From: Prosthecobacter sp.
GTDB taxonomy: Bacteria; Verrucomicrobiota; Verrucomicrobiia; Verrucomicrobiales; Verrucomicrobiaceae
Length of the DNA stretch: 64,000 nucleotides
Direction of reading: 5' to 3'
Assembly: GCA_019186985.1 (NCBI GenBank)
Contig: JABARQ010000013.1
Coordinates: 62,001-126,000 of the forward strand
Shown: positions 1 through 64,000 of the stretch, one piece after another
How positions within the stretch are numbered: the stretch's first letter is position 1
How the letters are laid out: every line of letters begins with the position of its first letter
Notes under the pieces: generated by a model
The model's input: the letters and a program-made list of their open reading frames with translations, nothing else
Told to the model about the DNA's origin: nothing
Databases searched by the model: none
Position numbers and translations under genes: made by a program

Positions 1-460
1 CGCAGCCGAAGCCGCGCGCCTTCAGCTCTGCGGCGAATCGGTCCGAACGTTCATCCTGGTAAACATGCTGGCCGTAGGGCGTGCCGCAGAAGGCGAAGTG
101 ACGGAAGCCGCGCTCCAGAAAGTGCTCCACCGCCATGCGCACCACGAGCCGGTTGTCGATGCCCACGACCGGCAAGTTGAGGCCGGGCAGTGAGGCGCGA
201 AGGTCAATCAGCGGCAGCTTCAGGCGCATCAGCGCCGAGGCCATGGCCGTGTCGTTGATGCGCGCGATGATGCCATCTCCTTTCCAGGCGGCCAGCCAGG
301 CGGGGGGCGGTTCGTCCAGGCCGTGTGGCTGGAAGGTGATCGACCAGGGGCCGTGCTTGCGCTGGTAACGGATGATGCCGCGCAGCAGGCCGCGTCCGTA
401 CTCACGGGAGGTTTCAACCAGGAGGGCGACGCGTGGCGTGGGCATGAGGGTCGAAGCCAT
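1..460 (-). CDS. XylR-like substrate-binding transcriptional regulator, N-terminal part (3' end outside window)
   Basis: The minus-strand frame read from 460 down to base 1 stays open for 153 codons. It begins MASTLMPTPRVALLVETSRE and continues with YGRGLLRGI, WLAAWKGDGIIARI and VVGIDNRLVVRMAVEHFLERG, which is the periplasmic-binding-protein-like sensor fold of XylR/LacI-type regulators. There is no helix-turn-helix at the N-terminus, so this is not a classical LacI protein. An AraC-type DNA-binding domain at the missing C-terminus, as in XylR, is inferred. It is divergent from the isomerase-like gene at 627, so it probably controls the catabolic genes on the other strand in response to a sugar. 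An alternative start lies at 445 (MPTPRVALL). Confidence 0.72.
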   Translation of the reverse strand, partial: MASTLMPTPRVALLVETSREYGRGLLRGIIRYQRKHGPWSITFQPHGLDEPPPAWLAAWKGDGIIARINDTAMASALMRLKLPLIDLRASLPGLNLPVVGIDNRLVVRMAVEHFLERGFRHFAFCGTPYGQHVYQDERSDRFAAELKARGFGC

Positions 461-522
461 ACGCTCAAAAAGTGGTGTTTTCTTGGACGAAGTTGGAATG
501 AAAACTGGATTTCCAGCCTGTA

Positions 523-562
523 TTCATGGTCATGAAAGACACGTCGAAAGCCCTGTTCATGA
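523..562. promoter_or_regulatory. Operator-like palindrome with an extra half-site in the divergent region
   Basis: The 166-bp gap between the divergent XylR-like and isomerase-like genes contains a perfect inverted repeat, TTCATG-GT-CATGAA, at 523-536. A third TTCATG copy lies at 556-561. A looser TGGAA/TTCCA pair flanks 494-514. A symmetric site between a regulator and its divergent target is what an autoregulated sugar operator would look like. Binding by the XylR-like protein is inference only. Confidence 0.4.
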
Positions 563-626
563 GCCCTGTCACCACGCCCTTTTTGCTGGGCCAATCCGCC
601 TGACTGCCACCCGCCTCCACATCGTC

Positions 627-1523
627 ATGACACCCTGCCTCTTTTCCATCAGCTATGCCGGTTTCTGGGGCCAGTCGGTCCTGAAGCTGGCGGACTTCAT
701 CCCTCATGCAGCCAGGCTCGGCTACAGGTCGGTCATGATCGCAGGCAAGCGTCCGCACCTTTCGCCGCTGGACGCCGAGGAGCAGATCGAGCCGTTGAAG
801 GCCGCGCTTTCCTCATCCGGAATCCGCTGCGATGTGCTGGGCGCCTACACCAACCTCGCCCAGCCTGCGGGCGTCGGCTGCGAGGTGCCGCAGATCGAGT
901 TCCAGATCGCCTATGTCGAGTCGCTGGCGCGAACCGCCGCCCGGCTTGGAGCCCGGATCATCCGCATCTTTGGCGCCTATGAAATCGAAGGCCAGGACCT
1001 GCAGGCGCAGTGGAACCGCTGTGTGAGCGCGGTCCGTGAGATGTGCGACCGGGCGGCGGCGCATGGTGTGACGATCGCGATCCAGAATCATCATGATGTC
1101 GGCCTGCACACGGAGGCGCTGCTGGAGATGCTGGCGGACGTTGACCGGCCTAACTGCAAGCTTGGCTTTGACGCCTGGTCGCCCGCCCTGCGTGGCGAGG
1201 ACCTCTACAAGTCCGCCCTGCTGGCGGCCCCCCGCAGCGTCATCACGACCAACGCGGACTACATCAGGGTGCCGCGTCATCGTTACCGTCCGGAGCTGGT
1301 GAACTATGAGCGGCAGGCGGTGGACTGGGTGCGCGCCGTGCCCTTCGGCACCGGCTTCATCGACTACGCCGCCTTCTTCCAGGGGCTGAAGGACGGCGGC
1401 TTTGACGGCGTCGCCACCTTTGAGATGTGCTCGCCCCTGCGCGGCGGCGGATCACTGGCCAACCTGGACGCCTGCGCCACGGCCTACCTGGATTGGATGA
1501 ACACCCGGCGGCTTCTTTCCTGA
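627..1523 (+). CDS. Sugar phosphate isomerase/epimerase-like TIM-barrel protein
   Basis: This 298-residue cytosolic protein has the xylose-isomerase-like TIM-barrel pattern, including ARLGARIIRIFGAYE, KLGFDAWSP and a late VATFEM acidic residue. Such proteins isomerise, epimerise or dehydrate sugars and sugar acids, usually with a divalent metal. I chose the ATG at 627 because the protein starts directly with a beta strand (MTPCLFSISYAG). The longer frame upstream has no family-like sequence. Oddly, the usual Glu-Asn-His metal-ligand segment reads IAIQNHHD (Gln153), so one metal ligand may be changed. It is followed after 2 bp by the enolase-superfamily gene and probably shares its transcript. 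The substrate is unknown. Confidence 0.82.
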   Translation: MTPCLFSISYAGFWGQSVLKLADFIPHAARLGYRSVMIAGKRPHLSPLDAEEQIEPLKAALSSSGIRCDVLGAYTNLAQPAGVGCEVPQIEFQIAYVESLARTAARLGARIIRIFGAYEIEGQDLQAQWNRCVSAVREMCDRAAAHGVTIAIQNHHDVGLHTEALLEMLADVDRPNCKLGFDAWSPALRGEDLYKSALLAAPRSVITTNADYIRVPRHRYRPELVNYERQAVDWVRAVPFGTGFIDYAAFFQGLKDGGFDGVATFEMCSPLRGGGSLANLDACATAYLDWMNTRRLLS

Positions 1524-1525
1524 TC

Positions 1526-2887
1526 ATGAGCAAACCCACCGACATACGCATCACCGGCTGCCGCACCCGCTATCAGCATTACGACTACCGCACGCCGATC
1601 AAGTTTGGCGGCGTGGCCGTGAGCTCCGTCCTCATTCTCGATGTCGAGTGCGAGGTCATGTCGCGTGACGGGCGCGCGGCGCGCGGCTTTGGCTCGATGC
1701 CGCTGGCAAACACCTGGTCGTTTCCCTCGCGCGAGCTGACCTTTGATCAGACGCAGAACGCCATGCAGGTGCTGGCGGAGCGCCTGGCCGGCGTCTTTCG
1801 CGGCTTTGGTGAGTGCGGGCACCCGGTTGAGCTGGGTGTCGAGCTGGAGGAGGCGTTTCTCGAGGCCGCCTTGGAGGTGGGCCGCGAGCTTCAGCTCCGG
1901 CAGCCCATCCCCAAGCTTTGCACGCTTGTCTGCGGCAGTGCCTTTGATGCGGCCCTGCATGACGCCTTTGGCAAGATGCTCGGCCTGAACTGTTATCACA
2001 CTTACTCCGCCGAGTTCATGAACCGCGATCTCAGCATGTGGCTGGGGGCGGGCTTTGCCGGCGAATACCCAGACGCCTACGTGCATCGCGAGCCGCAGCC
2101 GAGGATGCCGCTCTATCATCTGGTCGGCGCGCTGGACCCGCTGGATGATGCCGAGCTGGTGCAGCCGGTGGGAGACGGCCTTCCCGAGACGCTGCCCGAT
2201 TGGATTCATTACAACGGGCTTACGCACCTGAAGATCAAGCTGAACGGGGACGATCTGGACTGGGATCTGGAGCGCATCATCAAGGTGGACCGTGTGACGG
2301 ATGAAACCCAGCGGGTCAGGGGCGTGACGGCATGGCATTATTCGCTCGACTTCAACGAGCGCTGCCAGAGCGTCGAGTATCTCGTGGAGATGATGCGCAG
2401 GCTGCGTGAGCGCACGCCGCAGGGCTTTGACCGGGTTCAGTACATCGAGCAGCCGACGGCGCGTGACCTGAAGGCGCATCCGGAGAACCGGATGCATGAG
2501 GCGGCGAAGCTGAAGCCTGTGGTGATTGATGAGTCGCTGACCGACCTGGAGTCGCTGCTGCTTGCGCGTGAGCTGGGTTACACCGGCGCGGCCCTGAAGG
2601 CCTGCAAGGGGCAGGGGCAGTCGCTGCTGATGGCGGCGGCGGCGCAGAAGATGGGCCTGTTCCTTTGCGTCCAGGACCTGAGCTGCCCGGGGGCCTCGCT
2701 GATTCATTCGGCAGGTATCGCGGCCCACGTCCCCGGAGTTGCCGCCATCGAGTCCAACTCGCGTCAGTACTGCCCTGCCGCAAACGACGGCTGGCGCGAC
2801 CGCTTTCCCGGCATCTTCGACGTGCGTGACGGCTCGATGGACACGAGCTGCCTGAACGGCCCCGGGCTTGGCGCCGTAAAACCCTGA
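1526..2887 (+). CDS. Enolase-superfamily (mandelate racemase/muconate lactonizing enzyme-like) protein
   Basis: This 453-residue protein has the capping domain plus TIM barrel of the enolase superfamily. Probable metal ligands sit at the ends of barrel strands: Asp275 in SLDFNE, Glu308 in YIEQP and Asp335/Glu336 in VVIDES. Candidate catalytic lysines are Lys236/Lys238 (HLKIKLNG) and Lys358/Lys361 (ALKACKGQ). Family members abstract the proton alpha to a carboxylate, so dehydration or epimerisation of a sugar acid is likely. The ATG at 1526 lies just after the preceding stop, which suggests an operon. The exact subfamily and substrate cannot be read from the sequence. Confidence 0.82.
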   Translation: MSKPTDIRITGCRTRYQHYDYRTPIKFGGVAVSSVLILDVECEVMSRDGRAARGFGSMPLANTWSFPSRELTFDQTQNAMQVLAERLAGVFRGFGECGHPVELGVELEEAFLEAALEVGRELQLRQPIPKLCTLVCGSAFDAALHDAFGKMLGLNCYHTYSAEFMNRDLSMWLGAGFAGEYPDAYVHREPQPRMPLYHLVGALDPLDDAELVQPVGDGLPETLPDWIHYNGLTHLKIKLNGDDLDWDLERIIKVDRVTDETQRVRGVTAWHYSLDFNERCQSVEYLVEMMRRLRERTPQGFDRVQYIEQPTARDLKAHPENRMHEAAKLKPVVIDESLTDLESLLLARELGYTGAALKACKGQGQSLLMAAAAQKMGLFLCVQDLSCPGASLIHSAGIAAHVPGVAAIESNSRQYCPAANDGWRDRFPGIFDVRDGSMDTSCLNGPGLGAVKP

Positions 2888-2898
2888 TCGCCTGTTTC

Positions 2899-5535
2899 AT
2901 GAAATCGTTCGTCCTGCTTGCTCTTCTCCCCCTTGCCGCCATGGCGGCGGATCCTTCCAAAAAAAACACTTATCCACCGCAGCCCTGGGCCGCCTGGGTG
3001 GAGCCGGACTTTCCCTTCTTCTCCTCCATCCTGGATGCGCGCCGTGAAGGGCTGGGCTCGAACAACCTGACCCCGCGCGGCATCATCCTGAAGCTCGATC
3101 ATGACTGCTGGGCCTGTTTCGATACGGACCTGCTGCGTGTGTCCGCCATCTGGCGTGGTAGGGGCGTGACGGACAAGGCCCTGGCGCCCGGATCCTATCT
3201 GGACGCAGGTCGCAAGACACCCGGCGGACAGTTTCCCGCCCCTCAACCTGATGGCAGGCTTTGGTTAGGCAATGGACTCTTTCCTGGCTGGCAGGAGGGT
3301 GAAAAGATTTCGACGGCGGATCCTCGGGAGCCTGCCCCAAGCCCGGAGGAGGTTGGTCGAGGCCCCGTGCCTGAGTCCATGGGCCGGTTTCAGAGCGTGC
3401 GCCTGATCCGGGAGGGCGCGGTGCTGGAATACGATGCGAAAGGTTCGCAGGTGCGGGAATGGTGGCAGGCTTCCATCAGGGACAACGGGCCCGTGGTGGA
3501 GCGGCACATCAGCGTCAGCGCCTCCAAGAATCCTCTGCTGCTCGTGGCTGGCATCCGGATGAACGGTCCCTCCCAGGAGGTGGAGGCCGGCGTGACGGTG
3601 ACGGGTGACGCCGAGCTTGCCGCGCATGAGGATCTCTGGGTCGTGCGTGTTCCCGCACATGACAAGACGGCTTCGTTCTGCGTCACCTTCTGTGAGGAGC
3701 GCGAGGCGCCCGCCGTCTCGCCAAGAGCTCTTCCACAGCAGGCTCCAGGCCTGCGCTGGCCGCAGGAGGCCGTGTCCAGGATCAGGCCATCCACCTCGAA
3801 CAAGGCCTATGTGCTGGATCATGTGGACCTGCCGGATGACAATCCCTGGAAGCGTGCGGTGCGGCTGGGCGACATCCAGTTTCTCAAGGACGGCACCGGC
3901 GTGGTGGTCACCGTCGACGGTGATGTCTGGCTGGTGCGCGGCCTTGCGGAAATGAACGGGCCGGTGAAGTGGCGGCGCTTCACCTCGGGACTGCACGAGC
4001 CGATGACCTGCGCGATCCGTGACGAACAGATTTTTGTGTTCGACCGCAACGGCATCTGGCGCTTGCGCGACAGCAACAACGACGGCGAGGCGGATGTGCA
4101 CGAATTGTTCTCGAACGCCTTCGCCCAGACCGCGGACATGCGTGAGTTTCCCAGCACGCTGAGGCTTGCGCCGGACGGCGGGTTTGTGATCGCGAAGGGC
4201 GGTCAGGAGGCCACGACGATCGGCAAGCACAACGGCAGCGTGCTGCGCATCTCGGCTGATGGCCGGAAGTCCGAGGTTATGGGCTACGGCTTCCGTCAGC
4301 CAAGCATTGGTGTGAACCTGCGCACCGGCCTCGTCACCTCCAGCGACCAGGAGGGGCAGTACATTCCGAGCACCCCCCTCCACATCGTGCGCGACCATCA
4401 GTTCTACGGCTTCCTCAGCGACAAGCTGCCGAAGGAGCAGTATCCGGCTCCGATTGCCGAGCCTCTCACCTGGATGCCGCATGCAGTGAACTCCTCCGCC
4501 ATGTCACAGGTGTGGTTGTTTGATGCCAAGATGGGCCCGCTGAATGACCAGATGGTGCAGATCTGCTTCAACAAGCCGGAGCTGCTGAGGGTGATCCTCA
4601 ACGAGCGTGGCCGCCGTCCGCAGGCCGCCGTGGTGAGCATCACCGACGAGTTCGACTTTCCGCCGCTGAACGGAAGCGTCAATCCGGCGGACGGGCAGCT
4701 TTACCTCGCCGGCTTCCAGGTCATCCGCTGGGGCAACACGCTGGACACCCTCGCCGGGCTCTGCCGGGTGCGTTACACGGGCTCACCCAGCCTGCTGCCC
4801 AGTGAAATCGTGCCCATGGACAAGGGCGTGCTGCTGCGTTTCGACGTGGCCCTGGACCCGAAGAAGGCCGCCGACCCCGCCGCCTACTCGCTGGGCTCCT
4901 GGGGCTACAAGCGTGCCCATACTTATGGCTCGGCCCAGTACAAGGCCGACGGGAGCACCGGGGTGGACTGGCTGACGCCCAGCAGCGCCTATGTGAGCCG
5001 CGACGGCAGGTCGGTGTTTGTCGGCGTGCCCGGCATGAAGCCGGTGATGCAGCTGCGCATCGGCTGGTCCATCGCCAGCGCCGACGGCGCCGCCATGGCG
5101 GAGAACGCCTACACGACGCCTTATGAGCTGCCCGCCTTCGATCCGAAGACGGAGGGCTTCGGCGACGTCCAGGTGGACCTGACGCCACGCGCGGCCGCCG
5201 CCCAGGCAAAGGGGCCGGCCTCGGCCGAGGAAGGCCTGCGGCTCTCCCAGATGCTTGGCTGCGTGGCCTGTCACAGCGTGAAGGACCAGGACCTTTTCAA
5301 GATCGGGCCGAAGTGGAACAAGTTGTTCGGCGCGAAGCGTGATTATGTGGATGAGAAGAAAAAGAAGGGCTCCGTCATCGTCGACGACGCCTACCTGCGT
5401 GAATCGATCCTCCAGCCCTCCGCCAAGCGTCATGCCGACTTCGTCAAAGGAGAGTATGCCATGCCCAGCTATGCCGGTGTGGTGACGGAGTCACAGCTCG
5501 AATCCCTCATCCTCTACATCAAGTCCCTGAAATGA
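2899..5535 (+). CDS. Secreted DUF6797-type haem protein with a C-terminal cytochrome c domain
   Basis: This 878-residue exported protein starts with a signal peptide (MKSFVLLALLPLAAMA). A conserved N-terminal segment (about residues 25-130, with WVEPDFPFFSSILDARR) matches what I know as DUF6797. A glucose-dehydrogenase-like propeller follows (about 290-640). A single-haem cytochrome c domain with CVACH at about 788-793 and a probable axial Met in EYAMPSY near the end closes the protein. It may oxidise a periplasmic carbohydrate and pass electrons through the haem. It lies 11 bp after the enolase-like gene and overlaps the next gene by four bases (ATGA), so these are one operon. The substrate is unknown. 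Confidence 0.8.
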   Translation: MKSFVLLALLPLAAMAADPSKKNTYPPQPWAAWVEPDFPFFSSILDARREGLGSNNLTPRGIILKLDHDCWACFDTDLLRVSAIWRGRGVTDKALAPGSYLDAGRKTPGGQFPAPQPDGRLWLGNGLFPGWQEGEKISTADPREPAPSPEEVGRGPVPESMGRFQSVRLIREGAVLEYDAKGSQVREWWQASIRDNGPVVERHISVSASKNPLLLVAGIRMNGPSQEVEAGVTVTGDAELAAHEDLWVVRVPAHDKTASFCVTFCEEREAPAVSPRALPQQAPGLRWPQEAVSRIRPSTSNKAYVLDHVDLPDDNPWKRAVRLGDIQFLKDGTGVVVTVDGDVWLVRGLAEMNGPVKWRRFTSGLHEPMTCAIRDEQIFVFDRNGIWRLRDSNNDGEADVHELFSNAFAQTADMREFPSTLRLAPDGGFVIAKGGQEATTIGKHNGSVLRISADGRKSEVMGYGFRQPSIGVNLRTGLVTSSDQEGQYIPSTPLHIVRDHQFYGFLSDKLPKEQYPAPIAEPLTWMPHAVNSSAMSQVWLFDAKMGPLNDQMVQICFNKPELLRVILNERGRRPQAAVVSITDEFDFPPLNGSVNPADGQLYLAGFQVIRWGNTLDTLAGLCRVRYTGSPSLLPSEIVPMDKGVLLRFDVALDPKKAADPAAYSLGSWGYKRAHTYGSAQYKADGSTGVDWLTPSSAYVSRDGRSVFVGVPGMKPVMQLRIGWSIASADGAAMAENAYTTPYELPAFDPKTEGFGDVQVDLTPRAAAAQAKGPASAEEGLRLSQMLGCVACHSVKDQDLFKIGPKWNKLFGAKRDYVDEKKKKGSVIVDDAYLRESILQPSAKRHADFVKGEYAMPSYAGVVTESQLESLILYIKSLK

Positions 5536-6296
5536 ATCCCATGAAGCTCCTTCACGGCCTGGCCGTCCTCATCCTTTTTCTGAACGTTCCCGCCGAGGCG
5601 GCAAACCTCGTGTTCATGATCGGCGAGGACGAATATCTCACCTGGGAGACCCTGCCCGCCTTTGCCAGATCAGATGTCGAGCCTCTCGGTCACAAAGTGT
5701 CCCTCATCCATGCGGATGCCGGCGACAAGAACAGCTTTCCAGGCCTGGTCGACGCCTTGAAGGGCGCGGACCTGCTTTTGGTCAGCGTGCGCCGGCGCAC
5801 CCCGCCGAAGGAGCAGCTGGAGGCGGTTCGCAGCTACCTGGCAGCCGGGAAGCCTCTCATCGGCATCCGCACCGCCAGCCATGCCTTCGCCCTGAGGCCG
5901 AAGGAAAAGCTGGTGGATGATCGCCATGCGAGCTGGCAGGAGTTTGACCCGGAGGTGCTCGGCGGCTGTTATGGCAACCATCATCGTGGCGAGGACAAGA
6001 CGCTCTGCACCCTGGCGCCGGGCGCTGCCGGGCATGAGATCCTGAAGGGTGTCAGCCTCGGCGAGCTCATCGGCAATGGCACCCTTTACAGAAACACGCC
6101 CCTGGCGGCCACCGCCACGCCCCTGCTCATCGGCACCATCCCCAACCAGCCTTCCGAGCCCGTGGCCTGGACGCACCGCCACGGCCCGGGGAAGGCGAAG
6201 GTGTTTTATAGTTCGTTCGGCCACGTCGACGACTTCAAGGAGCCTGCCTTCCGCCGCCTGATGCTGAATGCAATCGCCTGGGCGCTGGCGCCGTAG
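5532..6296 (+). CDS. Secreted ThuA-like domain protein
   Basis: This 254-residue protein has a signal peptide (ending near AEAAN) and a ThuA-like fold, with LVFMIGEDEY at the start, DLLLVSVRRR, a conserved GIRTASHAF turn and a late RHGPGKAKVFYSSFGH segment. ThuA-like proteins resemble class I glutamine amidotransferases and sit beside sugar dehydrogenases and isomerases in many Planctomycetota and Verrucomicrobiota. Their catalytic role is mostly unproven. The start overlaps the previous stop by four bases, so translation is probably coupled. An alternative ATG lies at 5541. Confidence 0.8.
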   Translation: MNPMKLLHGLAVLILFLNVPAEAANLVFMIGEDEYLTWETLPAFARSDVEPLGHKVSLIHADAGDKNSFPGLVDALKGADLLLVSVRRRTPPKEQLEAVRSYLAAGKPLIGIRTASHAFALRPKEKLVDDRHASWQEFDPEVLGGCYGNHHRGEDKTLCTLAPGAAGHEILKGVSLGELIGNGTLYRNTPLAATATPLLIGTIPNQPSEPVAWTHRHGPGKAKVFYSSFGHVDDFKEPAFRRLMLNAIAWALAP

Positions 6297-6305
6297 AAGA
6301 CTCCT

Positions 6306-9197
6306 GTGAGAACCCCAGCCATCATCGCCGCAGCGTTTACGCTGATCCAGCCCTGGCTGGCCTGGGCTGAGCTGGGCTTCAACAGGGACATCCGGCCCAT
6401 CCTCTCGGAAAACTGCCTCGCCTGCCACGGTCCGGACGCCAAGGGTCGCAAGGCGGATCTTCGTCTCGATGTGAGCGGTGCGGACTGGCAGGAGGTGTTC
6501 GCGCGGATCACCGCCACCGATCCCGAGGAGCGGATGCCACCTCCGGATTCCCACAAGAAGCCTCTGACGGCCGAACAGGTCGCGAGGCTCCGGCAGTGGG
6601 TGACCGAGGGGGCGAGGTATCAGAAGCACTGGGCCTTTGAGCCGCTGCCGGGCAAAGCTCAGGGCAGCCTTGATTCATGGGTGGAGGCCGGGTTGAAAAA
6701 GCAGGGCCTTTCCTTGGCTCCTGAAGCTCCTCGTCACACGCTCATCCGGCGCGCCGCCCTCGACCTGACCGGCCTGCCGCCCACGGAAGCCATGATGGCT
6801 GAGCCCTATGAAGCCGTGGTGGATGAACTGCTCGCCTCCAGGCATTTCGGCGAGCACCTGGCGGTCGCCTGGCTCGATGCGGCGCGCTATGCCGACACCA
6901 ACGGCTACTTCGGCGACAAGCCCCGCCAGATGTGGCCCTGGCGCGACTGGGTGATTGATGCGTTCAACGCCAACAAGCCGTTCGACCAGTTCAGCATCGA
7001 GCAGATCGCGGGCGACCTGCTGCCCAGCGCCAGCCTGAGCCAGAAAGTCGCGACCGGCTTCAACCGCAACCACATGGCGAACAATGAAAGCGGCAGCATC
7101 GACGAGGAGTTCCGGGTCGAGTATGTCGTGGACCGCGTGGATGCGACGATGACCACCTGGCTTGGCCTGACCGCCGGATGCGCCCAGTGTCATGACCACA
7201 AGTACGACCCGGTGTCGCAGCGCGAGTTCTACCGGCTCTTCGCCTTCTTCAACAACGTGCCCGAGCAGGGTCTGATCCGTTCCGACAATCCGCCGCCGCT
7301 GCTCGAGGTGCCGACGCAGGCGCAGCGACTCGAGATTGCGCGGCTGCAGGCCGTCACGCAGCAGGCCAGGGCGGACTTTGAGCCGGTGCATGAAAAGTTG
7401 AAGCCGCGGATCGAGGCCTGGGAAAAGGATGCCCCGGGGACGCTGCCCGGACCGCCCGCTGCGGCCGTGCTGCAGGAGCCGTTCGAGGATCCAAACTTGG
7501 TTGGGAAAGGCACCGCCTTGGAGCAGGTCGCCGGCCTGCTCGGCCGGGCGGCGAAGTTCGACGCCACCGGGCACCTTGAGGCACGGCTCGACGGATTTGA
7601 CCTGGACGCCCCATGGACCCTCGGCTTCTGGCTGAATGCGGAAGGCTCGCTGAGCTGCCCTCTGTCGCTGATCGAGCCGGAGGGCCGCCGTCGCGGGATC
7701 GAGGTCATCTGGCAGAAGGGCAGGATCCAGGTCAACCTGGTGCATCGCTGGGGCTCGGACGCCATCGAGGTCGCCACCGTGGAGGCCCTGCCTTCCAAGG
7801 CCTGGCACCATCTGGTCATCGTGCATGACGGATCGCGCAAGGCGGCGGGTCTGCGGGTGTACTTCGACGGAGGCCCGACCACGCTTGAGGTTAGGCGGGA
7901 CTCCCTGCATGGCACCGTGGCAAACAGGGAGCCGCTGCGCATCGGACGTCGCGACGCCAACCTGGGCTTCTATGGAATGCTCGACGAGCTGCGGCTGGTA
8001 TCCAAGGCTGTGGATGAGCCGGTCGTGCGCGGCTGGCATCGGGGGGAGCGGCTGCGCGGCGTCCTGGCAAAGCCTGCGAACCAGCGCAGCTCCACCGAGA
8101 CGGAGATCCTTCTGGATGATTTCATCGTGCATCATGGCGACGGTCAGGCGTGTCGCTTGAGGCAGCAGCTCCTGGCGGCGGAGCAGGCTGAAAAAAAGCT
8201 GCGTGAAGCCATTCCGACCACGCTGGTGATGCAGGAGATGGAGAAGCCGCGCACCGCCCATGTGCTGGAGCGCGGCCAGTATGACAAGCCTGGCGAGGCG
8301 GTGCAGCCGGGAGTGCCCACAGCCATCGCGCCCTGGGTTGAAGGCCTGCCTGACAACAGGCTTGGCTTTGCAAAATGGCTGTTTTCGCGTGGCAATCCGC
8401 TGACGGCACGCGTGGCGGTGAACCGGCTCTGGGCGCAGTGCTTCGGCGAGGGGCTGGTTCGTACGCCCAACGACTTTGGCTCGCAGGGCGAGCCTCCGAC
8501 GCATCCGGAGCTTCTCGACTGGCTGGCGGCGACGTTTCGCGCCGATGGCTGGAATGTGAAGGCGCTGCTGAAGAGGATCGTGATGTCGAGGACCTACCGT
8601 CAGGATTCCAGCCGAAGGCGGATGCCAAAGGGGCTGCCGGACGATCCTGAGAACCGGCTGCTGGCCCGTGGGCCAGGCGGCCGGCTTTCTGCGGAAGTGC
8701 TGCGCGATCAGGCTCTGGCCGTTTCGGGCCTGCTGGTTCCCAAGGTTGGCGGGCCCAGCGTAAAGCCGTTTCAGCCGCCCGGGCTTTGGGAGGCGGTGAG
8801 TTACAATGGCGAGGAGAGCTATGTGCCGGATGCCGGGGAAGGCTTGTGGAGGCGCAGCCTCTACACCTATGTGAAACGCCAGTCACCCCATCCCATGCTG
8901 TTGACCTTTGACGGCCCCACGCGTGAAAAATGCACCGTGCGGCGGTCGCGGACAAACACGCCCCTGCAGGCATTGCTGCTGCTCAATGACGAAACCTTTG
9001 TCAGGGCCGCCGAGGCGCTGGCCGGGCGTTCGCTGGGAAAAGCGGACCGCATTGCCTGGATGTTTCGTGCCGCCACCTGCCGTGATCCCGAGCCAGAGGA
9101 AATCCGTCTGCTGGAGGGCCTGCTGCAACGCCGCCAGTCCTGGACACTGGTGGCGCATTCCATCCTGAATCTCGACGAGGTGCTGTCCAGGCGCTGA
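6306..9197 (+). CDS. PSCyt1-DUF1549-LamG-DUF1553 protein
   Basis: This 963-residue exported protein starts at GTG 6306 with a signal peptide. A planctomycete-type cytochrome domain follows (NCLACHGPD near residue 38), then DUF1549 (about 115-330) with GCAQCHDHKYDP near residue 290. A concanavalin-like LamG insert covers about 395-570, and DUF1553 runs from about 680 to the end (RVAVNRLWAQ, SRTYRQDSSR). Proteins with this layout are very common in Planctomycetota and Verrucomicrobiota next to sulfatases and DUF1501 genes. Their function is unsettled; redox or polysaccharide processing has been suggested. The LamG insert suggests carbohydrate contact. It follows the ThuA-like gene by 9 bp. Confidence 0.88.
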   Translation: MRTPAIIAAAFTLIQPWLAWAELGFNRDIRPILSENCLACHGPDAKGRKADLRLDVSGADWQEVFARITATDPEERMPPPDSHKKPLTAEQVARLRQWVTEGARYQKHWAFEPLPGKAQGSLDSWVEAGLKKQGLSLAPEAPRHTLIRRAALDLTGLPPTEAMMAEPYEAVVDELLASRHFGEHLAVAWLDAARYADTNGYFGDKPRQMWPWRDWVIDAFNANKPFDQFSIEQIAGDLLPSASLSQKVATGFNRNHMANNESGSIDEEFRVEYVVDRVDATMTTWLGLTAGCAQCHDHKYDPVSQREFYRLFAFFNNVPEQGLIRSDNPPPLLEVPTQAQRLEIARLQAVTQQARADFEPVHEKLKPRIEAWEKDAPGTLPGPPAAAVLQEPFEDPNLVGKGTALEQVAGLLGRAAKFDATGHLEARLDGFDLDAPWTLGFWLNAEGSLSCPLSLIEPEGRRRGIEVIWQKGRIQVNLVHRWGSDAIEVATVEALPSKAWHHLVIVHDGSRKAAGLRVYFDGGPTTLEVRRDSLHGTVANREPLRIGRRDANLGFYGMLDELRLVSKAVDEPVVRGWHRGERLRGVLAKPANQRSSTETEILLDDFIVHHGDGQACRLRQQLLAAEQAEKKLREAIPTTLVMQEMEKPRTAHVLERGQYDKPGEAVQPGVPTAIAPWVEGLPDNRLGFAKWLFSRGNPLTARVAVNRLWAQCFGEGLVRTPNDFGSQGEPPTHPELLDWLAATFRADGWNVKALLKRIVMSRTYRQDSSRRRMPKGLPDDPENRLLARGPGGRLSAEVLRDQALAVSGLLVPKVGGPSVKPFQPPGLWEAVSYNGEESYVPDAGEGLWRRSLYTYVKRQSPHPMLLTFDGPTREKCTVRRSRTNTPLQALLLLNDETFVRAAEALAGRSLGKADRIAWMFRAATCRDPEPEEIRLLEGLLQRRQSWTLVAHSILNLDEVLSRR

Positions 9198-9345
9198 TCC
9201 ATTTATCGAGTCGGCTGTCGTGACCGCATGACGGGAATGAGCTTGCCCGGCTGCCTGTCGTATTTCATACACACTTTGTCGTGGAGATCGACGCCCACGG
9301 CAGGAACCCTGTCCTCCGTTTTCCCAGCCCAACCCCGCTCCTGTC

Positions 9346-10233
9346 ATGCCCAAGCTCGCCGCCTTTCCCAAAGCCTTCATGGTCGCTCTTTGCAAGGAGG
9401 GCACGATGACCGTGTCCGAGTGGATTCGTCTCGCCTCAACCCTCGATGTCCAGGGGCTGGAATGGTATGCGGGTTTCCTCGAAATGGCCGATGAAAAGAA
9501 CTGGCAGCGCTTCCGCAAGGAGGTGGAGGACACCGGCAAGGTGATTCCGATGATGTGCTGCTCGCCTGACTTCACCCATCCCGACGCCGCCTTCCGTGAC
9601 AAGGAGATCGCGAAGCAGAAGCGCTGGATCGACATGACGCACACGCTGGGTGGCGGCTATTGTCGAGTGCTGAGCGGTCAGCGCAGGCCTGAACTGAGCC
9701 TTGAGGAAGGTGTGAAGCTGGCGGCGGACTCCATCCACGCCTGTCTGCCCTATGCCCAGGAACGCGGGATCACGCTGATCCTGGAGAACCATTACAAGGA
9801 TGACTTCTGGGACTATCCGGAGTTTGCCCAGAAGATGGACGTCTTCTGCAGGTTGGTGGACGCCGTGGTTCATCCGAATTTCGGTGTGAACTACGACCCC
9901 TCGAACACCTACCTCGCAGGCGAGGATCCCATCGAACTGCTCAAGCGTGTATCCCATCGAGTGGTCACCATGCATGCCAGCGACCGTTATCTGGCGGAGG
10001 GCACCATCGAGGATCTGCGCAAGGAGGAGGGCGGCGCCCAGGGTTATGCCAAGCGTCTGCGTCACGGCGAGATCGGCAAGGGGCTGAATGACTACGACGC
10101 GATCTTCAGCGAGCTGAAGGGCAGGGGGTTCAACGGCTGGATCAGCATCGAGGACGGTGTGGACGGCATGGACCAGCTTGCCCGCAGCGTGGATTTCCTG
10201 AAGCGGAAGATCGCACAGCACTGGCCGGTTTGA
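9346..10233 (+). CDS. Sugar phosphate isomerase/epimerase (TIM barrel)
   Basis: This 295-residue protein of the xylose-isomerase-like TIM-barrel family keeps the usual metal-binding segments: ITLILENHY (Glu-Asn-His), FGVNYDPSN, VVTMHASDR and a terminal GWISIEDG. Unlike the paralogue at 627, its first Glu is intact, so an active metal enzyme acting on a sugar or cyclitol is likely. It has no signal peptide and is cytosolic. A 148-bp gap separates it from the DUF1553 gene, so it may have its own promoter, but it fits the same catabolic island. Substrate unknown. Confidence 0.85.
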   Translation: MPKLAAFPKAFMVALCKEGTMTVSEWIRLASTLDVQGLEWYAGFLEMADEKNWQRFRKEVEDTGKVIPMMCCSPDFTHPDAAFRDKEIAKQKRWIDMTHTLGGGYCRVLSGQRRPELSLEEGVKLAADSIHACLPYAQERGITLILENHYKDDFWDYPEFAQKMDVFCRLVDAVVHPNFGVNYDPSNTYLAGEDPIELLKRVSHRVVTMHASDRYLAEGTIEDLRKEEGGAQGYAKRLRHGEIGKGLNDYDAIFSELKGRGFNGWISIEDGVDGMDQLARSVDFLKRKIAQHWPV

Positions 10234-10336
10234 AGCGGCTGTCGGGCAAGGCAGGCATGGGCTTGAGCCCGTGAAGGTTCGAGGACCTGGCGGGCCGCTT
10301 TATGCGAACGATGGGTGTGCGGGCTGAAGCTCGACA

Positions 10337-11176
10337 CTACCTTGATCCGCGAACAACCTCGTCCAGAAACTTCCACAGCTCCAGCGTCGGCGGATCTTCC
10401 GGTCCGCCCAGGTCCGAGCTGATCGTTCCATGCGTCTTGCCTTCGGCGGCGACCACCCGGGCTTTGACGCCGGCTTCATGAAGCTTGGAGGCGAGCCAGT
10501 GCGCCTGCGTCTTTGTCGATTCACGCGAGGCGACATGCAGCAGCAGGAAGGGCGGGATGCCCTTGTCCTTTGCAACATAGGTGACGGGTGAAAACTCGCG
10601 CTGTTCCGCTTCGCCGGTGCCGAAGATGGAGGTGTAGTTCACCGCCGGCGTGTCACCGCCCTCCTTGAGGCGTTTGGGGATGTCGTAGGCGGACACATCC
10701 ACAGGCACGCAGCCCTTGAGGCAGTTCATCGGCACGCCTGCGGCCTTCAGGTAGCGGTCATCGGTGCAAAGCAGGGCCGCAAGATGCGCTCCGGCCGAGT
10801 GGCCCATGATCACGATCCTCTCAGGATCGCCACGATGCTCCGCCACATGATCGCGCACCCAGCGGACGCTTTGGGCGAGGTCGCTCATCATCTCCTTCAG
10901 GGTCACGGCCGGCACAAAGCGGTAGTTCACCGACACGAGCACAAAGCCCTTCTCCAAAAACGCCTGTGGCTTCTTCTGCAGCGAGGCCTTGTCACCGGCC
11001 TTCCATCCACCGCCGTGAATCCAGACGACGACCGGATGTTTTTCGCCCTGGGCGGGGGCGTGCACATCCAGCGCCTGCAGCTTGTCCTTCGCCTCGGTGT
11101 AAAACTGGTTTCTCGTCACCACCGGCTCGGCGGCGAAGGTGGAGACGGTGAGAAAGAGGGCGGTCAAAAAGCGCAT
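10337..11176 (-). CDS. Secreted alpha/beta hydrolase (esterase/lipase-like)
   Basis: This 279-residue protein has a signal peptide (MRFLTALFLTVSTFAAE), an oxyanion-hole HGGGWK at about 54-59 and the nucleophile elbow GHSAGAH with Ser127. A late His in GKTHGTIS probably completes the triad. This is the BD-FAE/carboxylesterase-like family, which often removes acyl groups from carbohydrates. I chose the ATG at 11176 because it starts the signal peptide. The longer upstream frame has no signal and looks non-coding. It converges with the TIM-barrel gene that ends at 10233. Confidence 0.85.
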   Translation of the reverse strand: MRFLTALFLTVSTFAAEPVVTRNQFYTEAKDKLQALDVHAPAQGEKHPVVVWIHGGGWKAGDKASLQKKPQAFLEKGFVLVSVNYRFVPAVTLKEMMSDLAQSVRWVRDHVAEHRGDPERIVIMGHSAGAHLAALLCTDDRYLKAAGVPMNCLKGCVPVDVSAYDIPKRLKEGGDTPAVNYTSIFGTGEAEQREFSPVTYVAKDKGIPPFLLLHVASRESTKTQAHWLASKLHEAGVKARVVAAEGKTHGTISSDLGGPEDPPTLELWKFLDEVVRGSR

Positions 11177-11446
11177 GAGACCGGTGAAACGCAGGCGCCT
11201 GCCGGATCTCTCAGCGTGGTTGGGTCCTCTGGACACATTGAAACATCCGGGAGTGCCGCACCAGGCTCCGTCACTTCTTTCCGCTGCCGGCAAGCTCATC
11301 CCATGTGAGGCATGGCCGACCTTGTCGGCATCGAGTTTCACGAGGCGGCCCCTTGCCGCCATGCGTCAGATTAAGAGCGCTGAATAGGTTGGGTGCCCTC
11401 CCTCCCGTGCATCGTCCTCGATAGGCGGAGAGGAGCGCTCCCCCAG
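11177..11446. other. Intergenic region without a clear gene
   Basis: This 270-bp stretch separates the secreted hydrolase start from the ECF42-like sigma factor stop. It holds a short perfect hairpin, GCCGAC-CTT-GTCGGC (about 11318-11332), and a GGAGCGCTCC palindrome near 11431. I see no coding frame with family support and no T-tailed terminator. Confidence 0.4.
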
Positions 11447-12706
11447 TCAGGATGCGAGGGCCTGGCTTTGCAGAAACTCGCGTTCCGCCTCGCAGGATGC
11501 CAGGTCGGCGGCGCGTTGGTAGGCGGCGCGGGCTGCTTCCGGCCGGCCGAGCCTGGCGATGAAGCTGGCGCGGATGGCGTGGTAAAGATGCTGCGTCTCG
11601 AGCGCGTGACGGTCGGGGATGCTGTCGAGGGCCTGCAGGCCGGCTTCGGGGCCGTGGACGCGCGCGAGGGCCACGCTGCGGTTCATGGCGACGACGGGCG
11701 TGGGCTTCAGATGCAGCAGCTGATCGTAGAAGCTCAAAATGCGCGGCCAGTCGGTGCTCGATTCATCGGCGGCGAGGCAGTGGCAGGCGGCGATGCCAGC
11801 CTCGAGATGATAGGGGCTGATCGTTTCGCCGCTGGAGGCCGCGCCGAGGGCGAGGATGCCGTCTTGAATGAGCGCCGCGTCCCACCGGCTGCGATCCTGA
11901 TGAGGCAGTCGCACGATCTCGCCCCCGGCGCCGATCCTTGCCTTCAAACGGGACGCGTTGAGGCACATGAGAGCGAGGAGGGCCTTGGTGGACGGCAGGG
12001 CGGTGTCGGGGTTTGCTGCGAGCAGGCGCACGAGGCGGATGGCTTCATGACAAAGCTCCTCGCGGATGAGGCGGTCGCCGGAGGAGGCCTTGTAGCCTTC
12101 GTTGAAGAGCAGGTAGAGGGCGGCAAGCACGCCGTCGAGCCGTCGGGGCAGCTCGGCGGCATCGGGCACGGCAAAGGGCAGTTGCAGATCGCGGATGAGC
12201 TGTCGGGCGCGCACGAGGCGCTTGGCGATGGCGGCCTCGCTGGTAAGGAAGGCCGCGCCGATCTCCGCCGGGCTCATGCCGCACACGGTGCGCAGGGCGA
12301 GCGCGAGCTGAGCCTCGATGGAGAGCTGTGGATGAAAGCAGACGAAGAGCATGCGCAGCGCGTCATCGGCAAGGCCGGGCCTGCCGGCGGGCTCCTCCCG
12401 TGTGAGCCATCGTTCCTGTTCTGCGGTGATCTGCGCCTCCTTGCGCTGCCAGGCCTGCTCGCGGCGCAAGGCGTCGAGCGCGAGGTTTTTCGCGGCCTGG
12501 GCAAGCCACGCGGCGGGATTTTCCGGAATGCCGCGGTAGGGCCAGGTTTGAAGCGCCCGCACCAGCGCCTCCTGCACGGCATCCTCGGCGAGCTGCAGCC
12601 GGTGCGTGCCGAGATGCGCCGCGAGCGTGGCGACGAGCCGCGCCCCTTCGCGGCGGAAGAGGTCATCCGCCACAAGGCCGGGGCTGCGCTCGGCGGACTG
12701 GCTCAT
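11447..12706 (-). CDS. ECF sigma factor of the ECF42-like group with C-terminal extension
   Basis: This 419-residue protein has sigma region 2 (about 15-85, QLAEDAVQEALVRAL and NPAAWLAQAAKNLALD) and region 4 (about 120-185, MSPAEIGAAFLTSEAAIAKRL). A long C-terminal helical, TPR-like extension of about 230 residues (DUF6596 type) follows, with LYLLFNEGY and PVVAMNRSVALARV. Sigma factors of this shape form the ECF42 group, which lacks a classical anti-sigma factor and lies beside DGPF/YCII genes. That is exactly the context here. It is the last gene of a minus-strand run and overlaps the SRPBCC gene by four bases. The signal it senses is unknown. Confidence 0.87.
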   Translation of the reverse strand: MSQSAERSPGLVADDLFRREGARLVATLAAHLGTHRLQLAEDAVQEALVRALQTWPYRGIPENPAAWLAQAAKNLALDALRREQAWQRKEAQITAEQERWLTREEPAGRPGLADDALRMLFVCFHPQLSIEAQLALALRTVCGMSPAEIGAAFLTSEAAIAKRLVRARQLIRDLQLPFAVPDAAELPRRLDGVLAALYLLFNEGYKASSGDRLIREELCHEAIRLVRLLAANPDTALPSTKALLALMCLNASRLKARIGAGGEIVRLPHQDRSRWDAALIQDGILALGAASSGETISPYHLEAGIAACHCLAADESSTDWPRILSFYDQLLHLKPTPVVAMNRSVALARVHGPEAGLQALDSIPDRHALETQHLYHAIRASFIARLGRPEAARAAYQRAADLASCEAEREFLQSQALAS

Positions 12707-13164
12707 GACTGCGTGTCTTCGGCAGGGGGGCCGCCTTCGACGAGCCGCGCCAGGTGCTGAAGCGACTCCTGCCAGCCGAGGTAGCAGGCTTCCTCGGGGA
12801 TCACCGCTGGCACGCCGGCCTGCGTGACGCTGAGCTCGGTGCCGCAGGACACGGCTTTCAGCTTCACCGTGACTTCAATCGTGCCGTGCAGGCCGGGGTC
12901 ATCGAAGACATCGGTGTAACGGAGCAGTTTGTTCGGCACGAGCTCAAGGTATTCGCCGCCGAAGGAATGGCCGCGGCCGCTGCTGAACTGCGTGAAGGCC
13001 ATCCTGAAGGTGCCGCCGACCTTCGGTTCGAGATGGAAGACCTTGCACAGGAAGCCGTCCGGCGGGAGCCAGCGGCAGAGCGCGTCGGGATCGAGGAAGG
13101 CCTTGTAGACCAGCTCGGGAGCCGCCTTGAGCACACGATGGAGGCGGATGGTGTGGGTGGGCAT
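12703..13164 (-). CDS. SRPBCC family (AHSA1-like) protein
   Basis: This 153-residue protein of the START/AHSA1 fold begins with the usual helper strand and loop (RLHRVLKAAPELVYKAFLD, then WLPPDGF) and ends with a helix containing GWQESLQHLARLVE. Such proteins bind hydrophobic ligands in a deep cavity and are frequent partners of ECF42-type sigma factors. The stop overlaps the sigma factor start (ATGA), so the two are translationally coupled. No enzymatic activity can be assigned. Confidence 0.85.
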   Translation of the reverse strand: MPTHTIRLHRVLKAAPELVYKAFLDPDALCRWLPPDGFLCKVFHLEPKVGGTFRMAFTQFSSGRGHSFGGEYLELVPNKLLRYTDVFDDPGLHGTIEVTVKLKAVSCGTELSVTQAGVPAVIPEEACYLGWQESLQHLARLVEGGPPAEDTQS

Positions 13165-13178
13165 GGGGGCGTGGCAGC

Positions 13179-13598
13179 TCAGGGTTGTTCGGGGACGGTG
13201 ACCATCCAGTGAATGCCAAAGCGGTCTGTCACCATGCCAAAGCAGGGCGACCAGAAGGTCCTGCCGATCGGCATGAAGGCATCTCCGCCATCGGCGAGGG
13301 CGGAGAAGACGCGTTTCGCCTCGGCTTCCGTCGGCAGGGTGAGTGACATGCAGTGCCCGTCCTCAGGCATCTGCTCCTTCATGCCGTCGGAGCCCATGAG
13401 CCTGCTCTCCCCGATGGTGAAGGACGCGTGCATCACCTTCTCATCCCAATGGGCCGGCAGCGGGCAGCTCGCAGGTTCAGGGTTGTCCTTGTAGCGCATG
13501 AGCATGCCAATCTCGGCGCCGAGATGCTGGCGGTAGTAGTCGAGCGCGGCCTCGCACCGGCCGGCAAAGAAGAGGTAGGGTTCAACGACGGGCTTCAT
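13179..13598 (-). CDS. VOC family (PhnB/glyoxalase-like) protein
   Basis: This 139-residue VOC-fold protein has the typical start MKPVVEPYLFFAGRCEAAL followed by DYYRQHLGAEIGML, and a C-terminal MVTDRFGIHWMV strand. PhnB-like proteins bind small molecules or antibiotics, or act as metal-dependent enzymes. The ATG at 13598 matches the family start. The upstream extension of the same frame is Arg/Pro/His-rich and is antisense noise from the neighbouring gene. It sits 14 bp upstream of the SRPBCC gene in the same run. Confidence 0.85.
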   Translation of the reverse strand: MKPVVEPYLFFAGRCEAALDYYRQHLGAEIGMLMRYKDNPEPASCPLPAHWDEKVMHASFTIGESRLMGSDGMKEQMPEDGHCMSLTLPTEAEAKRVFSALADGGDAFMPIGRTFWSPCFGMVTDRFGIHWMVTVPEQP

Positions 13599-13618
13599 GG
13601 GGGATGGGAGACGGAGGA

Positions 13619-14017
13619 TCAGGATTCCATGGCCTTCACGTCCGCCATGGGGCGGCAGAGGTTGGCGACGGGGCGCACCTCGATCTGGGCGCCGTGGGCG
13701 AGGATGGGACAGGCCTGGGCGAGCTTCACCGCCTCGTCCGTGGAAGCCACGGCCAGCAGAAAGTAGCCGGCGATGGCCTCCTTCGACTCGGCGAAGACGC
13801 CGTCGGTGACGAGGCTTTGCGCGCCGCTGACAAGCCTGCCTTCTTCCATCAGCGGCTGGGCGCCGCGGAGGATGCCCCTGCTTTGCAGGCCTTCCACCCA
13901 TCCATAAAACCCGGTCATGATGCGCTGCAGCTCCGCAGGCGAGAGACCGCTGTTCCAATGCGTGCCGCGGATGAGCAGCAGGTGCTCGCCGGTGGACTGT
14001 TGATGGTTCGGATTCAT
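13619..14017 (-). CDS. YCII/DGPF-domain protein, copy 1
   Basis: This 132-residue protein of the YCII-related (DGPF) family has EHLLLIRGTHWN at the start, a VTDGVFAESKEAIAGYFLL core and a C-terminal PILAHGAQIEVRPV strand. The canonical DGPF box is altered to DGVF here, whereas the neighbouring paralogue has DGPF. DGPF proteins are the signature neighbours of ECF42 sigma factors. Their biochemical role is unknown. The start overlaps the stop of the upstream paralogue by four bases, so the two are coupled. Confidence 0.85.
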   Translation of the reverse strand: MNPNHQQSTGEHLLLIRGTHWNSGLSPAELQRIMTGFYGWVEGLQSRGILRGAQPLMEEGRLVSGAQSLVTDGVFAESKEAIAGYFLLAVASTDEAVKLAQACPILAHGAQIEVRPVANLCRPMADVKAMES

Positions 14018-14403
14018 TCGGCGGGTGTTTCGTTCGTGTGCCGGTAGGCGGAGCCGCGCTCGGACTCCAGCGGCCGGATTTCAAAGGTCAAGCCATGCGG
14101 CAGCACCGGGTTCTGCGCCGCGATGGCCGCTGCGGCCTCAAGGCTCTCCGCAACGATGATCCAGTAGCCGCCGATGACCTCCTTGCCCTCGGCAAAGGGG
14201 CCGTCCATGCGGGTCCCCTCGCGGGTGACGAGCGCCGCGTCCATGGTGAGGCGCGAGCCAGGCTTGAAGACGCCCCTGGCGATGTTCGCCTCATACCAGG
14301 TGTAGAACTTCTCAATCGCCGCCTCGATGTCGGCCTTGTCGGAGCGGCTGTCCCACTGACCGCGTGAGAGCAGGAGGTAATCGTTGTTGGCGTGCGTGCT
14401 CAT
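14014..14403 (-). CDS. YCII/DGPF-domain protein, copy 2
   Basis: This 129-residue protein is a paralogue of the next gene downstream. It starts MSTHANNDYLLLSRGQWD, holds the box RMDGPFAEGKEVIGGYWII, and ends with VLPHGLTFEIRPLE. The start at 14403 is chosen because the family begins just before the YLLL strand. The track upstream of it lies inside the SRPBCC gene. The two adjacent YCII copies suggest a tandem duplication followed by divergence, possibly giving a heterodimer. They belong to the ECF42-like operon. Confidence 0.85.
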   Translation of the reverse strand: MSTHANNDYLLLSRGQWDSRSDKADIEAAIEKFYTWYEANIARGVFKPGSRLTMDAALVTREGTRMDGPFAEGKEVIGGYWIIVAESLEAAAAIAAQNPVLPHGLTFEIRPLESERGSAYRHTNETPAE

Positions 14404-14408
14404 GAGCT

Positions 14409-14948
14409 TCACTTCGCTGCGGGTGCGGTGACGAGCTTCGCCATGTCCGCGAGGCCTTTTTCGAATTCGGGCCCGCACATGGACTCGCAGTCCATCACGA
14501 GGCTGATCATCCTGGCGAGGAGGCCTTCATTCCTGCCATACATGGCCCAGGTGACGGTGGTTTTGCCGCCGTCGGACTTGAAGCGATAATCCACGGTGCT
14601 GACACCCTCCATCGGTTCCAGCCAGTCCATGCGCAGGCGGATGAGCTCGCCCGGCTTGCTCTCGGTGATGGTGGCCCTGCCCTTGCCGGTCTTGCCGCCC
14701 TCCCAGGTCGAGGCGGAGCCGACACCGGTTTCCGGCCCGAGGTACTCGACCCTGGCGCCGGGGTCCATTTTCAGCCAGGGGTTGAACTCGTTGAACTTCC
14801 GATGGCTGTTGAACCAGACAAACACAGCCTCCGGCGGCGCGGCGACCGTGATGCTGCGTTCAACGCGGAAATCCGGCGATTTCAACAGGGCTGCGGCGAT
14901 GAAGCCGAGGACGAGCATGGCAAAAACAATGAGGATCTTTTTGATCAT
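14409..14948 (-). CDS. Membrane-anchored SRPBCC family protein
   Basis: This 179-residue protein has an N-terminal hydrophobic segment (MIKKILIVFAMLVLGFIAAA) followed by an SRPBCC ligand-binding domain: VERSITVAAPPEAVFVWF, FNEFNPWLKMDPGA, EPMEGVSTVDYRF. The first segment can be a membrane anchor or an uncleaved signal. The family is often described as polyketide cyclase-like, but no activity is proven. It is the second SRPBCC gene in the sigma-factor operon and is five bases from the YCII gene. Unlike the SRPBCC protein at 12703, it probably works at the membrane. Confidence 0.85.
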   Translation of the reverse strand: MIKKILIVFAMLVLGFIAAALLKSPDFRVERSITVAAPPEAVFVWFNSHRKFNEFNPWLKMDPGARVEYLGPETGVGSASTWEGGKTGKGRATITESKPGELIRLRMDWLEPMEGVSTVDYRFKSDGGKTTVTWAMYGRNEGLLARMISLVMDCESMCGPEFEKGLADMAKLVTAPAAK

Positions 14949-14993
14949 GGCGGCGGAGGGGTTGGCTGTGGGGTGAAGGGGGGAAATGCGCTG

Positions 14994-15479
14994 CTAGCCG
15001 CGCACCGCCGCCTCGATGGCGGCGACATCAATCCTGGACATGGTCATCATGGCCTCAAAGGCTCGCCTGGCGATGGAGCGGTCCTGATGGGTGAAGGCCT
15101 GGGTCAGCACGACCGGCGTGATCTGCCAATGCAACCCCCATTTGTCCCTGCACCAGCCGCACTCGCTCGCTTCGCCTCCGTTGCCGATGATGGCGTTCCA
15201 GTAACGGTCGGTCTCGGCCTGGTCCTGAGTGGCGACCTGGAATGAGAACGCCCAGTTGTGCGGCACCCCGGGCCCGCCGTTGAGCCCGATGCAAGGGATG
15301 CCCATCACGGTGAACTCCACCGTCAGCACCTCGCCTTCCTTGCATGACGGATTATCGGCCGGCGCGCGATGAACCGCGCCGACGGTGCAATCAGGAAACG
15401 TCTCGGCGTAGAAGCGCGCGGCAGCCTCGGCATCGTGATCAAACCAGAGGCAGATGGTGTTTTTGGCGGCCGGGCTCAT
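14994..15479 (-). CDS. VOC family protein, YjdN/PhnB-like (PF06983 type)
   Basis: This 161-residue protein starts MSPAAKNTICLWFDHDAEAA and continues with ARFYAETFPDCTVGAV. It also has FTVMGIPCIGLNGGP and CGWCRDKWGLHWQITP. This is the pattern of YjdN/3-demethylubiquinone-methyltransferase-like VOC proteins, which are a fold family and not true methyltransferases. It is the second VOC copy in the operon and differs strongly from the one at 13179, so a recent duplication is unlikely. Confidence 0.87.
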   Translation of the reverse strand: MSPAAKNTICLWFDHDAEAAARFYAETFPDCTVGAVHRAPADNPSCKEGEVLTVEFTVMGIPCIGLNGGPGVPHNWAFSFQVATQDQAETDRYWNAIIGNGGEASECGWCRDKWGLHWQITPVVLTQAFTHQDRSIARRAFEAMMTMSRIDVAAIEAAVRG

Positions 15480-15511
15480 GGGTGTGGGGTGCGATGAAGT
15501 TCGGGCATCGC

Positions 15512-16042
15512 TCAGCGGCGGGTGAAGATGACCGGAGGGCCGCAGGGGGCGCTTTTTCCGTCCTTCCAGGAGACGCCTTCAAGCCGGAAGTGGTCTGCAT
15601 CGAGGAAGGTGTAGGTGGCTCCATGCATGTGCATCTCCTTGGCCGCATTCAGGCCGGGGGTCGGGGCGAGATCAAAGGTCAGCGAGTCGGCCGTTTGTTT
15701 CACCAGCTTCATCCGCGGCTGGTTCCGCAGCATGCAATAGTGCGTCATGGCGAGCCTGCCGTTGATGTCGTGATAGACGCTCAGCATCTCCATCGGAGTG
15801 CCTTCGGCGAAACGCTCCTCGATCACCGAGCCTCCCGCGATGAGCCTGAACTCAGTCTTCATCGTCCCCATCTCGGGCGATTCGCCCGACCACCTGCCCA
15901 CCAGCGACTTCATGCGCTCAAAGGCTGCGGATCCCTGGTAGGGGGGCATGTCCGCGCATGCCGTGTGTTTCGTTGGTGAGCTCTGGCACGAGGTCAGAAC
16001 CGCCAGGGCGGCGAGGGTGAGGAAATGAGGAGGTTTGAACAT
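15512..16042 (-). CDS. DUF1579-like lipoprotein
   Basis: This 176-residue protein has a lipoprotein signal (MFKPPHFLTLAALAVLTSC, lipid Cys19) and a DUF1579-type domain with FERMKSLVGRWSGES, GGSVIEERF and a late GATYTFLDADHFRLEG. It is probably exported and lipid-anchored, with a lipocalin-like barrel. It is the first gene of the minus-strand run that ends in the sigma factor, with a 235-bp gap upstream that should hold the operon promoter. A ligand-sensing role for the pathway is inference. Confidence 0.75.
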   Translation of the reverse strand: MFKPPHFLTLAALAVLTSCQSSPTKHTACADMPPYQGSAAFERMKSLVGRWSGESPEMGTMKTEFRLIAGGSVIEERFAEGTPMEMLSVYHDINGRLAMTHYCMLRNQPRMKLVKQTADSLTFDLAPTPGLNAAKEMHMHGATYTFLDADHFRLEGVSWKDGKSAPCGPPVIFTRR

Positions 16043-16277
16043 GGGCGCGTGGGTTGAGGGTCGATTGCCGGGGGGACCCCGTCAGAACATCGACGAACGG
16101 GGGGGCTGCTGCGAGGACAGGAAAGTAAAAAAGTTTCGTGCCCCGCGATTCGCCAGGCATCACGAGGCTGGTCCAGGGTGGGAATGCAACCAGGACGTTA
16201 GGCATCAGGGCGGCAGGACGAGGCTGGTGGAAGTGTGCTTGAGTCCTCCGGCTGATCCGCAGCCGGGACCGCCATGC
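16043..16277. other. Intergenic region upstream of the ECF42-like operon
   Basis: This 235-bp gap lies upstream of the first gene of the sigma-factor run. It should contain the operon promoter, but I cannot identify a convincing one by eye. A CGTCGA-like word on the minus strand (16090-16095) is discussed under rejected items. No small gene is supported. Confidence 0.4.
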
Positions 16278-18017
16278 TCACGGCTTCTTCTTCCCGCTGC
16301 TGATGAATTCATCACGCGTGACAAAGCCGTTCCTGTCGGCGTCCATCCTGGTGAACCTGGCCCCGGCTTCAGACTTGTCTCCTCCCTGGCCGGCGAGGTA
16401 TTCATCGACCGTGAGCCTTGGCTTGCCGGGGTAGAGCCTGTCGTAGCGTTTGTCACGGGGTTCGTTAGGATCGTACTTGGGCTTGGACACGCCGGAGCCG
16501 GTCTTCTGCACGCTTTTGCCGCTGCGTGGAGGCTGGAAGTCGCTGCCGACCGGGGGCAGGTGCTTTTTCAGGCTGGCGACCACCTCCGCATGGTCGGGAT
16601 GGGTGGCGAGGTTGACGGTTTCATAAGGGTCGTTCTGCTCGTCGTACAGTTCGATGAAGCCGATGGTCCCGGCATTGCGCTTGCGCCAGAAGGTGCAGCG
16701 CCAGCGTTCGGTGCGGATGCTGTAGCCCATGAGGCTGCCGCCATGATCCTTGGAGGACTTGGGGTAGATGCTGATCGCGGGCTTCTGCATCGGCGCGTCC
16801 GGATTGTCGAGGTAGGGCTTGAGGCTCCTGCCGGCGAGCCCCTGGGGGATGGGCAGGCCGCAGACCTCGGCCAGCGTGGGATAGACGTCGACAAACTCAA
16901 CCGGTGCAGGACAATGCCGACCTGTGGTCGCACTTTTGGGCAGCGCAATGAGCAACGGCGCACGCGCGGCGAGTTCAAAGTTGGTGTGCTTGTGCCAGAG
17001 GCCGTGGTCACCGAGCTGCCAGCCATGATCCCCCCAGAGCACGATGACGGTGTTGTCGGCGAGCCCCTCGCTGTCGAGCGCGTCCAGCAGGCGGCCGACC
17101 TGGGCGTCGGTGAAGCTGATGCAGGCGTTGTAGCCATGGCGCAGTTTTTTGGCGAAATCAGCGGGGATTGGATTTTCCTTCGGCGTCCCCGGATAGGCGT
17201 GAAGCTCGCCGTTGTCGTGTCCGACAAAACCCGGCGTGCCTTCAGGGAACTTGTCCGTGCCGGGCAGGGGAATGGCATCAGGATCATGCATGTCCCAGTA
17301 CTTCTTCGGGGCGACAAACGGCAGGTGGGGCTTCACAAAGCCGACGCCGAGGAAGAAGGGTTTTCCAGCCACCTTGAGCGCGGCAAGACGCTTCACGGCC
17401 TCGGCGGCGACCGCGCCGTCGGGCAGCTGCTCATCAGCCTTGGGGCTCACCTCGAAGGCAGGGCCCTGCTTGGGCTTCTTGCCCGGCCTGCCGCCTGAAG
17501 CCACGGCAAGAGGCCTGGCAAACTCGCCTGGCACGCCTTCAAAGCGGGTGACGGTGTGCTTCGTCCAGTCCTTCTCATCCACGCTGACCATCTCCCCGCC
17601 GGGGAACCAGCGAGGCTCGCTCCACGAAGGGCCGTCTTCAAAGCCGTGATGCTCGATCTTGCCCAGGCCGGCGGTGTGGTAGCCGCAGGCGCGGAAGTGC
17701 TGAGGCAGGGTCACGCAGTCCGGCACGGCGTCGCGAAAATGCGTGTTGAGGTCCCAGACCTTGGTGGTGTCCGGCCGCAGGCCGGTGAGGATGGCGGTGC
17801 GCGAAGGGCTGCACACGGCCTGCGCGCAGTAGGCCCTGTCGAAGACAACACCGCGTGCGGCGAGCCGGTCGATGTTAGGCGTCCTTGCGTGCCTCACGCC
17901 GTAGCAGCCGATGTCAGGCCGCAGGTCGTCCACGGCGATGAAAAGAACGTTGGGCCGCTGCTGCGCGACGGCGGGCAGGCTGACCATGGCGAGCAGGCAG
18001 GCGAGGGCGTGTTTCAT
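16278..18017 (-). CDS. Secreted sulfatase with C-terminal EF-hand
   Basis: This 579-residue secreted sulfatase has a signal peptide (MKHALACLLAMVSLPAVAQ), metal-binding Asp30/Asp31 and the CSPSR site. Its Cys69 should be converted to formylglycine by a maturase located elsewhere. KPHLPFVAPKKYWDM and DHGWQLGDHGLWHK fit iduronate-2-sulfatase-like enzymes, so a sulfated polysaccharide is the probable substrate. Near the C-terminus DADRNGFVTRDE is a good EF-hand loop that may bind calcium. I chose the ATG at 18017 for the signal peptide. It follows the GDSL gene by 69 bp on the same strand. Confidence 0.9.
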   Translation of the reverse strand: MKHALACLLAMVSLPAVAQQRPNVLFIAVDDLRPDIGCYGVRHARTPNIDRLAARGVVFDRAYCAQAVCSPSRTAILTGLRPDTTKVWDLNTHFRDAVPDCVTLPQHFRACGYHTAGLGKIEHHGFEDGPSWSEPRWFPGGEMVSVDEKDWTKHTVTRFEGVPGEFARPLAVASGGRPGKKPKQGPAFEVSPKADEQLPDGAVAAEAVKRLAALKVAGKPFFLGVGFVKPHLPFVAPKKYWDMHDPDAIPLPGTDKFPEGTPGFVGHDNGELHAYPGTPKENPIPADFAKKLRHGYNACISFTDAQVGRLLDALDSEGLADNTVIVLWGDHGWQLGDHGLWHKHTNFELAARAPLLIALPKSATTGRHCPAPVEFVDVYPTLAEVCGLPIPQGLAGRSLKPYLDNPDAPMQKPAISIYPKSSKDHGGSLMGYSIRTERWRCTFWRKRNAGTIGFIELYDEQNDPYETVNLATHPDHAEVVASLKKHLPPVGSDFQPPRSGKSVQKTGSGVSKPKYDPNEPRDKRYDRLYPGKPRLTVDEYLAGQGGDKSEAGARFTRMDADRNGFVTRDEFISSGKKKP

Positions 18018-18086
18018 GCAGGGGGCAGGAACGCCGGCCCCGGAAGGAAATAGCAGGGAACTTGAGGGGCGTGCCATGGCGTCCGG

Positions 18087-18776
18087 CTACCGGGCCTGAG
18101 CCAGGATCTTCCCGATGGCGTCCGCGACCTGGCCGGCGAGCAGGGAGGAGCCTTCGGCCGTGAAATGCACGTCGTTGGGCTTCTGAACCCTGGCTGTCTG
18201 CGGCGTGATGAAGCCGTTGAGGTCATTGACCGCCACTCCGGTCTCCTTCATGACCTTCAGCGCGGCGGTGTTGTAGGATTCAATGCTTCCAAAGCGGCGG
18301 GTGGGCGAGATGACGCCGTTGTTAGGCACGGGGGTGGTGGTGGCGAAAATCAGGCGGGCTCCCGTCGCCTGCATCTGGCGGACGAGTTCGCGAAGATTCT
18401 TTTCATACACGTCGGGAGGGGAATGTCGGATGCCTTCAGGGGGAAGCTTGGCGTCATGGAGCCCGAAGTTGAAATGGATCACGTCCCATTTTTGATCTCC
18501 CAGCCAGGACTTCAGATGATTGAGCCCGTTGCCGGTGGAGCTGCAGTTGGTGGGCGGCCGGTGGACGTTCGCCTTTCCGGCCAGAAGTTCACGCACAGGC
18601 AGGGTGTAGCCCATGGAGATCGAATCGCCGATGATCAGCACCCTCGGCAGTCCCGGCACATCCCGGACCGGCGGGAAAACGGGATCGGCCGCCCGGCCCG
18701 CGGGTTTTGATGGTGTGTCCATCGCACAGGTGATGCCGGCGCAGAGGCCGGCAAGGAGGAGCAGCTTGGGATTCAT
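18087..18776 (-). CDS. Secreted SGNH/GDSL hydrolase
   Basis: This 229-residue exported protein starts [20 protein letters not shown]. Block I is [10 protein letters not shown] with the nucleophile Ser. A block-III-like NFGLHD and the terminal [11 protein letters not shown] with the catalytic Asp/His pair follow. The family deacetylates or deacylates polysaccharides and glycans. Its place just upstream of the sulfatase suggests cooperation on a decorated polysaccharide. The start at 18776 is set by the signal peptide. The longer upstream frame runs through the divergent promoter region. Confidence 0.85.
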
Positions 18777-18977
18777 GGCATGTTGGAGGCGTTGTTGAAC
18801 CGTCTGGGCGGATCTGAGGCGTGGCGGTGCTGCTGGAAGCCGGCGGCTGGCAGCCTGCCCATGAGCAGACCCTTGTGCCAGCGTGGCGGCCGATGCAAGA
18901 ACCCACCGGGACCGGTGGTCATGCGGATGATGGCGCCCCCTGCAATGAGCATGTCCGGGGCAACGTTGGTTAGGGGC

Positions 18978-20378
18978 ATGGATTTCACCGCAGGCAGGCG
19001 TCAGTTTCTCCGAGGCTCGGGCCTGAGCCTGGGAGGCGTCGCCCTTGCCGCGCTGTCGGGTGACGCCCGGGCGCTCTCGCACATCGCCCCGAAGGCAAGG
19101 CGGGTCATCTACCTGTTCATGCACGGCGGCCCCTCACAGCTGGACCTCCTTGACCACAAGCCCGGATTAAAGAGGCTGCACGGGCAGGAGATCCCGGCTT
19201 CGGTGATCGGCGAGCAGCGGCTGACCGGGATGACCAGCGCTCAGAAGTCAAAGCCGGTGACGGCCTCCTTGTTCAAGTTCGCGCGGCATGGCAGGAGCGG
19301 TGCGTGGGTGAGCGAGCTGCTTCCGCGCACGGCGAAGATGGTGGACGAACTGTGCATCATCCGGTCGATGCACACGGAGGCGATCAACCATGACCCGGCG
19401 GTCACCTTTCTGCAGACGGGTCATCAGCAGCCCGGCCGGCCCAGCTTTGGGGCCTGGCTGAGCTACGGCCTGGGCTGCGAGTCCCAGGACCTGCCCGCCT
19501 TTGTGGTCATGGTGTCAAGGGGAAGCGCGGCGCGTCCCGCCGATCCGCTTTACGCCAGGCTCTGGGGCTCGGGCTTCCTGCCCTCCAATCATCAGGGGGT
19601 GTCCTTGCGCAGCAGCGGTGATCCGGTGCTTTACCTGTCGAATCCGAGGGAGGTCGACCGAGCGGCGCGCCGGGATCAGCTGGACGTCATCGCGGCCCTG
19701 AACCGCCGGCAGTTTGAGCAGCATCAGGATCCGGAGACGCTGACCCGCATCGCCCAGTATGAGATGGCATTCCGGATGCAGAGCAGCGTGCCGGAGCTCA
19801 CGGCGGTCCATGGTGAAAGCGAGGCGACGCTTGACAGCTACGGGCCGCAGGTGCGGCAGCCGGGAAGCTTTGCGGCGAACTGCCTGCTGGCGCGGCGGAT
19901 GGCCGAGCGGGGCGTGCGTTTCATCCAGCTCTACCACCGGGGCTGGGACCAGCACTACAACCTGCCGAGCGACCTCAGGCTGCAGTGCGGCGACATCGAC
20001 CAGCCCTGCGCGGCGCTGATCCGCGACCTGAAGCAGCGCGGCCTGCTGGAGGAGACGCTGGTGGTCTGGGGCGGTGAGTTTGGCCGAACCAGTTATTCTC
20101 AAGGAAAGCTCGAGCCTGCCAACCATGGCCGGGATCATCACGGGCGCTGCTTCAGCCTGTGGCTGGCCGGCGGGGGGGTGAAGCCGGGCCTTGTTTTTGG
20201 AGAAACGGATGATTTCAGCTTCAACATCGTCCGGGACCCCGTGCATGTGCATGACCTGAACGCCACCCTGCTGCACCAGCTCGGTCTGGATCATGAACGG
20301 CTGACATACCGGTTTCAGGGGCGTGACTACCGCCTGACGGATGTGCATGGCAGGGTGGTGAAGGGACTGCTGGCCTGA
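18978..20378 (+). CDS. DUF1501 protein with twin-arginine signal
   Basis: This 466-residue protein starts [20 protein letters not shown], a probable Tat signal. DUF1501 features follow: [65 protein letters not shown] and [15 protein letters not shown]1501 belongs to the alkaline-phosphatase-like fold and is usually paired with DUF1549/DUF1553 proteins, although here the nearest such gene is 10 kb away. The ATG at 18978 is preferred because DUF1501 proteins start about ten residues before the RR motif. The open frame back to 18780 has no family sequence. It is divergent from the sulfatase/GDSL pair. Confidence 0.88.
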
Positions 20379-21823
20379 TGCGAGGGATGCCGCTCGCTCC
20401 TTGCGCCGTCATTCCAGCCGTTCACATTCACCGCGTGCCAACCGTCACCCCCCAGCTTCTGGCGTCGCTAGCCTCCGCCCTTTCCCCTGACCGTGTCCTG
20501 TCCAAGGACGAGGACATCCTGCCGTACAGCTTTGACGGCACGGCGGCGCTGAAGGTGAGGCCGGGTGCGGTGGTCTTCCCGCATTCCGGCGGGGAGGTCG
20601 CCGCGGCGGTCAAGCTGGCGCGTGAGGCCCGGGTGCCGGTCGTGACACGCGGTTCGGGCACAGGCTTGAGCGGTGGCAGCGTGCCGTTGGAAGGCTGCCT
20701 GGTGATCTGCCTGGCGCAGATGGACCGGATCCTGGAGATCGACGAACGCAACCTGACCCTGCGTGCCCAGAGCGGCGTCATCACGAAGGAGATCGACGAC
20801 GCCGCGGCCAGGCTGGGGCTGTTTTATCCGCCGGATCCCGGCAGCATGAAGATCAGCACGATCGGCGGCAATGTCGCCGAGAACAGCGGCGGGCTGCGCG
20901 GCCTCAAGTATGGAGTGACCCGTGACTATGTCATGGGGCTGGAGGTGGTGCTGCCTGATGGAACCCTGACACGGCTCGGCAACAAGTGCGTCAAGGATGT
21001 CGCCGGCTATTCGATGAAGGACCTGTTCGTCGGCAGCGAGGGCACGCTGGGCATCATCACCGAGGTCATGCTGAAGCTGCTGCCGAAGCCGAAGGCGCGC
21101 CGCACCCTGCTGGCGCTCTATGATTCCATGGAGGACGCCGCGCGGACCATCAGCGCGATCATCGCCGCCAGGATCATCCCCTGCACGCTGGAGTTCCTGG
21201 ACCGCATGACCGTCGGCTGTGTCGAAGACTACGCCCGGATCGGCCTGCCGACCGAGGTTGAGGCCGTGGTGCTGATGGAGACGGACGGGCATCCGGTCGT
21301 GGTTGAGGAGGAGGCGGCGCAGATGATGGAGCTGGCAAGGAGCCATGGAGCGCGCGAGGTGCGTGCCGCCGCCGACGAGGCCGAGGCGACGCGGCTTGCC
21401 ACGGCGCGCCGCAGTGCTTTTTCCGCGCTCGCCAGGAAGCGGCCGACCACCATCCTGGAGGACGTCACCGTGCCGCGCACGGAGCTGGCGCACATGGTGA
21501 AGTTCATCCGCGAGGTGGCGGAGAAGCACCGGCTGATGGTGGGTACCTTCGGGCACCTGGGCGACGGCAACCTGCATCCGACCTTTCTGACCAACGAGCG
21601 CGACACGGAGGAGATGCATCGTGTGGAGGAGGCGCTGGAGGAGATTGTGGCCGAGACGATCCGGCTTGGCGGCACCGTGACCGGAGAACACGGCGTGGGG
21701 CTGGCCAAGAAGGCCTTTGTCAGGCGGCAGCTGGGCGAGGCCAGCTATGAGCTGATGAGGCAGGTCAAGCGGGCGCTGGATCCGGAGTGCCTGCTGAACC
21801 CGGGAAAGATCTTTGACCTGTGA
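20378..21823 (+). CDS. FAD-binding oxidase, GlcD-like (glycolate/D-lactate dehydrogenase family)
   Basis: This protein of up to 481 residues has an FAD_binding_4 domain (VVTRGSGTGLSGG, GGNVAENSGGLRGLKYGV, FVGSEGTLGIITE) and a C-terminal domain with GTFGHLGDGNLHP, TGEHGVGLAKK and a final LNPGKIFDL. This is the glycolate oxidase GlcD/D-lactate dehydrogenase type, which oxidises 2-hydroxy acids. The ATG at 20378 overlaps the DUF1501 stop by one base. A GTG at 20435 would give 462 residues and fits the family start better. No GlcE or GlcF subunit is nearby. The next gene overlaps by four bases. Confidence 0.88.
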   Translation: MRGMPLAPCAVIPAVHIHRVPTVTPQLLASLASALSPDRVLSKDEDILPYSFDGTAALKVRPGAVVFPHSGGEVAAAVKLAREARVPVVTRGSGTGLSGGSVPLEGCLVICLAQMDRILEIDERNLTLRAQSGVITKEIDDAAARLGLFYPPDPGSMKISTIGGNVAENSGGLRGLKYGVTRDYVMGLEVVLPDGTLTRLGNKCVKDVAGYSMKDLFVGSEGTLGIITEVMLKLLPKPKARRTLLALYDSMEDAARTISAIIAARIIPCTLEFLDRMTVGCVEDYARIGLPTEVEAVVLMETDGHPVVVEEEAAQMMELARSHGAREVRAAADEAEATRLATARRSAFSALARKRPTTILEDVTVPRTELAHMVKFIREVAEKHRLMVGTFGHLGDGNLHPTFLTNERDTEEMHRVEEALEEIVAETIRLGGTVTGEHGVGLAKKAFVRRQLGEASYELMRQVKRALDPECLLNPGKIFDL

Positions 21824-22905
21824 GCCTGCCGATTTCGATCACGGCCGCCGAGGCGGTCTGCGCCCTGGGCGGCTCCATGGACGAGTGCCTGGAATCCTGG
21901 CGAGCCGGGAAGACGGGGCTTCAGGAGCATGAAGGCATGCTGCAGGGACGCATCGCCGACCGCGGCGTGCTGAAGGGGCGGCGTTATGGAGCGGCCTCCA
22001 ACCTGGCCGTGCATGTGGCGCGCGGCACCGTCGAAAAGGCGGGCTGGAAGGCGGCGGAACTGCGCGAGACCTGGCTCTTTGCCGCCAGCAGCCGCGGCAA
22101 TGCCGGAGAGTTGTTAGGCGAGAATGACTGGAGGCGCCCGTCATCAAGGTTCAGCGCCAGCAACACCATCCACAGCGAGATTGCGGCGGCGGTCAGCATC
22201 GAGCTCGGCATCCGCGGCCCCTGGCAGATGGCCGCCAGCGGCTGTTCGGCGGGTCTGGACGCCCTCGGCCTGGCGCTCATGGCCCTGCGGGCGGGCATGT
22301 GCCGACGGGCGCTGGTGCTGGCCGTGGACCTGCCGCTGGTCCGGCGGCTGATCGAAGCCTTTCGCGACACACGGCTGCTGGCCTGCGAGCTGCTGAACGA
22401 CCCGCTTTCTCCAGCCACCACGGGCCTGCATCTGGGCGAGGCCGGCGTGGCGGTGACGCTTGAGCCTGCGGATGCCGGGCTGGTGCAGGCTGGCGAGTAT
22501 CATGCGAACAGCGACGCCTATGACTCGCTGGTGATTCCGGAGGATGGCGCGGGGCTGGCCGAGCTGCTCTCGCGTTTTCCGAGGCCGGTGCTGGTCTGTC
22601 CTCATGCCACGGGTACGCCTAACCATTCCACTGCCGAAACGCATGCCCTGCGGACGGCCTTTGGTGAATCACCGCCGCCGCTGCTGATGCTGAAGCCCTT
22701 CACCGGCCACACGCTGGGCGCCTGCGGTCTTTTGGATGTGGCGTTGATGGCTGCGGCGCTTCCTGTTCTGCCGGGAAACCTTCCCGGCCTGACGGCGGTG
22801 GAGGCGGGTGAAATCCATCTCAGGCCCGGCGATTCCATCCTCAAGGTGGCGTCGGGGATGGGAGGGCACAACGCAGCCGTGCTCCTGAAGGTTCCCGGTG
22901 CCTGA
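21820..22905 (+). CDS. Stand-alone beta-ketoacyl-synthase-fold protein
   Basis: This 361-residue thiolase-fold protein starts at GTG, overlapping the GlcD-like stop by four bases (GTGA). The active site looks intact: Cys142 in AASGCSAGLD, His262 in PHATGTPN, and His297 in KPFTGHTLGACG. It is about 50 residues shorter than FabF-type enzymes. No acyl carrier protein, reductase or acyltransferase is nearby. It may elongate or condense an unusual acyl chain, or be a chain-length-like partner. The coupling to a 2-hydroxy-acid oxidase is unexplained. Confidence 0.8.
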   Translation: MSLPISITAAEAVCALGGSMDECLESWRAGKTGLQEHEGMLQGRIADRGVLKGRRYGAASNLAVHVARGTVEKAGWKAAELRETWLFAASSRGNAGELLGENDWRRPSSRFSASNTIHSEIAAAVSIELGIRGPWQMAASGCSAGLDALGLALMALRAGMCRRALVLAVDLPLVRRLIEAFRDTRLLACELLNDPLSPATTGLHLGEAGVAVTLEPADAGLVQAGEYHANSDAYDSLVIPEDGAGLAELLSRFPRPVLVCPHATGTPNHSTAETHALRTAFGESPPPLLMLKPFTGHTLGACGLLDVALMAAALPVLPGNLPGLTAVEAGEIHLRPGDSILKVASGMGGHNAAVLLKVPGA

Positions 22906-22976
22906 TCAGGAGCTTTTTCTGAAGCGATGTTTGGTTGCCAAGCCGGGAGGGAGTTCGTTAGTCTGGCGGCATCGCC

Positions 22977-25427
22977 ATGACCATCACTCCTGATCAATAC
23001 GAGAAGCTCGGTGCCTTTTACCTTGGACGCGGATACGATCCGGAGGCGAAGCAGCTCCAGGAGGACCTGGTGATGTACGATTCGAAGGATCTCGTCACCC
23101 ACGGCGTCGTGCTGGGCATGACGGGATCGGGCAAGACGGGCCTCTGCCTGGCTCTGCTGGAGGAGGCGGCGATGGACGGCGTGCCGGTGATTGCCGTGGA
23201 TCCGAAGGGCGACATCGGCAACGCGCTGCTGAGCTTTCCGAACCTGAGCGCGGAAGAGTTCAAGCCCTGGGTGAATGCCGATGATGCCCGGCGAAAAGGT
23301 GTCAGCATCGATGATTATGCGCAGCAGCAGGCCGCCCTGTGGCAGAAGGGCCTGGGCGACTGGGGGCAGGGGGCGGAGCGCATCCGCAAGCTTCGAGAAA
23401 CGGTGGACATGGCCATCTACACGCCCGGCAGCAGCGCCGGACTGCAGGTTTCCATTCTGAGCTCGCTTGACTGTCCTGCGTCCGCCGTCATGGACGATGC
23501 CGAGGCGCTGGCGGACCGCATTGAAAGCACGGTCTCCTCGCTGCTCGGGCTCATGGACATTGAGGCGGATCCGGTGCAGTCGCCGGAGCATGTGCTGCTC
23601 AGCAACATCCTCGCCCACTGCTGGAGGAAGGGGCAGAACGTCACGCTGGAAAACCTCGTCCGTCACATCCAGCAGCCGCCGGTGCGCAAGGTCGGCGTGG
23701 TGGACATCGACACCTTCCTGCCCGAGGCCAGGCGCACGGCGCTGGCGATGAAGCTGAACAACCTCATCGCCTCGCCGGGCTTTGCCTCCTGGCTGGAGGG
23801 CGAGCCGCTGGACATTCAGCGCATGTATTACACTCCGGAGGGCAGGCCGCGCGTCACCATCTTCAACATCGCGCACCTGGGCGACTCGGAGCGCATGTTC
23901 TTTGTCTCGCTGCTGCTGAACCAACTGCTTGGCTGGATGCGGCAGCAGCAGGGCACGACCTCGCTGCGCGCCCTCTTTTACATGGACGAGATCTTCGGCT
24001 ATCTGCCGCCCTCGGCCATGCCGCCGTCGAAGAAGCCGATGATGATCCTGCTCAAGCAGGCGCGTGCCTTCGGCCTCGGGATGCTGCTTGCCACGCAGAA
24101 CCCGGTGGACCTGGACTACAAGGCGCTGGCGAACATCGGCACCTGGTGGATCGGCCGCCTGCAGACCGAGCGTGACAAGGCCAGGCTTCTCGACGGGCTG
24201 GAAGGCGCGGCGGGCGGCAGCGGCGGCAAGTTTGACCGGGGTGAGCTGGAGAGGCTCATGGCCGGGCTCGGCAACCGCGTCTTCCTGATGAACAACGTCC
24301 ACGAGGACGCCCCCTGCATCTTCCATGTGCGCTGGATCATGAGCTATCTCAGCGGTCCGCTGGCCAAGGAGCAGGTGCGCAGGCTGATGGATCCGGTGCG
24401 TCCGGCGGCGAAGAGCGCAGGTGCTGGAGAGGACGACGGATTCCTGCCCCCTGGAGCCGCGGCGGCGCCGACGGCGGAACGCAACACGGTGAAGCCGAAG
24501 CTGCCCGAGGGCACGGCGGAGTTTTTCATCCCCTCGGAGGTGCCTGCCGGCACCCTTTGTTATGTGCCGGCCATCCTGCGCAGCGCGGCGGTGAACTTCG
24601 ACGATGCAAAAAGGAAGATCAGCGGTGTCAGCCGCATCACGCTGGTGAACCCGATTGACGCCGGCGGCCAGCGTGTGCTGTGGGACAAGTTTGTGGCCAT
24701 CCCGCGCGACATCGACCTTGCCAAATGGAACAGAGAGCCGGTGGAGGGGGCGGAGTTTGCCGAGCTGCCAGGCGCCGCGCAGAAATCGGCGACCTACGCC
24801 AGCATCAGGAAGGATTACGACGACTGGGTGTATGCGAACCATTTCCTGGAGGTCAGCCACAGCCCGCTGTTGGAGGCCTATTCGAATCCGGGGGAAAAGG
24901 TGGACGAGTTCAAGGCCCGCATCACGCAGACGGCGCGTGAGCTTCGTGACCAGGCGATCGAGGAGCTGCGCGCCAAGGCGGCGAAAAGCCTGAAGTCGCT
25001 GGAGGACAAGGCGGCGAAGGCGCAGCTCAAGGTCGAGACGCAGCAGCAGCAGGCGACCAGCGCCAAGCTGTCCGCCGCAGTGAGCATCGGCACGAGCCTG
25101 CTGGGCGCATTCCTCGGACGCAAAAGCGGCCTGGGCGGCCTGGTGAAGTCGAGCAACATCACCAGCGCCTCACGGGTGATGCGTGAGGGGCAGGAGGCGG
25201 CGGCTGCTGCTGCCGAACTGCAATCGCTGCATGATGACATGGCCGAGCTGAACAAGGTCCTGGAGGACGAGGTCCAGAAGCTGCGTGACCAGTATGATCC
25301 CACCTCGCTGGTGCTGGAGACCTTCAAGCTCACGCCGACGAAGGCCCGCATCCAGGCGGACGCCATCGGCATCGTCTGGCTGCCCCATGAACGTGTGGGC
25401 GGCGAATTGAGAAAAGCCTGGGCATAA
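22977..25427 (+). CDS. HerA-like P-loop ATPase with C-terminal coiled coil
   Basis: This 816-residue protein has Walker A GMTGSGKTG (Lys53) and Walker B ALFYMDEIFGYLP. A sensor-like LLATQNPVDLDYK and TWWIGRLQT are typical of the HerA/DUF87 ATPases. After about residue 560 there is a separate region with long charged helices (coiled coil from about 640), a glycine-rich hydrophobic stretch near 705-725, and a second coiled coil. HerA proteins pump or translocate DNA, usually with the NurA nuclease, but no nuclease is adjacent. It could also be a type-IV-secretion-like or stress ATPase. It has its own start after a 71-bp gap. Confidence 0.75.
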   Translation: MTITPDQYEKLGAFYLGRGYDPEAKQLQEDLVMYDSKDLVTHGVVLGMTGSGKTGLCLALLEEAAMDGVPVIAVDPKGDIGNALLSFPNLSAEEFKPWVNADDARRKGVSIDDYAQQQAALWQKGLGDWGQGAERIRKLRETVDMAIYTPGSSAGLQVSILSSLDCPASAVMDDAEALADRIESTVSSLLGLMDIEADPVQSPEHVLLSNILAHCWRKGQNVTLENLVRHIQQPPVRKVGVVDIDTFLPEARRTALAMKLNNLIASPGFASWLEGEPLDIQRMYYTPEGRPRVTIFNIAHLGDSERMFFVSLLLNQLLGWMRQQQGTTSLRALFYMDEIFGYLPPSAMPPSKKPMMILLKQARAFGLGMLLATQNPVDLDYKALANIGTWWIGRLQTERDKARLLDGLEGAAGGSGGKFDRGELERLMAGLGNRVFLMNNVHEDAPCIFHVRWIMSYLSGPLAKEQVRRLMDPVRPAAKSAGAGEDDGFLPPGAAAAPTAERNTVKPKLPEGTAEFFIPSEVPAGTLCYVPAILRSAAVNFDDAKRKISGVSRITLVNPIDAGGQRVLWDKFVAIPRDIDLAKWNREPVEGAEFAELPGAAQKSATYASIRKDYDDWVYANHFLEVSHSPLLEAYSNPGEKVDEFKARITQTARELRDQAIEELRAKAAKSLKSLEDKAAKAQLKVETQQQQATSAKLSAAVSIGTSLLGAFLGRKSGLGGLVKSSNITSASRVMREGQEAAAAAAELQSLHDDMAELNKVLEDEVQKLRDQYDPTSLVLETFKLTPTKARIQADAIGIVWLPHERVGGELRKAWA

Positions 25428-25458
25428 AAAAGGACCGCCCTTTTCAGGGGGCGGTCCT
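25425..25458 (-). terminator. Rho-independent terminator for the Gfo/Idh-like gene
   Basis: A perfect 10-bp stem, AGGACCGCCC (25431-25440) with GGGCGGTCCT (25449-25458), has an 8-nt loop. Read on the minus strand it is followed by a run of six T (25425-25430). This ends the transcript of the minus-strand gene whose stop is at 25485. The stem may also slow transcription from the plus-strand ATPase gene, which ends just before it, but that strand lacks the T tract. Confidence 0.85.
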
Positions 25459-25484
25459 GGTTGCAGGATTTCAAAGGGTGCTGA

Positions 25485-26456
25485 TCACTTCACGGCTGCG
25501 GCGCGGGCCTTGTCCATGACTTCCTTGAGGGTGACCTCGGCGCCGTTGCGGCGCTTGCTTTCGTCGGCGGCCTCCATGAACGCGTAGATCTCCAGGGTCT
25601 CCTCGGGGCTCACGGGGGCGACACCGGTGCGGAAGAAATGCACGGCGGAGTAGAGCAGGGGATCATAGCCGTCGTAGGAGCCGACATCAGCCTCGCCCTT
25701 GTCGCCGAGGGCCTTGCCGCCGTAGCCCTTGTTTTCGTAAAACACGCCCTTGCGGCCGCCCTCCCAGGTGCCGGTGACGCGGATTTTACCTTCGGCATTG
25801 GTGTCGCGTTTGACGGACTGGCAGCCGGTGCCCATGACAGTGAAGAGGCTTTCGACACCATGAATGCCGTACCAGAAAAGGTCCGGATGGGTGGCCTCCA
25901 GGCTGGCCGGGCTGAAGGTGGTGGCCTCCTTCACTTTGCCGATGCTGCCGCCGCGCACGGCCTGGGTGTTTTTGCCGAAGCGCAGGGAGGAGGAGGAGAA
26001 GACAGGAACGCCGGCGGCCTTGGACTCCTGGTAGATCTTGATGGCATCGACGAGGGTGCCGGCGACGGGCTTGTCGATGAAGACAGGCTTGTGGGCGGCG
26101 AGGCAGGGGCGGAGCTGCTCGAGGTGAGGGCGGCCGTCGTTGGTCTCAAGGAAGACCACGTCCACCTTGTCAAGCAGGGCGTCGATGCTGTCGACGATCT
26201 CGACGCCGAGCTCCTTGACCTTGGCGGTGTACTCCGGGACGCGCTTCAGGCTGGACTCAATGTCCTTCGATCCATTTGGGTAGGCCGCGACCATGCGCAC
26301 GCCCATGACCTCCGGCTTCTGTGGGTTGCTGTTGAGGGTCTTGGTGAAGGCCAGGACGTGGGAGGTGTCGAGGCCGATGATGCCGGCGCGGATGTTCTGG
26401 GCGGCGGCGGAGCCGGCGATGAGGCAGGCGGAAAAGAGGGCGAGAAGGCGGGTCAT
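25485..26456 (-). CDS. Secreted Gfo/Idh/MocA-like oxidoreductase
   Basis: This 323-residue protein has a signal peptide (MTRLLALFSACLIAGSAAAQ) and a Gfo/Idh/MocA layout: an N-terminal Rossmann-like domain (RAGIIGLDTSHVLAF), the VFIDKPVAG motif with Lys129, and a C-terminal alpha/beta domain. The dinucleotide loop reads GLDTSH and not the usual GxGxxG, so the mode of cofactor binding is uncertain. Exported members of this family are common in Verrucomicrobiota and often act on sugars. It has its own terminator and appears to be a single-gene transcript. Confidence 0.83.
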   Translation of the reverse strand: MTRLLALFSACLIAGSAAAQNIRAGIIGLDTSHVLAFTKTLNSNPQKPEVMGVRMVAAYPNGSKDIESSLKRVPEYTAKVKELGVEIVDSIDALLDKVDVVFLETNDGRPHLEQLRPCLAAHKPVFIDKPVAGTLVDAIKIYQESKAAGVPVFSSSSLRFGKNTQAVRGGSIGKVKEATTFSPASLEATHPDLFWYGIHGVESLFTVMGTGCQSVKRDTNAEGKIRVTGTWEGGRKGVFYENKGYGGKALGDKGEADVGSYDGYDPLLYSAVHFFRTGVAPVSPEETLEIYAFMEAADESKRRNGAEVTLKEVMDKARAAAVK

Positions 26457-26545
26457 GAGGGGGATATTACGCCCAGGAAGGAACTGGCTTGCGCTCCGGC
26501 ATGACGGGAACTGGCTGGATTGTGCCAGGAGGGCCGCGCCGGCGG

Positions 26546-27220
26546 TCAGCGCCGGGGCACGATCACGTGCTGCTGACGAGTCTTGAGCAGGCTGCCGGAG
26601 GGCAGGACGCCACCGAAGCTGGTGAGGGGATAGATGATGGATTTCCGGCCGATGATCGAACCTGGGTTGATGACGCTGTTGCAGCCGATTTCGGCATGGT
26701 CGCCGATGACCGCGCCAAACTTGCGCAGGCCGGTGGCGTGGCTCTGGCGGCCGTCCTCGACCGTGACCTCGAGGCGGTCGAGGCGGACATTGGAAAGGAT
26801 GACCCCGGCGCCGAGGTGGGCCTTGTGGCCGAGGATGGAGTCACCGACGTAGTTGAAGTGAGGGACCTCGCATTCGTCGAAGAGGACGCAGTTCTTGAAC
26901 TCGCAGGAGTTGCCGAGGACGCAGCCGTTGCCGACGATGACATTTTCGCGGATGTAGCAGCCGGCGCGGATCTGGCAGTTCCTGCCGATCCAGGCCGGAC
27001 CTTTGATGACGGCACCGGGTTCGATGACGGTGCCTTCGTCGATGAAGACGTCCTCCCCGAGGTGAACGCCGGGCGGGATGGCGACCTGGATGTTGCGCTG
27101 CAGGCGGAAGCCGAGGTAGGACTCGAGGTGGGAGAGGGCATGCCACACGGGCTGGTCCGGCGGGAAAAGGATGCCGTGCTGCGTGCGGGCAAGGTCCAGG
27201 TAGTCCGTGGGCGGGAACAT
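26546..27220 (-). CDS. Left-handed beta-helix (hexapeptide-repeat) transferase-like protein
   Basis: This 224-residue protein consists mainly of hexapeptide repeats, for example IEPGAVIKGPAWIGRNCQI, IVGNGCVLGNSC and IGCNSVINPGSIIG. They form a left-handed beta helix, as in GlmU, LpxA and other acyl or nucleotidyl transferases. The N-terminal 60 residues lack a nucleotidyltransferase motif, so this resembles the C-terminal half of GlmU only. The ATG at 27220 is chosen because the family-like part begins there. It lies 16 bp downstream of frr on the same strand and is probably cotranscribed. Confidence 0.75.
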   Translation of the reverse strand: MFPPTDYLDLARTQHGILFPPDQPVWHALSHLESYLGFRLQRNIQVAIPPGVHLGEDVFIDEGTVIEPGAVIKGPAWIGRNCQIRAGCYIRENVIVGNGCVLGNSCEFKNCVLFDECEVPHFNYVGDSILGHKAHLGAGVILSNVRLDRLEVTVEDGRQSHATGLRKFGAVIGDHAEIGCNSVINPGSIIGRKSIIYPLTSFGGVLPSGSLLKTRQQHVIVPRR

Positions 27221-27236
27221 GCGCTTGAGTCGTGGG

Positions 27237-27803
27237 TCAGACCGTGAGGATTTCCTTTTCCTTGCTCGCCATGTGCTGTTCGATCTCGGCGATCTTCTTG
27301 TCGGTGAGGTTCTGCACCTCCTTTTCCAGGCGGTGCAGGTCGTCCTCGGTGATGGCGCCGTCCTTTTCACCCTTCTTGAGCTGCTCGATGGCGTCGCGGC
27401 GGGCGGAGCGAACGCGGACCTTGGACTCCTCGCCCATCTGCTTGACCAGCTTCACCATTTGTTCGCGGCGTTCCTGGGAGAGGGCGGGGATGGGAAGGCG
27501 GATCACCTTGCCCTCGATCGAGCCGTTGAGGCCGAGACGGGACTCGCGGATGGCGCGGTCGATGTCGTGGAGGGTGGAGGAGTCAAAGGGCTCGATGCGG
27601 ATCAGTCGTGCGTCAGGCGTGGTGATCATGGCGAGCTGCTTGAGCTTCATGTGGGCGCCGTAGCTGTGAACATGCACGTCGAGTCCTTCGACGAGGGTTG
27701 GAGAGGCCTTGCCGGTGCGCACCATGGCGAATTCATGCACGGCGAACTCGACGGCCTTGGTCATGGCTTCTTCACATTCGAGCATGGTCATTTCGGGGTC
27801 CAT
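27237..27803 (-). CDS. frr: Ribosome recycling factor
   Basis: This 188-residue protein is the usual length for ribosome recycling factor. It has VRTGKASPTLVEGLDVHVHS, PLPIPALSQERREQ-like text (IRLPIPALSQERREQMVKL) and VRSARRDAIEQLKK, all family signatures. Together with EF-G it splits the post-termination ribosome. The start at 27803 matches the family; the upstream frame is a Pro/Arg-rich shadow. pyrH and tsf, the common neighbours, are not adjacent. The only same-strand neighbour downstream is the beta-helix gene. Confidence 0.95.
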   Translation of the reverse strand: MDPEMTMLECEEAMTKAVEFAVHEFAMVRTGKASPTLVEGLDVHVHSYGAHMKLKQLAMITTPDARLIRIEPFDSSTLHDIDRAIRESRLGLNGSIEGKVIRLPIPALSQERREQMVKLVKQMGEESKVRVRSARRDAIEQLKKGEKDGAITEDDLHRLEKEVQNLTDKKIAEIEQHMASKEKEILTV

Positions 27804-27923
27804 AGGGCGGTGCGGGCGGAGTTCTTGAGGTGTCGAGGGATGAGCCTGCATCTTTGCCCGCCGGGAAGCCGGATGTCCACCCTGTTGTTCAGGCGATTTC
27901 GGCGCGTGACGCCGGAGTGGTTC

Positions 27924-29297
27924 TCAGCCCTGGCAGGCGGAGAGAAGATGCTCGCACACCTGGTCGGCGCGGATGCTGCCGGAGCCTGGCAATCTGGAGA
28001 AGGGGCCGATGAGCACGGGCCAGTCGCGCTGGTCCTCGGGGATGCGTCCGTGGCTGCCCTTCACCAGCGTGGCATCAAGCGGGATGACGTCCATGAGATA
28101 GCGGAAGCCGAGCTTTTTGCGTGCGAGCTTGAGGGCCATGGTGAGCTTCGGCGCGCGGATGGCCGGGTCGATGAAGAGCTCGGCGGGGTCATAACCACAT
28201 TTGCGGTGGATGTCCACGCAGCGGGCGAAGTCAGGCGCGCGCGCGTCATCCTGCCAGTAATAGTAGGTGAACCAGCTGCGTGCGTCGGCCACCGCCACGA
28301 GGTCGCCGGAGCGGGCATGATCGAGGCGTGCGTGGCTCTTTTCCACCCGGCCCAGGACCTGCTGGACACCGGGCGTCTGCTCGAGCACGGCGCGGACCTG
28401 GTCGAGCAGCGAGGCGTCGTTCACATAGACGTGGGCCAGCTGATGATCGGCGATGGCAAAGGCGCGCGAGCCGCCGAGGTCGAGGGTTTCCCGGCCGAGT
28501 TCGTCCTTGATGGACAGCCAGCCCTTTTCGCGGAAGACGCGGTTCAGGTGCACGGGGCGGTCGACGTCGGTGATGCCATATTCGGAGAGCAGGACGACCT
28601 GGATGCCGCGGGCTTCGTAGAAGCGGATGAGGTCGCCGACCACCTCGTCGATCTGGCGCAGGTCGGTGGAGATGCGGCTCATGTCGAGGCCGACGCGCTG
28701 GAGGTTGTAGTCGAGGTGGGGGAGGTAGACGAGGCTGAGGGAGGGCCAGTGCTTCTCCTCGATCCACCTGGCGCTGGCGGCGATCCAGCGGGAGGATTCG
28801 ATGCCGGAGGCGGGGCCCCAGAAGTTCATGAAGGGGAACTCGCCGAGGTCGCGCTTCAGGCGGTCGCGCATGCCCATGGGCTGCGTGTGGATGTCGAAGA
28901 CCTTGCTGCCGTCGCTGAGGTAGAGCGGGCGTGGTGTCACCGCGTAGTCGGCGGTGCTGTGCATGTTGTACCACCAGAAGACCTTGGCGCAGGTGAACTC
29001 GCGGTCGTTTCTGCGCAGCATGTCCCAGAGCTTTTCACCCTGGATGAGCTGCTCGGGCTGCTTCCAGAAGCGATGTTCGGCATAGTCGCGGTCGTACCAG
29101 CCGTTGGCGACGATGCCGTGGTCACGGGGCGTGCGTCCGGTCACATAGGTGGCCTGGGCCGTGCAGGTGACGGCGGGCAGGACGGGCTCAACCAGGGTGC
29201 TCCTGCTACGCTCCATGAAGGCGCGGATCTCCGGCGTGTGCTCGCCGATGAGGCGGGCGGTCAGGCCGACGACGTTGAGGATGGCGGTGCGGGGCAT
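27924..29297 (-). CDS. Alkaline-phosphatase-superfamily protein (nucleotide pyrophosphatase/phosphodiesterase type)
   Basis: This 457-residue protein has the metal and nucleophile region of type-I phosphodiesterase/nucleotide pyrophosphatases: VVGLTARLIG, PAVTCTAQATYVTGRTP (nucleophile probably Thr near residue 45), then RDHGIVANGWYDRD, and later YLPHLDYNLQR and LLSEYGITDVDR. No signal peptide is seen, so it is probably cytosolic. The ATG at 29297 (MPRTAILNVV) begins at the first strand. The family includes proteins from EboA-E type clusters, but no other such gene is here. Confidence 0.82.
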   Translation of the reverse strand: MPRTAILNVVGLTARLIGEHTPEIRAFMERSRSTLVEPVLPAVTCTAQATYVTGRTPRDHGIVANGWYDRDYAEHRFWKQPEQLIQGEKLWDMLRRNDREFTCAKVFWWYNMHSTADYAVTPRPLYLSDGSKVFDIHTQPMGMRDRLKRDLGEFPFMNFWGPASGIESSRWIAASARWIEEKHWPSLSLVYLPHLDYNLQRVGLDMSRISTDLRQIDEVVGDLIRFYEARGIQVVLLSEYGITDVDRPVHLNRVFREKGWLSIKDELGRETLDLGGSRAFAIADHQLAHVYVNDASLLDQVRAVLEQTPGVQQVLGRVEKSHARLDHARSGDLVAVADARSWFTYYYWQDDARAPDFARCVDIHRKCGYDPAELFIDPAIRAPKLTMALKLARKKLGFRYLMDVIPLDATLVKGSHGRIPEDQRDWPVLIGPFSRLPGSGSIRADQVCEHLLSACQG

Positions 29298-29392
29298 GGA
29301 GGCGCAGTCAAACGGCCCGCCGGGCAAAGGTCAAGCGGGCAGGAGGGCGGTGATGGCAGGACTTGTGCCCCCGTGTTTTTCCAAACCCTGGT

Positions 29393-29436
29393 GACAGGAT
29401 TCACAAGACTGGCAGGACTGACGAGATTGGACAAGG
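29393..29436. repeat. Degenerate short tandem repeat (about 9-10 bp unit)
   Basis: In the 278-bp gap between two divergent genes, variants of one unit follow each other: ACAGGATTC, ACAAGACTGG, CAGGACTG, ACGAGATTGG, ACAAGG. The units share a CA(G/A)GA(T/C)T core. Similar degenerate CAGGATT repeats are known from intergenic DNA of several bacteria in this phylum, in my recollection. No function is assigned. Confidence 0.5.
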
Positions 29437-29502
29437 TCCAGGTTGTTCTGAGGGGAGGGCGGGTTTCGCCATTCGGGCCAGGTCTCAGCATTGAGCTGCG
29501 CA

Positions 29503-29515
29503 CTTGTGACACAAG
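29503..29515. promoter_or_regulatory. Operator-like palindrome upstream of the pseudouridine synthase gene
   Basis: CTTGTG-A-CACAAG is a perfect 6-bp inverted repeat around one central base, 61 bp before the start at 29576. It looks like a regulator-binding site, but no regulator gene is adjacent, so the call is tentative. Confidence 0.25.
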
Positions 29516-29575
29516 CCCGGCGCCGCGTTGAATGCGGTTTGACGCCACCTGTGCAGCGCCTAAGAAGGGCCGGAC

Positions 29576-30463
29576 ATGATCCCTGTTCAAACCGTCCCCG
29601 AGCCCCAGCCGCTGCTGCCCTTTCTTCTGGCCGCATGGCCGGAGGTGAAGCGCACGAAGGTGAAGCAGTGGCTGAAATTCGGTTCGGTGCGCGTGAATGA
29701 CGAGGTGGTGACGCGTCATGATCATCCGCTGCAGGCGGGTGACAGGGTGGGCATCGTGCCGGGCAAGGCGCCGCCACCGCAGGCGGCGGACCTGCCGGAG
29801 GGGATGAGCATCCTGCATGAGGACGATGCGATCCTGGTGATCCACAAGCCGCAGGGGCTGCTGACGATCTCGACGGAAAGCGAGAAGGAGCGCACGGCCT
29901 ACTCCTTCCTGACCCGGTACCGGCGTGACTCGCAGTTCAGCGGCAAGGCGCGGGTTTGGATCGTGCACCGGCTGGACAAGGAGACCTCGGGCGTGCTTTT
30001 GTTTGCGAAGACCGAGGAGGTGAAGACGGCGCTGCAGGAGAACTGGGCGTCGTTTGAGAAGCGTTATCTGGCGGTGGTTGAAGGAGCGCCGCCCGAGGCC
30101 TCGGGCGTGCTGCGTGGATACGTGGATGAAAGCCAGCCGCACCGGGTTTACCTGCACCAGCGGCCGGTGGCAGGGGCACGCGAGGCGTTGACGCATTACC
30201 GGGTGCTCAGGCATGGCATGGGGCGCACCCTGGTGGAGCTGAGGCTGGAGACCGGGCGGCGGCATCAGATCCGCGTGCAGCTGGCCGAGGCAGGCTGTCC
30301 CGTGGCCGGGGATGCGAGGTATGGGGCGAAGTCAAACCCGGCGCGGCGTGTGGCGCTGCATGCGGCCTCGCTGCGCATCAAGCACCCGGTGGACGGGCGC
30401 GAGATGACCTTTGAATCGCCGCTGCCGCCGGAGCTGGCCAGGCTTCTGCCCAGCGAAGTTTGA
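29576..30463 (+). CDS. RluA family pseudouridine synthase
   Basis: This 295-residue protein has an N-terminal S4 RNA-binding domain (about 12-65, KQWLKFGSVRVNDEVV), then the RluA catalytic domain with HRLDKETSGVLLFAK, where Asp134 is the catalytic residue. ETGRRHQIRVQLAEAG and PVAGDARYG follow. It isomerises uridine to pseudouridine in rRNA or tRNA; the exact target (RluC, RluD or another) is not decided. It begins 61 bp after a small palindrome and converges with the small gene at 30481. Confidence 0.9.
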   Translation: MIPVQTVPEPQPLLPFLLAAWPEVKRTKVKQWLKFGSVRVNDEVVTRHDHPLQAGDRVGIVPGKAPPPQAADLPEGMSILHEDDAILVIHKPQGLLTISTESEKERTAYSFLTRYRRDSQFSGKARVWIVHRLDKETSGVLLFAKTEEVKTALQENWASFEKRYLAVVEGAPPEASGVLRGYVDESQPHRVYLHQRPVAGAREALTHYRVLRHGMGRTLVELRLETGRRHQIRVQLAEAGCPVAGDARYGAKSNPARRVALHAASLRIKHPVDGREMTFESPLPPELARLLPSEV

Positions 30464-30480
30464 TTCAGCATCAGGCGGGA

Positions 30481-30693
30481 TCAGAGCAGGGTGCTGTCAT
30501 CCTGCTTTTCAAGGCGGCCGATCTTCTTTTTGATGGTCTCGAGGTGCACGGTCATCTCGTGCAGGGCCTTGAGGCTGTCCTTCAGGGTTTCCTCGTCCTT
30601 CAGGTGGGGCAGGGCGGGATGGATCTTCATCATCTGAAGTGCGATGGCCTTGGCGGCATCACGGATCTGCTGGATGGCATCGGGACGGGTCAT
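30481..30693 (-). CDS. Small hypothetical protein with coiled-coil C-terminus
   Basis: This short, charged protein of about 70 residues from MTRPDAIQQIRDAAKAIALQ contains KALHEMTVHLETIKKKIGRL near the end, a probable coiled coil. Candidate starts are 30693, 30702 and 30729, and none has a clear Shine-Dalgarno sequence. It has a divergent neighbour (the LysR gene) and a convergent one (the pseudouridine synthase). I do not recognise the family. The lack of frame breaks in a short length is weak support, so confidence is moderate. Confidence 0.5.
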   Translation of the reverse strand: MTRPDAIQQIRDAAKAIALQMMKIHPALPHLKDEETLKDSLKALHEMTVHLETIKKKIGRLEKQDDSTLL

Positions 30694-30738
30694 GGCGTGC
30701 ATTCTGGGCAAAGGCGGCATGGTTCGCAACAGCGGGAG

Positions 30739-30765
30739 TTGTCAGCCCTGCGGGGGGCGTATAAA
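30739..30765 (+). promoter_or_regulatory. Possible sigma-70 promoter of the LysR gene
   Basis: TTGTCA (30739-30744) and TATAAA (30760-30765) match the -35 and -10 consensus at five of six bases each, with a short 15-bp spacer. The predicted transcript start near 30772 would fall at the ATG of the LysR gene (30774), so the mRNA would be leaderless or nearly so. Confidence 0.35.
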
Positions 30766-30773
30766 CAGGCATC

Positions 30774-31679
30774 ATGGACCTGAGGCATCTGCGATATTTC
30801 CAGGCGGTGGCGGAGGAGCTGAGCTTCTCCAAGGCTTCGCGTCGGCTGCGCATCGCCCAGCCGGCGCTTTCACGCGCCGTGCAGGAGCTGGAGCAGGACC
30901 TGGGAATGAGGCTGATCGAGCGCAACCGGCGCACCATGGCGCTGACCCCGGCGGGGGCCGTGCTGCTGGCGGAGTCGGCGGTGGTTCTGGAGCGGCTGGA
31001 GGAGTCCCTGCGCAAGGTGAAGCGCACGGCGGCGGGGGAGGAGGGGGAGCTGCGGCTGGGATACATCGGCCCGCCGACGAAGAGCTTCCTGGGCAGGCTG
31101 CTGGCTGAGTACCGGAGGCGTTTCCCCAAGGTGTCCGTGCATCTGGAGGAGCGGACGCCGGAGCGCGTGTGGGAGATGGTGGCGAAGGGTCGGCTGTCGG
31201 TGGCGCTGACACGGCCCGTGCCGGGGCAGGGGGAGCGTGCCTTGAACACCCTTTTGTTGCGCCAGGAGCCCCTTGGCATCGTGGTTCCCCAGGGACATCC
31301 CCTGGCGGGGAGGAAGTCCATTTCCTGGAAGCAGCTCGCGAACGAGCCGCTGATCGTGCTGGCCAGGCGGGAGGGGGTGGGGCTTCATGATGAAATCCTG
31401 GCGGCCTGCCGGACGGCGGGCTTTGCGCCGCGCATCGTGCAGAGCCCGAGCCTGATGGGCACGGTGCTGACCTATGTGGAGGCCGGGGCCGGGGTGGGGG
31501 TTGCCACGGACAGTGTCGCAGCCACGTCCATGCCGGAAGGCCTGAGCTTTGTGCCTGTGACTCCCGTGCACAGCGTGCCGCTGGTGATGGTCTGGAATCC
31601 GGATGAGTTCAGCCCGCCGGTGAAGGCCTTTCACGGGCTCGTCGAAGAGTGGCTGAAGGACGGCCGCCTGTGGAGTTAG
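30774..31679 (+). CDS. LysR-type transcriptional regulator
   Basis: This 301-residue regulator has the N-terminal winged helix-turn-helix (about 1-65: RYFQAVAEELSFSKASRRL, IAQPALSRAVQELEQDLG) and a C-terminal substrate-binding domain (about 90-300: GELRLGYIGPP, LSVALTRPVPGQG). LysR proteins bind DNA as tetramers and respond to small effectors, often controlling a divergent gene. Here the divergent neighbour is a small unknown protein. The SWIM gene ends two bases downstream on the other strand. The effector is unknown. Confidence 0.92.
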   Translation: MDLRHLRYFQAVAEELSFSKASRRLRIAQPALSRAVQELEQDLGMRLIERNRRTMALTPAGAVLLAESAVVLERLEESLRKVKRTAAGEEGELRLGYIGPPTKSFLGRLLAEYRRRFPKVSVHLEERTPERVWEMVAKGRLSVALTRPVPGQGERALNTLLLRQEPLGIVVPQGHPLAGRKSISWKQLANEPLIVLARREGVGLHDEILAACRTAGFAPRIVQSPSLMGTVLTYVEAGAGVGVATDSVAATSMPEGLSFVPVTPVHSVPLVMVWNPDEFSPPVKAFHGLVEEWLKDGRLWS

Positions 31680-31680
31680 G

Positions 31681-32382
31681 TCAGGGCTGAAGGTCGATGC
31701 CAAACAGTGCGGACAGGTCGCTGTCGGACAGGCCGCCGCCGGTGTCCGGCAGGGTGGATGCAGCGGCGCTGCTGGCGGTGGCAAGCAGCGCTGTGGGATC
31801 GACTCCACGCAGGGTGAAGAGGAGGGCGGGATCGGTGTCGAGCTTCAGGCCGGTGCCGTAGAGTGCGGCCGCCGTGTGTTCGCAAAGGTCGGCGTAGTCC
31901 GGGCAGGAGCAGTCGAAGCGGATCTCCTTCGGGCTTGGAAACAGCCCATGCTCCGGGTTTGTCAGCAGCTGCAGAAGGTCGTCGCCAAGCCTGCCTGCGA
32001 GGAGGTCGAGCATGGTTGGAGCCCTGCTGGTGGCGGCGCTGGAGATTTCCTGCCAGCGTTCCGGGGTGAGCGGCTGGATGTGCACCGATGCCTCGTGAAG
32101 GTCGGCTCCGGCCACCAGGGCGCTGATTCTGCCCGCGCTGATGTCGAGGTTGAAGACCCGGCCCTGGCGCAGGCAGCTTCGGCCCCGGGGAAGCCGTGCG
32201 TCATAGACCTGGTAGGCCTCCAGGTTGCGGCACCAGGACCGGCCCCAGAAGGTGGTGCAGAGTTTCTTTGATCCGGAGGGGGCGGTGAGCACTTCCATCG
32301 TCTCGCCACGCTTCAGCCGCCGGTCGATCTGGCGCTGCAGATGTTCCTTTTGTTCGTGAGCTGCTTCTTGTGACCACCCCAT
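31681..32382 (-). CDS. SWIM zinc-finger protein
   Basis: This 233-residue protein has the SWIM pattern with Cys158, Cys160, Cys167 and His169 (RFDCSCPDYADLCEHT). Other conserved family text includes TTFWGRSWCRNLEAY and LPRGRSCLRQG, and GLFPSPKEIRFD. SWIM domains bind zinc and mediate DNA or protein contacts. In many bacteria this family sits beside a SNF2-type helicase, but none is here. The ATG at 32382 is chosen because the upstream frame has no family sequence. It overlaps nothing and converges with LysR. Confidence 0.85.
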   Translation of the reverse strand: MGWSQEAAHEQKEHLQRQIDRRLKRGETMEVLTAPSGSKKLCTTFWGRSWCRNLEAYQVYDARLPRGRSCLRQGRVFNLDISAGRISALVAGADLHEASVHIQPLTPERWQEISSAATSRAPTMLDLLAGRLGDDLLQLLTNPEHGLFPSPKEIRFDCSCPDYADLCEHTAAALYGTGLKLDTDPALLFTLRGVDPTALLATASSAAASTLPDTGGGLSDSDLSALFGIDLQP

Positions 32383-32463
32383 GCCATCAGATAGCCCGGT
32401 GCATGGCGGGCGTCGAGTTTCAGCTTGCCGGAGGGCTGGCTTTCCGGGCAGACTGGGGCCGCC

Positions 32464-33042
32464 ATGAAAACCCAGCTGGTCCGCTGCCTTGCCCTCCTGA
32501 CGATCCTCTGCGGTCTGACCGCCTGTCCGGAAACCACGGTGCCCGACGGCTTCGGTGCCGGGCCTGTCGGGCTGAAGGCCGGGGACTGGCAGGGGGACTG
32601 GTCGCCGGTGGATGAACCGGGGGACGTCTTTGAATTCCAGGTGGCTGATGGGCCGCAGGGCGTGCTGGAACTGCATGAAAAGAAGCCGGCGGATGAAAGG
32701 AAGAAGCCCGAGGTGTTCTCGCTCAGCCTGCGCCACAGCGGCGTGAAGTCCGGCCAGGGGCTGTGCTTTGCGATCCTCAATGACAAGGCGAAGGCCGGTG
32801 CGGGAACCCTTCATCTGATGCGGCCTGCCCAAAAGGATGTCTTCGTCCTGTGGGGCGTCGATCACGAGGCGGTGACGGCAGCCTTGAAGGCTGGCGGGCT
32901 GAAGGGCGGCCTGGAGACGCCGGACAAGGACGGCATTCACAACAGCCTGGCGGCGGATCCGGCGAACTACACCGCGCTGCTGGCGCCGAAGTTTTGGAAA
33001 TGGACCGAGCCGACCGTGATGGTCAGGCGTGCGGCGCGCTGA
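32464..33042 (+). CDS. Hypothetical lipoprotein
   Basis: This 192-residue protein begins MKTQLVRCLALLTILCGLTAC with a lipobox and lipid Cys21. The rest is soluble, with AGDWQGDWSPVDEPGDVFEF and LHLMRPAQKDVFVLWGVDHEA, and shows no family I can name. It is probably anchored in the inner or outer membrane facing the periplasm. It is followed by the HtrA gene after 87 bp on the same strand. The start at 32464 is set by the signal peptide. Confidence 0.72.
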   Translation: MKTQLVRCLALLTILCGLTACPETTVPDGFGAGPVGLKAGDWQGDWSPVDEPGDVFEFQVADGPQGVLELHEKKPADERKKPEVFSLSLRHSGVKSGQGLCFAILNDKAKAGAGTLHLMRPAQKDVFVLWGVDHEAVTAALKAGGLKGGLETPDKDGIHNSLAADPANYTALLAPKFWKWTEPTVMVRRAAR

Positions 33043-33129
33043 CACCCGGGCCGGTTGATGTTGGTCGCCTGACTTCTTGCCATTGAATCGACGCAGGGCA
33101 TCGTAGCTTCAGCGTCAGCCGCCTTTTCC

Positions 33130-34314
33130 ATGGACACCCTCCGCCGACTCCTCTTTGCCCTCGCCGTCTTCCTGACCGCCTCCGCCGCCTTTTCGCTGTG
33201 GCGGGGTGGGCAGCCGGGGTACGGGCTGATGAACTTCCTGCGTGGTGAGAAGCCGGGCCAGGAGGCCGCCTTTACGGCCCCGCCTGCGCCGAGGCTGAAC
33301 CTGGATGACGTGAAGGTGCTGAGCCTGATGAATGATGAGTTTGCCAGGCTGAGCGCGGCCGTGCTGCCGAGCGTGGTCAGCGTGACCACCAAGACCGTGC
33401 GGCGCGGGCAGACCGCCTGGCATCCGTTCTTCGGGCTGGTGTCCGGCCGGCCCCAGGTGATTCCGGGGCTGGGGTCCGGCGCCATCATCTCGAAGGAGGG
33501 CCATGTGGTGACCAACTATCATGTCATCGCGGATGTCAGCGAGGTCATGGTGACCACCAACGACAACAAGAAGCATCCCGCCCGCATCCTCGGGGCGCAT
33601 CGCGAGAGGGACATCGCGCTGCTGAAGATCGAGTCGGACCGCAGGGATTTTCCGGCGCTGACCTTTGCCAACAGCGACCAGGCGAAGGTGGGGCAGATCG
33701 TGTTTGCCGTCGGCAATCCGTTTGGGCTCAGCGGCACGGTGACGCAGGGCATCATCAGCGCCCGTGACCGGCATCTCAGCGACAGCCAGATGGATTATCT
33801 GCAGACCGACACCGTCATCAACCCAGGCAACTCCGGCGGACCGCTGGTGAACATCCGGGGAGAGATCATCGGTGTGAACGTGGCGATCTACCGGGGTGAT
33901 GAAAACGTGCGCGCCTGGCAGGGCGTGGGCCTGGCGGTTCCCGCCAACGATGCCAGGTCGGTGGTGGATGCCATCATCGTACAGTCCAAGGGCGGCGGCC
34001 AGACTCCGCAGGGCGTTGGGTATCTTGGCCTGGAGCTGAGCTCTGACGCCGTGGCGATCGATGCCCGTCTGGGCACTTCGCGCGTTGGGGCCTTCGTGAC
34101 GGACCTGGACCCGTCATCGCCCGCCCTGGCCGCCGGGATCGTGCCCGGCGATGTCATCACGGCCCTGAACGGCCGGCCCTTTGGCACGCCGCGTGAGTTG
34201 CTTGCCGCCATCCGCCAGCTGGTGCCGGGGCAGCAGGCGAATCTGACCGTGTTCCGGGAAGGCAGGCTGGTGGAGGTGCCGGTGATGGTCGGACAGCGGC
34301 CGGATGCGCCATGA
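33130..34314 (+). CDS. HtrA/DegQ-like trypsin-type serine protease with one PDZ domain
   Basis: This 394-residue exported protease has a hydrophobic N-terminal segment. The complete catalytic triad is His131 (NYHVIADV), Asp161 (RERDIALLK) and Ser235 (NPGNSGGPLVN). A single C-terminal PDZ domain (about 290-385, with PASPALAAGIVPGDVITALNG-like features) follows. It should degrade or refold damaged periplasmic proteins. Length and a single PDZ fit DegS/HtrA-like more than two-PDZ DegP. DegS itself is membrane-anchored, and this N-terminus could be either an anchor or a signal. Confidence 0.92.
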   Translation: MDTLRRLLFALAVFLTASAAFSLWRGGQPGYGLMNFLRGEKPGQEAAFTAPPAPRLNLDDVKVLSLMNDEFARLSAAVLPSVVSVTTKTVRRGQTAWHPFFGLVSGRPQVIPGLGSGAIISKEGHVVTNYHVIADVSEVMVTTNDNKKHPARILGAHRERDIALLKIESDRRDFPALTFANSDQAKVGQIVFAVGNPFGLSGTVTQGIISARDRHLSDSQMDYLQTDTVINPGNSGGPLVNIRGEIIGVNVAIYRGDENVRAWQGVGLAVPANDARSVVDAIIVQSKGGGQTPQGVGYLGLELSSDAVAIDARLGTSRVGAFVTDLDPSSPALAAGIVPGDVITALNGRPFGTPRELLAAIRQLVPGQQANLTVFREGRLVEVPVMVGQRPDAP

Positions 34315-34359
34315 TCTTACGGCATGCAAGGTGCGGCTTCTGCAGATTCAAAAACAACG

Positions 34360-34704
34360 ATGAACTGGACGATCTTCAAGGCCGTTGGCCTGCTGGTGGC
34401 TTCGAACGTCTTCATGACCTTCGCCTGGTATGCTCACCTGAAGGACATGAAGGCGAAGCCCTGGTTCATCGCCGCGCTGGCGAGCTGGGGGATCGCCTTC
34501 TTTGAATACATGCTGCAGGTGCCCGCCAACCGGATCGGCAGCGAATCCCTGAGCCTGCCCCAGCTGAAGATCATCCAGGAGGTGGTGACGCTGACCGTGT
34601 TTGTGCCCTTCGCGCTGTTCTACATGAAGCAGCAGTTCAAGTGGGACTTTGTGTGGGCGGGCCTGTGCCTGTGCGGGGCGGTTTACTTTATTTTTCGGAA
34701 ATAG
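34360..34704 (+). CDS. DUF486 small multidrug-transporter-like membrane protein
   Basis: This 114-residue protein has four probable transmembrane helices, starting MNWTIFKAVGLLVASNVF and ending LCLCGAVYFIFRK. The motif AWYAHLKDMKAKPWF and FFEYMLQVPANRIG identify the DUF486 family of the DMT/SMR fold. Its substrate is unknown. The ATG at 34360 matches the family length of about 115; the earlier ATG at 34324 adds 12 non-conserved residues. It lies 45 bp after the protease stop on the same strand. Confidence 0.88.
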   Translation: MNWTIFKAVGLLVASNVFMTFAWYAHLKDMKAKPWFIAALASWGIAFFEYMLQVPANRIGSESLSLPQLKIIQEVVTLTVFVPFALFYMKQQFKWDFVWAGLCLCGAVYFIFRK

Positions 34705-34759
34705 GCGGCGTGAAGGGGACGCCCGATGCGCGGAGGTATGAGCGAGGGGGCGGGGAAGC

Positions 34760-34905
34760 ATGGGAATGTCCAATGTCCGAGCCCCAATGACCAAGGAAGT
34801 CCCAAGGATCAAATCTCAAGGCGGAATGACAGAACGCTCCCATACGCCACTCATCGTGCGCCCTTTCCTTGGTCATTGGCCTCTGGTCCTTGGTCATTCA
34901 TTCCC
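34760..34905. repeat. Intergenic imperfect hairpin repeat element
   Basis: Inside the 304-bp gap 34705-35008, AATGACCAAGGAA (34786-34798) is an exact inverted repeat of TTCCTTGGTCATT (34865-34877). TCCTTGGTCATT recurs at 34888-34899, as do short CATTC/GGAATG words at both ends. The intervening bases and the bordering CATTCCCC text suggest a palindromic repeat unit that may be mobile or structural. No coding frame supports it. The rest of the gap is the terminator at 34941. Confidence 0.6.
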
Positions 34906-34940
34906 CAGTGCTCCGATGATCGCCTCTGCGGCTGGGCATG

Positions 34941-34969
34941 AAAAAGCCCTGCAGCTTTCACTGCAGGGC
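34941..34969 (-). terminator. Rho-independent terminator of the third TIM-barrel isomerase gene
   Basis: The stem GCCCTGCAG (34946-34954) with CTGCAGGGC (34961-34969) is a perfect 9-bp pair with a 6-nt loop. On the minus strand it is followed by T5 (34941-34945). It therefore ends the minus-strand transcript from 35875. It has the same layout as the terminator at 25425. Confidence 0.82.
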
Positions 34970-35008
34970 CTTGGAAGGTGACCGGAGTGCCGGCTGATTT
35001 CTGAACGG

Positions 35009-35875
35009 TTACAGTCCGACGATGGGGTGCAGGTTGGCCTTGCACCATTCGCCGTTCTGCCTGGTCACGCCATCGGGGTCGTCGACGGCGATGTGGGCCT
35101 CGTCCTCACAGATGATCCAGCCTTCGTAGTTCCGGGAGACGAGCCACTCGGTGATCTTGTGGAAGTCGAGCTTGCCGGTGCCCATCTGCGCCCAGGGCTC
35201 GGCGCCGTTGCCGCTGAAGTCCTTGTAATGGATGTGGTTCACGAGGTGCTGCCACTTGTTGAGCGTGGCGATCACGTCCATGCCGCCTCGGATGATGTGG
35301 CCGACGTCGGGGGTCCAGCCGGTGACCTTGGGGTCGAGGCTGCTGAGGACGACGTCATAGTCCTCCTGGGTGCGTACGAGGGAGGCTGGCGGGGAGTTGG
35401 GATGGTAGGAGCACTTCAGGCCGGCGTCGTGGGCGCGCTGGGAGACGGCGTTGAGGTTGCGGGCGACGTTGAGGCGGCGCTTCTGGACGTCCTTGGTGCG
35501 GCCGGAGGGCAGGGTGACGGTGCCGAGCATGGCGCCGGGAAAGTGCTTGAGATAGCTGATGGCGAAGTCGGCGGCCTCCTTTTCGTTAGGCGCCTCGGTG
35601 TCTCCGTCCCAGGCGCAGACGAGGGCGAGGCCGGCCAGCTTCATGTTGTGCTGCTGGAGCGTGTCCTTCATCTTGATCGGGTCGACCTGCGGTCCGAGCC
35701 AGTATTTGGAGCAGCCAAGGGCGCTCTGGGAGATTTCGAGCACCATCGGCTCGATGCCGGTGAAGCCCGCCTCGGCGGCGACCTTGATCATGTGGTCGAG
35801 TTTGTTGTCGTAGCCCTTGCCGGTGCCCTGCATGAACCAGGTGTAGACTTCGGAGCCGAATTGGATTTTGCCCAT
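35009..35875 (-). CDS. Sugar phosphate isomerase/epimerase-like TIM-barrel protein
   Basis: This 288-residue protein starts MGKIQFGSEVYTWFMQGTG and contains FTGIEPMVLEI, GWTPDVGHIIRGGM, HIHYKDFSGNG and YEGWIICEDEA. The pattern is that of xylose-isomerase-like TIM barrels of the IolE/hydroxypyruvate-isomerase type. It is cytosolic and lies alone, with its own terminator. It differs from the paralogues at 627 and 9346 and so probably uses another substrate. The start at 35875 fits the first strand. Confidence 0.82.
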   Translation of the reverse strand: MGKIQFGSEVYTWFMQGTGKGYDNKLDHMIKVAAEAGFTGIEPMVLEISQSALGCSKYWLGPQVDPIKMKDTLQQHNMKLAGLALVCAWDGDTEAPNEKEAADFAISYLKHFPGAMLGTVTLPSGRTKDVQKRRLNVARNLNAVSQRAHDAGLKCSYHPNSPPASLVRTQEDYDVVLSSLDPKVTGWTPDVGHIIRGGMDVIATLNKWQHLVNHIHYKDFSGNGAEPWAQMGTGKLDFHKITEWLVSRNYEGWIICEDEAHIAVDDPDGVTRQNGEWCKANLHPIVGL

Positions 35876-35997
35876 GATGGTGAGAGAGTTGGTGGTTTGG
35901 AGGTGAGTGAAAACCGCCGTCCTGAACGGAAGGCGCGGCATTTGAGACGACATCCCCGGGGATGTCCAGCTTCGAAGTTAGGCCGTTGCGGGGCTGT

Positions 35998-36606
35998 TTA
36001 CACCGACGGCTGCGCCCGGAGCAGCTCGCGGACGTATTTCCCCAGCATGTCGAACTCGACGTTCAGCCTGTCCCCGGCTTTCTTCGTGTGCAGGCTGGTG
36101 ACCTGGAGGGTGTGGGGGATGATCCAGCAGACGACGCTGGAGGGGGTGACTTCAGCGGCGGTGAGGGAGATGCCGTCGAGGCAGATGGAGCCCTTGGGTA
36201 TCACCAGGCCGCGGTGTTCTGCGGGCAGTTCCACCTCCAGGCGGTGGTCCTGGCCATGGGCGCTCCAGTCGAGGATGCGCAGGGTGGTGTCCACATGACC
36301 CTGGACGAGGTGGCCGCCGAAGCGGGTGCCGAGGGCCATGGCGCGTTCCAGGTTTACCAGGCTGCCGGGTTTCAGGTCGCCCAGGCTGGTGATGCGCAGG
36401 GTCTGCATCAGGAGGTCGAAGCTGAGCGTCTGCTCCTGTTCGCCGAGGGCGGCGACCGTGAGGCAGCAGCCGTTGATGGCGATGCTGTCACCCAGGGAGG
36501 ATTGCGTGACCAGGGGGCCGGAGGCACGCAGGGTGAGGCGGGCGCTTTCGCCGCGTGGTTCGAGGCTGAGGACGGTGCCGGTGGTTTCGACGAGGCCGGT
36601 GAACAT
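35998..36606 (-). CDS. ribE: Riboflavin synthase, alpha subunit
   Basis: This 202-residue protein shows the internal duplication of riboflavin synthase. The first half is MFTGLVETTGTVLSLEPRG with GDSIAINGCCLTV and GGHLVQGHVD; the second half has GSICLDGISLTAAEV and related strands. It dismutates two 6,7-dimethyl-8-ribityllumazine molecules into riboflavin. Trimer contacts are expected at the C-terminal helix. No FMN riboswitch was noticed in the short upstream gap, and ribD/ribH are not adjacent. Confidence 0.95.
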   Translation of the reverse strand: MFTGLVETTGTVLSLEPRGESARLTLRASGPLVTQSSLGDSIAINGCCLTVAALGEQEQTLSFDLLMQTLRITSLGDLKPGSLVNLERAMALGTRFGGHLVQGHVDTTLRILDWSAHGQDHRLEVELPAEHRGLVIPKGSICLDGISLTAAEVTPSSVVCWIIPHTLQVTSLHTKKAGDRLNVEFDMLGKYVRELLRAQPSV

Positions 36607-36740
36607 GGCGGCTGTCTAAAGCGAGCCCGGGGGGATGGCAAGCCGTCTCCCGGGATTCATTTCCGGCCAAGGAAGGACTTCTTGCGTAACCTCGGCTGCT
36701 TCCCATCTTCGGCGCTCCCTTTCCCAACTACCTAACCATC

Positions 36741-37673
36741 ATGGAAAACGTCATCATCATCGGCACAGGCTGCGCAGGCTTCACGGCGGCCATCTACACG
36801 GGGCGTGCGAACCTGAACCCGCTCATCCTTTCCGGCAACCAGCCCGGCGGGCAGCTCACCACGACCACGGAGGTGGAGAACTTCCCCGGCTTTCCGCAGG
36901 GAATCATGGGTCCGGACCTGATGATGAACATGCAGCAGCAGGCGGAGAAGTTTGGCGCGAGGATCGAGTACACGAATGTCACCTCCGTGGCGAAGGCGGC
37001 CACCGGGCATTTTGAAATCACCAGCGAGGACGGCACGGTGCGCCAGGCGCGGGCGGTGATCGTGGCCACGGGCGCGTCGCCGAAGCATCTGGGCCTGCCG
37101 AACGAAAAGAGCCTCATCGGCCATGGCCTGACGAGCTGCGCGACCTGTGACGGCGCCTTCTACCGCAACGTGCCGGTCTGCGTGATCGGCGGTGGTGACA
37201 GCGCCTGCGAGGAGGCGGGTTTCCTGACCAAGTTTGCCAGCACGGTGTATCTCATCCACCGCCGCGACACGCTGCGCGCCTCGAAGATCATGGCGGACCG
37301 TGCGCTGGCGAACCCGAAGATCAAGCCGGTGTGGAACAGCACGGTGGCCGAGTATCTGACGGATGAGAAGGGCGAGGTGCGTGCCGTGACGCTGGAAAAC
37401 CTGGTGACGGGCGAGCGCAGCGAGCTGGAGCTGAAATGCGTGTTTGTGGCGATCGGTCATGTGCCGAACGCGCAGTTCCTGGGCGATCTGGTGGACCGTG
37501 ACGAGGGTGGTTACATTTTGCAGACCGAGGGCACTCGGACGAAGACCGAGGGCTTGTTTGCCGCAGGCGACGTGGCGGATCATGTCTATCGACAGGCCAT
37601 CACGGCCGCCGGCCAGGGCTGTGCGGCGGCGCTTGAGGCGGAGCGATATCTGGCGGCGATCGGGGTGCATTAA
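36741..37673 (+). CDS. trxB: Thioredoxin reductase
   Basis: This 310-residue flavoprotein has the N-terminal FAD-binding GTGCAGFTAAIYTG, the redox-active CATC (Cys133 and Cys136, SCATCDGAF), an NADPH-binding GGGDSACEEAGFL and a late FAAGDVADH. It moves electrons from NADPH to thioredoxin. One odd point is Cys at position 11 in the first glycine loop (GTGCAG), where most bacterial enzymes have Pro. It has no gene partner; the convergent neighbour is the carboxypeptidase gene. Confidence 0.93.
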   Translation: MENVIIIGTGCAGFTAAIYTGRANLNPLILSGNQPGGQLTTTTEVENFPGFPQGIMGPDLMMNMQQQAEKFGARIEYTNVTSVAKAATGHFEITSEDGTVRQARAVIVATGASPKHLGLPNEKSLIGHGLTSCATCDGAFYRNVPVCVIGGGDSACEEAGFLTKFASTVYLIHRRDTLRASKIMADRALANPKIKPVWNSTVAEYLTDEKGEVRAVTLENLVTGERSELELKCVFVAIGHVPNAQFLGDLVDRDEGGYILQTEGTRTKTEGLFAAGDVADHVYRQAITAAGQGCAAALEAERYLAAIGVH

Positions 37674-37709
37674 TCCCCCCGCCGAAGAGGGTGTGACCAA
37701 AATCAGGCA

Positions 37710-37736
37710 GGGGGCAGGCAGCCTCCTGCTTCTTTT
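37710..37736 (+). terminator. Possible weak terminator after trxB
   Basis: GCAGG (37714-37718) pairs with CCTGC (37725-37729) around a 6-nt loop, with G-T wobble extension, followed by TTCTTTT. It lies between two convergent genes. The stem is short, so the call is tentative. Confidence 0.35.
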
Positions 37737-37754
37737 ACGCCGTTTTGTACTGGG

Positions 37755-38792
37755 TCAGGCCTTGAGCGCCCAGTCCAGAAGGGCCTGGGCATCGCGCCAG
37801 ACGCCGCCTTCGGTGTCGTTGAGGACGACGACGATGCGGCGCTTGCCATTGCGTTCGCCGCTGGCGACAAGGCAGTAGCCTGCGGCGTTGGTATAACCGG
37901 TCTTCATGCCGTCGCAGTAGCTGGCGGAGCGCAGGACGCGGTTGGTGTTGGAAAGGGTGGTGACCCTGCCGCTGGGCCATTTGAAGTCGTAGCTCTGGAG
38001 CTTCACGATGGAGCGGATTTCGGGGAGCTTGTCGCAGGCCCTGGCGATGACGCCAAGGTCGCGTGCGGTCGAGTAGGGCTCGTTTTCGTCGCGGGACGGC
38101 AGGCCGTGCGGATTGACATAATGGCTGTTCTGGAGGCCGAGCTCCTTGCAGCGGGCGTTCATCTTGGCGGCGAACGCCTCGACGCTGCCGGCGTTGTCAC
38201 GGGCAAGGGCCTGGGCGATGTCGTTGGAGCTTTTCACCAGCACGGCGGTGAGCAGCTGGCGGCGGGTGTATTGCTCGCCGGCCTTGATTCCCAGACGCAC
38301 GGGGGCGCACTGGGTGTCGCTCTGCTCCACGGTGATGAGCCTGTCGAGGTCGCCGGTTTCGACGACGAGCAGTGCGGTGAGCAGCTTGGTGGTGCTGGCG
38401 ATGGCGCCGCGCTTGTCGGCGTTCTTCTCCCACAGCACTTCGTCGCTGGCGGGGTCGATGATGATGACGCGATCGGCGCTGACGATGGGAATGGGGCCGC
38501 GCAGCTGCTTGATCTCGACCTCGCGTCGCACCCTTTTGGTCTTCTCGAGCTCGTCATCGAGCTGCTTCTGCTTCAGCTCGATCATCTTCTCGCGGGAGAC
38601 AAGGTCGAGGCGCTGGCCTTCGACGACCTGCTTCAGCTTGGTCAGCTCGGCTTCACGGCGCAGGAGGTCGGCCTCCTTGGCATTGACCTCCTCCTCGCGC
38701 CATTTTAGGCGGGCCTCCTTTTCCGGGTCGCCGCAGCTGGTGCAGACGAGGGTGGAGAGGGCAAGCAGGGCGGTTTTTTGAAAAGTGGTCAC
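37755..38792 (-). CDS. D-Ala-D-Ala carboxypeptidase lipoprotein with coiled-coil stalk
   Basis: This 345-residue protein starts at GTG (MTTFQKTALLALSTLVCTSC, probable lipid Cys20). A charged coiled coil follows (about 24-95, for example LLRREAELTKLKQVVEGQ). The penicillin-binding domain of S11/DacA type has Ser133 and Lys136 in STTK, SSN in VKSSND, and KTG in GMKTGYT. It trims peptidoglycan stem peptides in the periplasm. The long stalk between anchor and catalytic domain is unusual. The stop of aroD lies 20 bp upstream, so the two are probably cotranscribed. Confidence 0.88.
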   Translation of the reverse strand: MTTFQKTALLALSTLVCTSCGDPEKEARLKWREEEVNAKEADLLRREAELTKLKQVVEGQRLDLVSREKMIELKQKQLDDELEKTKRVRREVEIKQLRGPIPIVSADRVIIIDPASDEVLWEKNADKRGAIASTTKLLTALLVVETGDLDRLITVEQSDTQCAPVRLGIKAGEQYTRRQLLTAVLVKSSNDIAQALARDNAGSVEAFAAKMNARCKELGLQNSHYVNPHGLPSRDENEPYSTARDLGVIARACDKLPEIRSIVKLQSYDFKWPSGRVTTLSNTNRVLRSASYCDGMKTGYTNAAGYCLVASGERNGKRRIVVVLNDTEGGVWRDAQALLDWALKA

Positions 38793-38812
38793 GGCAGCCG
38801 GAGGGTCACGGA

Positions 38813-39529
38813 TTACAGCTCGGCGAGGATCTCCTTCAGTCGTGCAGCGGGCCACTGACCGGGGGCGTTCGACTCACCGATGAAGCCGTAATTCAGCAGG
38901 CTGCCCGCCTTTGCAAGCACCAAGCGGGAGATGCGTCCAAGAGGTCCCATGCCCATGCTTGAGAGGCGAAGACGCTGGGGTTCCAGGGTGATCTGCAGCA
39001 GGCGGACGAGGTCGGCCTGGCTGTTGAGGTAGGTGGCGATCTTGACGGCATCCAGACCGGCGGGCTGGGCGAAGCCGATGGCGCCGCGCAGGACGTCATC
39101 AGGCGGGGTGGCCTGGAAGTCGTGGAAGGAGCCCATGACCTTGACGCCGGCGGCGTGCGCCTTGTCGATGAGGGCTTTCATTTCCACGGCGCTGCGGAGC
39201 TCGATGTCGACCAGCGTGGCGAGATCAAGCAGGGGTTCGACGAGGGCCATGCGTTCGGCGGCGACGGGGCTGCCCTGGCCTCCTTCGGCGGGGTGGCGGG
39301 CGGTCAGCAGGACCGGTGTGGAGTTCTGGCAGCCTGACAGGGCGGTGCGAAGTTCGGCGGCGGGAAGCTTGAGGGTGTCCAGGCGGAGTTCAATAAGGTC
39401 GCAGGTGCGAAGGCGCTCATGGTCGGGCATCGCCGTCCAGGCAGCGAGGGTCGTGGCATCGGGAATCACCCCGACTGTGAGGGGGCGGGTGGACTGGAGG
39501 GGGCTCTGGGTAGAAACAAGTTGTGCCAT
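38813..39529 (-). CDS. aroD: Type I 3-dehydroquinate dehydratase
   Basis: This 238-residue protein has IELRLD near residue 50, the catalytic His136 in GSFHDF, Schiff-base Lys163 in AVKIATY, and SSMGMGPLGRISR late in the chain. It dehydrates 3-dehydroquinate to 3-dehydroshikimate in the shikimate pathway. Type I uses an imine with the lysine, unlike the hexameric type II enzyme. Only one gene follows it on this strand, the carboxypeptidase. Its divergent partner is the exopolysaccharide locus at 39590. Confidence 0.93.
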   Translation of the reverse strand: MAQLVSTQSPLQSTRPLTVGVIPDATTLAAWTAMPDHERLRTCDLIELRLDTLKLPAAELRTALSGCQNSTPVLLTARHPAEGGQGSPVAAERMALVEPLLDLATLVDIELRSAVEMKALIDKAHAAGVKVMGSFHDFQATPPDDVLRGAIGFAQPAGLDAVKIATYLNSQADLVRLLQITLEPQRLRLSSMGMGPLGRISRLVLAKAGSLLNYGFIGESNAPGQWPAARLKEILAEL

Positions 39530-39548
39530 TCGCTAGGAAGGTTATAAA
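39521..39548 (+). promoter_or_regulatory. Possible sigma-70 promoter of the exopolysaccharide locus
   Basis: The 60-bp AT-rich gap between aroD and the priming transferase gene contains TATAAA (39543-39548), five of six matches to a -10 box. TTGTGC (39521-39526), 16 bp upstream, is a weaker -35 box. The predicted start would leave a leader of about 35 bases before the ATG at 39590. The -35 box overlaps the start of aroD. Confidence 0.35.
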
Positions 39549-39589
39549 TTTAATAGAAGTGAATTAAATCAGAATAAGCCTGAGATATT

Positions 39590-40984
39590 ATGCTGGGTCG
39601 TCGTCAGGAAATCAATTTACAGCTCACGGAGCTGCTCGACAGCGTCCTTCTGGGTTTCTGTCTCTGGTTTGCGCATTTTCTACGTTCGGTGTTTGCGGCG
39701 CAGTTCTGGCCTGGGCTGGTGGAGATTCCACCCATTGAGGAATTGTACTGGGTGATGGCGGTGGTGGTGCCGCTGACGCCGGTGGTGCTGGAGTATCGCG
39801 GCTTTTACTCGAACCTGTATCACAAGACGCCGGGGACGAGTCTGCGGCAGCTTGGGGAGACGCTGATGATCATGGGAACGGTGATCGGGGCGATGGTGGT
39901 GTTTTTGAAATGGGACGTGCCCAGCCGTTCGGTGGTCGTTCTGGCGGTGACGCTTTCCGGCGTGGCGTTGCTGCTGAGGGAATCCTGGCAGCGGGAGAAG
40001 CTGCGCCGCAGGCTGTCGGGTGGCAAGGGCAGGGAACGGGTGATCGTGGCGGGCGCGGCCCAGGACCTGGAGAATTTTGAAAAGCAGATGCCGCCTGAGC
40101 AGCGGGCGGGACTGGAGGTGGCGGCGCGGATCGACATCATCAACCAGCCGGTTTCAGACCTGGTGCAGGCGATGCATGAAGTGTCGGCCTCGCGGGTCAT
40201 CTTCGCCGCGCAGCATGTGCATTTTGGCAGGATTGAGGAGGCTGTGCAGGCCTGTGAAACGGAGGGGGTGGAGGCCTGGATTGCGGCGGATTTCTTCCAG
40301 ACTGCGATTGCGCGGCCGACCTTTGACGTGATGGGCGGCAGGCTGATGCTGGTCTTCCACAGCACGCCGCAGGCATCGTGGGCGCTGCTTTTCAAGGACG
40401 TGGTGGACCGTGTGGGGGCGCTTGTGCTGCTGGTGCTGACGCTGCCGCTGTGGTTGATCGCCGCCCTGGGCATCAGGCTGGCGTCGAAGGGGCCGGTGTT
40501 CTTCTGCCAGGAGCGGGCCGGGCATTACGGCAAGGGTTTCAAGATGTGGAAGTTCCGCACCATGCACAGCGATGCCGAGGCGCGAAGGGCGGAGCTGGAA
40601 AGCCTGAACGAGATGAGCGGGCCCGTCTTCAAGATCAAGGATGATCCCCGGATCTTCCGCTTCGGCCGCTGGCTGAGGAAGACGAGCATCGATGAACTGC
40701 CGCAGCTCATCAATGTGCTGCGTGGCGAGATGAGCCTGGTCGGGCCGAGACCGCTGCCGGTGTACGAGATTCAGCGGATCGAAAAGCACGCGCAGCGCCG
40801 TCGGCTGAGCGTCAAGCCAGGGCTGACCTGCCTGTGGCAGGTGACGGGCCGGAATGGCATCACAAATTTTGAGGACTGGGTCGCCCTGGACCTCAAGTAC
40901 ATCGACAACTGGTCCCTGTGGCTGGATGCGAAGATCCTTTTGCAGACCCTGCCCGCCGTCTTGAGAGGACTGGGAGCTTCCTGA
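39590..40984 (+). CDS. Undecaprenyl-phosphate sugar phosphotransferase (priming glycosyltransferase)
   Basis: This 464-residue membrane protein has several N-terminal transmembrane helices, a cytosolic middle domain, another helix (LVLLVLTLPLWLIAALGI) and a C-terminal catalytic domain: GPVFFCQERAGHYGKGFKM, MWKFRTMHSDAE, RFGRWLRKTSIDELPQL, LVGPRPLPVYE and KPGLTCLWQVTGR. Proteins of this WcaJ/WbaP type load the first sugar phosphate onto undecaprenyl phosphate and so start exopolysaccharide synthesis. It is the first gene of the polysaccharide locus. The sugar cannot be read from the sequence. Confidence 0.92.
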   Translation: MLGRRQEINLQLTELLDSVLLGFCLWFAHFLRSVFAAQFWPGLVEIPPIEELYWVMAVVVPLTPVVLEYRGFYSNLYHKTPGTSLRQLGETLMIMGTVIGAMVVFLKWDVPSRSVVVLAVTLSGVALLLRESWQREKLRRRLSGGKGRERVIVAGAAQDLENFEKQMPPEQRAGLEVAARIDIINQPVSDLVQAMHEVSASRVIFAAQHVHFGRIEEAVQACETEGVEAWIAADFFQTAIARPTFDVMGGRLMLVFHSTPQASWALLFKDVVDRVGALVLLVLTLPLWLIAALGIRLASKGPVFFCQERAGHYGKGFKMWKFRTMHSDAEARRAELESLNEMSGPVFKIKDDPRIFRFGRWLRKTSIDELPQLINVLRGEMSLVGPRPLPVYEIQRIEKHAQRRRLSVKPGLTCLWQVTGRNGITNFEDWVALDLKYIDNWSLWLDAKILLQTLPAVLRGLGAS

Positions 40985-41037
40985 GGAAATTCTGGGTTGC
41001 TTGCCTCGAAGGGTTTGAGGTAATTAGGCAGAATTAC

Positions 41038-44000
41038 ATGATCCTGAGACAGGAAATTCTTTCTCGTTCCTTAGTTTTCTGGCTTGGCCTGTTGTTGGCG
41101 ACGGCGGAATCGTCGGCTGCCGTGCTCGGCTGGGGCAGGGATGACCAGGGCCAGTTAGGGTCAAAAAGAGCGATCATCGAAAGCGAGCCGGTGCTGGTGG
41201 GGGATGAGGGTCTGCTTGCTGGAAAGCAGGTGGTGCAGGTGTCCAATGGGGGGGCGCACACCCTGTCATTGACGGCCGATGGCAGCGTTTATGCCTGGGG
41301 AGACAATGATCGTGGCCAGCTGGGCAATGGATCTTTGAGGCCGGAGAAAGTGCCTGTGCCGGTGCCGATGGGGGTGTTTGCTGGCAAACAAGTGGCAGGT
41401 GTCAGTGCGGGCTGGCAGAGCAGTTACGCATGGACCGAGGACGGTGCGGTGTTTGCCTGGGGCGATTCCAGGTATGGGCAGTGCGGCGAATTTGTGGAGC
41501 GGGTGGCGGTTCCGACCCGGATCATGACGGGAGCGCTGGAGACACAACTCGTCAAAAAGCTGGTGTCGGGGAACTCTTTTGTGATGGCCCTGTGTGAGTC
41601 AGGGGAAGTGGTGGCCTGGGGATACAATCGCGGAGGGCAGCTGGGAGATGGGACGACCACGGACAAGGCGGTGCCGGCTGTCGTGCTGACCGGAGACGAG
41701 CCCGAGCCGCTGGTGGCGGTGGATGTGGCTGCGGGAAACTTTCATGCCCTGGCCGTGCTGGGGGATGGACGTCTCTTCAGCTGGGGCTGGCACGCCTGGG
41801 GCGGCCTGGGACGCGGAGGTTCCTCCCTCGTGCCGGGTGCCGTGGCGTTTGGTGAAAACTTTGCTGGCAGGAAAGTCCGGCAGGCTGTGGCTGGATATGT
41901 GCACACCCTCATTCTTGCGGATGACGGCAGCCTGTTTGCCTGCGGCAACAACAATGGAGCCTACACCTACCTGGGCAATGAAGATGCCGCGCGGGAACAG
42001 TACACCTTCACGCCGGTGGCGGTCAGAATGCAGGAGTTTGGCGGACGTGCGATTGTACAACTGACAGCGGGTGCCGAACACAGCCTGGCCCTGGCCGATG
42101 ACGGATCGCTTTATGCCTGGGGGAAAAGCAGCCTCGGGCAGCCCTTTCTTGCCCCCCTCCAGGTGCCAGTGGAAGTTCCTGAAAACGGTGCACGCATTGG
42201 GAGGAAGGTCAGCTTTCTTGCCACGGGTGTCAGATCCGGCACCCAGCATGTGGTGACGGAAGATGGCAGGTTGATTGGGTGGGGAAACAACAGACTTGGG
42301 CAGGTGGGGGTGGGGGAGCCCTGGCGGGACGAGCCTGTGAACCTGATGCTGCTGGATCAGGCCGGGAGCGTTCGTCTGGAGGCTTCCAAATCAATGGGGT
42401 ATCTGAGCCTGGAGGATCCGGACAATGCGTCGTCGAGCACGGTTTATGCCCTGGATCCGAGCGTCAGCTTTCGAATGAAGTTCCTGAAATCACAACAGGG
42501 TGTGGCGGGTCTGCAAACCGCCGCTGGAGAGGATCATGTGCTGCTCCTGGATGGCGATGGCCGGCTTTATGCCGCTGGTGGCAATGCCTCGGGGCAGCTT
42601 GGCAACGGGACGACGACTGGCAGCAGTGACGTTGTGGAAGTTTCAGGGAACGCTGCGCTGGCCGGCAAGGAGGGGGCGCAGATCACCGCAGGGCTGGGGT
42701 TTTCTGTCGTTCGCACCCGCGATGGCGGGCTTTTTTCCTGGGGAATAAACGACAGGGGGCAGCTTGGGAACGGTGGCGCGTCTGCCTCTTCGGAGCCTGT
42801 GGCCGTGAATGTTGCTGGAGCGCTGGCGGGCGTTGTTCCGGCATGGATTGCCGCAGGTGACCGGCATGTGCTGGTGGTTTCGACGGACGGGAGATTGTTC
42901 GCCTGGGGGGCGAATGAAAGCGGGCAGCTTGGGGATGGAACCACGGAGGATCGTCTGTCTCCGGTGGAAATTCCCCGGACGGGTGAGCTGGAGGGCCGGA
43001 TTTTGACCCGAGTCTGGGCGGGGTCGGGCCACAGCGTGGTGATGGATTCCTCTGGCAATCTTTTTGCCTGGGGCAGCAACCAAAGAGGGCAGCTTGGCGC
43101 GGGTTTTGAGTCGGCTCAGGAACTGGATGCCGTGCCGGTGGTGATGACCGGGAGCCTGGCTGGCAAAACCGTGTTCAAGGTGGCGGCGGGGCTCGACTGC
43201 ACTCTCATCCTCTGCGCTGACGGCACCGTCTGCGGCATGGGTGACAACCGTTACGGCACCCTGGCCCTGGAAGACCGCCTGGATCGAGCGGAGCCGACGG
43301 CGATGGCGGATTCCGTGCTTCTGGCGTCGCGTCGGATCACGGACCTGAGCGTTGGAAAGTCCGGCCAGCATGTGCTGGTGGTGACGGAGGCTGATGCCGC
43401 GCCTGAACTGGGTGCTGTCGGGGTTCTTTCGGGTTTCAAGGAGGGCTTTTCCGATGGAGGCCTGCGGCTGGGGCCGGCCGTGGGTTATGAAACTTCAGGA
43501 CAGCTCAGGCTTTCGAATCTGGGGGATGAGCCGCTTGTGATTTCCCAGGCGTCCATCGAGGGGCCGGATGCCTCCAGTTTCACGATGTCGGGGACGTTTC
43601 CCAAGACCCTGCTGCCGGGGGAGATGAGTTCACCAGGACTGTCCGTCACCACCATCGCCGGTGCGAGCGGACGTCGGCACGCCCGGCTGCGCCTTATGAC
43701 CAATGATCCAGCCTGTCCTGAACTGAGCGTGGACCTGAACCTGGGTTACCCGACAATGAGCAGCCGGGGGCCGATGCCTGCCGTGACGACGGTGAACCAG
43801 GGATTTCCTGCAAAGCTTTCCGCCCAGGTCGTCGCGGATGCTGGATGTCGCTTCCGCTGGACCCGCACGACCTCCTCCGGCCTTGTGCTCAGTGTTCGTA
43901 GAGACCTCTTGCTTGAACGGGCGCGGCTTGAAGATGCGGGCGATTACACGCTGGAAGTCTATGTCCCATCCATGGGGGCCTACTGGCATCTGGCGTCGAC

Positions 44001-46146
44001 CCAGCTTGTCGTGAAAGCCACGCCGTGGATCACCAGGCAGCCAGCATCCGTGACGGGTCCGGCGGGCGGTTCGGCCTTGTTTTCGGTGGCCGCGACCACG
44101 CCTTCGGGAGTCATCGGCTATCAGTGGTATCATGAAGGGCAGCCATTGGCCGGAGCCAACCAGGCCGAGCTGACGCTGTCACCGCTCCGGCCGGACATGC
44201 AGGGGGCCTACAGGGTGGACCTGACCAACGGCCAGGGGACGGTTTCCAGCGAGCAGGCAACGCTGGACGTCAGCCTCGGGGTGCCGGTGCAGGCTGGCCT
44301 GATTTCAGAGCTGGCCTTTGAGGGCGAACCTGCATGGCTGCACTCCCAATGCTTTGGCACGGCACCGATCCAGATCCAATGGTCCAAGTCAGGCAGGATC
44401 ATTCACGGAGCCACGGGCCTGACCTATTCGCCGTCCTCCAACATGAGCGCGGCAGCGATGAGCAGGTATTCCTACCAGGCGTCAAACAGCCTTTCCTCCA
44501 GCCCTGTCAGCTCCACGACGGGCTGGCTGGGCATGATGAAAAGGGCGGTGCCAACGGCGGCGGTCGTGTCAGGGAAATCGATCAGCCTGACCTGCACGGC
44601 CTCCTGTCCACCCGGCGCGGCGCTGACTTATGAATGGCGCTTCAATGGCGGTGCCGTTGGCGGCATGCCTGGTGTGCAGGGTGAGGAAAGCAGAACCCTG
44701 AAGATCACGCCGGCCTCGGCTTCCCATGCGGGTGTTTATTCCTGCCTGATCACCATGAACAATCCGGAAGGGAGCATCACACGTTCTCACGGAGACACTC
44801 TGCTGACGGTGTTTGAGGTGCCTTCCCTGACGGCGGAGTCCCTCACTCTGGCACCCGTGCGTGTGGGACAGCTGGTGAACGTCTCTCTATCGGGTCTGAA
44901 GAACCCGGACCGCTACTCGGCTTCCGGCCTTCCACCCGGGCTGGTGTTAAACAAGACAACCGGCGTGATCACCGGCAGGCCTGCGGCGACCCGCATCGTC
45001 AAAGGGATGAACGTGCCATACAAAGTGCGTCTGACTGCGGCCAATGCTGCGGGCGGCACGGTCCATGAGGCTGACTGGCTTGTTCTGCCCTTGTTTGACA
45101 GTGTTGTCGGCCAGTTTCACGGACTGGTGGAGCGTGATCCCGCCGTCAACGGCCTGACGGGGGTTTCCTGGGGACTCGGTGGCAGGCTGGAAATCGTCGT
45201 GACAAGGTCCGGGGCGAGCAGCGGTTTTCTGACTCTGGGATCGGATCGTCATCCTCTGAAGGGCGACTGGATCCTGGAATCAACCAATGCCTCGCCCCGC
45301 TGTGTCTATGAACTCAGGCGCAAGGCCCCTCTGGCGACACTGTCACTGCCGCTGGTCATCGACGCAGGAAGCGGAGAGATGCAGAACGATCCCCTTGCTG
45401 CAGTGTCCGTGCCGGTGACCGCCAGGCTCATGAAGCCGGCTGGAGCCGGAGCGGGAGTCTATAATGCCATCGTTGAGCGTGCCAGCACCGAGGCCACGGA
45501 CGCCCCGGCAGGGAATGGCATCGTCTCGCTGAATGTGACCGCCTCCGGTGGGGTGAAATGGACGGGCAGGCTTGCCGAGGGGACATCGTTCACGGCCTCC
45601 TCGGGCATGGCGGAGGCTGGGCAGGTGCCTGTGCATCTGCTGCTTTATGGAGGCAGAGGCAGCCTGCAGGGGTGGGGAAGGCTGGATCCAGCCCTGGACC
45701 TAATCGGGACATGGGACTGGGCCAAGGCGGTTGTGCCGAAAGGCTCGAGCTATCCGGTCGGCTTCGGACTTCATTCCCTCTACATGAACGGCGGGCGGTA
45801 TGTGAGACCTGTTTCAGGAAACCTCATGGGCTATGCCGCAGGTGAACTGAACAGCCTGCTGACCCTGGTCGGGGAAAGCCTTGGCGCCCCCATCAGCCAG
45901 CCTGTGACGCTGACGGAGAAGCAGGGGCTGCTGGTGCCTAGCAACCCCGACGGCCTGAAACTCACGCTTCAACCTGCCAGCGGCTGGTTCAGCGGCAGCT
46001 TCAGGCCCGCTGCGGAGCCGCAGCGCGGCGGGCTGCTCCAGGGAATCCTGCTTCCCAGTGCTGGCACGGGGCATGGCTTTTTTTTACAGCCTGGAAAGAC
46101 GGACCCGGCGGTGGTTTCCGGTGTGCTGAGGCTGGGGCCGAATTGA
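41038..46146 (+). CDS. Giant secreted RCC1-repeat and Ig-like domain protein
   Basis: This 1702-residue exported protein has a signal peptide ending near AESSA. Thirteen RCC1-type repeats follow (about residues 30-750), each with a W/A-G-x-N-x-x-G-Q-L-G-like core, for example VYAWGDNDRGQLGNG. Eight are followed by a roughly 60-residue insert, then five more, compatible with two seven-bladed propellers. An ASH/Hydin-like domain (about 815-900), four Ig-like domains (about 915-1260), a putative-Ig domain (about 1265-1360) and two related C-terminal domains (GQFHGLVERD-like, about 1365-1620) come next. It is 53 bp after the priming transferase and probably sits on the cell surface or in the matrix. 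The start at 41038 is set by the signal peptide. Confidence 0.88.
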   Translation: MILRQEILSRSLVFWLGLLLATAESSAAVLGWGRDDQGQLGSKRAIIESEPVLVGDEGLLAGKQVVQVSNGGAHTLSLTADGSVYAWGDNDRGQLGNGSLRPEKVPVPVPMGVFAGKQVAGVSAGWQSSYAWTEDGAVFAWGDSRYGQCGEFVERVAVPTRIMTGALETQLVKKLVSGNSFVMALCESGEVVAWGYNRGGQLGDGTTTDKAVPAVVLTGDEPEPLVAVDVAAGNFHALAVLGDGRLFSWGWHAWGGLGRGGSSLVPGAVAFGENFAGRKVRQAVAGYVHTLILADDGSLFACGNNNGAYTYLGNEDAAREQYTFTPVAVRMQEFGGRAIVQLTAGAEHSLALADDGSLYAWGKSSLGQPFLAPLQVPVEVPENGARIGRKVSFLATGVRSGTQHVVTEDGRLIGWGNNRLGQVGVGEPWRDEPVNLMLLDQAGSVRLEASKSMGYLSLEDPDNASSSTVYALDPSVSFRMKFLKSQQGVAGLQTAAGEDHVLLLDGDGRLYAAGGNASGQLGNGTTTGSSDVVEVSGNAALAGKEGAQITAGLGFSVVRTRDGGLFSWGINDRGQLGNGGASASSEPVAVNVAGALAGVVPAWIAAGDRHVLVVSTDGRLFAWGANESGQLGDGTTEDRLSPVEIPRTGELEGRILTRVWAGSGHSVVMDSSGNLFAWGSNQRGQLGAGFESAQELDAVPVVMTGSLAGKTVFKVAAGLDCTLILCADGTVCGMGDNRYGTLALEDRLDRAEPTAMADSVLLASRRITDLSVGKSGQHVLVVTEADAAPELGAVGVLSGFKEGFSDGGLRLGPAVGYETSGQLRLSNLGDEPLVISQASIEGPDASSFTMSGTFPKTLLPGEMSSPGLSVTTIAGASGRRHARLRLMTNDPACPELSVDLNLGYPTMSSRGPMPAVTTVNQGFPAKLSAQVVADAGCRFRWTRTTSSGLVLSVRRDLLLERARLEDAGDYTLEVYVPSMGAYWHLASTQLVVKATPWITRQPASVTGPAGGSALFSVAATTPSGVIGYQWYHEGQPLAGANQAELTLSPLRPDMQGAYRVDLTNGQGTVSSEQATLDVSLGVPVQAGLISELAFEGEPAWLHSQCFGTAPIQIQWSKSGRIIHGATGLTYSPSSNMSAAAMSRYSYQASNSLSSSPVSSTTGWLGMMKRAVPTAAVVSGKSISLTCTASCPPGAALTYEWRFNGGAVGGMPGVQGEESRTLKITPASASHAGVYSCLITMNNPEGSITRSHGDTLLTVFEVPSLTAESLTLAPVRVGQLVNVSLSGLKNPDRYSASGLPPGLVLNKTTGVITGRPAATRIVKGMNVPYKVRLTAANAAGGTVHEADWLVLPLFDSVVGQFHGLVERDPAVNGLTGVSWGLGGRLEIVVTRSGASSGFLTLGSDRHPLKGDWILESTNASPRCVYELRRKAPLATLSLPLVIDAGSGEMQNDPLAAVSVPVTARLMKPAGAGAGVYNAIVERASTEATDAPAGNGIVSLNVTASGGVKWTGRLAEGTSFTASSGMAEAGQVPVHLLLYGGRGSLQGWGRLDPALDLIGTWDWAKAVVPKGSSYPVGFGLHSLYMNGGRYVRPVSGNLMGYAAGELNSLLTLVGESLGAPISQPVTLTEKQGLLVPSNPDGLKLTLQPASGWFSGSFRPAAEPQRGGLLQGILLPSAGTGHGFFLQPGKTDPAVVSGVLRLGPN

Positions 46147-46171
46147 ATTCAACGCCTGCGCACTTCTCTCT

Positions 46172-46217
46172 TGAACAAGTGTTCATATGAACCTAACATT
46201 TGGTTAGTTCCTATGAA
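46172..46217. promoter_or_regulatory. Palindrome-rich regulatory region between the RCC1 gene and the barrel gene
   Basis: TGAACA-AG-TGTTCA (46172-46185) overlaps the 12-bp perfect palindrome GTTCATATGAAC (46181-46192). CTAAC-ATTTG-GTTAG follows (46193-46207, stem extended by GAA/TTC with one bulged base), and another ATGAAC at 46213-46218. Four GAAC half-sites in under 50 bp suggest cooperative binding by a dimeric regulator or an RNA structure. Which regulator binds is unknown. Confidence 0.5.
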
Positions 46218-46404
46218 CAAAAAAGCACGCCTGAACAACACCCTTTCGTGGAAACTCCGGAACATCATCAGCCTCCAGCCCGGTGAGGTGATGCGACGGG
46301 ACCTGTCCAACTGCCGCCATAGCGAGGTTCAGCTTGAGCTTGACCTGCCTCCCCGTCGGGGCTTTTCGGCAGGGACGCTGCTTGAATCCGGCCGGCCCAG
46401 GTGA
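46213..46404 (+). CDS. Possible small hypothetical protein in the 374-bp gap
   Basis: A 63-codon frame starts ATGAACAAAAAAG at 46213 and gives a short basic protein (MNKKARLNNTLSWKLRNIIS at the start). It lies between the palindrome cluster and the barrel gene in the exopolysaccharide locus. I do not recognise it, and the start lies inside the palindrome-rich area. It may be a real leader peptide or chance. The rest of the gap (46405-46520) shows a T-rich run but no clear terminator hairpin. Confidence 0.2.
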   Translation: MNKKARLNNTLSWKLRNIISLQPGEVMRRDLSNCRHSEVQLELDLPPRRGFSAGTLLESGRPR

Positions 46405-46520
46405 CGCGGAACTTTGTAGCGGCTGCCACGAAATCTCCGGGACTGCGGCTTTTTGGATGGACAAAGTAAAGCACAATGGCTTTTCTAACGTCCTTTACCC
46501 CCCAACCAGCCCCCCGTGTT

Positions 46521-48296
46521 ATGTCATTATTCAAGGTTAGGCGGCAAGCCGTGATCATTCGAAGCCTGTTTCTGGCCGTTTCCGCCATGATGGCGGCGGC
46601 GGCCTTCGGGCAGTATGGCGCGTCTCCATCGCAGACCGGAGTCTTCTTTGACGACTTCCGATCGCGTCAGATGCGCAATCTTCGCTCGGCGGGAACCCGG
46701 GACTCCGAGGTGGTCTACGATTATGACAGCGGGGTGTATCGTGACAACCAGGGGGATGTCATGGGAACCCGGACGCCTGACCTGCAGGCGGCCCGTGAGG
46801 TGAGCCGGCCCTCGATCCGCAGCGGCAGCGTGGCCTTTGCCGCCCGAAGCGTCGGCGACTACACCAACTATGCCGGCCAGTACACCTCCCCGACCGGCTT
46901 CTTCGCCCCGACCTACACCTCGGACCCCTTCCTGAGCGGCCGGCGCAACCTGAAGCTCGGCCCGCTCAACCTGGGCTTTGGCTTCTTCCAGGGGTTTGAA
47001 TACAATGACAACGTCACCCGTTCCGGAACGGATCCTGTGTCCGACGTGATCAGCACCTCGATGATCAGCATCGATGCGAACTACCAGTTCACCCAGAACA
47101 ACCGCCTGTCCCTGAGCACCGCGATCGGAGTCGACCGCTACATTGAAAATCCGGACCTCGCACCCTATGGCAACGGCGGTTTTGTCCTGAACGTCCTGCC
47201 GGGCAGCACACTGGCCTTCGACATCAAGGCCGGTCCGGTCTATTTCACGCTCTACAACCGGTTTGCGGTGCGTCCCGCCAGCCGCAACGACTTCACGGCC
47301 GCCCGCAACCAGTACTTTGGCGTGTTCCAGAACGACTCCGGCCTGGCCGCCAACTGGCGTGTCAACAGCGCCTGGTCACTGGCCCTGAACTACATGCATT
47401 CCTATTCAGACGCCCTTTCGCAGACCGGCGGTGGAAACACGGGCAACAACTCCAGCTTCAACTACGACGAGTTCAGCCGCATTTCAGATTCGATCCATGG
47501 CTCGCTCACCTACAGCCCGACCGGAACCTGGGTGGCGGGGCTTGAAGGCGGAGTCACCAGCGTTGAATATGTCAACGAATTCAACGCGGACGGCATCCTG
47601 AACAACATCGGCCCCTTTGTCGTCCTTCCGGTCGGCAAGTCCTCCTACCTGCGCTTTGCCACCGGCGTGCAGGTTTTCGACTTCGACTCGCTGCCACCCC
47701 AGGTCGTCTACGGCCCTCCTACTGGCTCTCCTACGCCCAGCGAACTGGCCCTGAACAGTGGCGACCAGAGCGACCTGAACGAAGTGTATTACTCGCTGAC
47801 CCTGACCAACCGGCTGAACTCACGGGTGACGCAGTCGCTGTCCATGGGCCATGAATCCGCGCTGAACCTGACCTCCAACTTCGTGACGGCGGATTATGTG
47901 AACTACGGCATCGCCTTCGTCGGCTGGAAGGGAAGCCGGATCAGCCTGAGCACCTATTATGAAAAAGCCACGGCCTCCGGAGGCGCCTTCGCCCAGGACT
48001 TTGATCAATACGGCGGGGATCTTTACATCTCCCACCGACTGACCTCGACGCTTCAGCTGGGCGCCGGCTACCACTATGGCTTCACCTCGCCTTCGACCCA
48101 GCCCCAGACGAACCGCACATTCGTGACCAACGAGGACTTTGCGCAGCATGCCTTCAACCTGGACTTTGCGTACCTGCTGTCCAAGAAGGCCACGCTGACC
48201 TTCGGGTATCGTTACTTCACGACTGATGTGAAGGGGGACGGCGACCTGAGCTTTGATCAGAACCGGCTGGTCATGGGCTTCAACTACAACTTCTGA
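46521..48296 (+). CDS. Outer-membrane beta-barrel protein of the exopolysaccharide locus
   Basis: This 591-residue protein starts MSLFKVRRQAVIIRSLFLAV with a signal peptide ending near AAAFGQ. After a 150-residue region it has a long series of amphipathic beta strands ending in LVMGFNYNF, the terminal-aromatic pattern of outer-membrane barrels. Its place before the Wza-like gene, with 2 bp between them, points to polysaccharide export or anchoring, as in EpsL-type barrels. The ATG at 46521 is preferred; 15 more residues are open upstream. Confidence 0.82.
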   Translation: MSLFKVRRQAVIIRSLFLAVSAMMAAAAFGQYGASPSQTGVFFDDFRSRQMRNLRSAGTRDSEVVYDYDSGVYRDNQGDVMGTRTPDLQAAREVSRPSIRSGSVAFAARSVGDYTNYAGQYTSPTGFFAPTYTSDPFLSGRRNLKLGPLNLGFGFFQGFEYNDNVTRSGTDPVSDVISTSMISIDANYQFTQNNRLSLSTAIGVDRYIENPDLAPYGNGGFVLNVLPGSTLAFDIKAGPVYFTLYNRFAVRPASRNDFTAARNQYFGVFQNDSGLAANWRVNSAWSLALNYMHSYSDALSQTGGGNTGNNSSFNYDEFSRISDSIHGSLTYSPTGTWVAGLEGGVTSVEYVNEFNADGILNNIGPFVVLPVGKSSYLRFATGVQVFDFDSLPPQVVYGPPTGSPTPSELALNSGDQSDLNEVYYSLTLTNRLNSRVTQSLSMGHESALNLTSNFVTADYVNYGIAFVGWKGSRISLSTYYEKATASGGAFAQDFDQYGGDLYISHRLTSTLQLGAGYHYGFTSPSTQPQTNRTFVTNEDFAQHAFNLDFAYLLSKKATLTFGYRYFTTDVKGDGDLSFDQNRLVMGFNYNF

Positions 48297-48298
48297 TC

Positions 48299-49033
48299 AT
48301 GCGCTTCCTTACCACGTCCTTTCTTGGACTGCTTCTGCTGACGGTGTCCACGGCCTCTGCCCAGGACCCTGGCGTGCGAGAATATGCCGAACGCAGCTCA
48401 CAGCCGCAGTCCCAGGCGGCATCCTCGGGGGCGCAGGTGCAGAAATCCGCCGCCGTTCTCAATTCCATGGAAGTGCTGGATGACACCCAGCCCATTGAAC
48501 CTGGGGATGTCATCTCTCTGCGGATTGTCGAGGACCGCAAGGAGCCCCTGCAGCTCCGTGTCGGGGCCACGGGTGAGGTCAATGCGCCGCACATCGGCCT
48601 GGTGAAGGCGGCGGGCCGCACCTGCAGGCAGCTTGCCTCCGAGGTGAAGAGGCGCCTGGAGCTCAATTATTACAACCTGGCGACGGTCATCGTAGCCATC
48701 GATCTCAAGCGTCAGGATGATCCAAACTCCAGGCTTCGCGTCGGCGGTTATGACATCGACTTTTTCACCGTCTACGGCCAGGTCATCCGCCAGGGCAAGT
48801 ATGAGCTGCCCATTGATGAGGACATCACCATCAGCCAGGCCATCCTGAGGGCGGGCGGCTTTGCCCAGTTCGCCAACCCGACGAAGGTCAAGCTTGTCCG
48901 CAAGACCCCCCAGGGCAACAAGACGGTGATTGTCGACCTGGATCAGATCATGCGGAGGGGAAACCTGGAGTACGACATCTACATCCGCAACAATGACGTC
49001 ATCATCGTGGATGAGAAGAAGGTGAACTTCTAG
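48299..49033 (+). CDS. Wza-like polysaccharide export protein with SLBB domain
   Basis: This 244-residue protein has a signal peptide (MRFLTTSFLGLLLLTVSTAS then AQ), the Poly_export domain with IEPGDVISLRIVEDRKEP and VNAPHIGLVKAAGRT, and an SLBB domain with FFTVYGQVIRQGKYELPI. The end is ILRAGGFAQFANPTKVKLVR and later NNDVIIVDEKKV. It forms the outer-membrane channel or periplasmic collar for polysaccharide export. The absence of a lipobox and an anchor helix, which E. coli Wza has, means the barrel protein upstream may supply the membrane pore. Confidence 0.9.
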   Translation: MRFLTTSFLGLLLLTVSTASAQDPGVREYAERSSQPQSQAASSGAQVQKSAAVLNSMEVLDDTQPIEPGDVISLRIVEDRKEPLQLRVGATGEVNAPHIGLVKAAGRTCRQLASEVKRRLELNYYNLATVIVAIDLKRQDDPNSRLRVGGYDIDFFTVYGQVIRQGKYELPIDEDITISQAILRAGGFAQFANPTKVKLVRKTPQGNKTVIVDLDQIMRRGNLEYDIYIRNNDVIIVDEKKVNF

Positions 49034-49153
49034 CCGGGGGATGGCGCAAGCGCCTGCAAATTATCGTGCAGAGCCGTCCGCCATGAGGCATAATTCATCT
49101 TCCCGGCCCAGGCCTCCCGTTGCCGGCCTTCCGTCCGCAACACCCGTTTAGTC

Positions 49154-51370
49154 ATGGAAAACACCCTGCTTCTTCCGCCTTCACCGGCTGGCCAGTCATC
49201 GACCCTGTCCCGAATTCACGAGACGTCGGCCAAGTTCCAGCGCTACAAGATCCTGCTGCACCGCCGCTGGTGGTTCCTGCTGCTGACGGCGAGCATCGGC
49301 GTGAGCATCGCCGCCCTCCGCATCGCCAGCCGTCCGGTCGCCTACAAGAGCTACGCCAAGCTGGTCGCCGGCGGGCGTGTCGTGGCGAACGAGGGCGGCG
49401 TTGGCTGGCAGGAGTCGCTGACCGACTTCTACGGCACGATCATCGAGACCCTGGAGAGCACGGACATGAAGCGGCGCGCCATGTCCCGCATGCATGTCCT
49501 TCATCCCGACCTGAAGGACAACAACATCGAGATCAAGGTCACGCAGACCAAGGGTTCGGCCATCTTCAACATCTTCGCCACGGGTTCTGATCCCAAGTAT
49601 GTGAAGAGCTTCCTGGACGCCCTGCTGGATGAGTTCACCAATGCGCGTCAGCAGATGCGCGAGCAGGGTCTGGAGCGTGCCCTCAACACCTTCACGGAGA
49701 CGGTGGTGAAGAAGGGCAAGGAACTGCAGGAGCGCACTGAGAAGCTGGAGTCCTTCCGCAAGGCGAACGACATCGTGGTGCTGACGGACGGACGCAACGA
49801 GGCGGCCGCCTTCCTGCTGAACCTCAAGGCACGCCGCGAGGTGCTCGCAGGCCAGCTGAAGGACATTCAGATCGCCCTCGAGGACGTCGACGCCGCCATG
49901 CTGGACCGTGAGCGCGGAGTGGTTCCGGCAGCGGGGGCCGCTCCGGGCGGAGCCGTTGTCAAAAGCCCTGCCGAAGGCAGTTCCGGCTCCAACCTTCCGT
50001 CTCCGACCGTGGACAGCGCCACGGCCGCCAGCCTGGGCCTGACCACCGCTGAGCGTGACTACCTGGAGACCAAGAAGGACATCCTGCGGGTCCAGAACGA
50101 GCGCACCAAGATGCTGCGCAACTTCAAGCCGGGGCATCCCGAGATCGTGGAGCTGGATGAACGCATCGAGTCCGGCAAGCTGCTGCTGGGCAACTTTGCC
50201 GATGAGATCGTCAAGGAGATGCGCAGCCGTGAGGCCACGCTTCACCGTCTGCTCAAGGCGCTCGACTTCCAGATTGAGGAAAAGCAGAAGGCCGCCCTGG
50301 AGCTGGGTGCCAAGCTGGCCGAGCACGAGCGGCTGGAGGAGGACTTCAAGGCCGCCAAGAAGGCCCATGAGGAGATGTACGACCGCATCCTCAAGTTCAC
50401 CGACCTGCAGAACGTGCAGACGGACTATGTGGCCATCCAGGAACGTGCCTGCCCGGCCTTCAAGGACGTGCAGGACTGGGTCAAGCCCATCGTGGTCGGC
50501 TTCATCGGCGGCCTGTTCTTCGGCTGCCTGGTTCTGGTGCTGTTCGACCGGCTGGATGACCGCATGAACTCCTACAGCGAGTTCCAGGGGCTCTTCCCGA
50601 ACGAGGCCGTGCTGGGGCAGATTCCAGAGCAGCGGCAGCGTGGCGACGTGGCGCTTCTCCAGCCCAACGACGAGCGTCACCTTTATGTGGAGGCGTTCCG
50701 CAACGTGCGCTCCTCCATCCTCTTCAAGAACTGGCAGGGCAAGGCGCCGAAGACCATCCTGGTCACCAGCGCCGTGCCCAACGAGGGCAAGACGACGGTC
50801 ACCTCCAACCTGGCCATCACCATGGCGCTCGCCGGTTCGCGCGTGCTGCTGGCCGACTGCGACCTGCGTCGCGGCGGCGTGAGCGAGCTGTTCAAGCTGC
50901 CCGGCTCCCCCGGCCTCAGCGAAGCGCTGCGCGGCAGGCTGGACTGGCGTGATGCGGTGCAGAAGACCGGCTTCCCCGGCCTGGACCTGCTGGCCCGCGG
51001 CGAGGCCTTCGACCAGACCTCCGAGGTGCTGCTTTCCAAGAAGGCCGAGGAGATGCTGCGCGAAATGTCCGACGCCTACGACTATGTCATCTTCGACAGC
51101 GCCCCGGTGCTTGTCGCGGATGACACCGGCAGCTTCGCGCCGAAGCTGGACACCGTCCTGTTTGTCGTCCGCCTGTCCTCCACAATGGCCCGCCTGTCCG
51201 GCAAGGCGCTCGACCTGCTGTATGACCGCCAGGTGAACGTGGGTGGCGTGATCCTGAACCGCTCCAGCACGAACCTGAAGGAGTACACCTACTACAACTA
51301 CGCCAGCTACTACTACACCAAGCCGCCGAAGAAGTCCGGCGAAGCGCCCTCCGCCTCCCAGCAGGCTTGA
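49154..51370 (+). CDS. Wzc-like chain-length determinant fused to a bacterial tyrosine kinase
   Basis: This 738-residue inner-membrane protein has a Wzz-type periplasmic domain (about 30-455, with long coiled coil) between two transmembrane helices, and a cytosolic BY-kinase domain. Walker A is SAVPNEGKTTVTSNLA near residue 540, Walker A' is VLLADCDLRRGGV, and FDSAPVLVADD is the Walker B-like site. The C-terminal tail EYTYYNYASYYYT holds seven Tyr residues for autophosphorylation. It controls polysaccharide chain length by cycles of phosphorylation with a Wzb-type phosphatase, which is not in this window. It closes the exopolysaccharide locus. Confidence 0.93.
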   Translation: MENTLLLPPSPAGQSSTLSRIHETSAKFQRYKILLHRRWWFLLLTASIGVSIAALRIASRPVAYKSYAKLVAGGRVVANEGGVGWQESLTDFYGTIIETLESTDMKRRAMSRMHVLHPDLKDNNIEIKVTQTKGSAIFNIFATGSDPKYVKSFLDALLDEFTNARQQMREQGLERALNTFTETVVKKGKELQERTEKLESFRKANDIVVLTDGRNEAAAFLLNLKARREVLAGQLKDIQIALEDVDAAMLDRERGVVPAAGAAPGGAVVKSPAEGSSGSNLPSPTVDSATAASLGLTTAERDYLETKKDILRVQNERTKMLRNFKPGHPEIVELDERIESGKLLLGNFADEIVKEMRSREATLHRLLKALDFQIEEKQKAALELGAKLAEHERLEEDFKAAKKAHEEMYDRILKFTDLQNVQTDYVAIQERACPAFKDVQDWVKPIVVGFIGGLFFGCLVLVLFDRLDDRMNSYSEFQGLFPNEAVLGQIPEQRQRGDVALLQPNDERHLYVEAFRNVRSSILFKNWQGKAPKTILVTSAVPNEGKTTVTSNLAITMALAGSRVLLADCDLRRGGVSELFKLPGSPGLSEALRGRLDWRDAVQKTGFPGLDLLARGEAFDQTSEVLLSKKAEEMLREMSDAYDYVIFDSAPVLVADDTGSFAPKLDTVLFVVRLSSTMARLSGKALDLLYDRQVNVGGVILNRSSTNLKEYTYYNYASYYYTKPPKKSGEAPSASQQA

Positions 51371-51436
51371 TCCAGCGCCCCGCGCTGAACTGGTTTAACC
51401 TATCGTTTGTTTGTTCGTCGGTTCATGTCGTCGGTT

Positions 51437-52630
51437 ATGATCAAGCTCGCCCTCCCGTGCCTTCTTCTGCTGGCCCTGTCGTCAGCCCTTGCCGAACCCG
51501 CCAAGGTGCGCCTTTGGCCCCAGGGGGCTCCGGGAGCCAGGGGGGATTCGGACAAGGACCAGCCCTTTCTGCTGGTCTGGCCGGCTCCGAAGGACAAGGC
51601 GAACGGTGCGGCCTTTGTGGTCTGCCCTGGCGGCGGCTATGGCGGTCTGGCTGCGGATCATGAAGGGACGCAGGTGGCCAGATGGCTGAACGGCAGGGGC
51701 GTGAGCGCCTTTGTCCTGCACTACCGCCTTGGCACCAGCGGCTATCATTTTCCCATCCAGCTCCTGGACGTGCAGCGGGCCATCCGGCATGTCCGTGCCG
51801 GTGCGAAGCAGTATGACATCGATCCGGGCCGCATCGGCATCATGGGCTTTTCCGCAGGCGGGCACCTCACCTCCATGGCGGCGACGATGTTTGATGAGAA
51901 GCCTGAAGGCATGACCCAGGATGAGGTGGACCAGGTGAGCGCCAGGCCTGATGTCGCCGCCCCGACCTATCCGGTGATCTCGATGACCGAGGGCTTCGGG
52001 CACAAGGGTTCGCGGAAGAACCTGCTCGGTCCGGCGGACACGGACGAACTTGCCAGGCATGTCAGCACGGAGCTGCGGGTGACGGAAAAGACGCCTCCCG
52101 TCTTCATCTTTCACACGGACGAGGACACGGTGGTTCCGGCGGAGAACCCGGTCGCGTTCTACCTGGCCTGCCGGAGGCACGGCGTACCCGCCGAGATGCA
52201 CATCTACCGTCCCGGACCCCACGGCGTCGGCCTGTTTCTGGGTGACCCGGTGCTTGGAAGCTGGAGCCGTCACCTGGACGACTGGTTGCGTAACCAGGGA
52301 TTTTACAAGCCTGTGAAGCGTGCCGCCCTCAGCGGACGTCTGAGCGTCAACGGCACGCCGGTGAGCTGGGGCAGCGTCATCTTCACGCCCGAGGATCCGG
52401 CGGCGCCGCTCGCCTGCGCCCGCGTCATGCATGGCAACTTCAAGCTCGACGAGAAGAGCGGGCCTGTGCAAGGCCGGGTTAGGCTGACGGTGAGCTACAG
52501 CGCGGCGGACGTGCCCGGCCTGGAGACGGCGGACGGCACGGTCACCACGCAGGAGCAGAAGCCCGGGGCAGGGGCCTGGAGCATTGAGATCAAGGGCGGC
52601 GACAAGCTGAGCCTGGAAATCAGCCGCTGA
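51437..52630 (+). CDS. Secreted alpha/beta hydrolase with C-terminal transthyretin-like domain
   Basis: This 397-residue exported esterase has a signal peptide (MIKLALPCLLLLALSSALAE), a GGGYGGLAADHEG oxyanion loop, the nucleophile Ser139 in GFSAGGH, an Asp in HTDEDTVVP and a His in GPHGVG. The last 95 residues (LSGRLSVNGTPVSWGSVIFT onward) look like a carboxypeptidase-regulatory, transthyretin-like domain. It probably removes acyl groups from a polysaccharide. The ATG at 51437 is preferred for the signal peptide; 51407 is an alternative. Confidence 0.85.
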   Translation: MIKLALPCLLLLALSSALAEPAKVRLWPQGAPGARGDSDKDQPFLLVWPAPKDKANGAAFVVCPGGGYGGLAADHEGTQVARWLNGRGVSAFVLHYRLGTSGYHFPIQLLDVQRAIRHVRAGAKQYDIDPGRIGIMGFSAGGHLTSMAATMFDEKPEGMTQDEVDQVSARPDVAAPTYPVISMTEGFGHKGSRKNLLGPADTDELARHVSTELRVTEKTPPVFIFHTDEDTVVPAENPVAFYLACRRHGVPAEMHIYRPGPHGVGLFLGDPVLGSWSRHLDDWLRNQGFYKPVKRAALSGRLSVNGTPVSWGSVIFTPEDPAAPLACARVMHGNFKLDEKSGPVQGRVRLTVSYSAADVPGLETADGTVTTQEQKPGAGAWSIEIKGGDKLSLEISR

Positions 52631-52702
52631 AGCCCGCACGGGTGAAGATCAGCCGTGGATGCTGCAAACAACAGGCGTCGGAGCGGCGTTTTCCTCAGCC
52701 TC

Positions 52703-53542
52703 ATGCGTCAGCTTGTCTCCATTCTTTTTCTTCTTTCCTGCGGCCAGGCCGCCGAGCCTCTTGAAATCCGCCTCTGGCCTAAAGGGGCGCCTGGCAGGAT
52801 GCTGCCGCATTCCAAGGCCACGGAGGATTTCATCCGCACCAAGGCCGGCAAAAGCACCGTGACCGACATCCATGATCCGAGCATCACGGTGTACCGGCCG
52901 GAAAAGCCGAACGGCACCAGCGTGGTCGTGGCGCCTGGCGGTGGTTATGTGTTTCTCTCCGCCATTCATGAAGGCGGTCAGGTCTGCGAGTGGTTCCAGG
53001 GCCTGGGCGTGACCGGCGTGCTGCTCAAGTACCGCACCCCGACTCGTGACGAGGCCGCTCCCCATGAAAAGCCCGCCGCAGACGCCGGCCGTGCGATTGA
53101 GCTGGTGCGTCAGCACTCCAAGGAGTGGGGGCTGGATCCAAAGCGCGTGGGCCTGCTTGGCTTCAGCGCGGGAGGCAACCTGCTGGCGCACCTGGCCTGT
53201 GACCGTCCTGCGACCCGGGCCCTGCCCGACTTTGGCATCATGATTTATGGCGGCGGCTTTATGGATCATGCCGATCCCACGAAGTTCCGGCAGGGTTTCA
53301 GCGTGCCGGCGGATGCGCCGCCCATGTTCCTGGCCTGCGCCCATGATGACGGGCAGAATCCGGCTGCGGCGGCCAGGCTCTATCTGGAATACAAGAGGAA
53401 CAACCTTCCCGCCGAGCTGCACCTCTTCACCCAGGGCGGCCACGGCTTCGGCATGAGGAACAACAAGCAGCCCATCAACGCCTGGCCGCAGCGATGCGCG
53501 GAATGGATGAGCGCGATGGGATGGATGCCAAAGGCTGAGTGA
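52703..53542 (+). CDS. Secreted alpha/beta hydrolase (BD-FAE-like esterase)
   Basis: This 279-residue protein has a signal peptide (MRQLVSILFLLSCGQAAE), an APGGGYVFLS oxyanion region, nucleophile Ser155 in GFSAGGN, and HDDGQNP and GGHGFG for the Asp and His of the triad. It shares EIRLWPKGAPG with the previous gene (VRLWPQGAPG), so the two are paralogues in a tandem pair. A carbohydrate esterase role is likely. The start at 52703 is 72 bp after the previous stop. Confidence 0.87.
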   Translation: MRQLVSILFLLSCGQAAEPLEIRLWPKGAPGRMLPHSKATEDFIRTKAGKSTVTDIHDPSITVYRPEKPNGTSVVVAPGGGYVFLSAIHEGGQVCEWFQGLGVTGVLLKYRTPTRDEAAPHEKPAADAGRAIELVRQHSKEWGLDPKRVGLLGFSAGGNLLAHLACDRPATRALPDFGIMIYGGGFMDHADPTKFRQGFSVPADAPPMFLACAHDDGQNPAAAARLYLEYKRNNLPAELHLFTQGGHGFGMRNNKQPINAWPQRCAEWMSAMGWMPKAE

Positions 53543-53573
53543 TCGGCCGCGCCTGGGGCGTTTGGGTCTTTCC

Positions 53574-55325
53574 ATGCGTCTTCATCCAGCCTTCATCGCC
53601 CTTTCCCTCCTCTGCTCCAGCCTGCTGCGGGCCGCTGACGACTATCAGCCGGGGCCTGACTCCAAGCCCCAGCCGGGCGTGCCCAAGGGAGAGATCCTGA
53701 AGTTTGAGTTTTCGAAGAGCCGCATCTTCCCGGGCACGGTTCGCGACGTCTGGGTCTATGTGCCGGCCCAGTATCAGCCGGAGACGCCCGCCTGCGTCCA
53801 TGTGAACCAGGACGGCGTCCAATGGCAGGCGCCGGTGGTGTTTGACAACCTGATCGCCAAAAAGGAGATGCCTGTGACGATCGGGATCTTCGTGATGCAC
53901 GGCCGCGTGCCCGCCATCGACGGCACCAGGGCGCTCGACCGCTACAACCGGAGCGTCGAGTATGACGGTCTGGGGGATGCCTATGCGAGGTTCCTGCTGG
54001 AGGAGCTGCTGCCCGAGGTGGAGACGATGAAGACGACGGACGGGCGCGCCATCCGGCTCTCCAAAAACGGCAACGACCGCTGCATCGCCGGCAGCAGCAG
54101 CGGGGCCATCTGCGCCTTCACCGCCGCCTGGGAGCGGCCGGAGGAGTTCAGCCGCGTGTTCAGCAGCATCGGCACCTTTGTCGACCAGCGTGGTGGCAAT
54201 GATTATCCGGTGATGATCCGCAAGCATGAGCCGAAGGCGCTGCGGGTCTTCCTTCAGGACGGCAGCAACGATGCCAACGGCACGGGTGGGAACTGGTTCC
54301 TTGCCAATCAGGAGATGCTCTCAGCCTTTGAGTTTGCCGGTTATGAGGTCAATCACGCCTGGGGTGATGGCGGTCACAATGGCAAGCATGCCACCGCGAT
54401 TCTTCCTGACGCACTGCGCTGGTTGTGGAAGGACTGGCCGAAGCCGGTGACGCGCGGCACGGGTTCCAAGGCCCCCGTCATGGAGGTGCTGGGCGCCGGG
54501 TCCGAGTGGCAGCTGGTGAGCGAGGGCCATGGTTTCACCGAAGGTCCGGCGGTGAACGCCAGGGGCGAGGTGTTCTTCACCGACATTCCGAACAGCCGCA
54601 TTCACAAGATCGGTTTGGATGGCAAGGTGTCCGTCTTCGCGGAGGACGCCGGCAAGGCCAACGGCCTGATGTTCGGTCCGGACGGCCGCCTTTACGCCTG
54701 TGCGAACGGAAGGAGGCAGATTGTCGCCTATGAGGAAGACGGCAGGGCGTCTGTCATCGCCGAGGGCCTGGAGTCGAACGACCTTTGCGTAGCCAGCAAC
54801 GGCAACATCTATGTGACCGACCCGCCGAACCGTCAGGTCTGGCTGATCACGCCCAAGGGTGGGAAGCGTGTGGTGGACACGAATGACAAAGGCGGGCTGG
54901 CCTTTCCGAACGGCGTGCGGCTGACGCCCGATCAGAGCCTGCTGCTGGTGGCGGACATGCGCGGCCGGTTTGTCTGGAGCTATCACATCCAGCCTGACGG
55001 CGGCCTCAGTGCGAAGCAGCCCTATCATCACCTGCGCCTTCCGGATGACAAGATGGAGAGCGGCGCGGATGGCATGACCCTCGACTCCAAGGGTCGGCTC
55101 TATGTCACCACGCATCTTGGGCTGCAGTTTTGTGACCAGGCCGGGCGGGTGAACGGCATCATCGCCAGCCCGCAGCGCAAGTGGCTGGCCAACGCCGTCT
55201 TTGGAGGCGCGGGCTTTGACCAGCTGTTTGTCTGCTGCTCGGACAAGGTTTTCAAGCGCCGTACGACGGTGAGGGGCGTGCGTTCCGCAGACGCGCCGGT
55301 CAAGCCTGAAAAGCCGCGCCTGTGA
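53574..55325 (+). CDS. Esterase fused to SMP-30/gluconolactonase-like propeller
   Basis: This 583-residue secreted protein has a signal peptide and then an esterase D-like domain (about 40-300) with a G-x-S-x-G elbow GSSSG (Ser175) and a WGDGGHNG His. An SMP-30/gluconolaconase/LRE-like beta propeller follows (about 310-575) with SEGHGFTEGPAVNARGEVF and GKANGLMFGPDGRLYAC. One chain could remove an ester and open a lactone of a sugar acid. It follows the previous hydrolase by 31 bp and completes a set of three. The ATG at 53574 is chosen over a TTG at 53562. Confidence 0.86.
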   Translation: MRLHPAFIALSLLCSSLLRAADDYQPGPDSKPQPGVPKGEILKFEFSKSRIFPGTVRDVWVYVPAQYQPETPACVHVNQDGVQWQAPVVFDNLIAKKEMPVTIGIFVMHGRVPAIDGTRALDRYNRSVEYDGLGDAYARFLLEELLPEVETMKTTDGRAIRLSKNGNDRCIAGSSSGAICAFTAAWERPEEFSRVFSSIGTFVDQRGGNDYPVMIRKHEPKALRVFLQDGSNDANGTGGNWFLANQEMLSAFEFAGYEVNHAWGDGGHNGKHATAILPDALRWLWKDWPKPVTRGTGSKAPVMEVLGAGSEWQLVSEGHGFTEGPAVNARGEVFFTDIPNSRIHKIGLDGKVSVFAEDAGKANGLMFGPDGRLYACANGRRQIVAYEEDGRASVIAEGLESNDLCVASNGNIYVTDPPNRQVWLITPKGGKRVVDTNDKGGLAFPNGVRLTPDQSLLLVADMRGRFVWSYHIQPDGGLSAKQPYHHLRLPDDKMESGADGMTLDSKGRLYVTTHLGLQFCDQAGRVNGIIASPQRKWLANAVFGGAGFDQLFVCCSDKVFKRRTTVRGVRSADAPVKPEKPRL

Positions 55326-55346
55326 GACGAGGCGCGGCGCGCCCGT

Positions 55347-55661
55347 TCAGCCCTGGGCGGAGCCGCCTTCGCCAAGCTGGCGGAGATAATCAAAAGTGTA
55401 GAGGCAGGTGTTGTGGCCGTCGCTGAAGTCAAACTGGATGGCGTAGCCGCCGACAGGCCGCCAGCCGCGCACGATGACGCCGGGATAGCTCTTCTGGTCC
55501 GTGCCGCCGATGCGGCGGCCGAGAAGGTCGCGCTCGCCGGTGTTCTCGGCGCTGGGCGAGGCTGCGCGCAGGGCCTCGCAGGTGAGGTACTGCTCATGGC
55601 CGTCCTTCCAGAGGATGGCGAGTTCGTGGCCGATGAGTTCGATGCGTTCGGGGGCGGTCAT
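55347..55661 (-). CDS. DUF971 (GBBH-like N-terminal) protein
   Basis: This 104-residue protein starts MTAPERIELIGHELAILWKD and has the DUF971 core: QYLTCEALRAASPSAE, PVGGYAIQFDFSDGHNTC and YTFDYLRQLGE. The domain also forms the zinc-binding N-terminus of gamma-butyrobetaine hydroxylases and appears alone near iron-sulfur or ATPase genes. Its function is unknown. It lies 14 bp after recG on the same strand and is probably cotranscribed. Confidence 0.85.
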   Translation of the reverse strand: MTAPERIELIGHELAILWKDGHEQYLTCEALRAASPSAENTGERDLLGRRIGGTDQKSYPGVIVRGWRPVGGYAIQFDFSDGHNTCLYTFDYLRQLGEGGSAQG

Positions 55662-55675
55662 GGGGGCTGGGCTGC

Positions 55676-57784
55676 TTATTGCATCATGGCCTGCGGGTCG
55701 TCATCCTGAAAGACAAAGGCGCGTATTCCGGCGAAGCGTGCGCCCTTGAGCAGCGGATCGGCGTCGAGGGTCTTTTCCGCGAGCTGACGTGCGAGGCGGA
55801 CCAGGCGTGTGTCCGCCAGCAGCTCGGAAAAGCGCAGGGGTGCCTGGCCGCTCTGGGCCTTGCCGAGGATGTCGCCGGGGCCTCGCCGACGCAGGTCCTC
55901 CTCGCTGATGCGGAAGCCGTCGGTGGTTTCCTCCATGATGGCGAGGCGCTCCTTTGCCTCCTCGTCCTTGTCGGGGATGAAGAGGACGCAGTAGGAGGTG
56001 TGCTCACCGCGTCCGATCCTGCCCCGGAGCTGGTGGAGCTGTGCCAGGCCGTAGCGTTCGGCATGGTGGATGTACATGATGTTGGCGTTGGGCACGTCCA
56101 CGCCGACCTCGATGACGGTGGTGCTGACCAGGGCGTCGGTCCTGCCGGCGCGGAAGTCACGCATGACCGCCTCCTTCTCCTCGGCGGAGAGCCTGCCGTG
56201 CAGGAGGCCTACCTGAAAGTGTGGCAGCCTTTTCGTCCACTCCTCGTGCCCTTTCTTCGCGGCGGTGACGTCGAGCTTCTCAGACTCCTCAATCAGGGGG
56301 TAGACCAGGTAGGCCTGGCGTCCCTGCTCAAGCTGGGCGCGAAGGAACTCCGCCGCCTCGTCCGTGCGCGAGGCCGGGCGCACCTTGGTGGTGATTTTGC
56401 CGCGCTCCTTCGGACGCTCGTCGAGGGTGGAGACGTCGAGGTCGCCATAGAGCGTGAGGGTCAGTGTGCGCGGAATGGGCGTGGCGGTCATCACCAGCAC
56501 GTCCGGTGTGTCGCCCTTGCGGATGAGCCTGGCGCGCTGGGCCACGCCGAACTTGTGCTGTTCGTCGATCACCACGAGGCCGAGATCACGCACCAGGTTT
56601 TCATCATGAAGCAGGGCGTGCGTGCCGATGACGACCTGGCTGCGTCCGGAGCTGGTTTTGGAAAACAGCTCCACGCCACCTTCCTCGGCACGGCTGCCGG
56701 TGCGCAGGGCCACGTTGACACCGAGGGGCTCGAGCCACCTGCGGGCGTTTTGAAAATGCTGCTCGGCCAGGATCTGCGTCGGGGCCATGAGCGCGGCCTG
56801 GCGTCCGCTTTCCACCGCACCGAGCATGGCGGCGAAGGCCACGACGGTCTTGCCGCTGCCGACATCTCCATGCAGCAGGCGGTTCATGGGGGCGGGGCAG
56901 GCCATGTCGCGCTGAATCTCCTGGAGCGAGCGCTTCTGCGCGCCGGTCATTTCAAAAGGCAGCGCCTTTTCGAAGTCACGCGCCAGTTCACCGGCGGTGT
57001 GTGAGCGTCCGCCGGCCTCCAGCACGGCGCGGCGCCGGCGCACGACCCGCAGCTGGTAGCCGTAAAACTCCTCCAGGGCGAGGTAGCGGCGCGCCTTTTC
57101 CAGATCCTCCATCGTCGGGGCGAAGTGCACGGCCTTCAGGGCGCGCGCCCGGTTCCAGCCGGCAAACTCACCCGCCGTGCTCGGTCGTGGCAGGAGGTCG
57201 CCGATGAAGTCGTCGCCGAGGCTGCGCACGACATGCCAGGCGGCGGTGCGCAGCGCCTTCTGGGTGACGCCGGAACGCAGCCGGTAGACGGGGGTGATGC
57301 GGCCCGTATGGAGGGTTTCACCCTCCTCCTCTTCGATGACCTCGAACTCCGGGTGGTCGATGGACAGGCGGCCCTTCCATTCCTTGATGCGGCCGTAGAC
57401 GGCGAGGCGCTGGCCTTCGGCGATGACACGGCTCATGTAGGGCATGTTCCACCAGCGCAGCGTCAGGAGCTGGCCCATGGCCGAGCCGCCGACGGGCTCC
57501 ACCTGCGCCTCGAACATGCCGGCTCCGCGCCTTTTGCCGAAGAATTTGTTGCCGGTTTTGGTGACGGTCACCTGGTGGCAGGCCGGCTGGGCCGAGGGCT
57601 GGAAGACCGAGTCGGCGGCCCGGGTGCGGTCCTCATGGCGGAAGGGGATCCACAGGAGCACGTCCTGGATCGTGGCGACGCCCTCCCTTGCCAGCGCGGA
57701 AGCCGTCCTTGCCGGCAGTCCGGGGACGTCGGCAAGCGTGGTGGAGAGGGGCGTGGCCATGCGTTCAGGAGAAAGGCGCGCCAT
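55676..57784 (-). CDS. recG: ATP-dependent DNA helicase RecG
   Basis: This 702-residue protein has an OB-fold wedge domain (about 70-220), then the helicase core: GDVGSGKTVVAFAAML (Walker A), VVIDEQHKFG (DEQH box), VLVMTATPIPRTL and a C-terminal RIGRGEHTSYC. RecG reverses stalled replication forks and branched DNA. Length is close to E. coli RecG (693). The ATG at 57784 or 57760 is likely; an in-frame TTG at 57823 would extend it. A divergent speA gene begins 96 bp away. Confidence 0.95.
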   Translation of the reverse strand: MARLSPERMATPLSTTLADVPGLPARTASALAREGVATIQDVLLWIPFRHEDRTRAADSVFQPSAQPACHQVTVTKTGNKFFGKRRGAGMFEAQVEPVGGSAMGQLLTLRWWNMPYMSRVIAEGQRLAVYGRIKEWKGRLSIDHPEFEVIEEEEGETLHTGRITPVYRLRSGVTQKALRTAAWHVVRSLGDDFIGDLLPRPSTAGEFAGWNRARALKAVHFAPTMEDLEKARRYLALEEFYGYQLRVVRRRRAVLEAGGRSHTAGELARDFEKALPFEMTGAQKRSLQEIQRDMACPAPMNRLLHGDVGSGKTVVAFAAMLGAVESGRQAALMAPTQILAEQHFQNARRWLEPLGVNVALRTGSRAEEGGVELFSKTSSGRSQVVIGTHALLHDENLVRDLGLVVIDEQHKFGVAQRARLIRKGDTPDVLVMTATPIPRTLTLTLYGDLDVSTLDERPKERGKITTKVRPASRTDEAAEFLRAQLEQGRQAYLVYPLIEESEKLDVTAAKKGHEEWTKRLPHFQVGLLHGRLSAEEKEAVMRDFRAGRTDALVSTTVIEVGVDVPNANIMYIHHAERYGLAQLHQLRGRIGRGEHTSYCVLFIPDKDEEAKERLAIMEETTDGFRISEEDLRRRGPGDILGKAQSGQAPLRFSELLADTRLVRLARQLAEKTLDADPLLKGARFAGIRAFVFQDDDPQAMMQ

Positions 57785-57879
57785 CCTGGCAGCATCACCG
57801 GCGCTGTCCAAATCAAACCGCAATCTTCACTTTTCATCCCTGGGATTGCCCCCATAATCGCCCCCCTCCTTTCACCCCC

Positions 57880-59823
57880 ATGGAACGCCGCTCCAAAAAC
57901 ACCGCCTGGACCATCGAAGACAGCGCCGATCTTTACGGCATCCGCGAGTGGGGGCACACCTATTTTGACATCTCCGCGCGGGGGGAGGTCGTGGTCAATC
58001 TGAAGGACGGCAAGAAGACGAAGCCGGTGTCCCTGCCGCAGATCGTCAAGGGCCTGCGCGACCGCGGCACGCAGCTGCCGCTGCTGATCCGCTTCGGAGA
58101 CCTTCTGCGCTGGCGCATCGACGAGCTCAACGAGGGTTTTCAGAACGCGATCCGTGAGGGCAAGTACCAGGGCGTCTACCGCGGCGTCTATCCGATCAAG
58201 GTGAACCAGCAGCAGGAGGTGATCGAGGAGATCACGCGCTACGGCCGCAAGTATCACTACGGGCTTGAGGCGGGCAGCAAGCCGGAGCTGATCGCGGCGC
58301 TGGCCTACATGCATGACCCCGAGGCCTACATTGTGTGCAACGGCTACAAGGACGAGGAGTTCATCGACCTGGCGCTCAACGCCCAGAAGATGGGCATCCA
58401 GGTCATTCTGGTGCTGGAGATGCCGAGCGAGCTGGAGCTCATCCTGGAGCGGTCAAAGAAGATGGGCGTGCGGCCGACCCTTGGCGTGCGCTTCCGCCTG
58501 AGCGCGGAAAGCGCAGGCCACTGGAGCGGCTCGGGCGGAGACGCCAGCGTCTTCGGCCTGAACATCTCCCAGCTCATGAGGGTGGTCGATCATCTGCGCG
58601 AGCAGGGCATGCTCGACTGCCTGCGGATGCTGCACTACCACCAGGGCAGCCAGATTCCGAACATCCGTGCGATCCGTCAGGCGGTGACGGAGGCGGCACG
58701 CGTCTACTGCGGCCTGGTTCAGGAGGGCGCGCGCATGGGCATCCTCGACCTTGGCGGCGGCCTGGCCATCAGCTACGACGGCTTCAAGGGGGCCACCTCC
58801 GCGTCCAGCAACTACGGCACGAAGGAGTACTGCGCGGACGTCATCGAGGCGATCAGCGAGGTGACGGCGGAGGCGGGCGTGCCGCATCCGGACATCATCA
58901 CGGAGTCCGGCCGTGCCGTCGTGGCCTACTACAGCGTGCTCGTCATCAACATCCTGGACGTGAACCGTTTCGAGCCCGCACGCGGCAAGATCGAGCTGGA
59001 AAAGGATGCGCCGCCGCTGGTGCGCAACCTGGCCGAGCTTCTTGAGGAGCGCAGCAAGGCGGACAAGCTTTCCCGCGAACGTGTCCAGGAGATCTACAAC
59101 GACGCCGTCTACTACCGCGACAAGCTGCGCAGCGAGTTCAACTACGGAAAGGTGTCCCTCCGTGACCGCTCCCAGGGCGAGGAGATGTACTGGGACATCA
59201 TGAACTGGCTCTCCACGAAGCTGGATTCCGTCGGGCATGACGGCTCGCAGATGGAGCGGCTGTCCGCCGTGCTCACGGACTATTATTACGGCAACTTCTC
59301 CGTTTTCCAGAGCCTGCCCGACCTCTGGGCCATCGACCAGATCTTCCCGGTCATGCCCATCCACCGGCTGAAGGAGAAGCCCACGCGCAACGCGGTGCTT
59401 TCGGACATCACCTGCGACAGCGATGGCAAGATCGCCCGCTTTGCGCACAGCAACGAAATCTGCGACTCCCTGCCGCTGCACGATCCTGAAATCGGGGCTG
59501 GGTCGGAGGACTACATGCTCGGCATCTTCCTGGTCGGCGCCTACCAGGAGACCCTGGGTGATCTGCACAACCTGCTGGGAGACACCAATGTCGTCTCGGT
59601 TTCGATTGAGAACGGCAAGCTCAAGTACCGCCGGGAGCAGGAGGGCGACAGCGTCGCCGAGGTGCTCAGCTACTGCGAATACAACCCCAAGGAGCTGGCG
59701 GACCGCTTCCGCGCCCTGGCTGAAAGCGCCGTGGTTTCCAAGCGCATCACGCCTTCGGAGCGCAAGGAGATCATGGGTGCCTTTGAGGCCGGTCTCCGTG
59801 GTTATACCTATTTTGAGACCTGA
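57880..59823 (+). CDS. speA: Biosynthetic arginine decarboxylase
   Basis: This 647-residue PLP enzyme of the alanine-racemase fold has the PLP Lys107 in YPIKVNQQQ, a HYHQGSQIPN segment, a GGGLAISYDGF loop, and the catalytic cysteine region SDITCDSDGK. It decarboxylates arginine to agmatine for putrescine and spermidine. It matches the biosynthetic (not the acid-stress) type in length and layout. The stop lies in a 7-bp hairpin, and no agmatinase gene is adjacent. The start at 57880 matches the family; the longer frame from 57688 overlaps recG. Confidence 0.94.
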   Translation: MERRSKNTAWTIEDSADLYGIREWGHTYFDISARGEVVVNLKDGKKTKPVSLPQIVKGLRDRGTQLPLLIRFGDLLRWRIDELNEGFQNAIREGKYQGVYRGVYPIKVNQQQEVIEEITRYGRKYHYGLEAGSKPELIAALAYMHDPEAYIVCNGYKDEEFIDLALNAQKMGIQVILVLEMPSELELILERSKKMGVRPTLGVRFRLSAESAGHWSGSGGDASVFGLNISQLMRVVDHLREQGMLDCLRMLHYHQGSQIPNIRAIRQAVTEAARVYCGLVQEGARMGILDLGGGLAISYDGFKGATSASSNYGTKEYCADVIEAISEVTAEAGVPHPDIITESGRAVVAYYSVLVINILDVNRFEPARGKIELEKDAPPLVRNLAELLEERSKADKLSRERVQEIYNDAVYYRDKLRSEFNYGKVSLRDRSQGEEMYWDIMNWLSTKLDSVGHDGSQMERLSAVLTDYYYGNFSVFQSLPDLWAIDQIFPVMPIHRLKEKPTRNAVLSDITCDSDGKIARFAHSNEICDSLPLHDPEIGAGSEDYMLGIFLVGAYQETLGDLHNLLGDTNVVSVSIENGKLKYRREQEGDSVAEVLSYCEYNPKELADRFRALAESAVVSKRITPSERKEIMGAFEAGLRGYTYFET

Positions 59824-59837
59824 CCCGGGTGGTCAGG
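59819..59837. terminator. Hairpin overlapping the speA stop codon
   Basis: CCTGACC (59819-59825) pairs with GGTCAGG (59831-59837) around a 5-nt loop, and includes the stop codon. It lacks a T tract, so it is a weak intrinsic terminator at most; it may mark a processed 3' end or slow readthrough into the small secreted-protein gene. Confidence 0.3.
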
Positions 59838-59914
59838 AGGGGACTCCGGCCTCGATTTTCAAAAGTTTGCTGTTGTCGAAAACTGGGGGGGCTGATAAAA
59901 GCGCGGCCCTCCCT

Positions 59915-60454
59915 GTGATTTTTTCCTCCCCCCGAATCACCTTCCTGCTTTTCCTGAGCCTGGGCGGCCTTGCCGCTTCGGCCCAGGATGCCTTCCTGCC
60001 ATTGCCGCAGGCCGGGCCGGAAATGATGGTGGTGCCGGAGTCGGAAAGCCGCTTTTTGAAGCCGACCAAGTCCATCAAGCCGCCGACCACGGCCGCTTCA
60101 ACGGCAGGTCAGGCGCCCCCCCAGGTGACGGCTCCGATCGTCGCCCGTCTGCGGCGGCTCATCCTCATGCCAGCCGGCCTTCCTCCGGAGGCCCTGCGTG
60201 AGCAGATCGCCGCCAGCGGCCAGGGCAGGCAGCCTGTCACGGTGGTTGGCATGCAGGCCCCGGCCCCGGTCCTGACCAAGCTGGCGGACCTGTTTGGCAG
60301 CAAGGTCAACGAGGAGACCGAAAAGAAGGTCATTGATGCCGTGCGAGTCGGCATGAGCGCGGGCAGCACTGGCACCTCACCCCGGCGGGTGGAAGTGGTT
60401 GGCTGGTCGCCTGTGGAAGGCGTGATGGCCGTGGCGGTGTATCCTGAAAGCTGA
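59915..60454 (+). CDS. Small secreted protein of unknown function
   Basis: From GTG 59915 this is a 179-residue protein with a signal peptide (MIFSSPRITFLLFLSLGGLA, cleavage near ASAQ). The rest has LPLPQAGPEMMVVPESESR and an alpha/beta region with VTAPIVARLRRLILMPAGLP. The RLRRL..MPAGLPPEALREQI text resembles POTRA-like modules only in rough pattern, so no family is assigned. It is 91 bp after speA. Upstream open frame into speA is a shadow. Confidence 0.55.
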   Translation: MIFSSPRITFLLFLSLGGLAASAQDAFLPLPQAGPEMMVVPESESRFLKPTKSIKPPTTAASTAGQAPPQVTAPIVARLRRLILMPAGLPPEALREQIAASGQGRQPVTVVGMQAPAPVLTKLADLFGSKVNEETEKKVIDAVRVGMSAGSTGTSPRRVEVVGWSPVEGVMAVAVYPES

Positions 60455-60514
60455 GCGGCGGGTGTCGGGATGCCTGTGAGGGGAATCGGCTGAAAGCCGG
60501 GATGATGCGTGGCG

Positions 60515-60554
60515 TTAAACGGTTCCGTTTCTCCGCCGACCATGAACCGTTTAA
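60515..60554 (+). promoter_or_regulatory. 11-bp inverted repeat spanning the start codon of the giant secreted protein gene
   Basis: TTAAACGGTTC (60515-60525) is an exact inverted repeat of GAACCGTTTAA (60544-60554), with 18 bp between that includes the ATG at 60542. In the mRNA the stem would place the start codon at its edge and bury codons 2-5. In DNA it would be a symmetric operator-like site. A smaller hairpin, CGGCT-gaa-AGCCG, lies at 60487-60499. Confidence 0.5.
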
Positions 60555-63500
60555 AACCGCTCCTTGCCTCCGCGCTCCTCTGCTCATCCCTCATTGCTGA
60601 CGAGGCCGAGGACATCCTGTCCCGGTCGGGGGTCAAGGGCGGCATTGTCGTGCATGTCGGCTGTGGTGACGGCACGGTCACCCGGAACCTGCGCGCGAAC
60701 GATTCCTACCAGGTGCAGGGCCTGACCAAGGAGGGCGACAAAGTGCCGGCCATCCGGGATGAGATCTACAAGGCAGGCGTTTACGGCCCCGTGGCGGTCG
60801 AGGCCTGGGACGGCCGCCATCTGCCCTACATCGAAAACTATGTGAACCTGCTCGTGGTGGAGGATGCCGCTTCGGTTTCCCGCGAGGAGGTCGACCGTGT
60901 GCTGACCCCGCTGGGCGTGGCGCTGATCCGCAAGGGCGGCGGCTGGGAGAAGATCATCAAGCCCTGGCCGGAGAAGATGGACGAGTGGACGCACTATGCC
61001 TATGACTCGAAGGGCAACCCGACATCGAAAGACTATTTGGTTGGGCCGCCGACGCGCATGCAGTGGGTGGGCAACCCGCGCTGGAGCCGCCATCATGACC
61101 GCATGTCGTCCGTGAGCGCGAAGGTCAGCAGCGGCGGGCGCATTTATTACATCATCGACAAGGGCAGCCGCATCACGATCCTCACACCTCCGAAGTGGAC
61201 GCTGGTGGCCCGTGACGCCTTCAACGGCACCGTGCTCTGGGAGAAGCCGATTGAGAAATGGAGCACGCATCTCTGGCCGCTGAAGTCAGGGCCCACGCAG
61301 CTCACCCGCCGGCTCGTGAGCATCGGGGACAAGGTGTATGTCACGCTGGGCGTCTCCGCCCCCGTGGTGTGCCTGGACGGTGCGACAGGGAAGGTCATCC
61401 GCGAGTATCCGCAGACCGCCGGTGCCGAGGAGATCCTGTTCCGGAACGGCACCCTCTACACCCTGGTGAACAAGGAGGCCTGGCGGCTGAACGAGGAGTT
61501 TGCCGTCAAGGCGCAGAGCGACCAGAAGCGTGTGGAGACCGAGTTCAACTGGGACGGCAGGCCGAAGCATCTCATGGCGGTGGACGCGGAGAGCGGTCGA
61601 ACGCTCTGGGAGCAGGAGGACCGCATCGCGCCGATCACCCTGGCCATCGATGACAGGCGCATCGTCTACTACAACGGTGACGGGCTGGCCGCGCGGGATG
61701 TGAAGACGGGCGCGGTGAAGTTCACCACGGACCCCACGAAGCGCCGTGAGCTGTACGAGTTCAACTTCGCGCCGCGCGTGCTGCTGCATGGTGATGTCAT
61801 CATCTATGCCGGTGGCAACGGCGAGATGAAGGGCATGAACGCGGACACCGGCAAAGACCTGTGGACCGCGCCGCATGAGAAGAGCGGCTACCGCAGCCTG
61901 GAGGACGTGGTCGTGGCGCAGGGGCTGGTGTGGAACTCCGGCAACCTCCAGGGCACGCAGAGCGGTGAGTATCGTGGCTTTGACCCGCTTACCGGCGAGA
62001 AGAAAAAAAGCTTCTTCCCCGACGTGCCGGAGGGCACCTACTGGTTCCATCACCGCTGCTACATGGGCAAGGCGACGGAGAAGTTCCTCATCCCCAGCCG
62101 CACCGGCATCGAGTATGTGGACATGGAGAAGCAGCACTGGGACCTCAACCACTGGGTGCGCGGCGCCTGCCTCTATGGCGTGATGCCCTGCAACGGCCTC
62201 ACCTACGCCGGCCCGCACAACTGCGCCTGCTATCCCGAGGCGAAGCTGGACGGCATGAGCGTCATGGCCAGCACTCCCGTTCATCCGCTGCCTCCGCAGA
62301 CGCCGGATTCTGAACGGCTCATCAAGGGCCCGGCCTTTGCCGCGGTCATCGAGGAAACCGAGCCCGACTCCGGCGACTGGCCGACCTACCGTGCCGACAA
62401 CGCCCGCAGCGGCGCGGCGAAGAGCGACCTGAAAAAGGACCTGGGCATGGCCTGGGAGGTGAAGCTGACCCCGCCGCTCTCCACCACGACCACCGCCGCA
62501 GGGCTGACCTTCGTGAGCGAGGTGGACCGGCACACCCTGCATGCCTTTGACGCGGCCACGGGCAGGCCGGCCTGGCGCTTCATCGCCGGCGGACGCATCG
62601 ACTCGCCGCCGACCTGCTGGAAGGGGCGCGTGCTGTTTGGTGGCAAAGATGGTTATGTCTACTGCCTGCGCGCCGCCGACGGCGCCCTGGTCTGGAAGTT
62701 CCAGGCGGCCCCCGGCCTGCTGCGCCATGGCGCCTGGGAGATGATGGAAAGCGTCTGGCCGGTGCACGGAAGCGTGCTGGTGGAGAAGGACCTGGTGAGC
62801 TGCGTGGCGGGCCGGTCCTGCTTCCTGGACGGCGGCCTCTGGTTCTACCGCCTCGACGCCCGCACGGGCGCGATGCGCGTCAAGGTCAACTACGACGACA
62901 AGGATCCTGAGACCGGCGGCGACCTCAACGACCGCCACAAGTCCCTGCAGATGCCCGTGGCCCTCAACGACATCCTCAGCAGCGACGGCAGGTGGACCTA
63001 CCTCCGCACCCAGAAGATCGGCGACGACGGCAGCCGTGTCGAAGTCGGGCCGGTGAGCGGCGACTTCGCCAAGCAGGGCGGAGCCCACAAGGGCGAGGGC
63101 TCCCATCTTTTCGCCCCGATGGGATTCCTGGACGACTCGAACTTCCACCGCAGCTACTGGGTCTATGGCAAAAGCTTTGCGGGCGGTCATGCGGGCTACT
63201 ACCAGGCCGGCAAGTACGCCCCGGCCGGGCGCATCCTGGTGCATGACGACAAGAACGTCTATTCCTACGGACGTGAGGCCCAGTACTACAAGTGGACGAC
63301 CACCATGGAGTACACCCTTTTCTCCACGCCCAAGACGCCGCCGGACGAGGCGTATGAACCGGCTGAAGCCGTCACTCCCCGGGTGGGCAACAGCCTGGTG
63401 CTCGGACCTGACGGCCAGCCGCTGCCGAACCAAAACCAGGTCAACGAAAACAAGGCTGCCAAGGCCGGGGCCAAAAAGGGCAGGGGCGGGGCGAAGGGCA

Positions 63501-64000
63501 ATGCTGTCGCCAAGGGAAAAGGCAAGGGCGCTGCGGCTCCGGTCAACGCACCTGTGCCGGGCTCCGTGCTGTTCCCCGCCCATGAGGCGCTCAACCCGAC
63601 GAAGTCGGCGCTCACCGTTGAAGCCTGGGTGTATCCCGACAGGGCGGGCGGCACCGTCATGCATCATGGCGGTCCTCTTCAGGGCTTTGCCCTGGACATC
63701 CGGGAGAAGAAGCCGCAGCTCCATGTGCGCAGTGATTCGAAGCTGAGCAGCATCGTCTCCGCCGAGGCCCTGACGGACGGCTGGCATCATCTGGCGGGTA
63801 CGGTCGGCCTTGACGGCAGGATGGCGCTTTACATCGACGGCAAGCTGGTGACCGAGGGTGCAGGAACGACCATTGCCGACAAGCCGGCACGCCCGATGTA
63901 CCTGGGCAATGGCGAAGGGGCCGCCGAAGGCAGTGCGGGAGGCTTCAGCGGCCTGCTGGACCAGTTCGCCCTGTATCACAAGGCGCTGACGCCCGCCGAG
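60542..64000 (+). CDS. Secreted methyltransferase-like/PQQ-propeller/LamG giant protein (3' end outside window)
   Basis: The frame is open from ATG 60542 to the window end (1153 codons). It starts with a signal peptide (MNRLKPLLASALLCSSLIAD), then a SAM-methyltransferase-like segment (VVHVGCGDGTVTRNL, VNLLVVEDAASVS, LGVALIRKGG; about residues 25-140). A PQQ-like beta-propeller region follows (about 150-900, with LYTLVNKEAWRLNEE and VYCLRAADGALVWKFQA), then a Lys/Gly/Ala-rich linker (about 960-1000) and a LamG domain starting near 1005. The Verrucomicrobiota are rich in such propeller proteins, but the fused exported methyltransferase-like head is unusual. Catalytic competence is unproven. Confidence 0.8.
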   Translation, partial: MNRLKPLLASALLCSSLIADEAEDILSRSGVKGGIVVHVGCGDGTVTRNLRANDSYQVQGLTKEGDKVPAIRDEIYKAGVYGPVAVEAWDGRHLPYIENYVNLLVVEDAASVSREEVDRVLTPLGVALIRKGGGWEKIIKPWPEKMDEWTHYAYDSKGNPTSKDYLVGPPTRMQWVGNPRWSRHHDRMSSVSAKVSSGGRIYYIIDKGSRITILTPPKWTLVARDAFNGTVLWEKPIEKWSTHLWPLKSGPTQLTRRLVSIGDKVYVTLGVSAPVVCLDGATGKVIREYPQTAGAEEILFRNGTLYTLVNKEAWRLNEEFAVKAQSDQKRVETEFNWDGRPKHLMAVDAESGRTLWEQEDRIAPITLAIDDRRIVYYNGDGLAARDVKTGAVKFTTDPTKRRELYEFNFAPRVLLHGDVIIYAGGNGEMKGMNADTGKDLWTAPHEKSGYRSLEDVVVAQGLVWNSGNLQGTQSGEYRGFDPLTGEKKKSFFPDVPEGTYWFHHRCYMGKATEKFLIPSRTGIEYVDMEKQHWDLNHWVRGACLYGVMPCNGLTYAGPHNCACYPEAKLDGMSVMASTPVHPLPPQTPDSERLIKGPAFAAVIEETEPDSGDWPTYRADNARSGAAKSDLKKDLGMAWEVKLTPPLSTTTTAAGLTFVSEVDRHTLHAFDAATGRPAWRFIAGGRIDSPPTCWKGRVLFGGKDGYVYCLRAADGALVWKFQAAPGLLRHGAWEMMESVWPVHGSVLVEKDLVSCVAGRSCFLDGGLWFYRLDARTGAMRVKVNYDDKDPETGGDLNDRHKSLQMPVALNDILSSDGRWTYLRTQKIGDDGSRVEVGPVSGDFAKQGGAHKGEGSHLFAPMGFLDDSNFHRSYWVYGKSFAGGHAGYYQAGKYAPAGRILVHDDKNVYSYGREAQYYKWTTTMEYTLFSTPKTPPDEAYEPAEAVTPRVGNSLVLGPDGQPLPNQNQVNENKAAKAGAKKGRGGAKGNAVAKGKGKGAAAPVNAPVPGSVLFPAHEALNPTKSALTVEAWVYPDRAGGTVMHHGGPLQGFALDIREKKPQLHVRSDSKLSSIVSAEALTDGWHHLAGTVGLDGRMALYIDGKLVTEGAGTTIADKPARPMYLGNGEGAAEGSAGGFSGLLDQFALYHKALTPAE

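Follow-up and report, generated by a model that had tools for sequence, protein, structure and literature searches.

ECF42 sigma factors represent a widespread, poorly understood kind of switch. In Sinorhizobium meliloti, the ECF42 factor RpoE10 induces glyoxalase-like and hydrophobic-ligand-binding proteins (PMC6180224, in the accessible part of that account). Its promoters, as interpreted from the sequences listed there, follow the pattern TGTCGG-N17-CGTC, which places TGTC and CGTC 19 nt apart, and its own YCII gene is not raised by the sigma factor. Sven_0747, Sven_4377 and Sven_7131 of Streptomyces venezuelae and ECF-10 of Pseudomonas putida are likewise ECF42 factors, according to the accessible section of a review (PMC8999054). 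The idea of an ECF42 regulon is therefore not new, because RpoE10 targets of the glyoxalase-/VOC-like and hydrophobic-ligand-binding types are already known.

The locus considered here is a local version of this switch. It lies in a 64,000 nt stretch of a Prosthecobacter sp. genome (the window; contig JABARQ010000013.1, positions 62,001 to 126,000), in which the original prediction placed eight minus-strand genes with several four-base overlaps at 11447-16042. All eight co-directional ORFs are found there in the ORF list; the 4-nt overlaps exist as well, but number only two. The first gene, LIPO (15512..16042, minus strand like all the others), encodes a predicted lipoprotein with an LTSC lipobox and, by fold prediction, a calycin-like ten-strand barrel without a Pfam family. 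It is followed by VOCa (14994..15479), a VOC protein of the PhnB / 3-dmu-9_3-mt type near PDB 1u69; SRPTM (14409..14948), an SRPBCC protein (Polyketide_cyc2, PF10604, 1.3e-12) with a single N-terminal hydrophobic (membrane) segment; YCIIa (14014..14403) and YCIIb (13619..14017), YCII proteins of subfamilies A and B with the motifs DGPFAEGKE and DGVFAESKE (PF03795, 7.4e-10 and 5e-10); VOCb (13179..13598), a YjdN-like VOC protein (PF06983, 4.2e-10; NCBIfam); and an AHSA1-type SRPBCC protein (12703..13164; PF08327, 7.4e-29). The gene for the ECF sigma factor (11447..12706) comes last. From LIPO onward the intergenic gaps are 32, 45, 5, -4, 20, 14 and -4 nt, the largest thus being 45 nt. YCIIa most likely starts at 14403 rather than at an upstream GTG at 14478. 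A 455-aa plus-strand ORF (11393-12760) was regarded as an artefact that high GC creates on the antisense strand, and was dropped. In the organism's own genome (96% complete), the one DUF6596 match and the two YCII matches at E <= 0.001 all fall inside the operon.

The sigma factor contains sigma2 and sigma4 domains (PF04542 and PF08281, both over the Pfam cut-off) and DUF6596 (PF20239, 1.4e-34, residues 189-290). Among the best 25 of 33 NCBIfam matches, the superfamily model TIGR02937 is the only one at its cut-off. The sigma profile matches solved ECF factors at profile positions of about 40-179. In the structural model, the C-terminal half is all helical to its end (mean pLDDT 86.5), and its best PDB matches are TPR proteins, at weak scores (best E 2e-3, none at 0.001). 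The long C-terminal extension that had been predicted is thus found as DUF6596 and a TPR-like helical half. SnoaL, the family of ECF41 and ECF56 extensions, is absent from the sigma factor in a Pfam scan at E <= 0.01; DUF6596 and helical repeats stand in its place. No anti-sigma domain was found by Pfam or NCBIfam among the eight operon proteins, in line with the lack of a canonical anti-sigma neighbour expected of ECF42. A YCII/DGPF neighbour, expected of ECF42, is present twice in the window, and the spacing upstream of the operon is ECF42-like (TGTC-N20-CGTC, with N19 in most relatives). Judged by its sequence, the locus is of the ECF42 type with YCII partners, as originally proposed.

Two proteins each of the YCII, VOC and SRPBCC families are encoded, in agreement with the predicted doubling, but the members of each pair belong to different subfamilies. 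YCIIa and YCIIb share 29% identity and fall into separate clades, which hold 26 and 75 of the 106 tips of a tree. The other pairs, judged by Pfam models and scores, differ either in score (VOCa, PF06983 at 6.5e-46; VOCb, PF06983/PF00903 at 1e-10 to 1e-8) or in best model (PF10604 for SRPTM, PF08327 for AHSA1). Recent tandem duplication was rejected on these grounds.

Homologous loci were surveyed by their sigma gene, giving 80 loci, of which 48 have 3 kb on both sides. Genes of relatives were called with a purpose-made codon-usage script, and distances in relatives are shifted because some called starts are wrong (L042, L063); profile matches below 60 bits were discarded prior to counting. YCII occurs in 47 of the 48 fully flanked loci and a B-type YCII protein in 68 of all 80. 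Other cargo is variable (any VOC in 28 of the 48, AHSA1 in 22, SRPTM in 24), and both its order and its composition change between loci. Homologous operons lacking YCII, VOC and SRPBCC genes, named in the original prediction as evidence against a module, are thus seen in part only: YCII is kept, but VOC and SRPBCC genes often are not. The exact gene set, for which a neighbourhood survey had been suggested, is likewise conserved in its YCII genes but not always complete. The full doubled set is present in 3 of 10 close loci (sigma identity >= 80%) and in 7 of 34 loci with sigma identity >= 63% and 3 kb upstream. LIPO, SRPTM and at least two YCII genes occur together in all 10 loci with sigma identity >= 80% and at least 3 kb upstream, so that the predicted pair of exported lipoprotein and membrane-anchored SRPBCC is a constant feature of close relatives.

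A predicted ECF42 promoter (16092..16119, minus strand), with a pattern conserved among relatives, precedes the operon: TGTCCT (16119-16114), N16 and TTCGTC (16097-16092). It ends 49 nt before the LIPO start, and its spacer includes a run of seven C. Over the 80 homologous loci, the exact pattern TGTCCT-N15-TTCGTC occurs 50 times, against 0 to 2 times for each other spacing from 8 to 23 and 0 to 1 for both the backwards pattern and the swapped order. With a slightly looser pattern, 54 of the 80 loci contain 63 sites in all; 60 of these sites are of equal length and 54 start at most 150 nt ahead of a predicted gene (manual count). The looser pattern finds no site in 26 of the 80 loci, some of which end at a contig edge while others have full flanks. 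Nearly all sites in relatives have N15; the N16 copy in the window may be a weaker promoter or may reflect a base-count error in the run of seven C. In seven loci, a TetR-cluster gene lies 18-35 nt before the sigma gene and the promoter site is found between the sigma and YCII genes; therefore, the motif tracks the cargo.

Across 48 genomes of the genus, exact sites number 65, against 17 for the backwards control. Among 20 stretches at such sites, chosen by eye, 15 have a gene of an ECF42-cargo family starting within 100 nt (AHSA1 5, YCII 5, VOC-led cluster 3, RibD_C 1, LIPO 1) and five have no cargo gene. Ten proteins in eight stretches were identified by Pfam, and the others, except LIPO, by the appearance of the translation. 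Of the 15 cargo sites, nine (YCII 5, AHSA1 3, RibD_C 1) lie on another contig or tens of kb from sigma homologues. The LIPO site (G007, L165) was not counted as a distant target; it may head a broken operon, because the contig stops about 90 nt past the gene. Since this promoter is found in relatives ahead of YCII and AHSA1 genes that lie at a distance from the sigma gene as well, sigma factor and cargo appear to form one regulon. A wider regulon in the own genome was rejected: two further sites (N14-16) both lie within long ORFs, and a one-mismatch pattern gives three sites, as many as its backwards control. The operon is thus the only evident target here, because the genome has no other convincing site.

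Collectively, this favours, with a probability of about 0.7, a self-contained, positively autoregulated ECF42 regulon in a single operon, with YCIIb as partner and a ligand-handling cargo. The sequence itself shows the operon layout, the sigma architecture and a conserved promoter that turns up again, at other places in the genomes of relatives, in front of these same families. The sigma factor, although encoded last, would guide RNA polymerase to the promoter ahead of LIPO and thereby raise its own level together with that of the seven cargo proteins; it is thus probably autoregulated here. Autoactivation is not general, because RpoE10 spares its own YCII gene and the TetR-type sigma genes are not behind the site. 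The TPR extension would be the control element, and its likeliest partner the co-encoded B-type YCII, perhaps loaded with a small molecule. The cargo, made up of two SRPBCC, two VOC and two YCII proteins plus the exported calycin-barrel LIPO, would be small ligand binders or enzymes. Acting on either side of the inner membrane, LIPO and the SRPTM domain outside and the remaining cargo in the cytosol, they would together bind a reactive or hydrophobic compound, modify it or sequester it. The gaps of at most 45 nt, the family promoter at the head of the operon and the retention of YCII point to one transcription module, as predicted; its role in ligand sensing and detoxification is one that we infer.

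A chance assembly of genes, or their separate transcription with a sigma factor governing something else, is highly improbable. Such a reading could draw on the varying order and content of the cargo and on a window promoter one base off the family spacing, but the clustering is not due to chance because, in the survey, homologous sigma genes are repeatedly accompanied by these families. Moreover, the family promoter stands at the head of the operon and, in relatives, also ahead of distant genes of these families; the genes of the operon follow one another at short distances or with translational overlaps, and a simple scan of 11000-16500 finds no minus-strand terminator-like or sigma-70-like site.

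Two other readings, both unlikely, turn on LIPO, which is placed among calycin barrels by its predicted fold. Pfam gives nothing better than E 0.04 in 22 members and no match common to more than five, so that assignment to DUF1579 or another named family was rejected; no PDB sequence match is found at E 1. The best structural relatives of the predicted fold are OlmO (Z 15.4) and OssO (Z 14.9), spirocyclases from polyketide synthesis, with 3ia8 at Z 14.0; the latter is a nitrobindin, a family that binds haem through a conserved His, and its likeness to LIPO is one of fold. The operon might therefore be a small metabolic pathway that closes a ring in a natural product, epimerises it or cleaves it, with a sigma factor setting the timing of synthesis. 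SRPBCC and VOC folds count natural-product enzymes of these types among their members. However, a common fold does not demonstrate function, no scaffold-making gene was noticed beside the operon (ORF list, 9500-18500), and the cargo differs by locus, unlike an ordered pathway. Alternatively, LIPO and SRPTM, found together in all 10 close loci, could bind an outside compound and signal to the cytosolic sigma factor, which would thereby sense the envelope, leaving the YCII proteins as mere effectors. LIPO does resemble RsfG (Foldseek E 2.6e-5, TM 0.48; VIA Z 11.6 over 115 residues), the anti-sigma of an ECF factor with a C-terminal extension (7qh3; PMC7730460, in the part available), but spirocyclases and nitrobindins outscore it. 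A simple pattern finds a lipobox in the window LIPO and, among 23 homologues of which two are incomplete, in 19; LIPO is for this reason predicted to be exported rather than an RsfG-like cytosolic sigma binder; a lipidated periplasmic protein would be unable to contact the cytosolic sigma factor directly. LIPO is also dispensable for ECF42 control, because most surveyed loci are without it (present in 23 of 80, contig ends included, and in 13 of the 48 fully flanked ones), and its gene sits behind a sigma-type promoter, as expected of an output. Less probable still is an envelope arm in Prosthecobacter-type Verrucomicrobia, in which LIPO and SRPTM, the latter with a C-x(3)-C motif, would capture a hydrophobic compound outside and pass it across the inner membrane, whereupon loaded YCII would gate the sigma factor via the TPR. 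To our knowledge, a ligand-relay sensing route of that kind is known for no ECF factor.

Which signal ECF42 factors answer to, and what their YCII, VOC and SRPBCC targets do, becomes testable with one reporter and one deletion, since a compact operon here joins sigma factor, likely partner, cargo and exact-consensus promoter. The strictness of the promoter should make ECF42 regulons in relatives predictable, and the conserved envelope pair hints where the compound may be encountered.

Among known systems, the window operon shares with Sven_0747, Sven_4377, Sven_7131 and ECF-10 a TPR extension, about 200 residues long and reported essential in these factors, and a YCII neighbour (PMC8999054, accessible section). 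SigG1-RsfG of Streptomyces tsukubaensis (ECF56) also co-transcribes an extended ECF sigma factor with a calycin-like protein, but SigG1 has a SnoaL_2 extension where the window sigma has TPR, and RsfG binds its sigma factor directly, in contrast to LIPO with its predicted export (PMC7730460, part available; PDB 7qh3). A Caulobacter report sharing the terms SRPBCC and ECF sigma factor (PMC4551563) does not, in the part available, deal with this system. The cluster on the Pseudomonas aeruginosa plasmid p201330-IMP (Sigma-YciI-YciI-NTF2-VOC x4-MATE) likewise combines a sigma factor of the DUF6596 type, 45% identical to the window sigma over 89% of the latter, with two YCII genes and several VOC genes; unlike the window operon, the cluster has the sigma gene first, includes an NTF2-like protein and a MATE exporter, and has no lipoprotein or SRPBCC annotated. 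With RpoE10, the operon has in common an ECF sigma factor with a TPR extension, an adjoining YCII gene, similar target domains and the TGTC ... CGTC promoter build. RpoE10 targets, in contrast, lie in separate operons and its YCII-sigma operon is not raised, and the accessible part of the account names no lipoprotein or membrane-anchored SRPBCC (PMC6180224). Three features are novel here: the conserved envelope pair, formed by a calycin-barrel lipoprotein and an SRPBCC protein anchored in the membrane; the exact promoter; and a layout in which the sigma gene comes last.

Eight minus-strand genes occupy 16042-11447 of the window; the genome it comes from totals 5.88 Mb, spread over 55 contigs. 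Their order is LIPO (a predicted lipoprotein, 15512-16042), VOCa (14994-15479), SRPTM (a membrane-anchored SRPBCC protein, 14409-14948), YCIIa (14014-14403), YCIIb (13619-14017), VOCb (13179-13598), AHSA1 (12703-13164) and the ECF42-type sigma factor (11447-12706). From LIPO onward, the intergenic distances are 32, 45, 5, -4, 20, 14 and -4 nt, and no terminator-like site was found on the minus strand in a simple scan of 11000-16500. The locus is an ECF42 regulon within a single operon. Two same-strand neighbours, named by the look of their translations, are taken as lying outside it: one, 235 nt ahead of LIPO, is sulfatase-like (16278-18077), and the other, after the sigma gene, is alpha/beta-hydrolase-like (10337-11362).

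Conservation of this gene set was surveyed in the best 80 of 287 confirmed sigma-homologue loci, all from named genomes; most of the genomes with such loci bear the names of Verrucomicrobiaceae, Prosthecobacter or other Verrucomicrobia. A script based on codon usage called the genes of the relatives, and the window proteins seeded the profiles used to class them; only profile matches of at least 60 bits were counted. Among the 48 loci flanked by 3 kb on each side, YCII occurs in 47 (two or more copies in 19), any VOC in 28, SRPTM in 24, AHSA1 in 22, LIPO in 13 and the full doubled set (YCII, VOC and SRPBCC each in two copies) in three. The ten loci that combine a sigma identity of at least 80% with 3 kb of upstream sequence all have SRPTM, LIPO and at least two YCII; AHSA1 and any VOC are each found in seven of them, and the full doubled set in three. 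Lowering the limit to at least 63% (n = 34) gives YCII in 34, SRPTM in 27, LIPO in 23 and the full doubled set in seven. Of the 27 loci below 63% that have 3 kb on each side, 26 carry YCII and none carries LIPO. Over all 80 loci, contig ends included, the figures are 71 for YCII, 23 for LIPO and seven for the full doubled set. Collectively, these counts indicate that YCII is a near-constant partner of the sigma homologues, that LIPO and SRPTM are constant within the near clade and that the remaining content varies, accordion-like, among families of small ligand-binding proteins. Twenty representatives of unclassed or doubtful families, run against Pfam, added further VOC, DUF1428, DUF899, GyrI-like, TfoX_N, DUF2200, a third YCII and TetR; five of them had no Pfam family. 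LIPO homologues occur in 20 of the 48 genomes of the genus, one of which (G009) has weak fragments only. Two sigma homologues look broken or shortened (G028:C168:64286-65029 and G024:C502:4558-5676), one lying in two pieces that match residues 12-95 and 251-416, the other having an internal TGA.

The two YCII proteins are not recent duplicates, as ruled out by their 29% identity and their separate clades, which hold 26 (YCIIa) and 75 (YCIIb) of 106 tips with supports of 0.82 and 0.895 (FastTree, midpoint rooting); the third YCII accounts for the remaining five tips. Subfamily A retains DGPF in 26/26 members; in subfamily B, present at 68 of the 80 loci, the third residue of the motif is variable and DGVF is the most frequent form. 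Both match PDB 1s7i (PA1349; 3.9e-6 for YCIIa, 1.2e-4 for YCIIb), and VOCa matches PDB 1u69 at 1.1e-75. LIPO carries the lipobox LTSC and no Pfam family was found in it by Pfam scan. Its model, built on a 22-row alignment (pLDDT 84.9), consists of a signal helix and a ten-strand barrel whose nearest solved folds are the spirocyclases OlmO (Z 15.4) and OssO (Z 14.9), followed by nitrobindins (Z about 14) and RsfG, the anti-sigma factor of SigG1 (Z 11.6). By the positive-inside rule, the SRPTM domain should face outwards, because its N-terminus has a basic stretch and then a single hydrophobic segment. Near the C-terminus, 32 of 40 SRPTM proteins of relatives share C-x(2-3)-[MIV]CG, a possible disulphide or metal site in this predicted outward-facing domain. 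The sigma model combines a sigma part with a helical repeat half closest to TPR proteins, through weak matches (best E 2e-3).

Many of the operons are preceded by TGTCCT-N15-TTCGTC, followed by G(T/A). Across the 80 loci, the exact pattern yields 50 sites at spacing 15 versus 0 to 2 at each other spacing from 8 to 23, and 0 to 1 when read backwards or with its halves swapped. A looser pattern gives 63 sites in 54/80 loci and leaves 26 loci without a site. For nine of the 63, no predicted gene start lies within 150 nt; several of these nine are plainly chance, and wrong start calls explain at least two. In these promoter stretches, a TTGAA six bases beyond TTCGTC and A/T-rich sequence ahead of TGTCCT are also conserved, and may represent start-site context or the site of another regulator. 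The predicted promoter of the window operon (16119-16092, minus strand) ends 49 nt before LIPO and has an N16 spacer, with seven consecutive C, a spacing found at one surveyed locus besides (L096). Most likely, the sigma operon of the window is autoactivated.

A different arrangement occurs at seven loci (L073, L074, L076, L077, L078, L084 and L097), where sigma is preceded at a distance of 18-35 nt by a gene of the TetR cluster (one member checked in Pfam), and the promoter site follows sigma, ahead of the YCII genes (YCII-YCII-VOC-SRPTM). Here the promoter belongs to the cargo, i.e. the non-sigma families, and not to sigma. These loci are a second ECF42 type, in which TetR seems to govern sigma, and sigma the cargo.

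Sites also occur away from operon heads. The 48 genus genomes hold 65 exact sites versus 17 backwards. Twenty of the 65 were examined; they were picked by eye, favouring genomes with several sites and positions away from operon heads, and are not a random sample. Of these, 15 have a cargo-family gene start within 100 nt (AHSA1 5, YCII 5, VOC-led cluster 3, RibD_C 1, LIPO 1) and five do not. Eight of these stretches supplied ten proteins for a Pfam check: nine fell in the expected family, and the tenth, a putative DoxX-like protein, had no match. Nine of the 15 (YCII 5, AHSA1 3, RibD_C 1) are separated from clear sigma homologues by tens of kb or by being on a different contig. A further five (three VOC-led, two AHSA1) have such a homologue within about 4 kb, and the single LIPO-linked site is at a contig end. 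A pattern scan of the window's own genome found no further convincing site.

Sigma relatives were found in 251 of 72,556 plasmid records, 132 covering at least 80% of the query. Eight regions, chosen by hand from the 40 matches listed, were read for neighbours, and YciI or DGPF genes accompany the sigma relative in seven: Rhizobium, Paraburkholderia, Streptomyces, Roseibium (with SRPBCC and DoxX), P. aeruginosa (two YciI, four VOC), Leptolyngbya (two DGPF, VOC) and Calothrix (one DGPF, one glyoxalase). The eighth, from Pseudomonas sp. JS425, has none. A 27-nt TGTC...TTCGTC site lies about 37 nt upstream of the Roseibium SRPBCC-DoxX pair, and looser TGTC...CGTC sites precede the Roseibium and Paraburkholderia YciI genes; the pattern is absent from the stretches of P. 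aeruginosa, Leptolyngbya, Streptomyces and Calothrix, half of the eight. This is suggestive only, and the promoter type may extend to other phyla. Many Klebsiella, Escherichia and Acinetobacter plasmids (e.g. matches H23-H39; locus L147) carry a fragment matching sigma residues 238-387 only, annotated mostly as DUF6596; in Pseudomonas sp. JS425 a longer copy is flanked by IS6100 on either side, close to sul1 and intI1.

Within the paper collection searched, none of the listed titles concerned ECF42 in Verrucomicrobia or described this operon; earlier ECF42 neighbourhood lists may already include VOC and SRPBCC. The review PMC8999054 describes the ECF42 TPR extension as essential and YCII genes as conserved neighbours, and mentions a proposed control through protein contact; according to PMC9023288, ligand or protein binding at the TPR part is thought to be inhibitory. 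Targets and promoters of RpoE10, the ECF42 factor of Sinorhizobium meliloti, are reported in PMC6180224. To this known ECF42 kind, the envelope pair LIPO and SRPTM is a lineage-specific addition.
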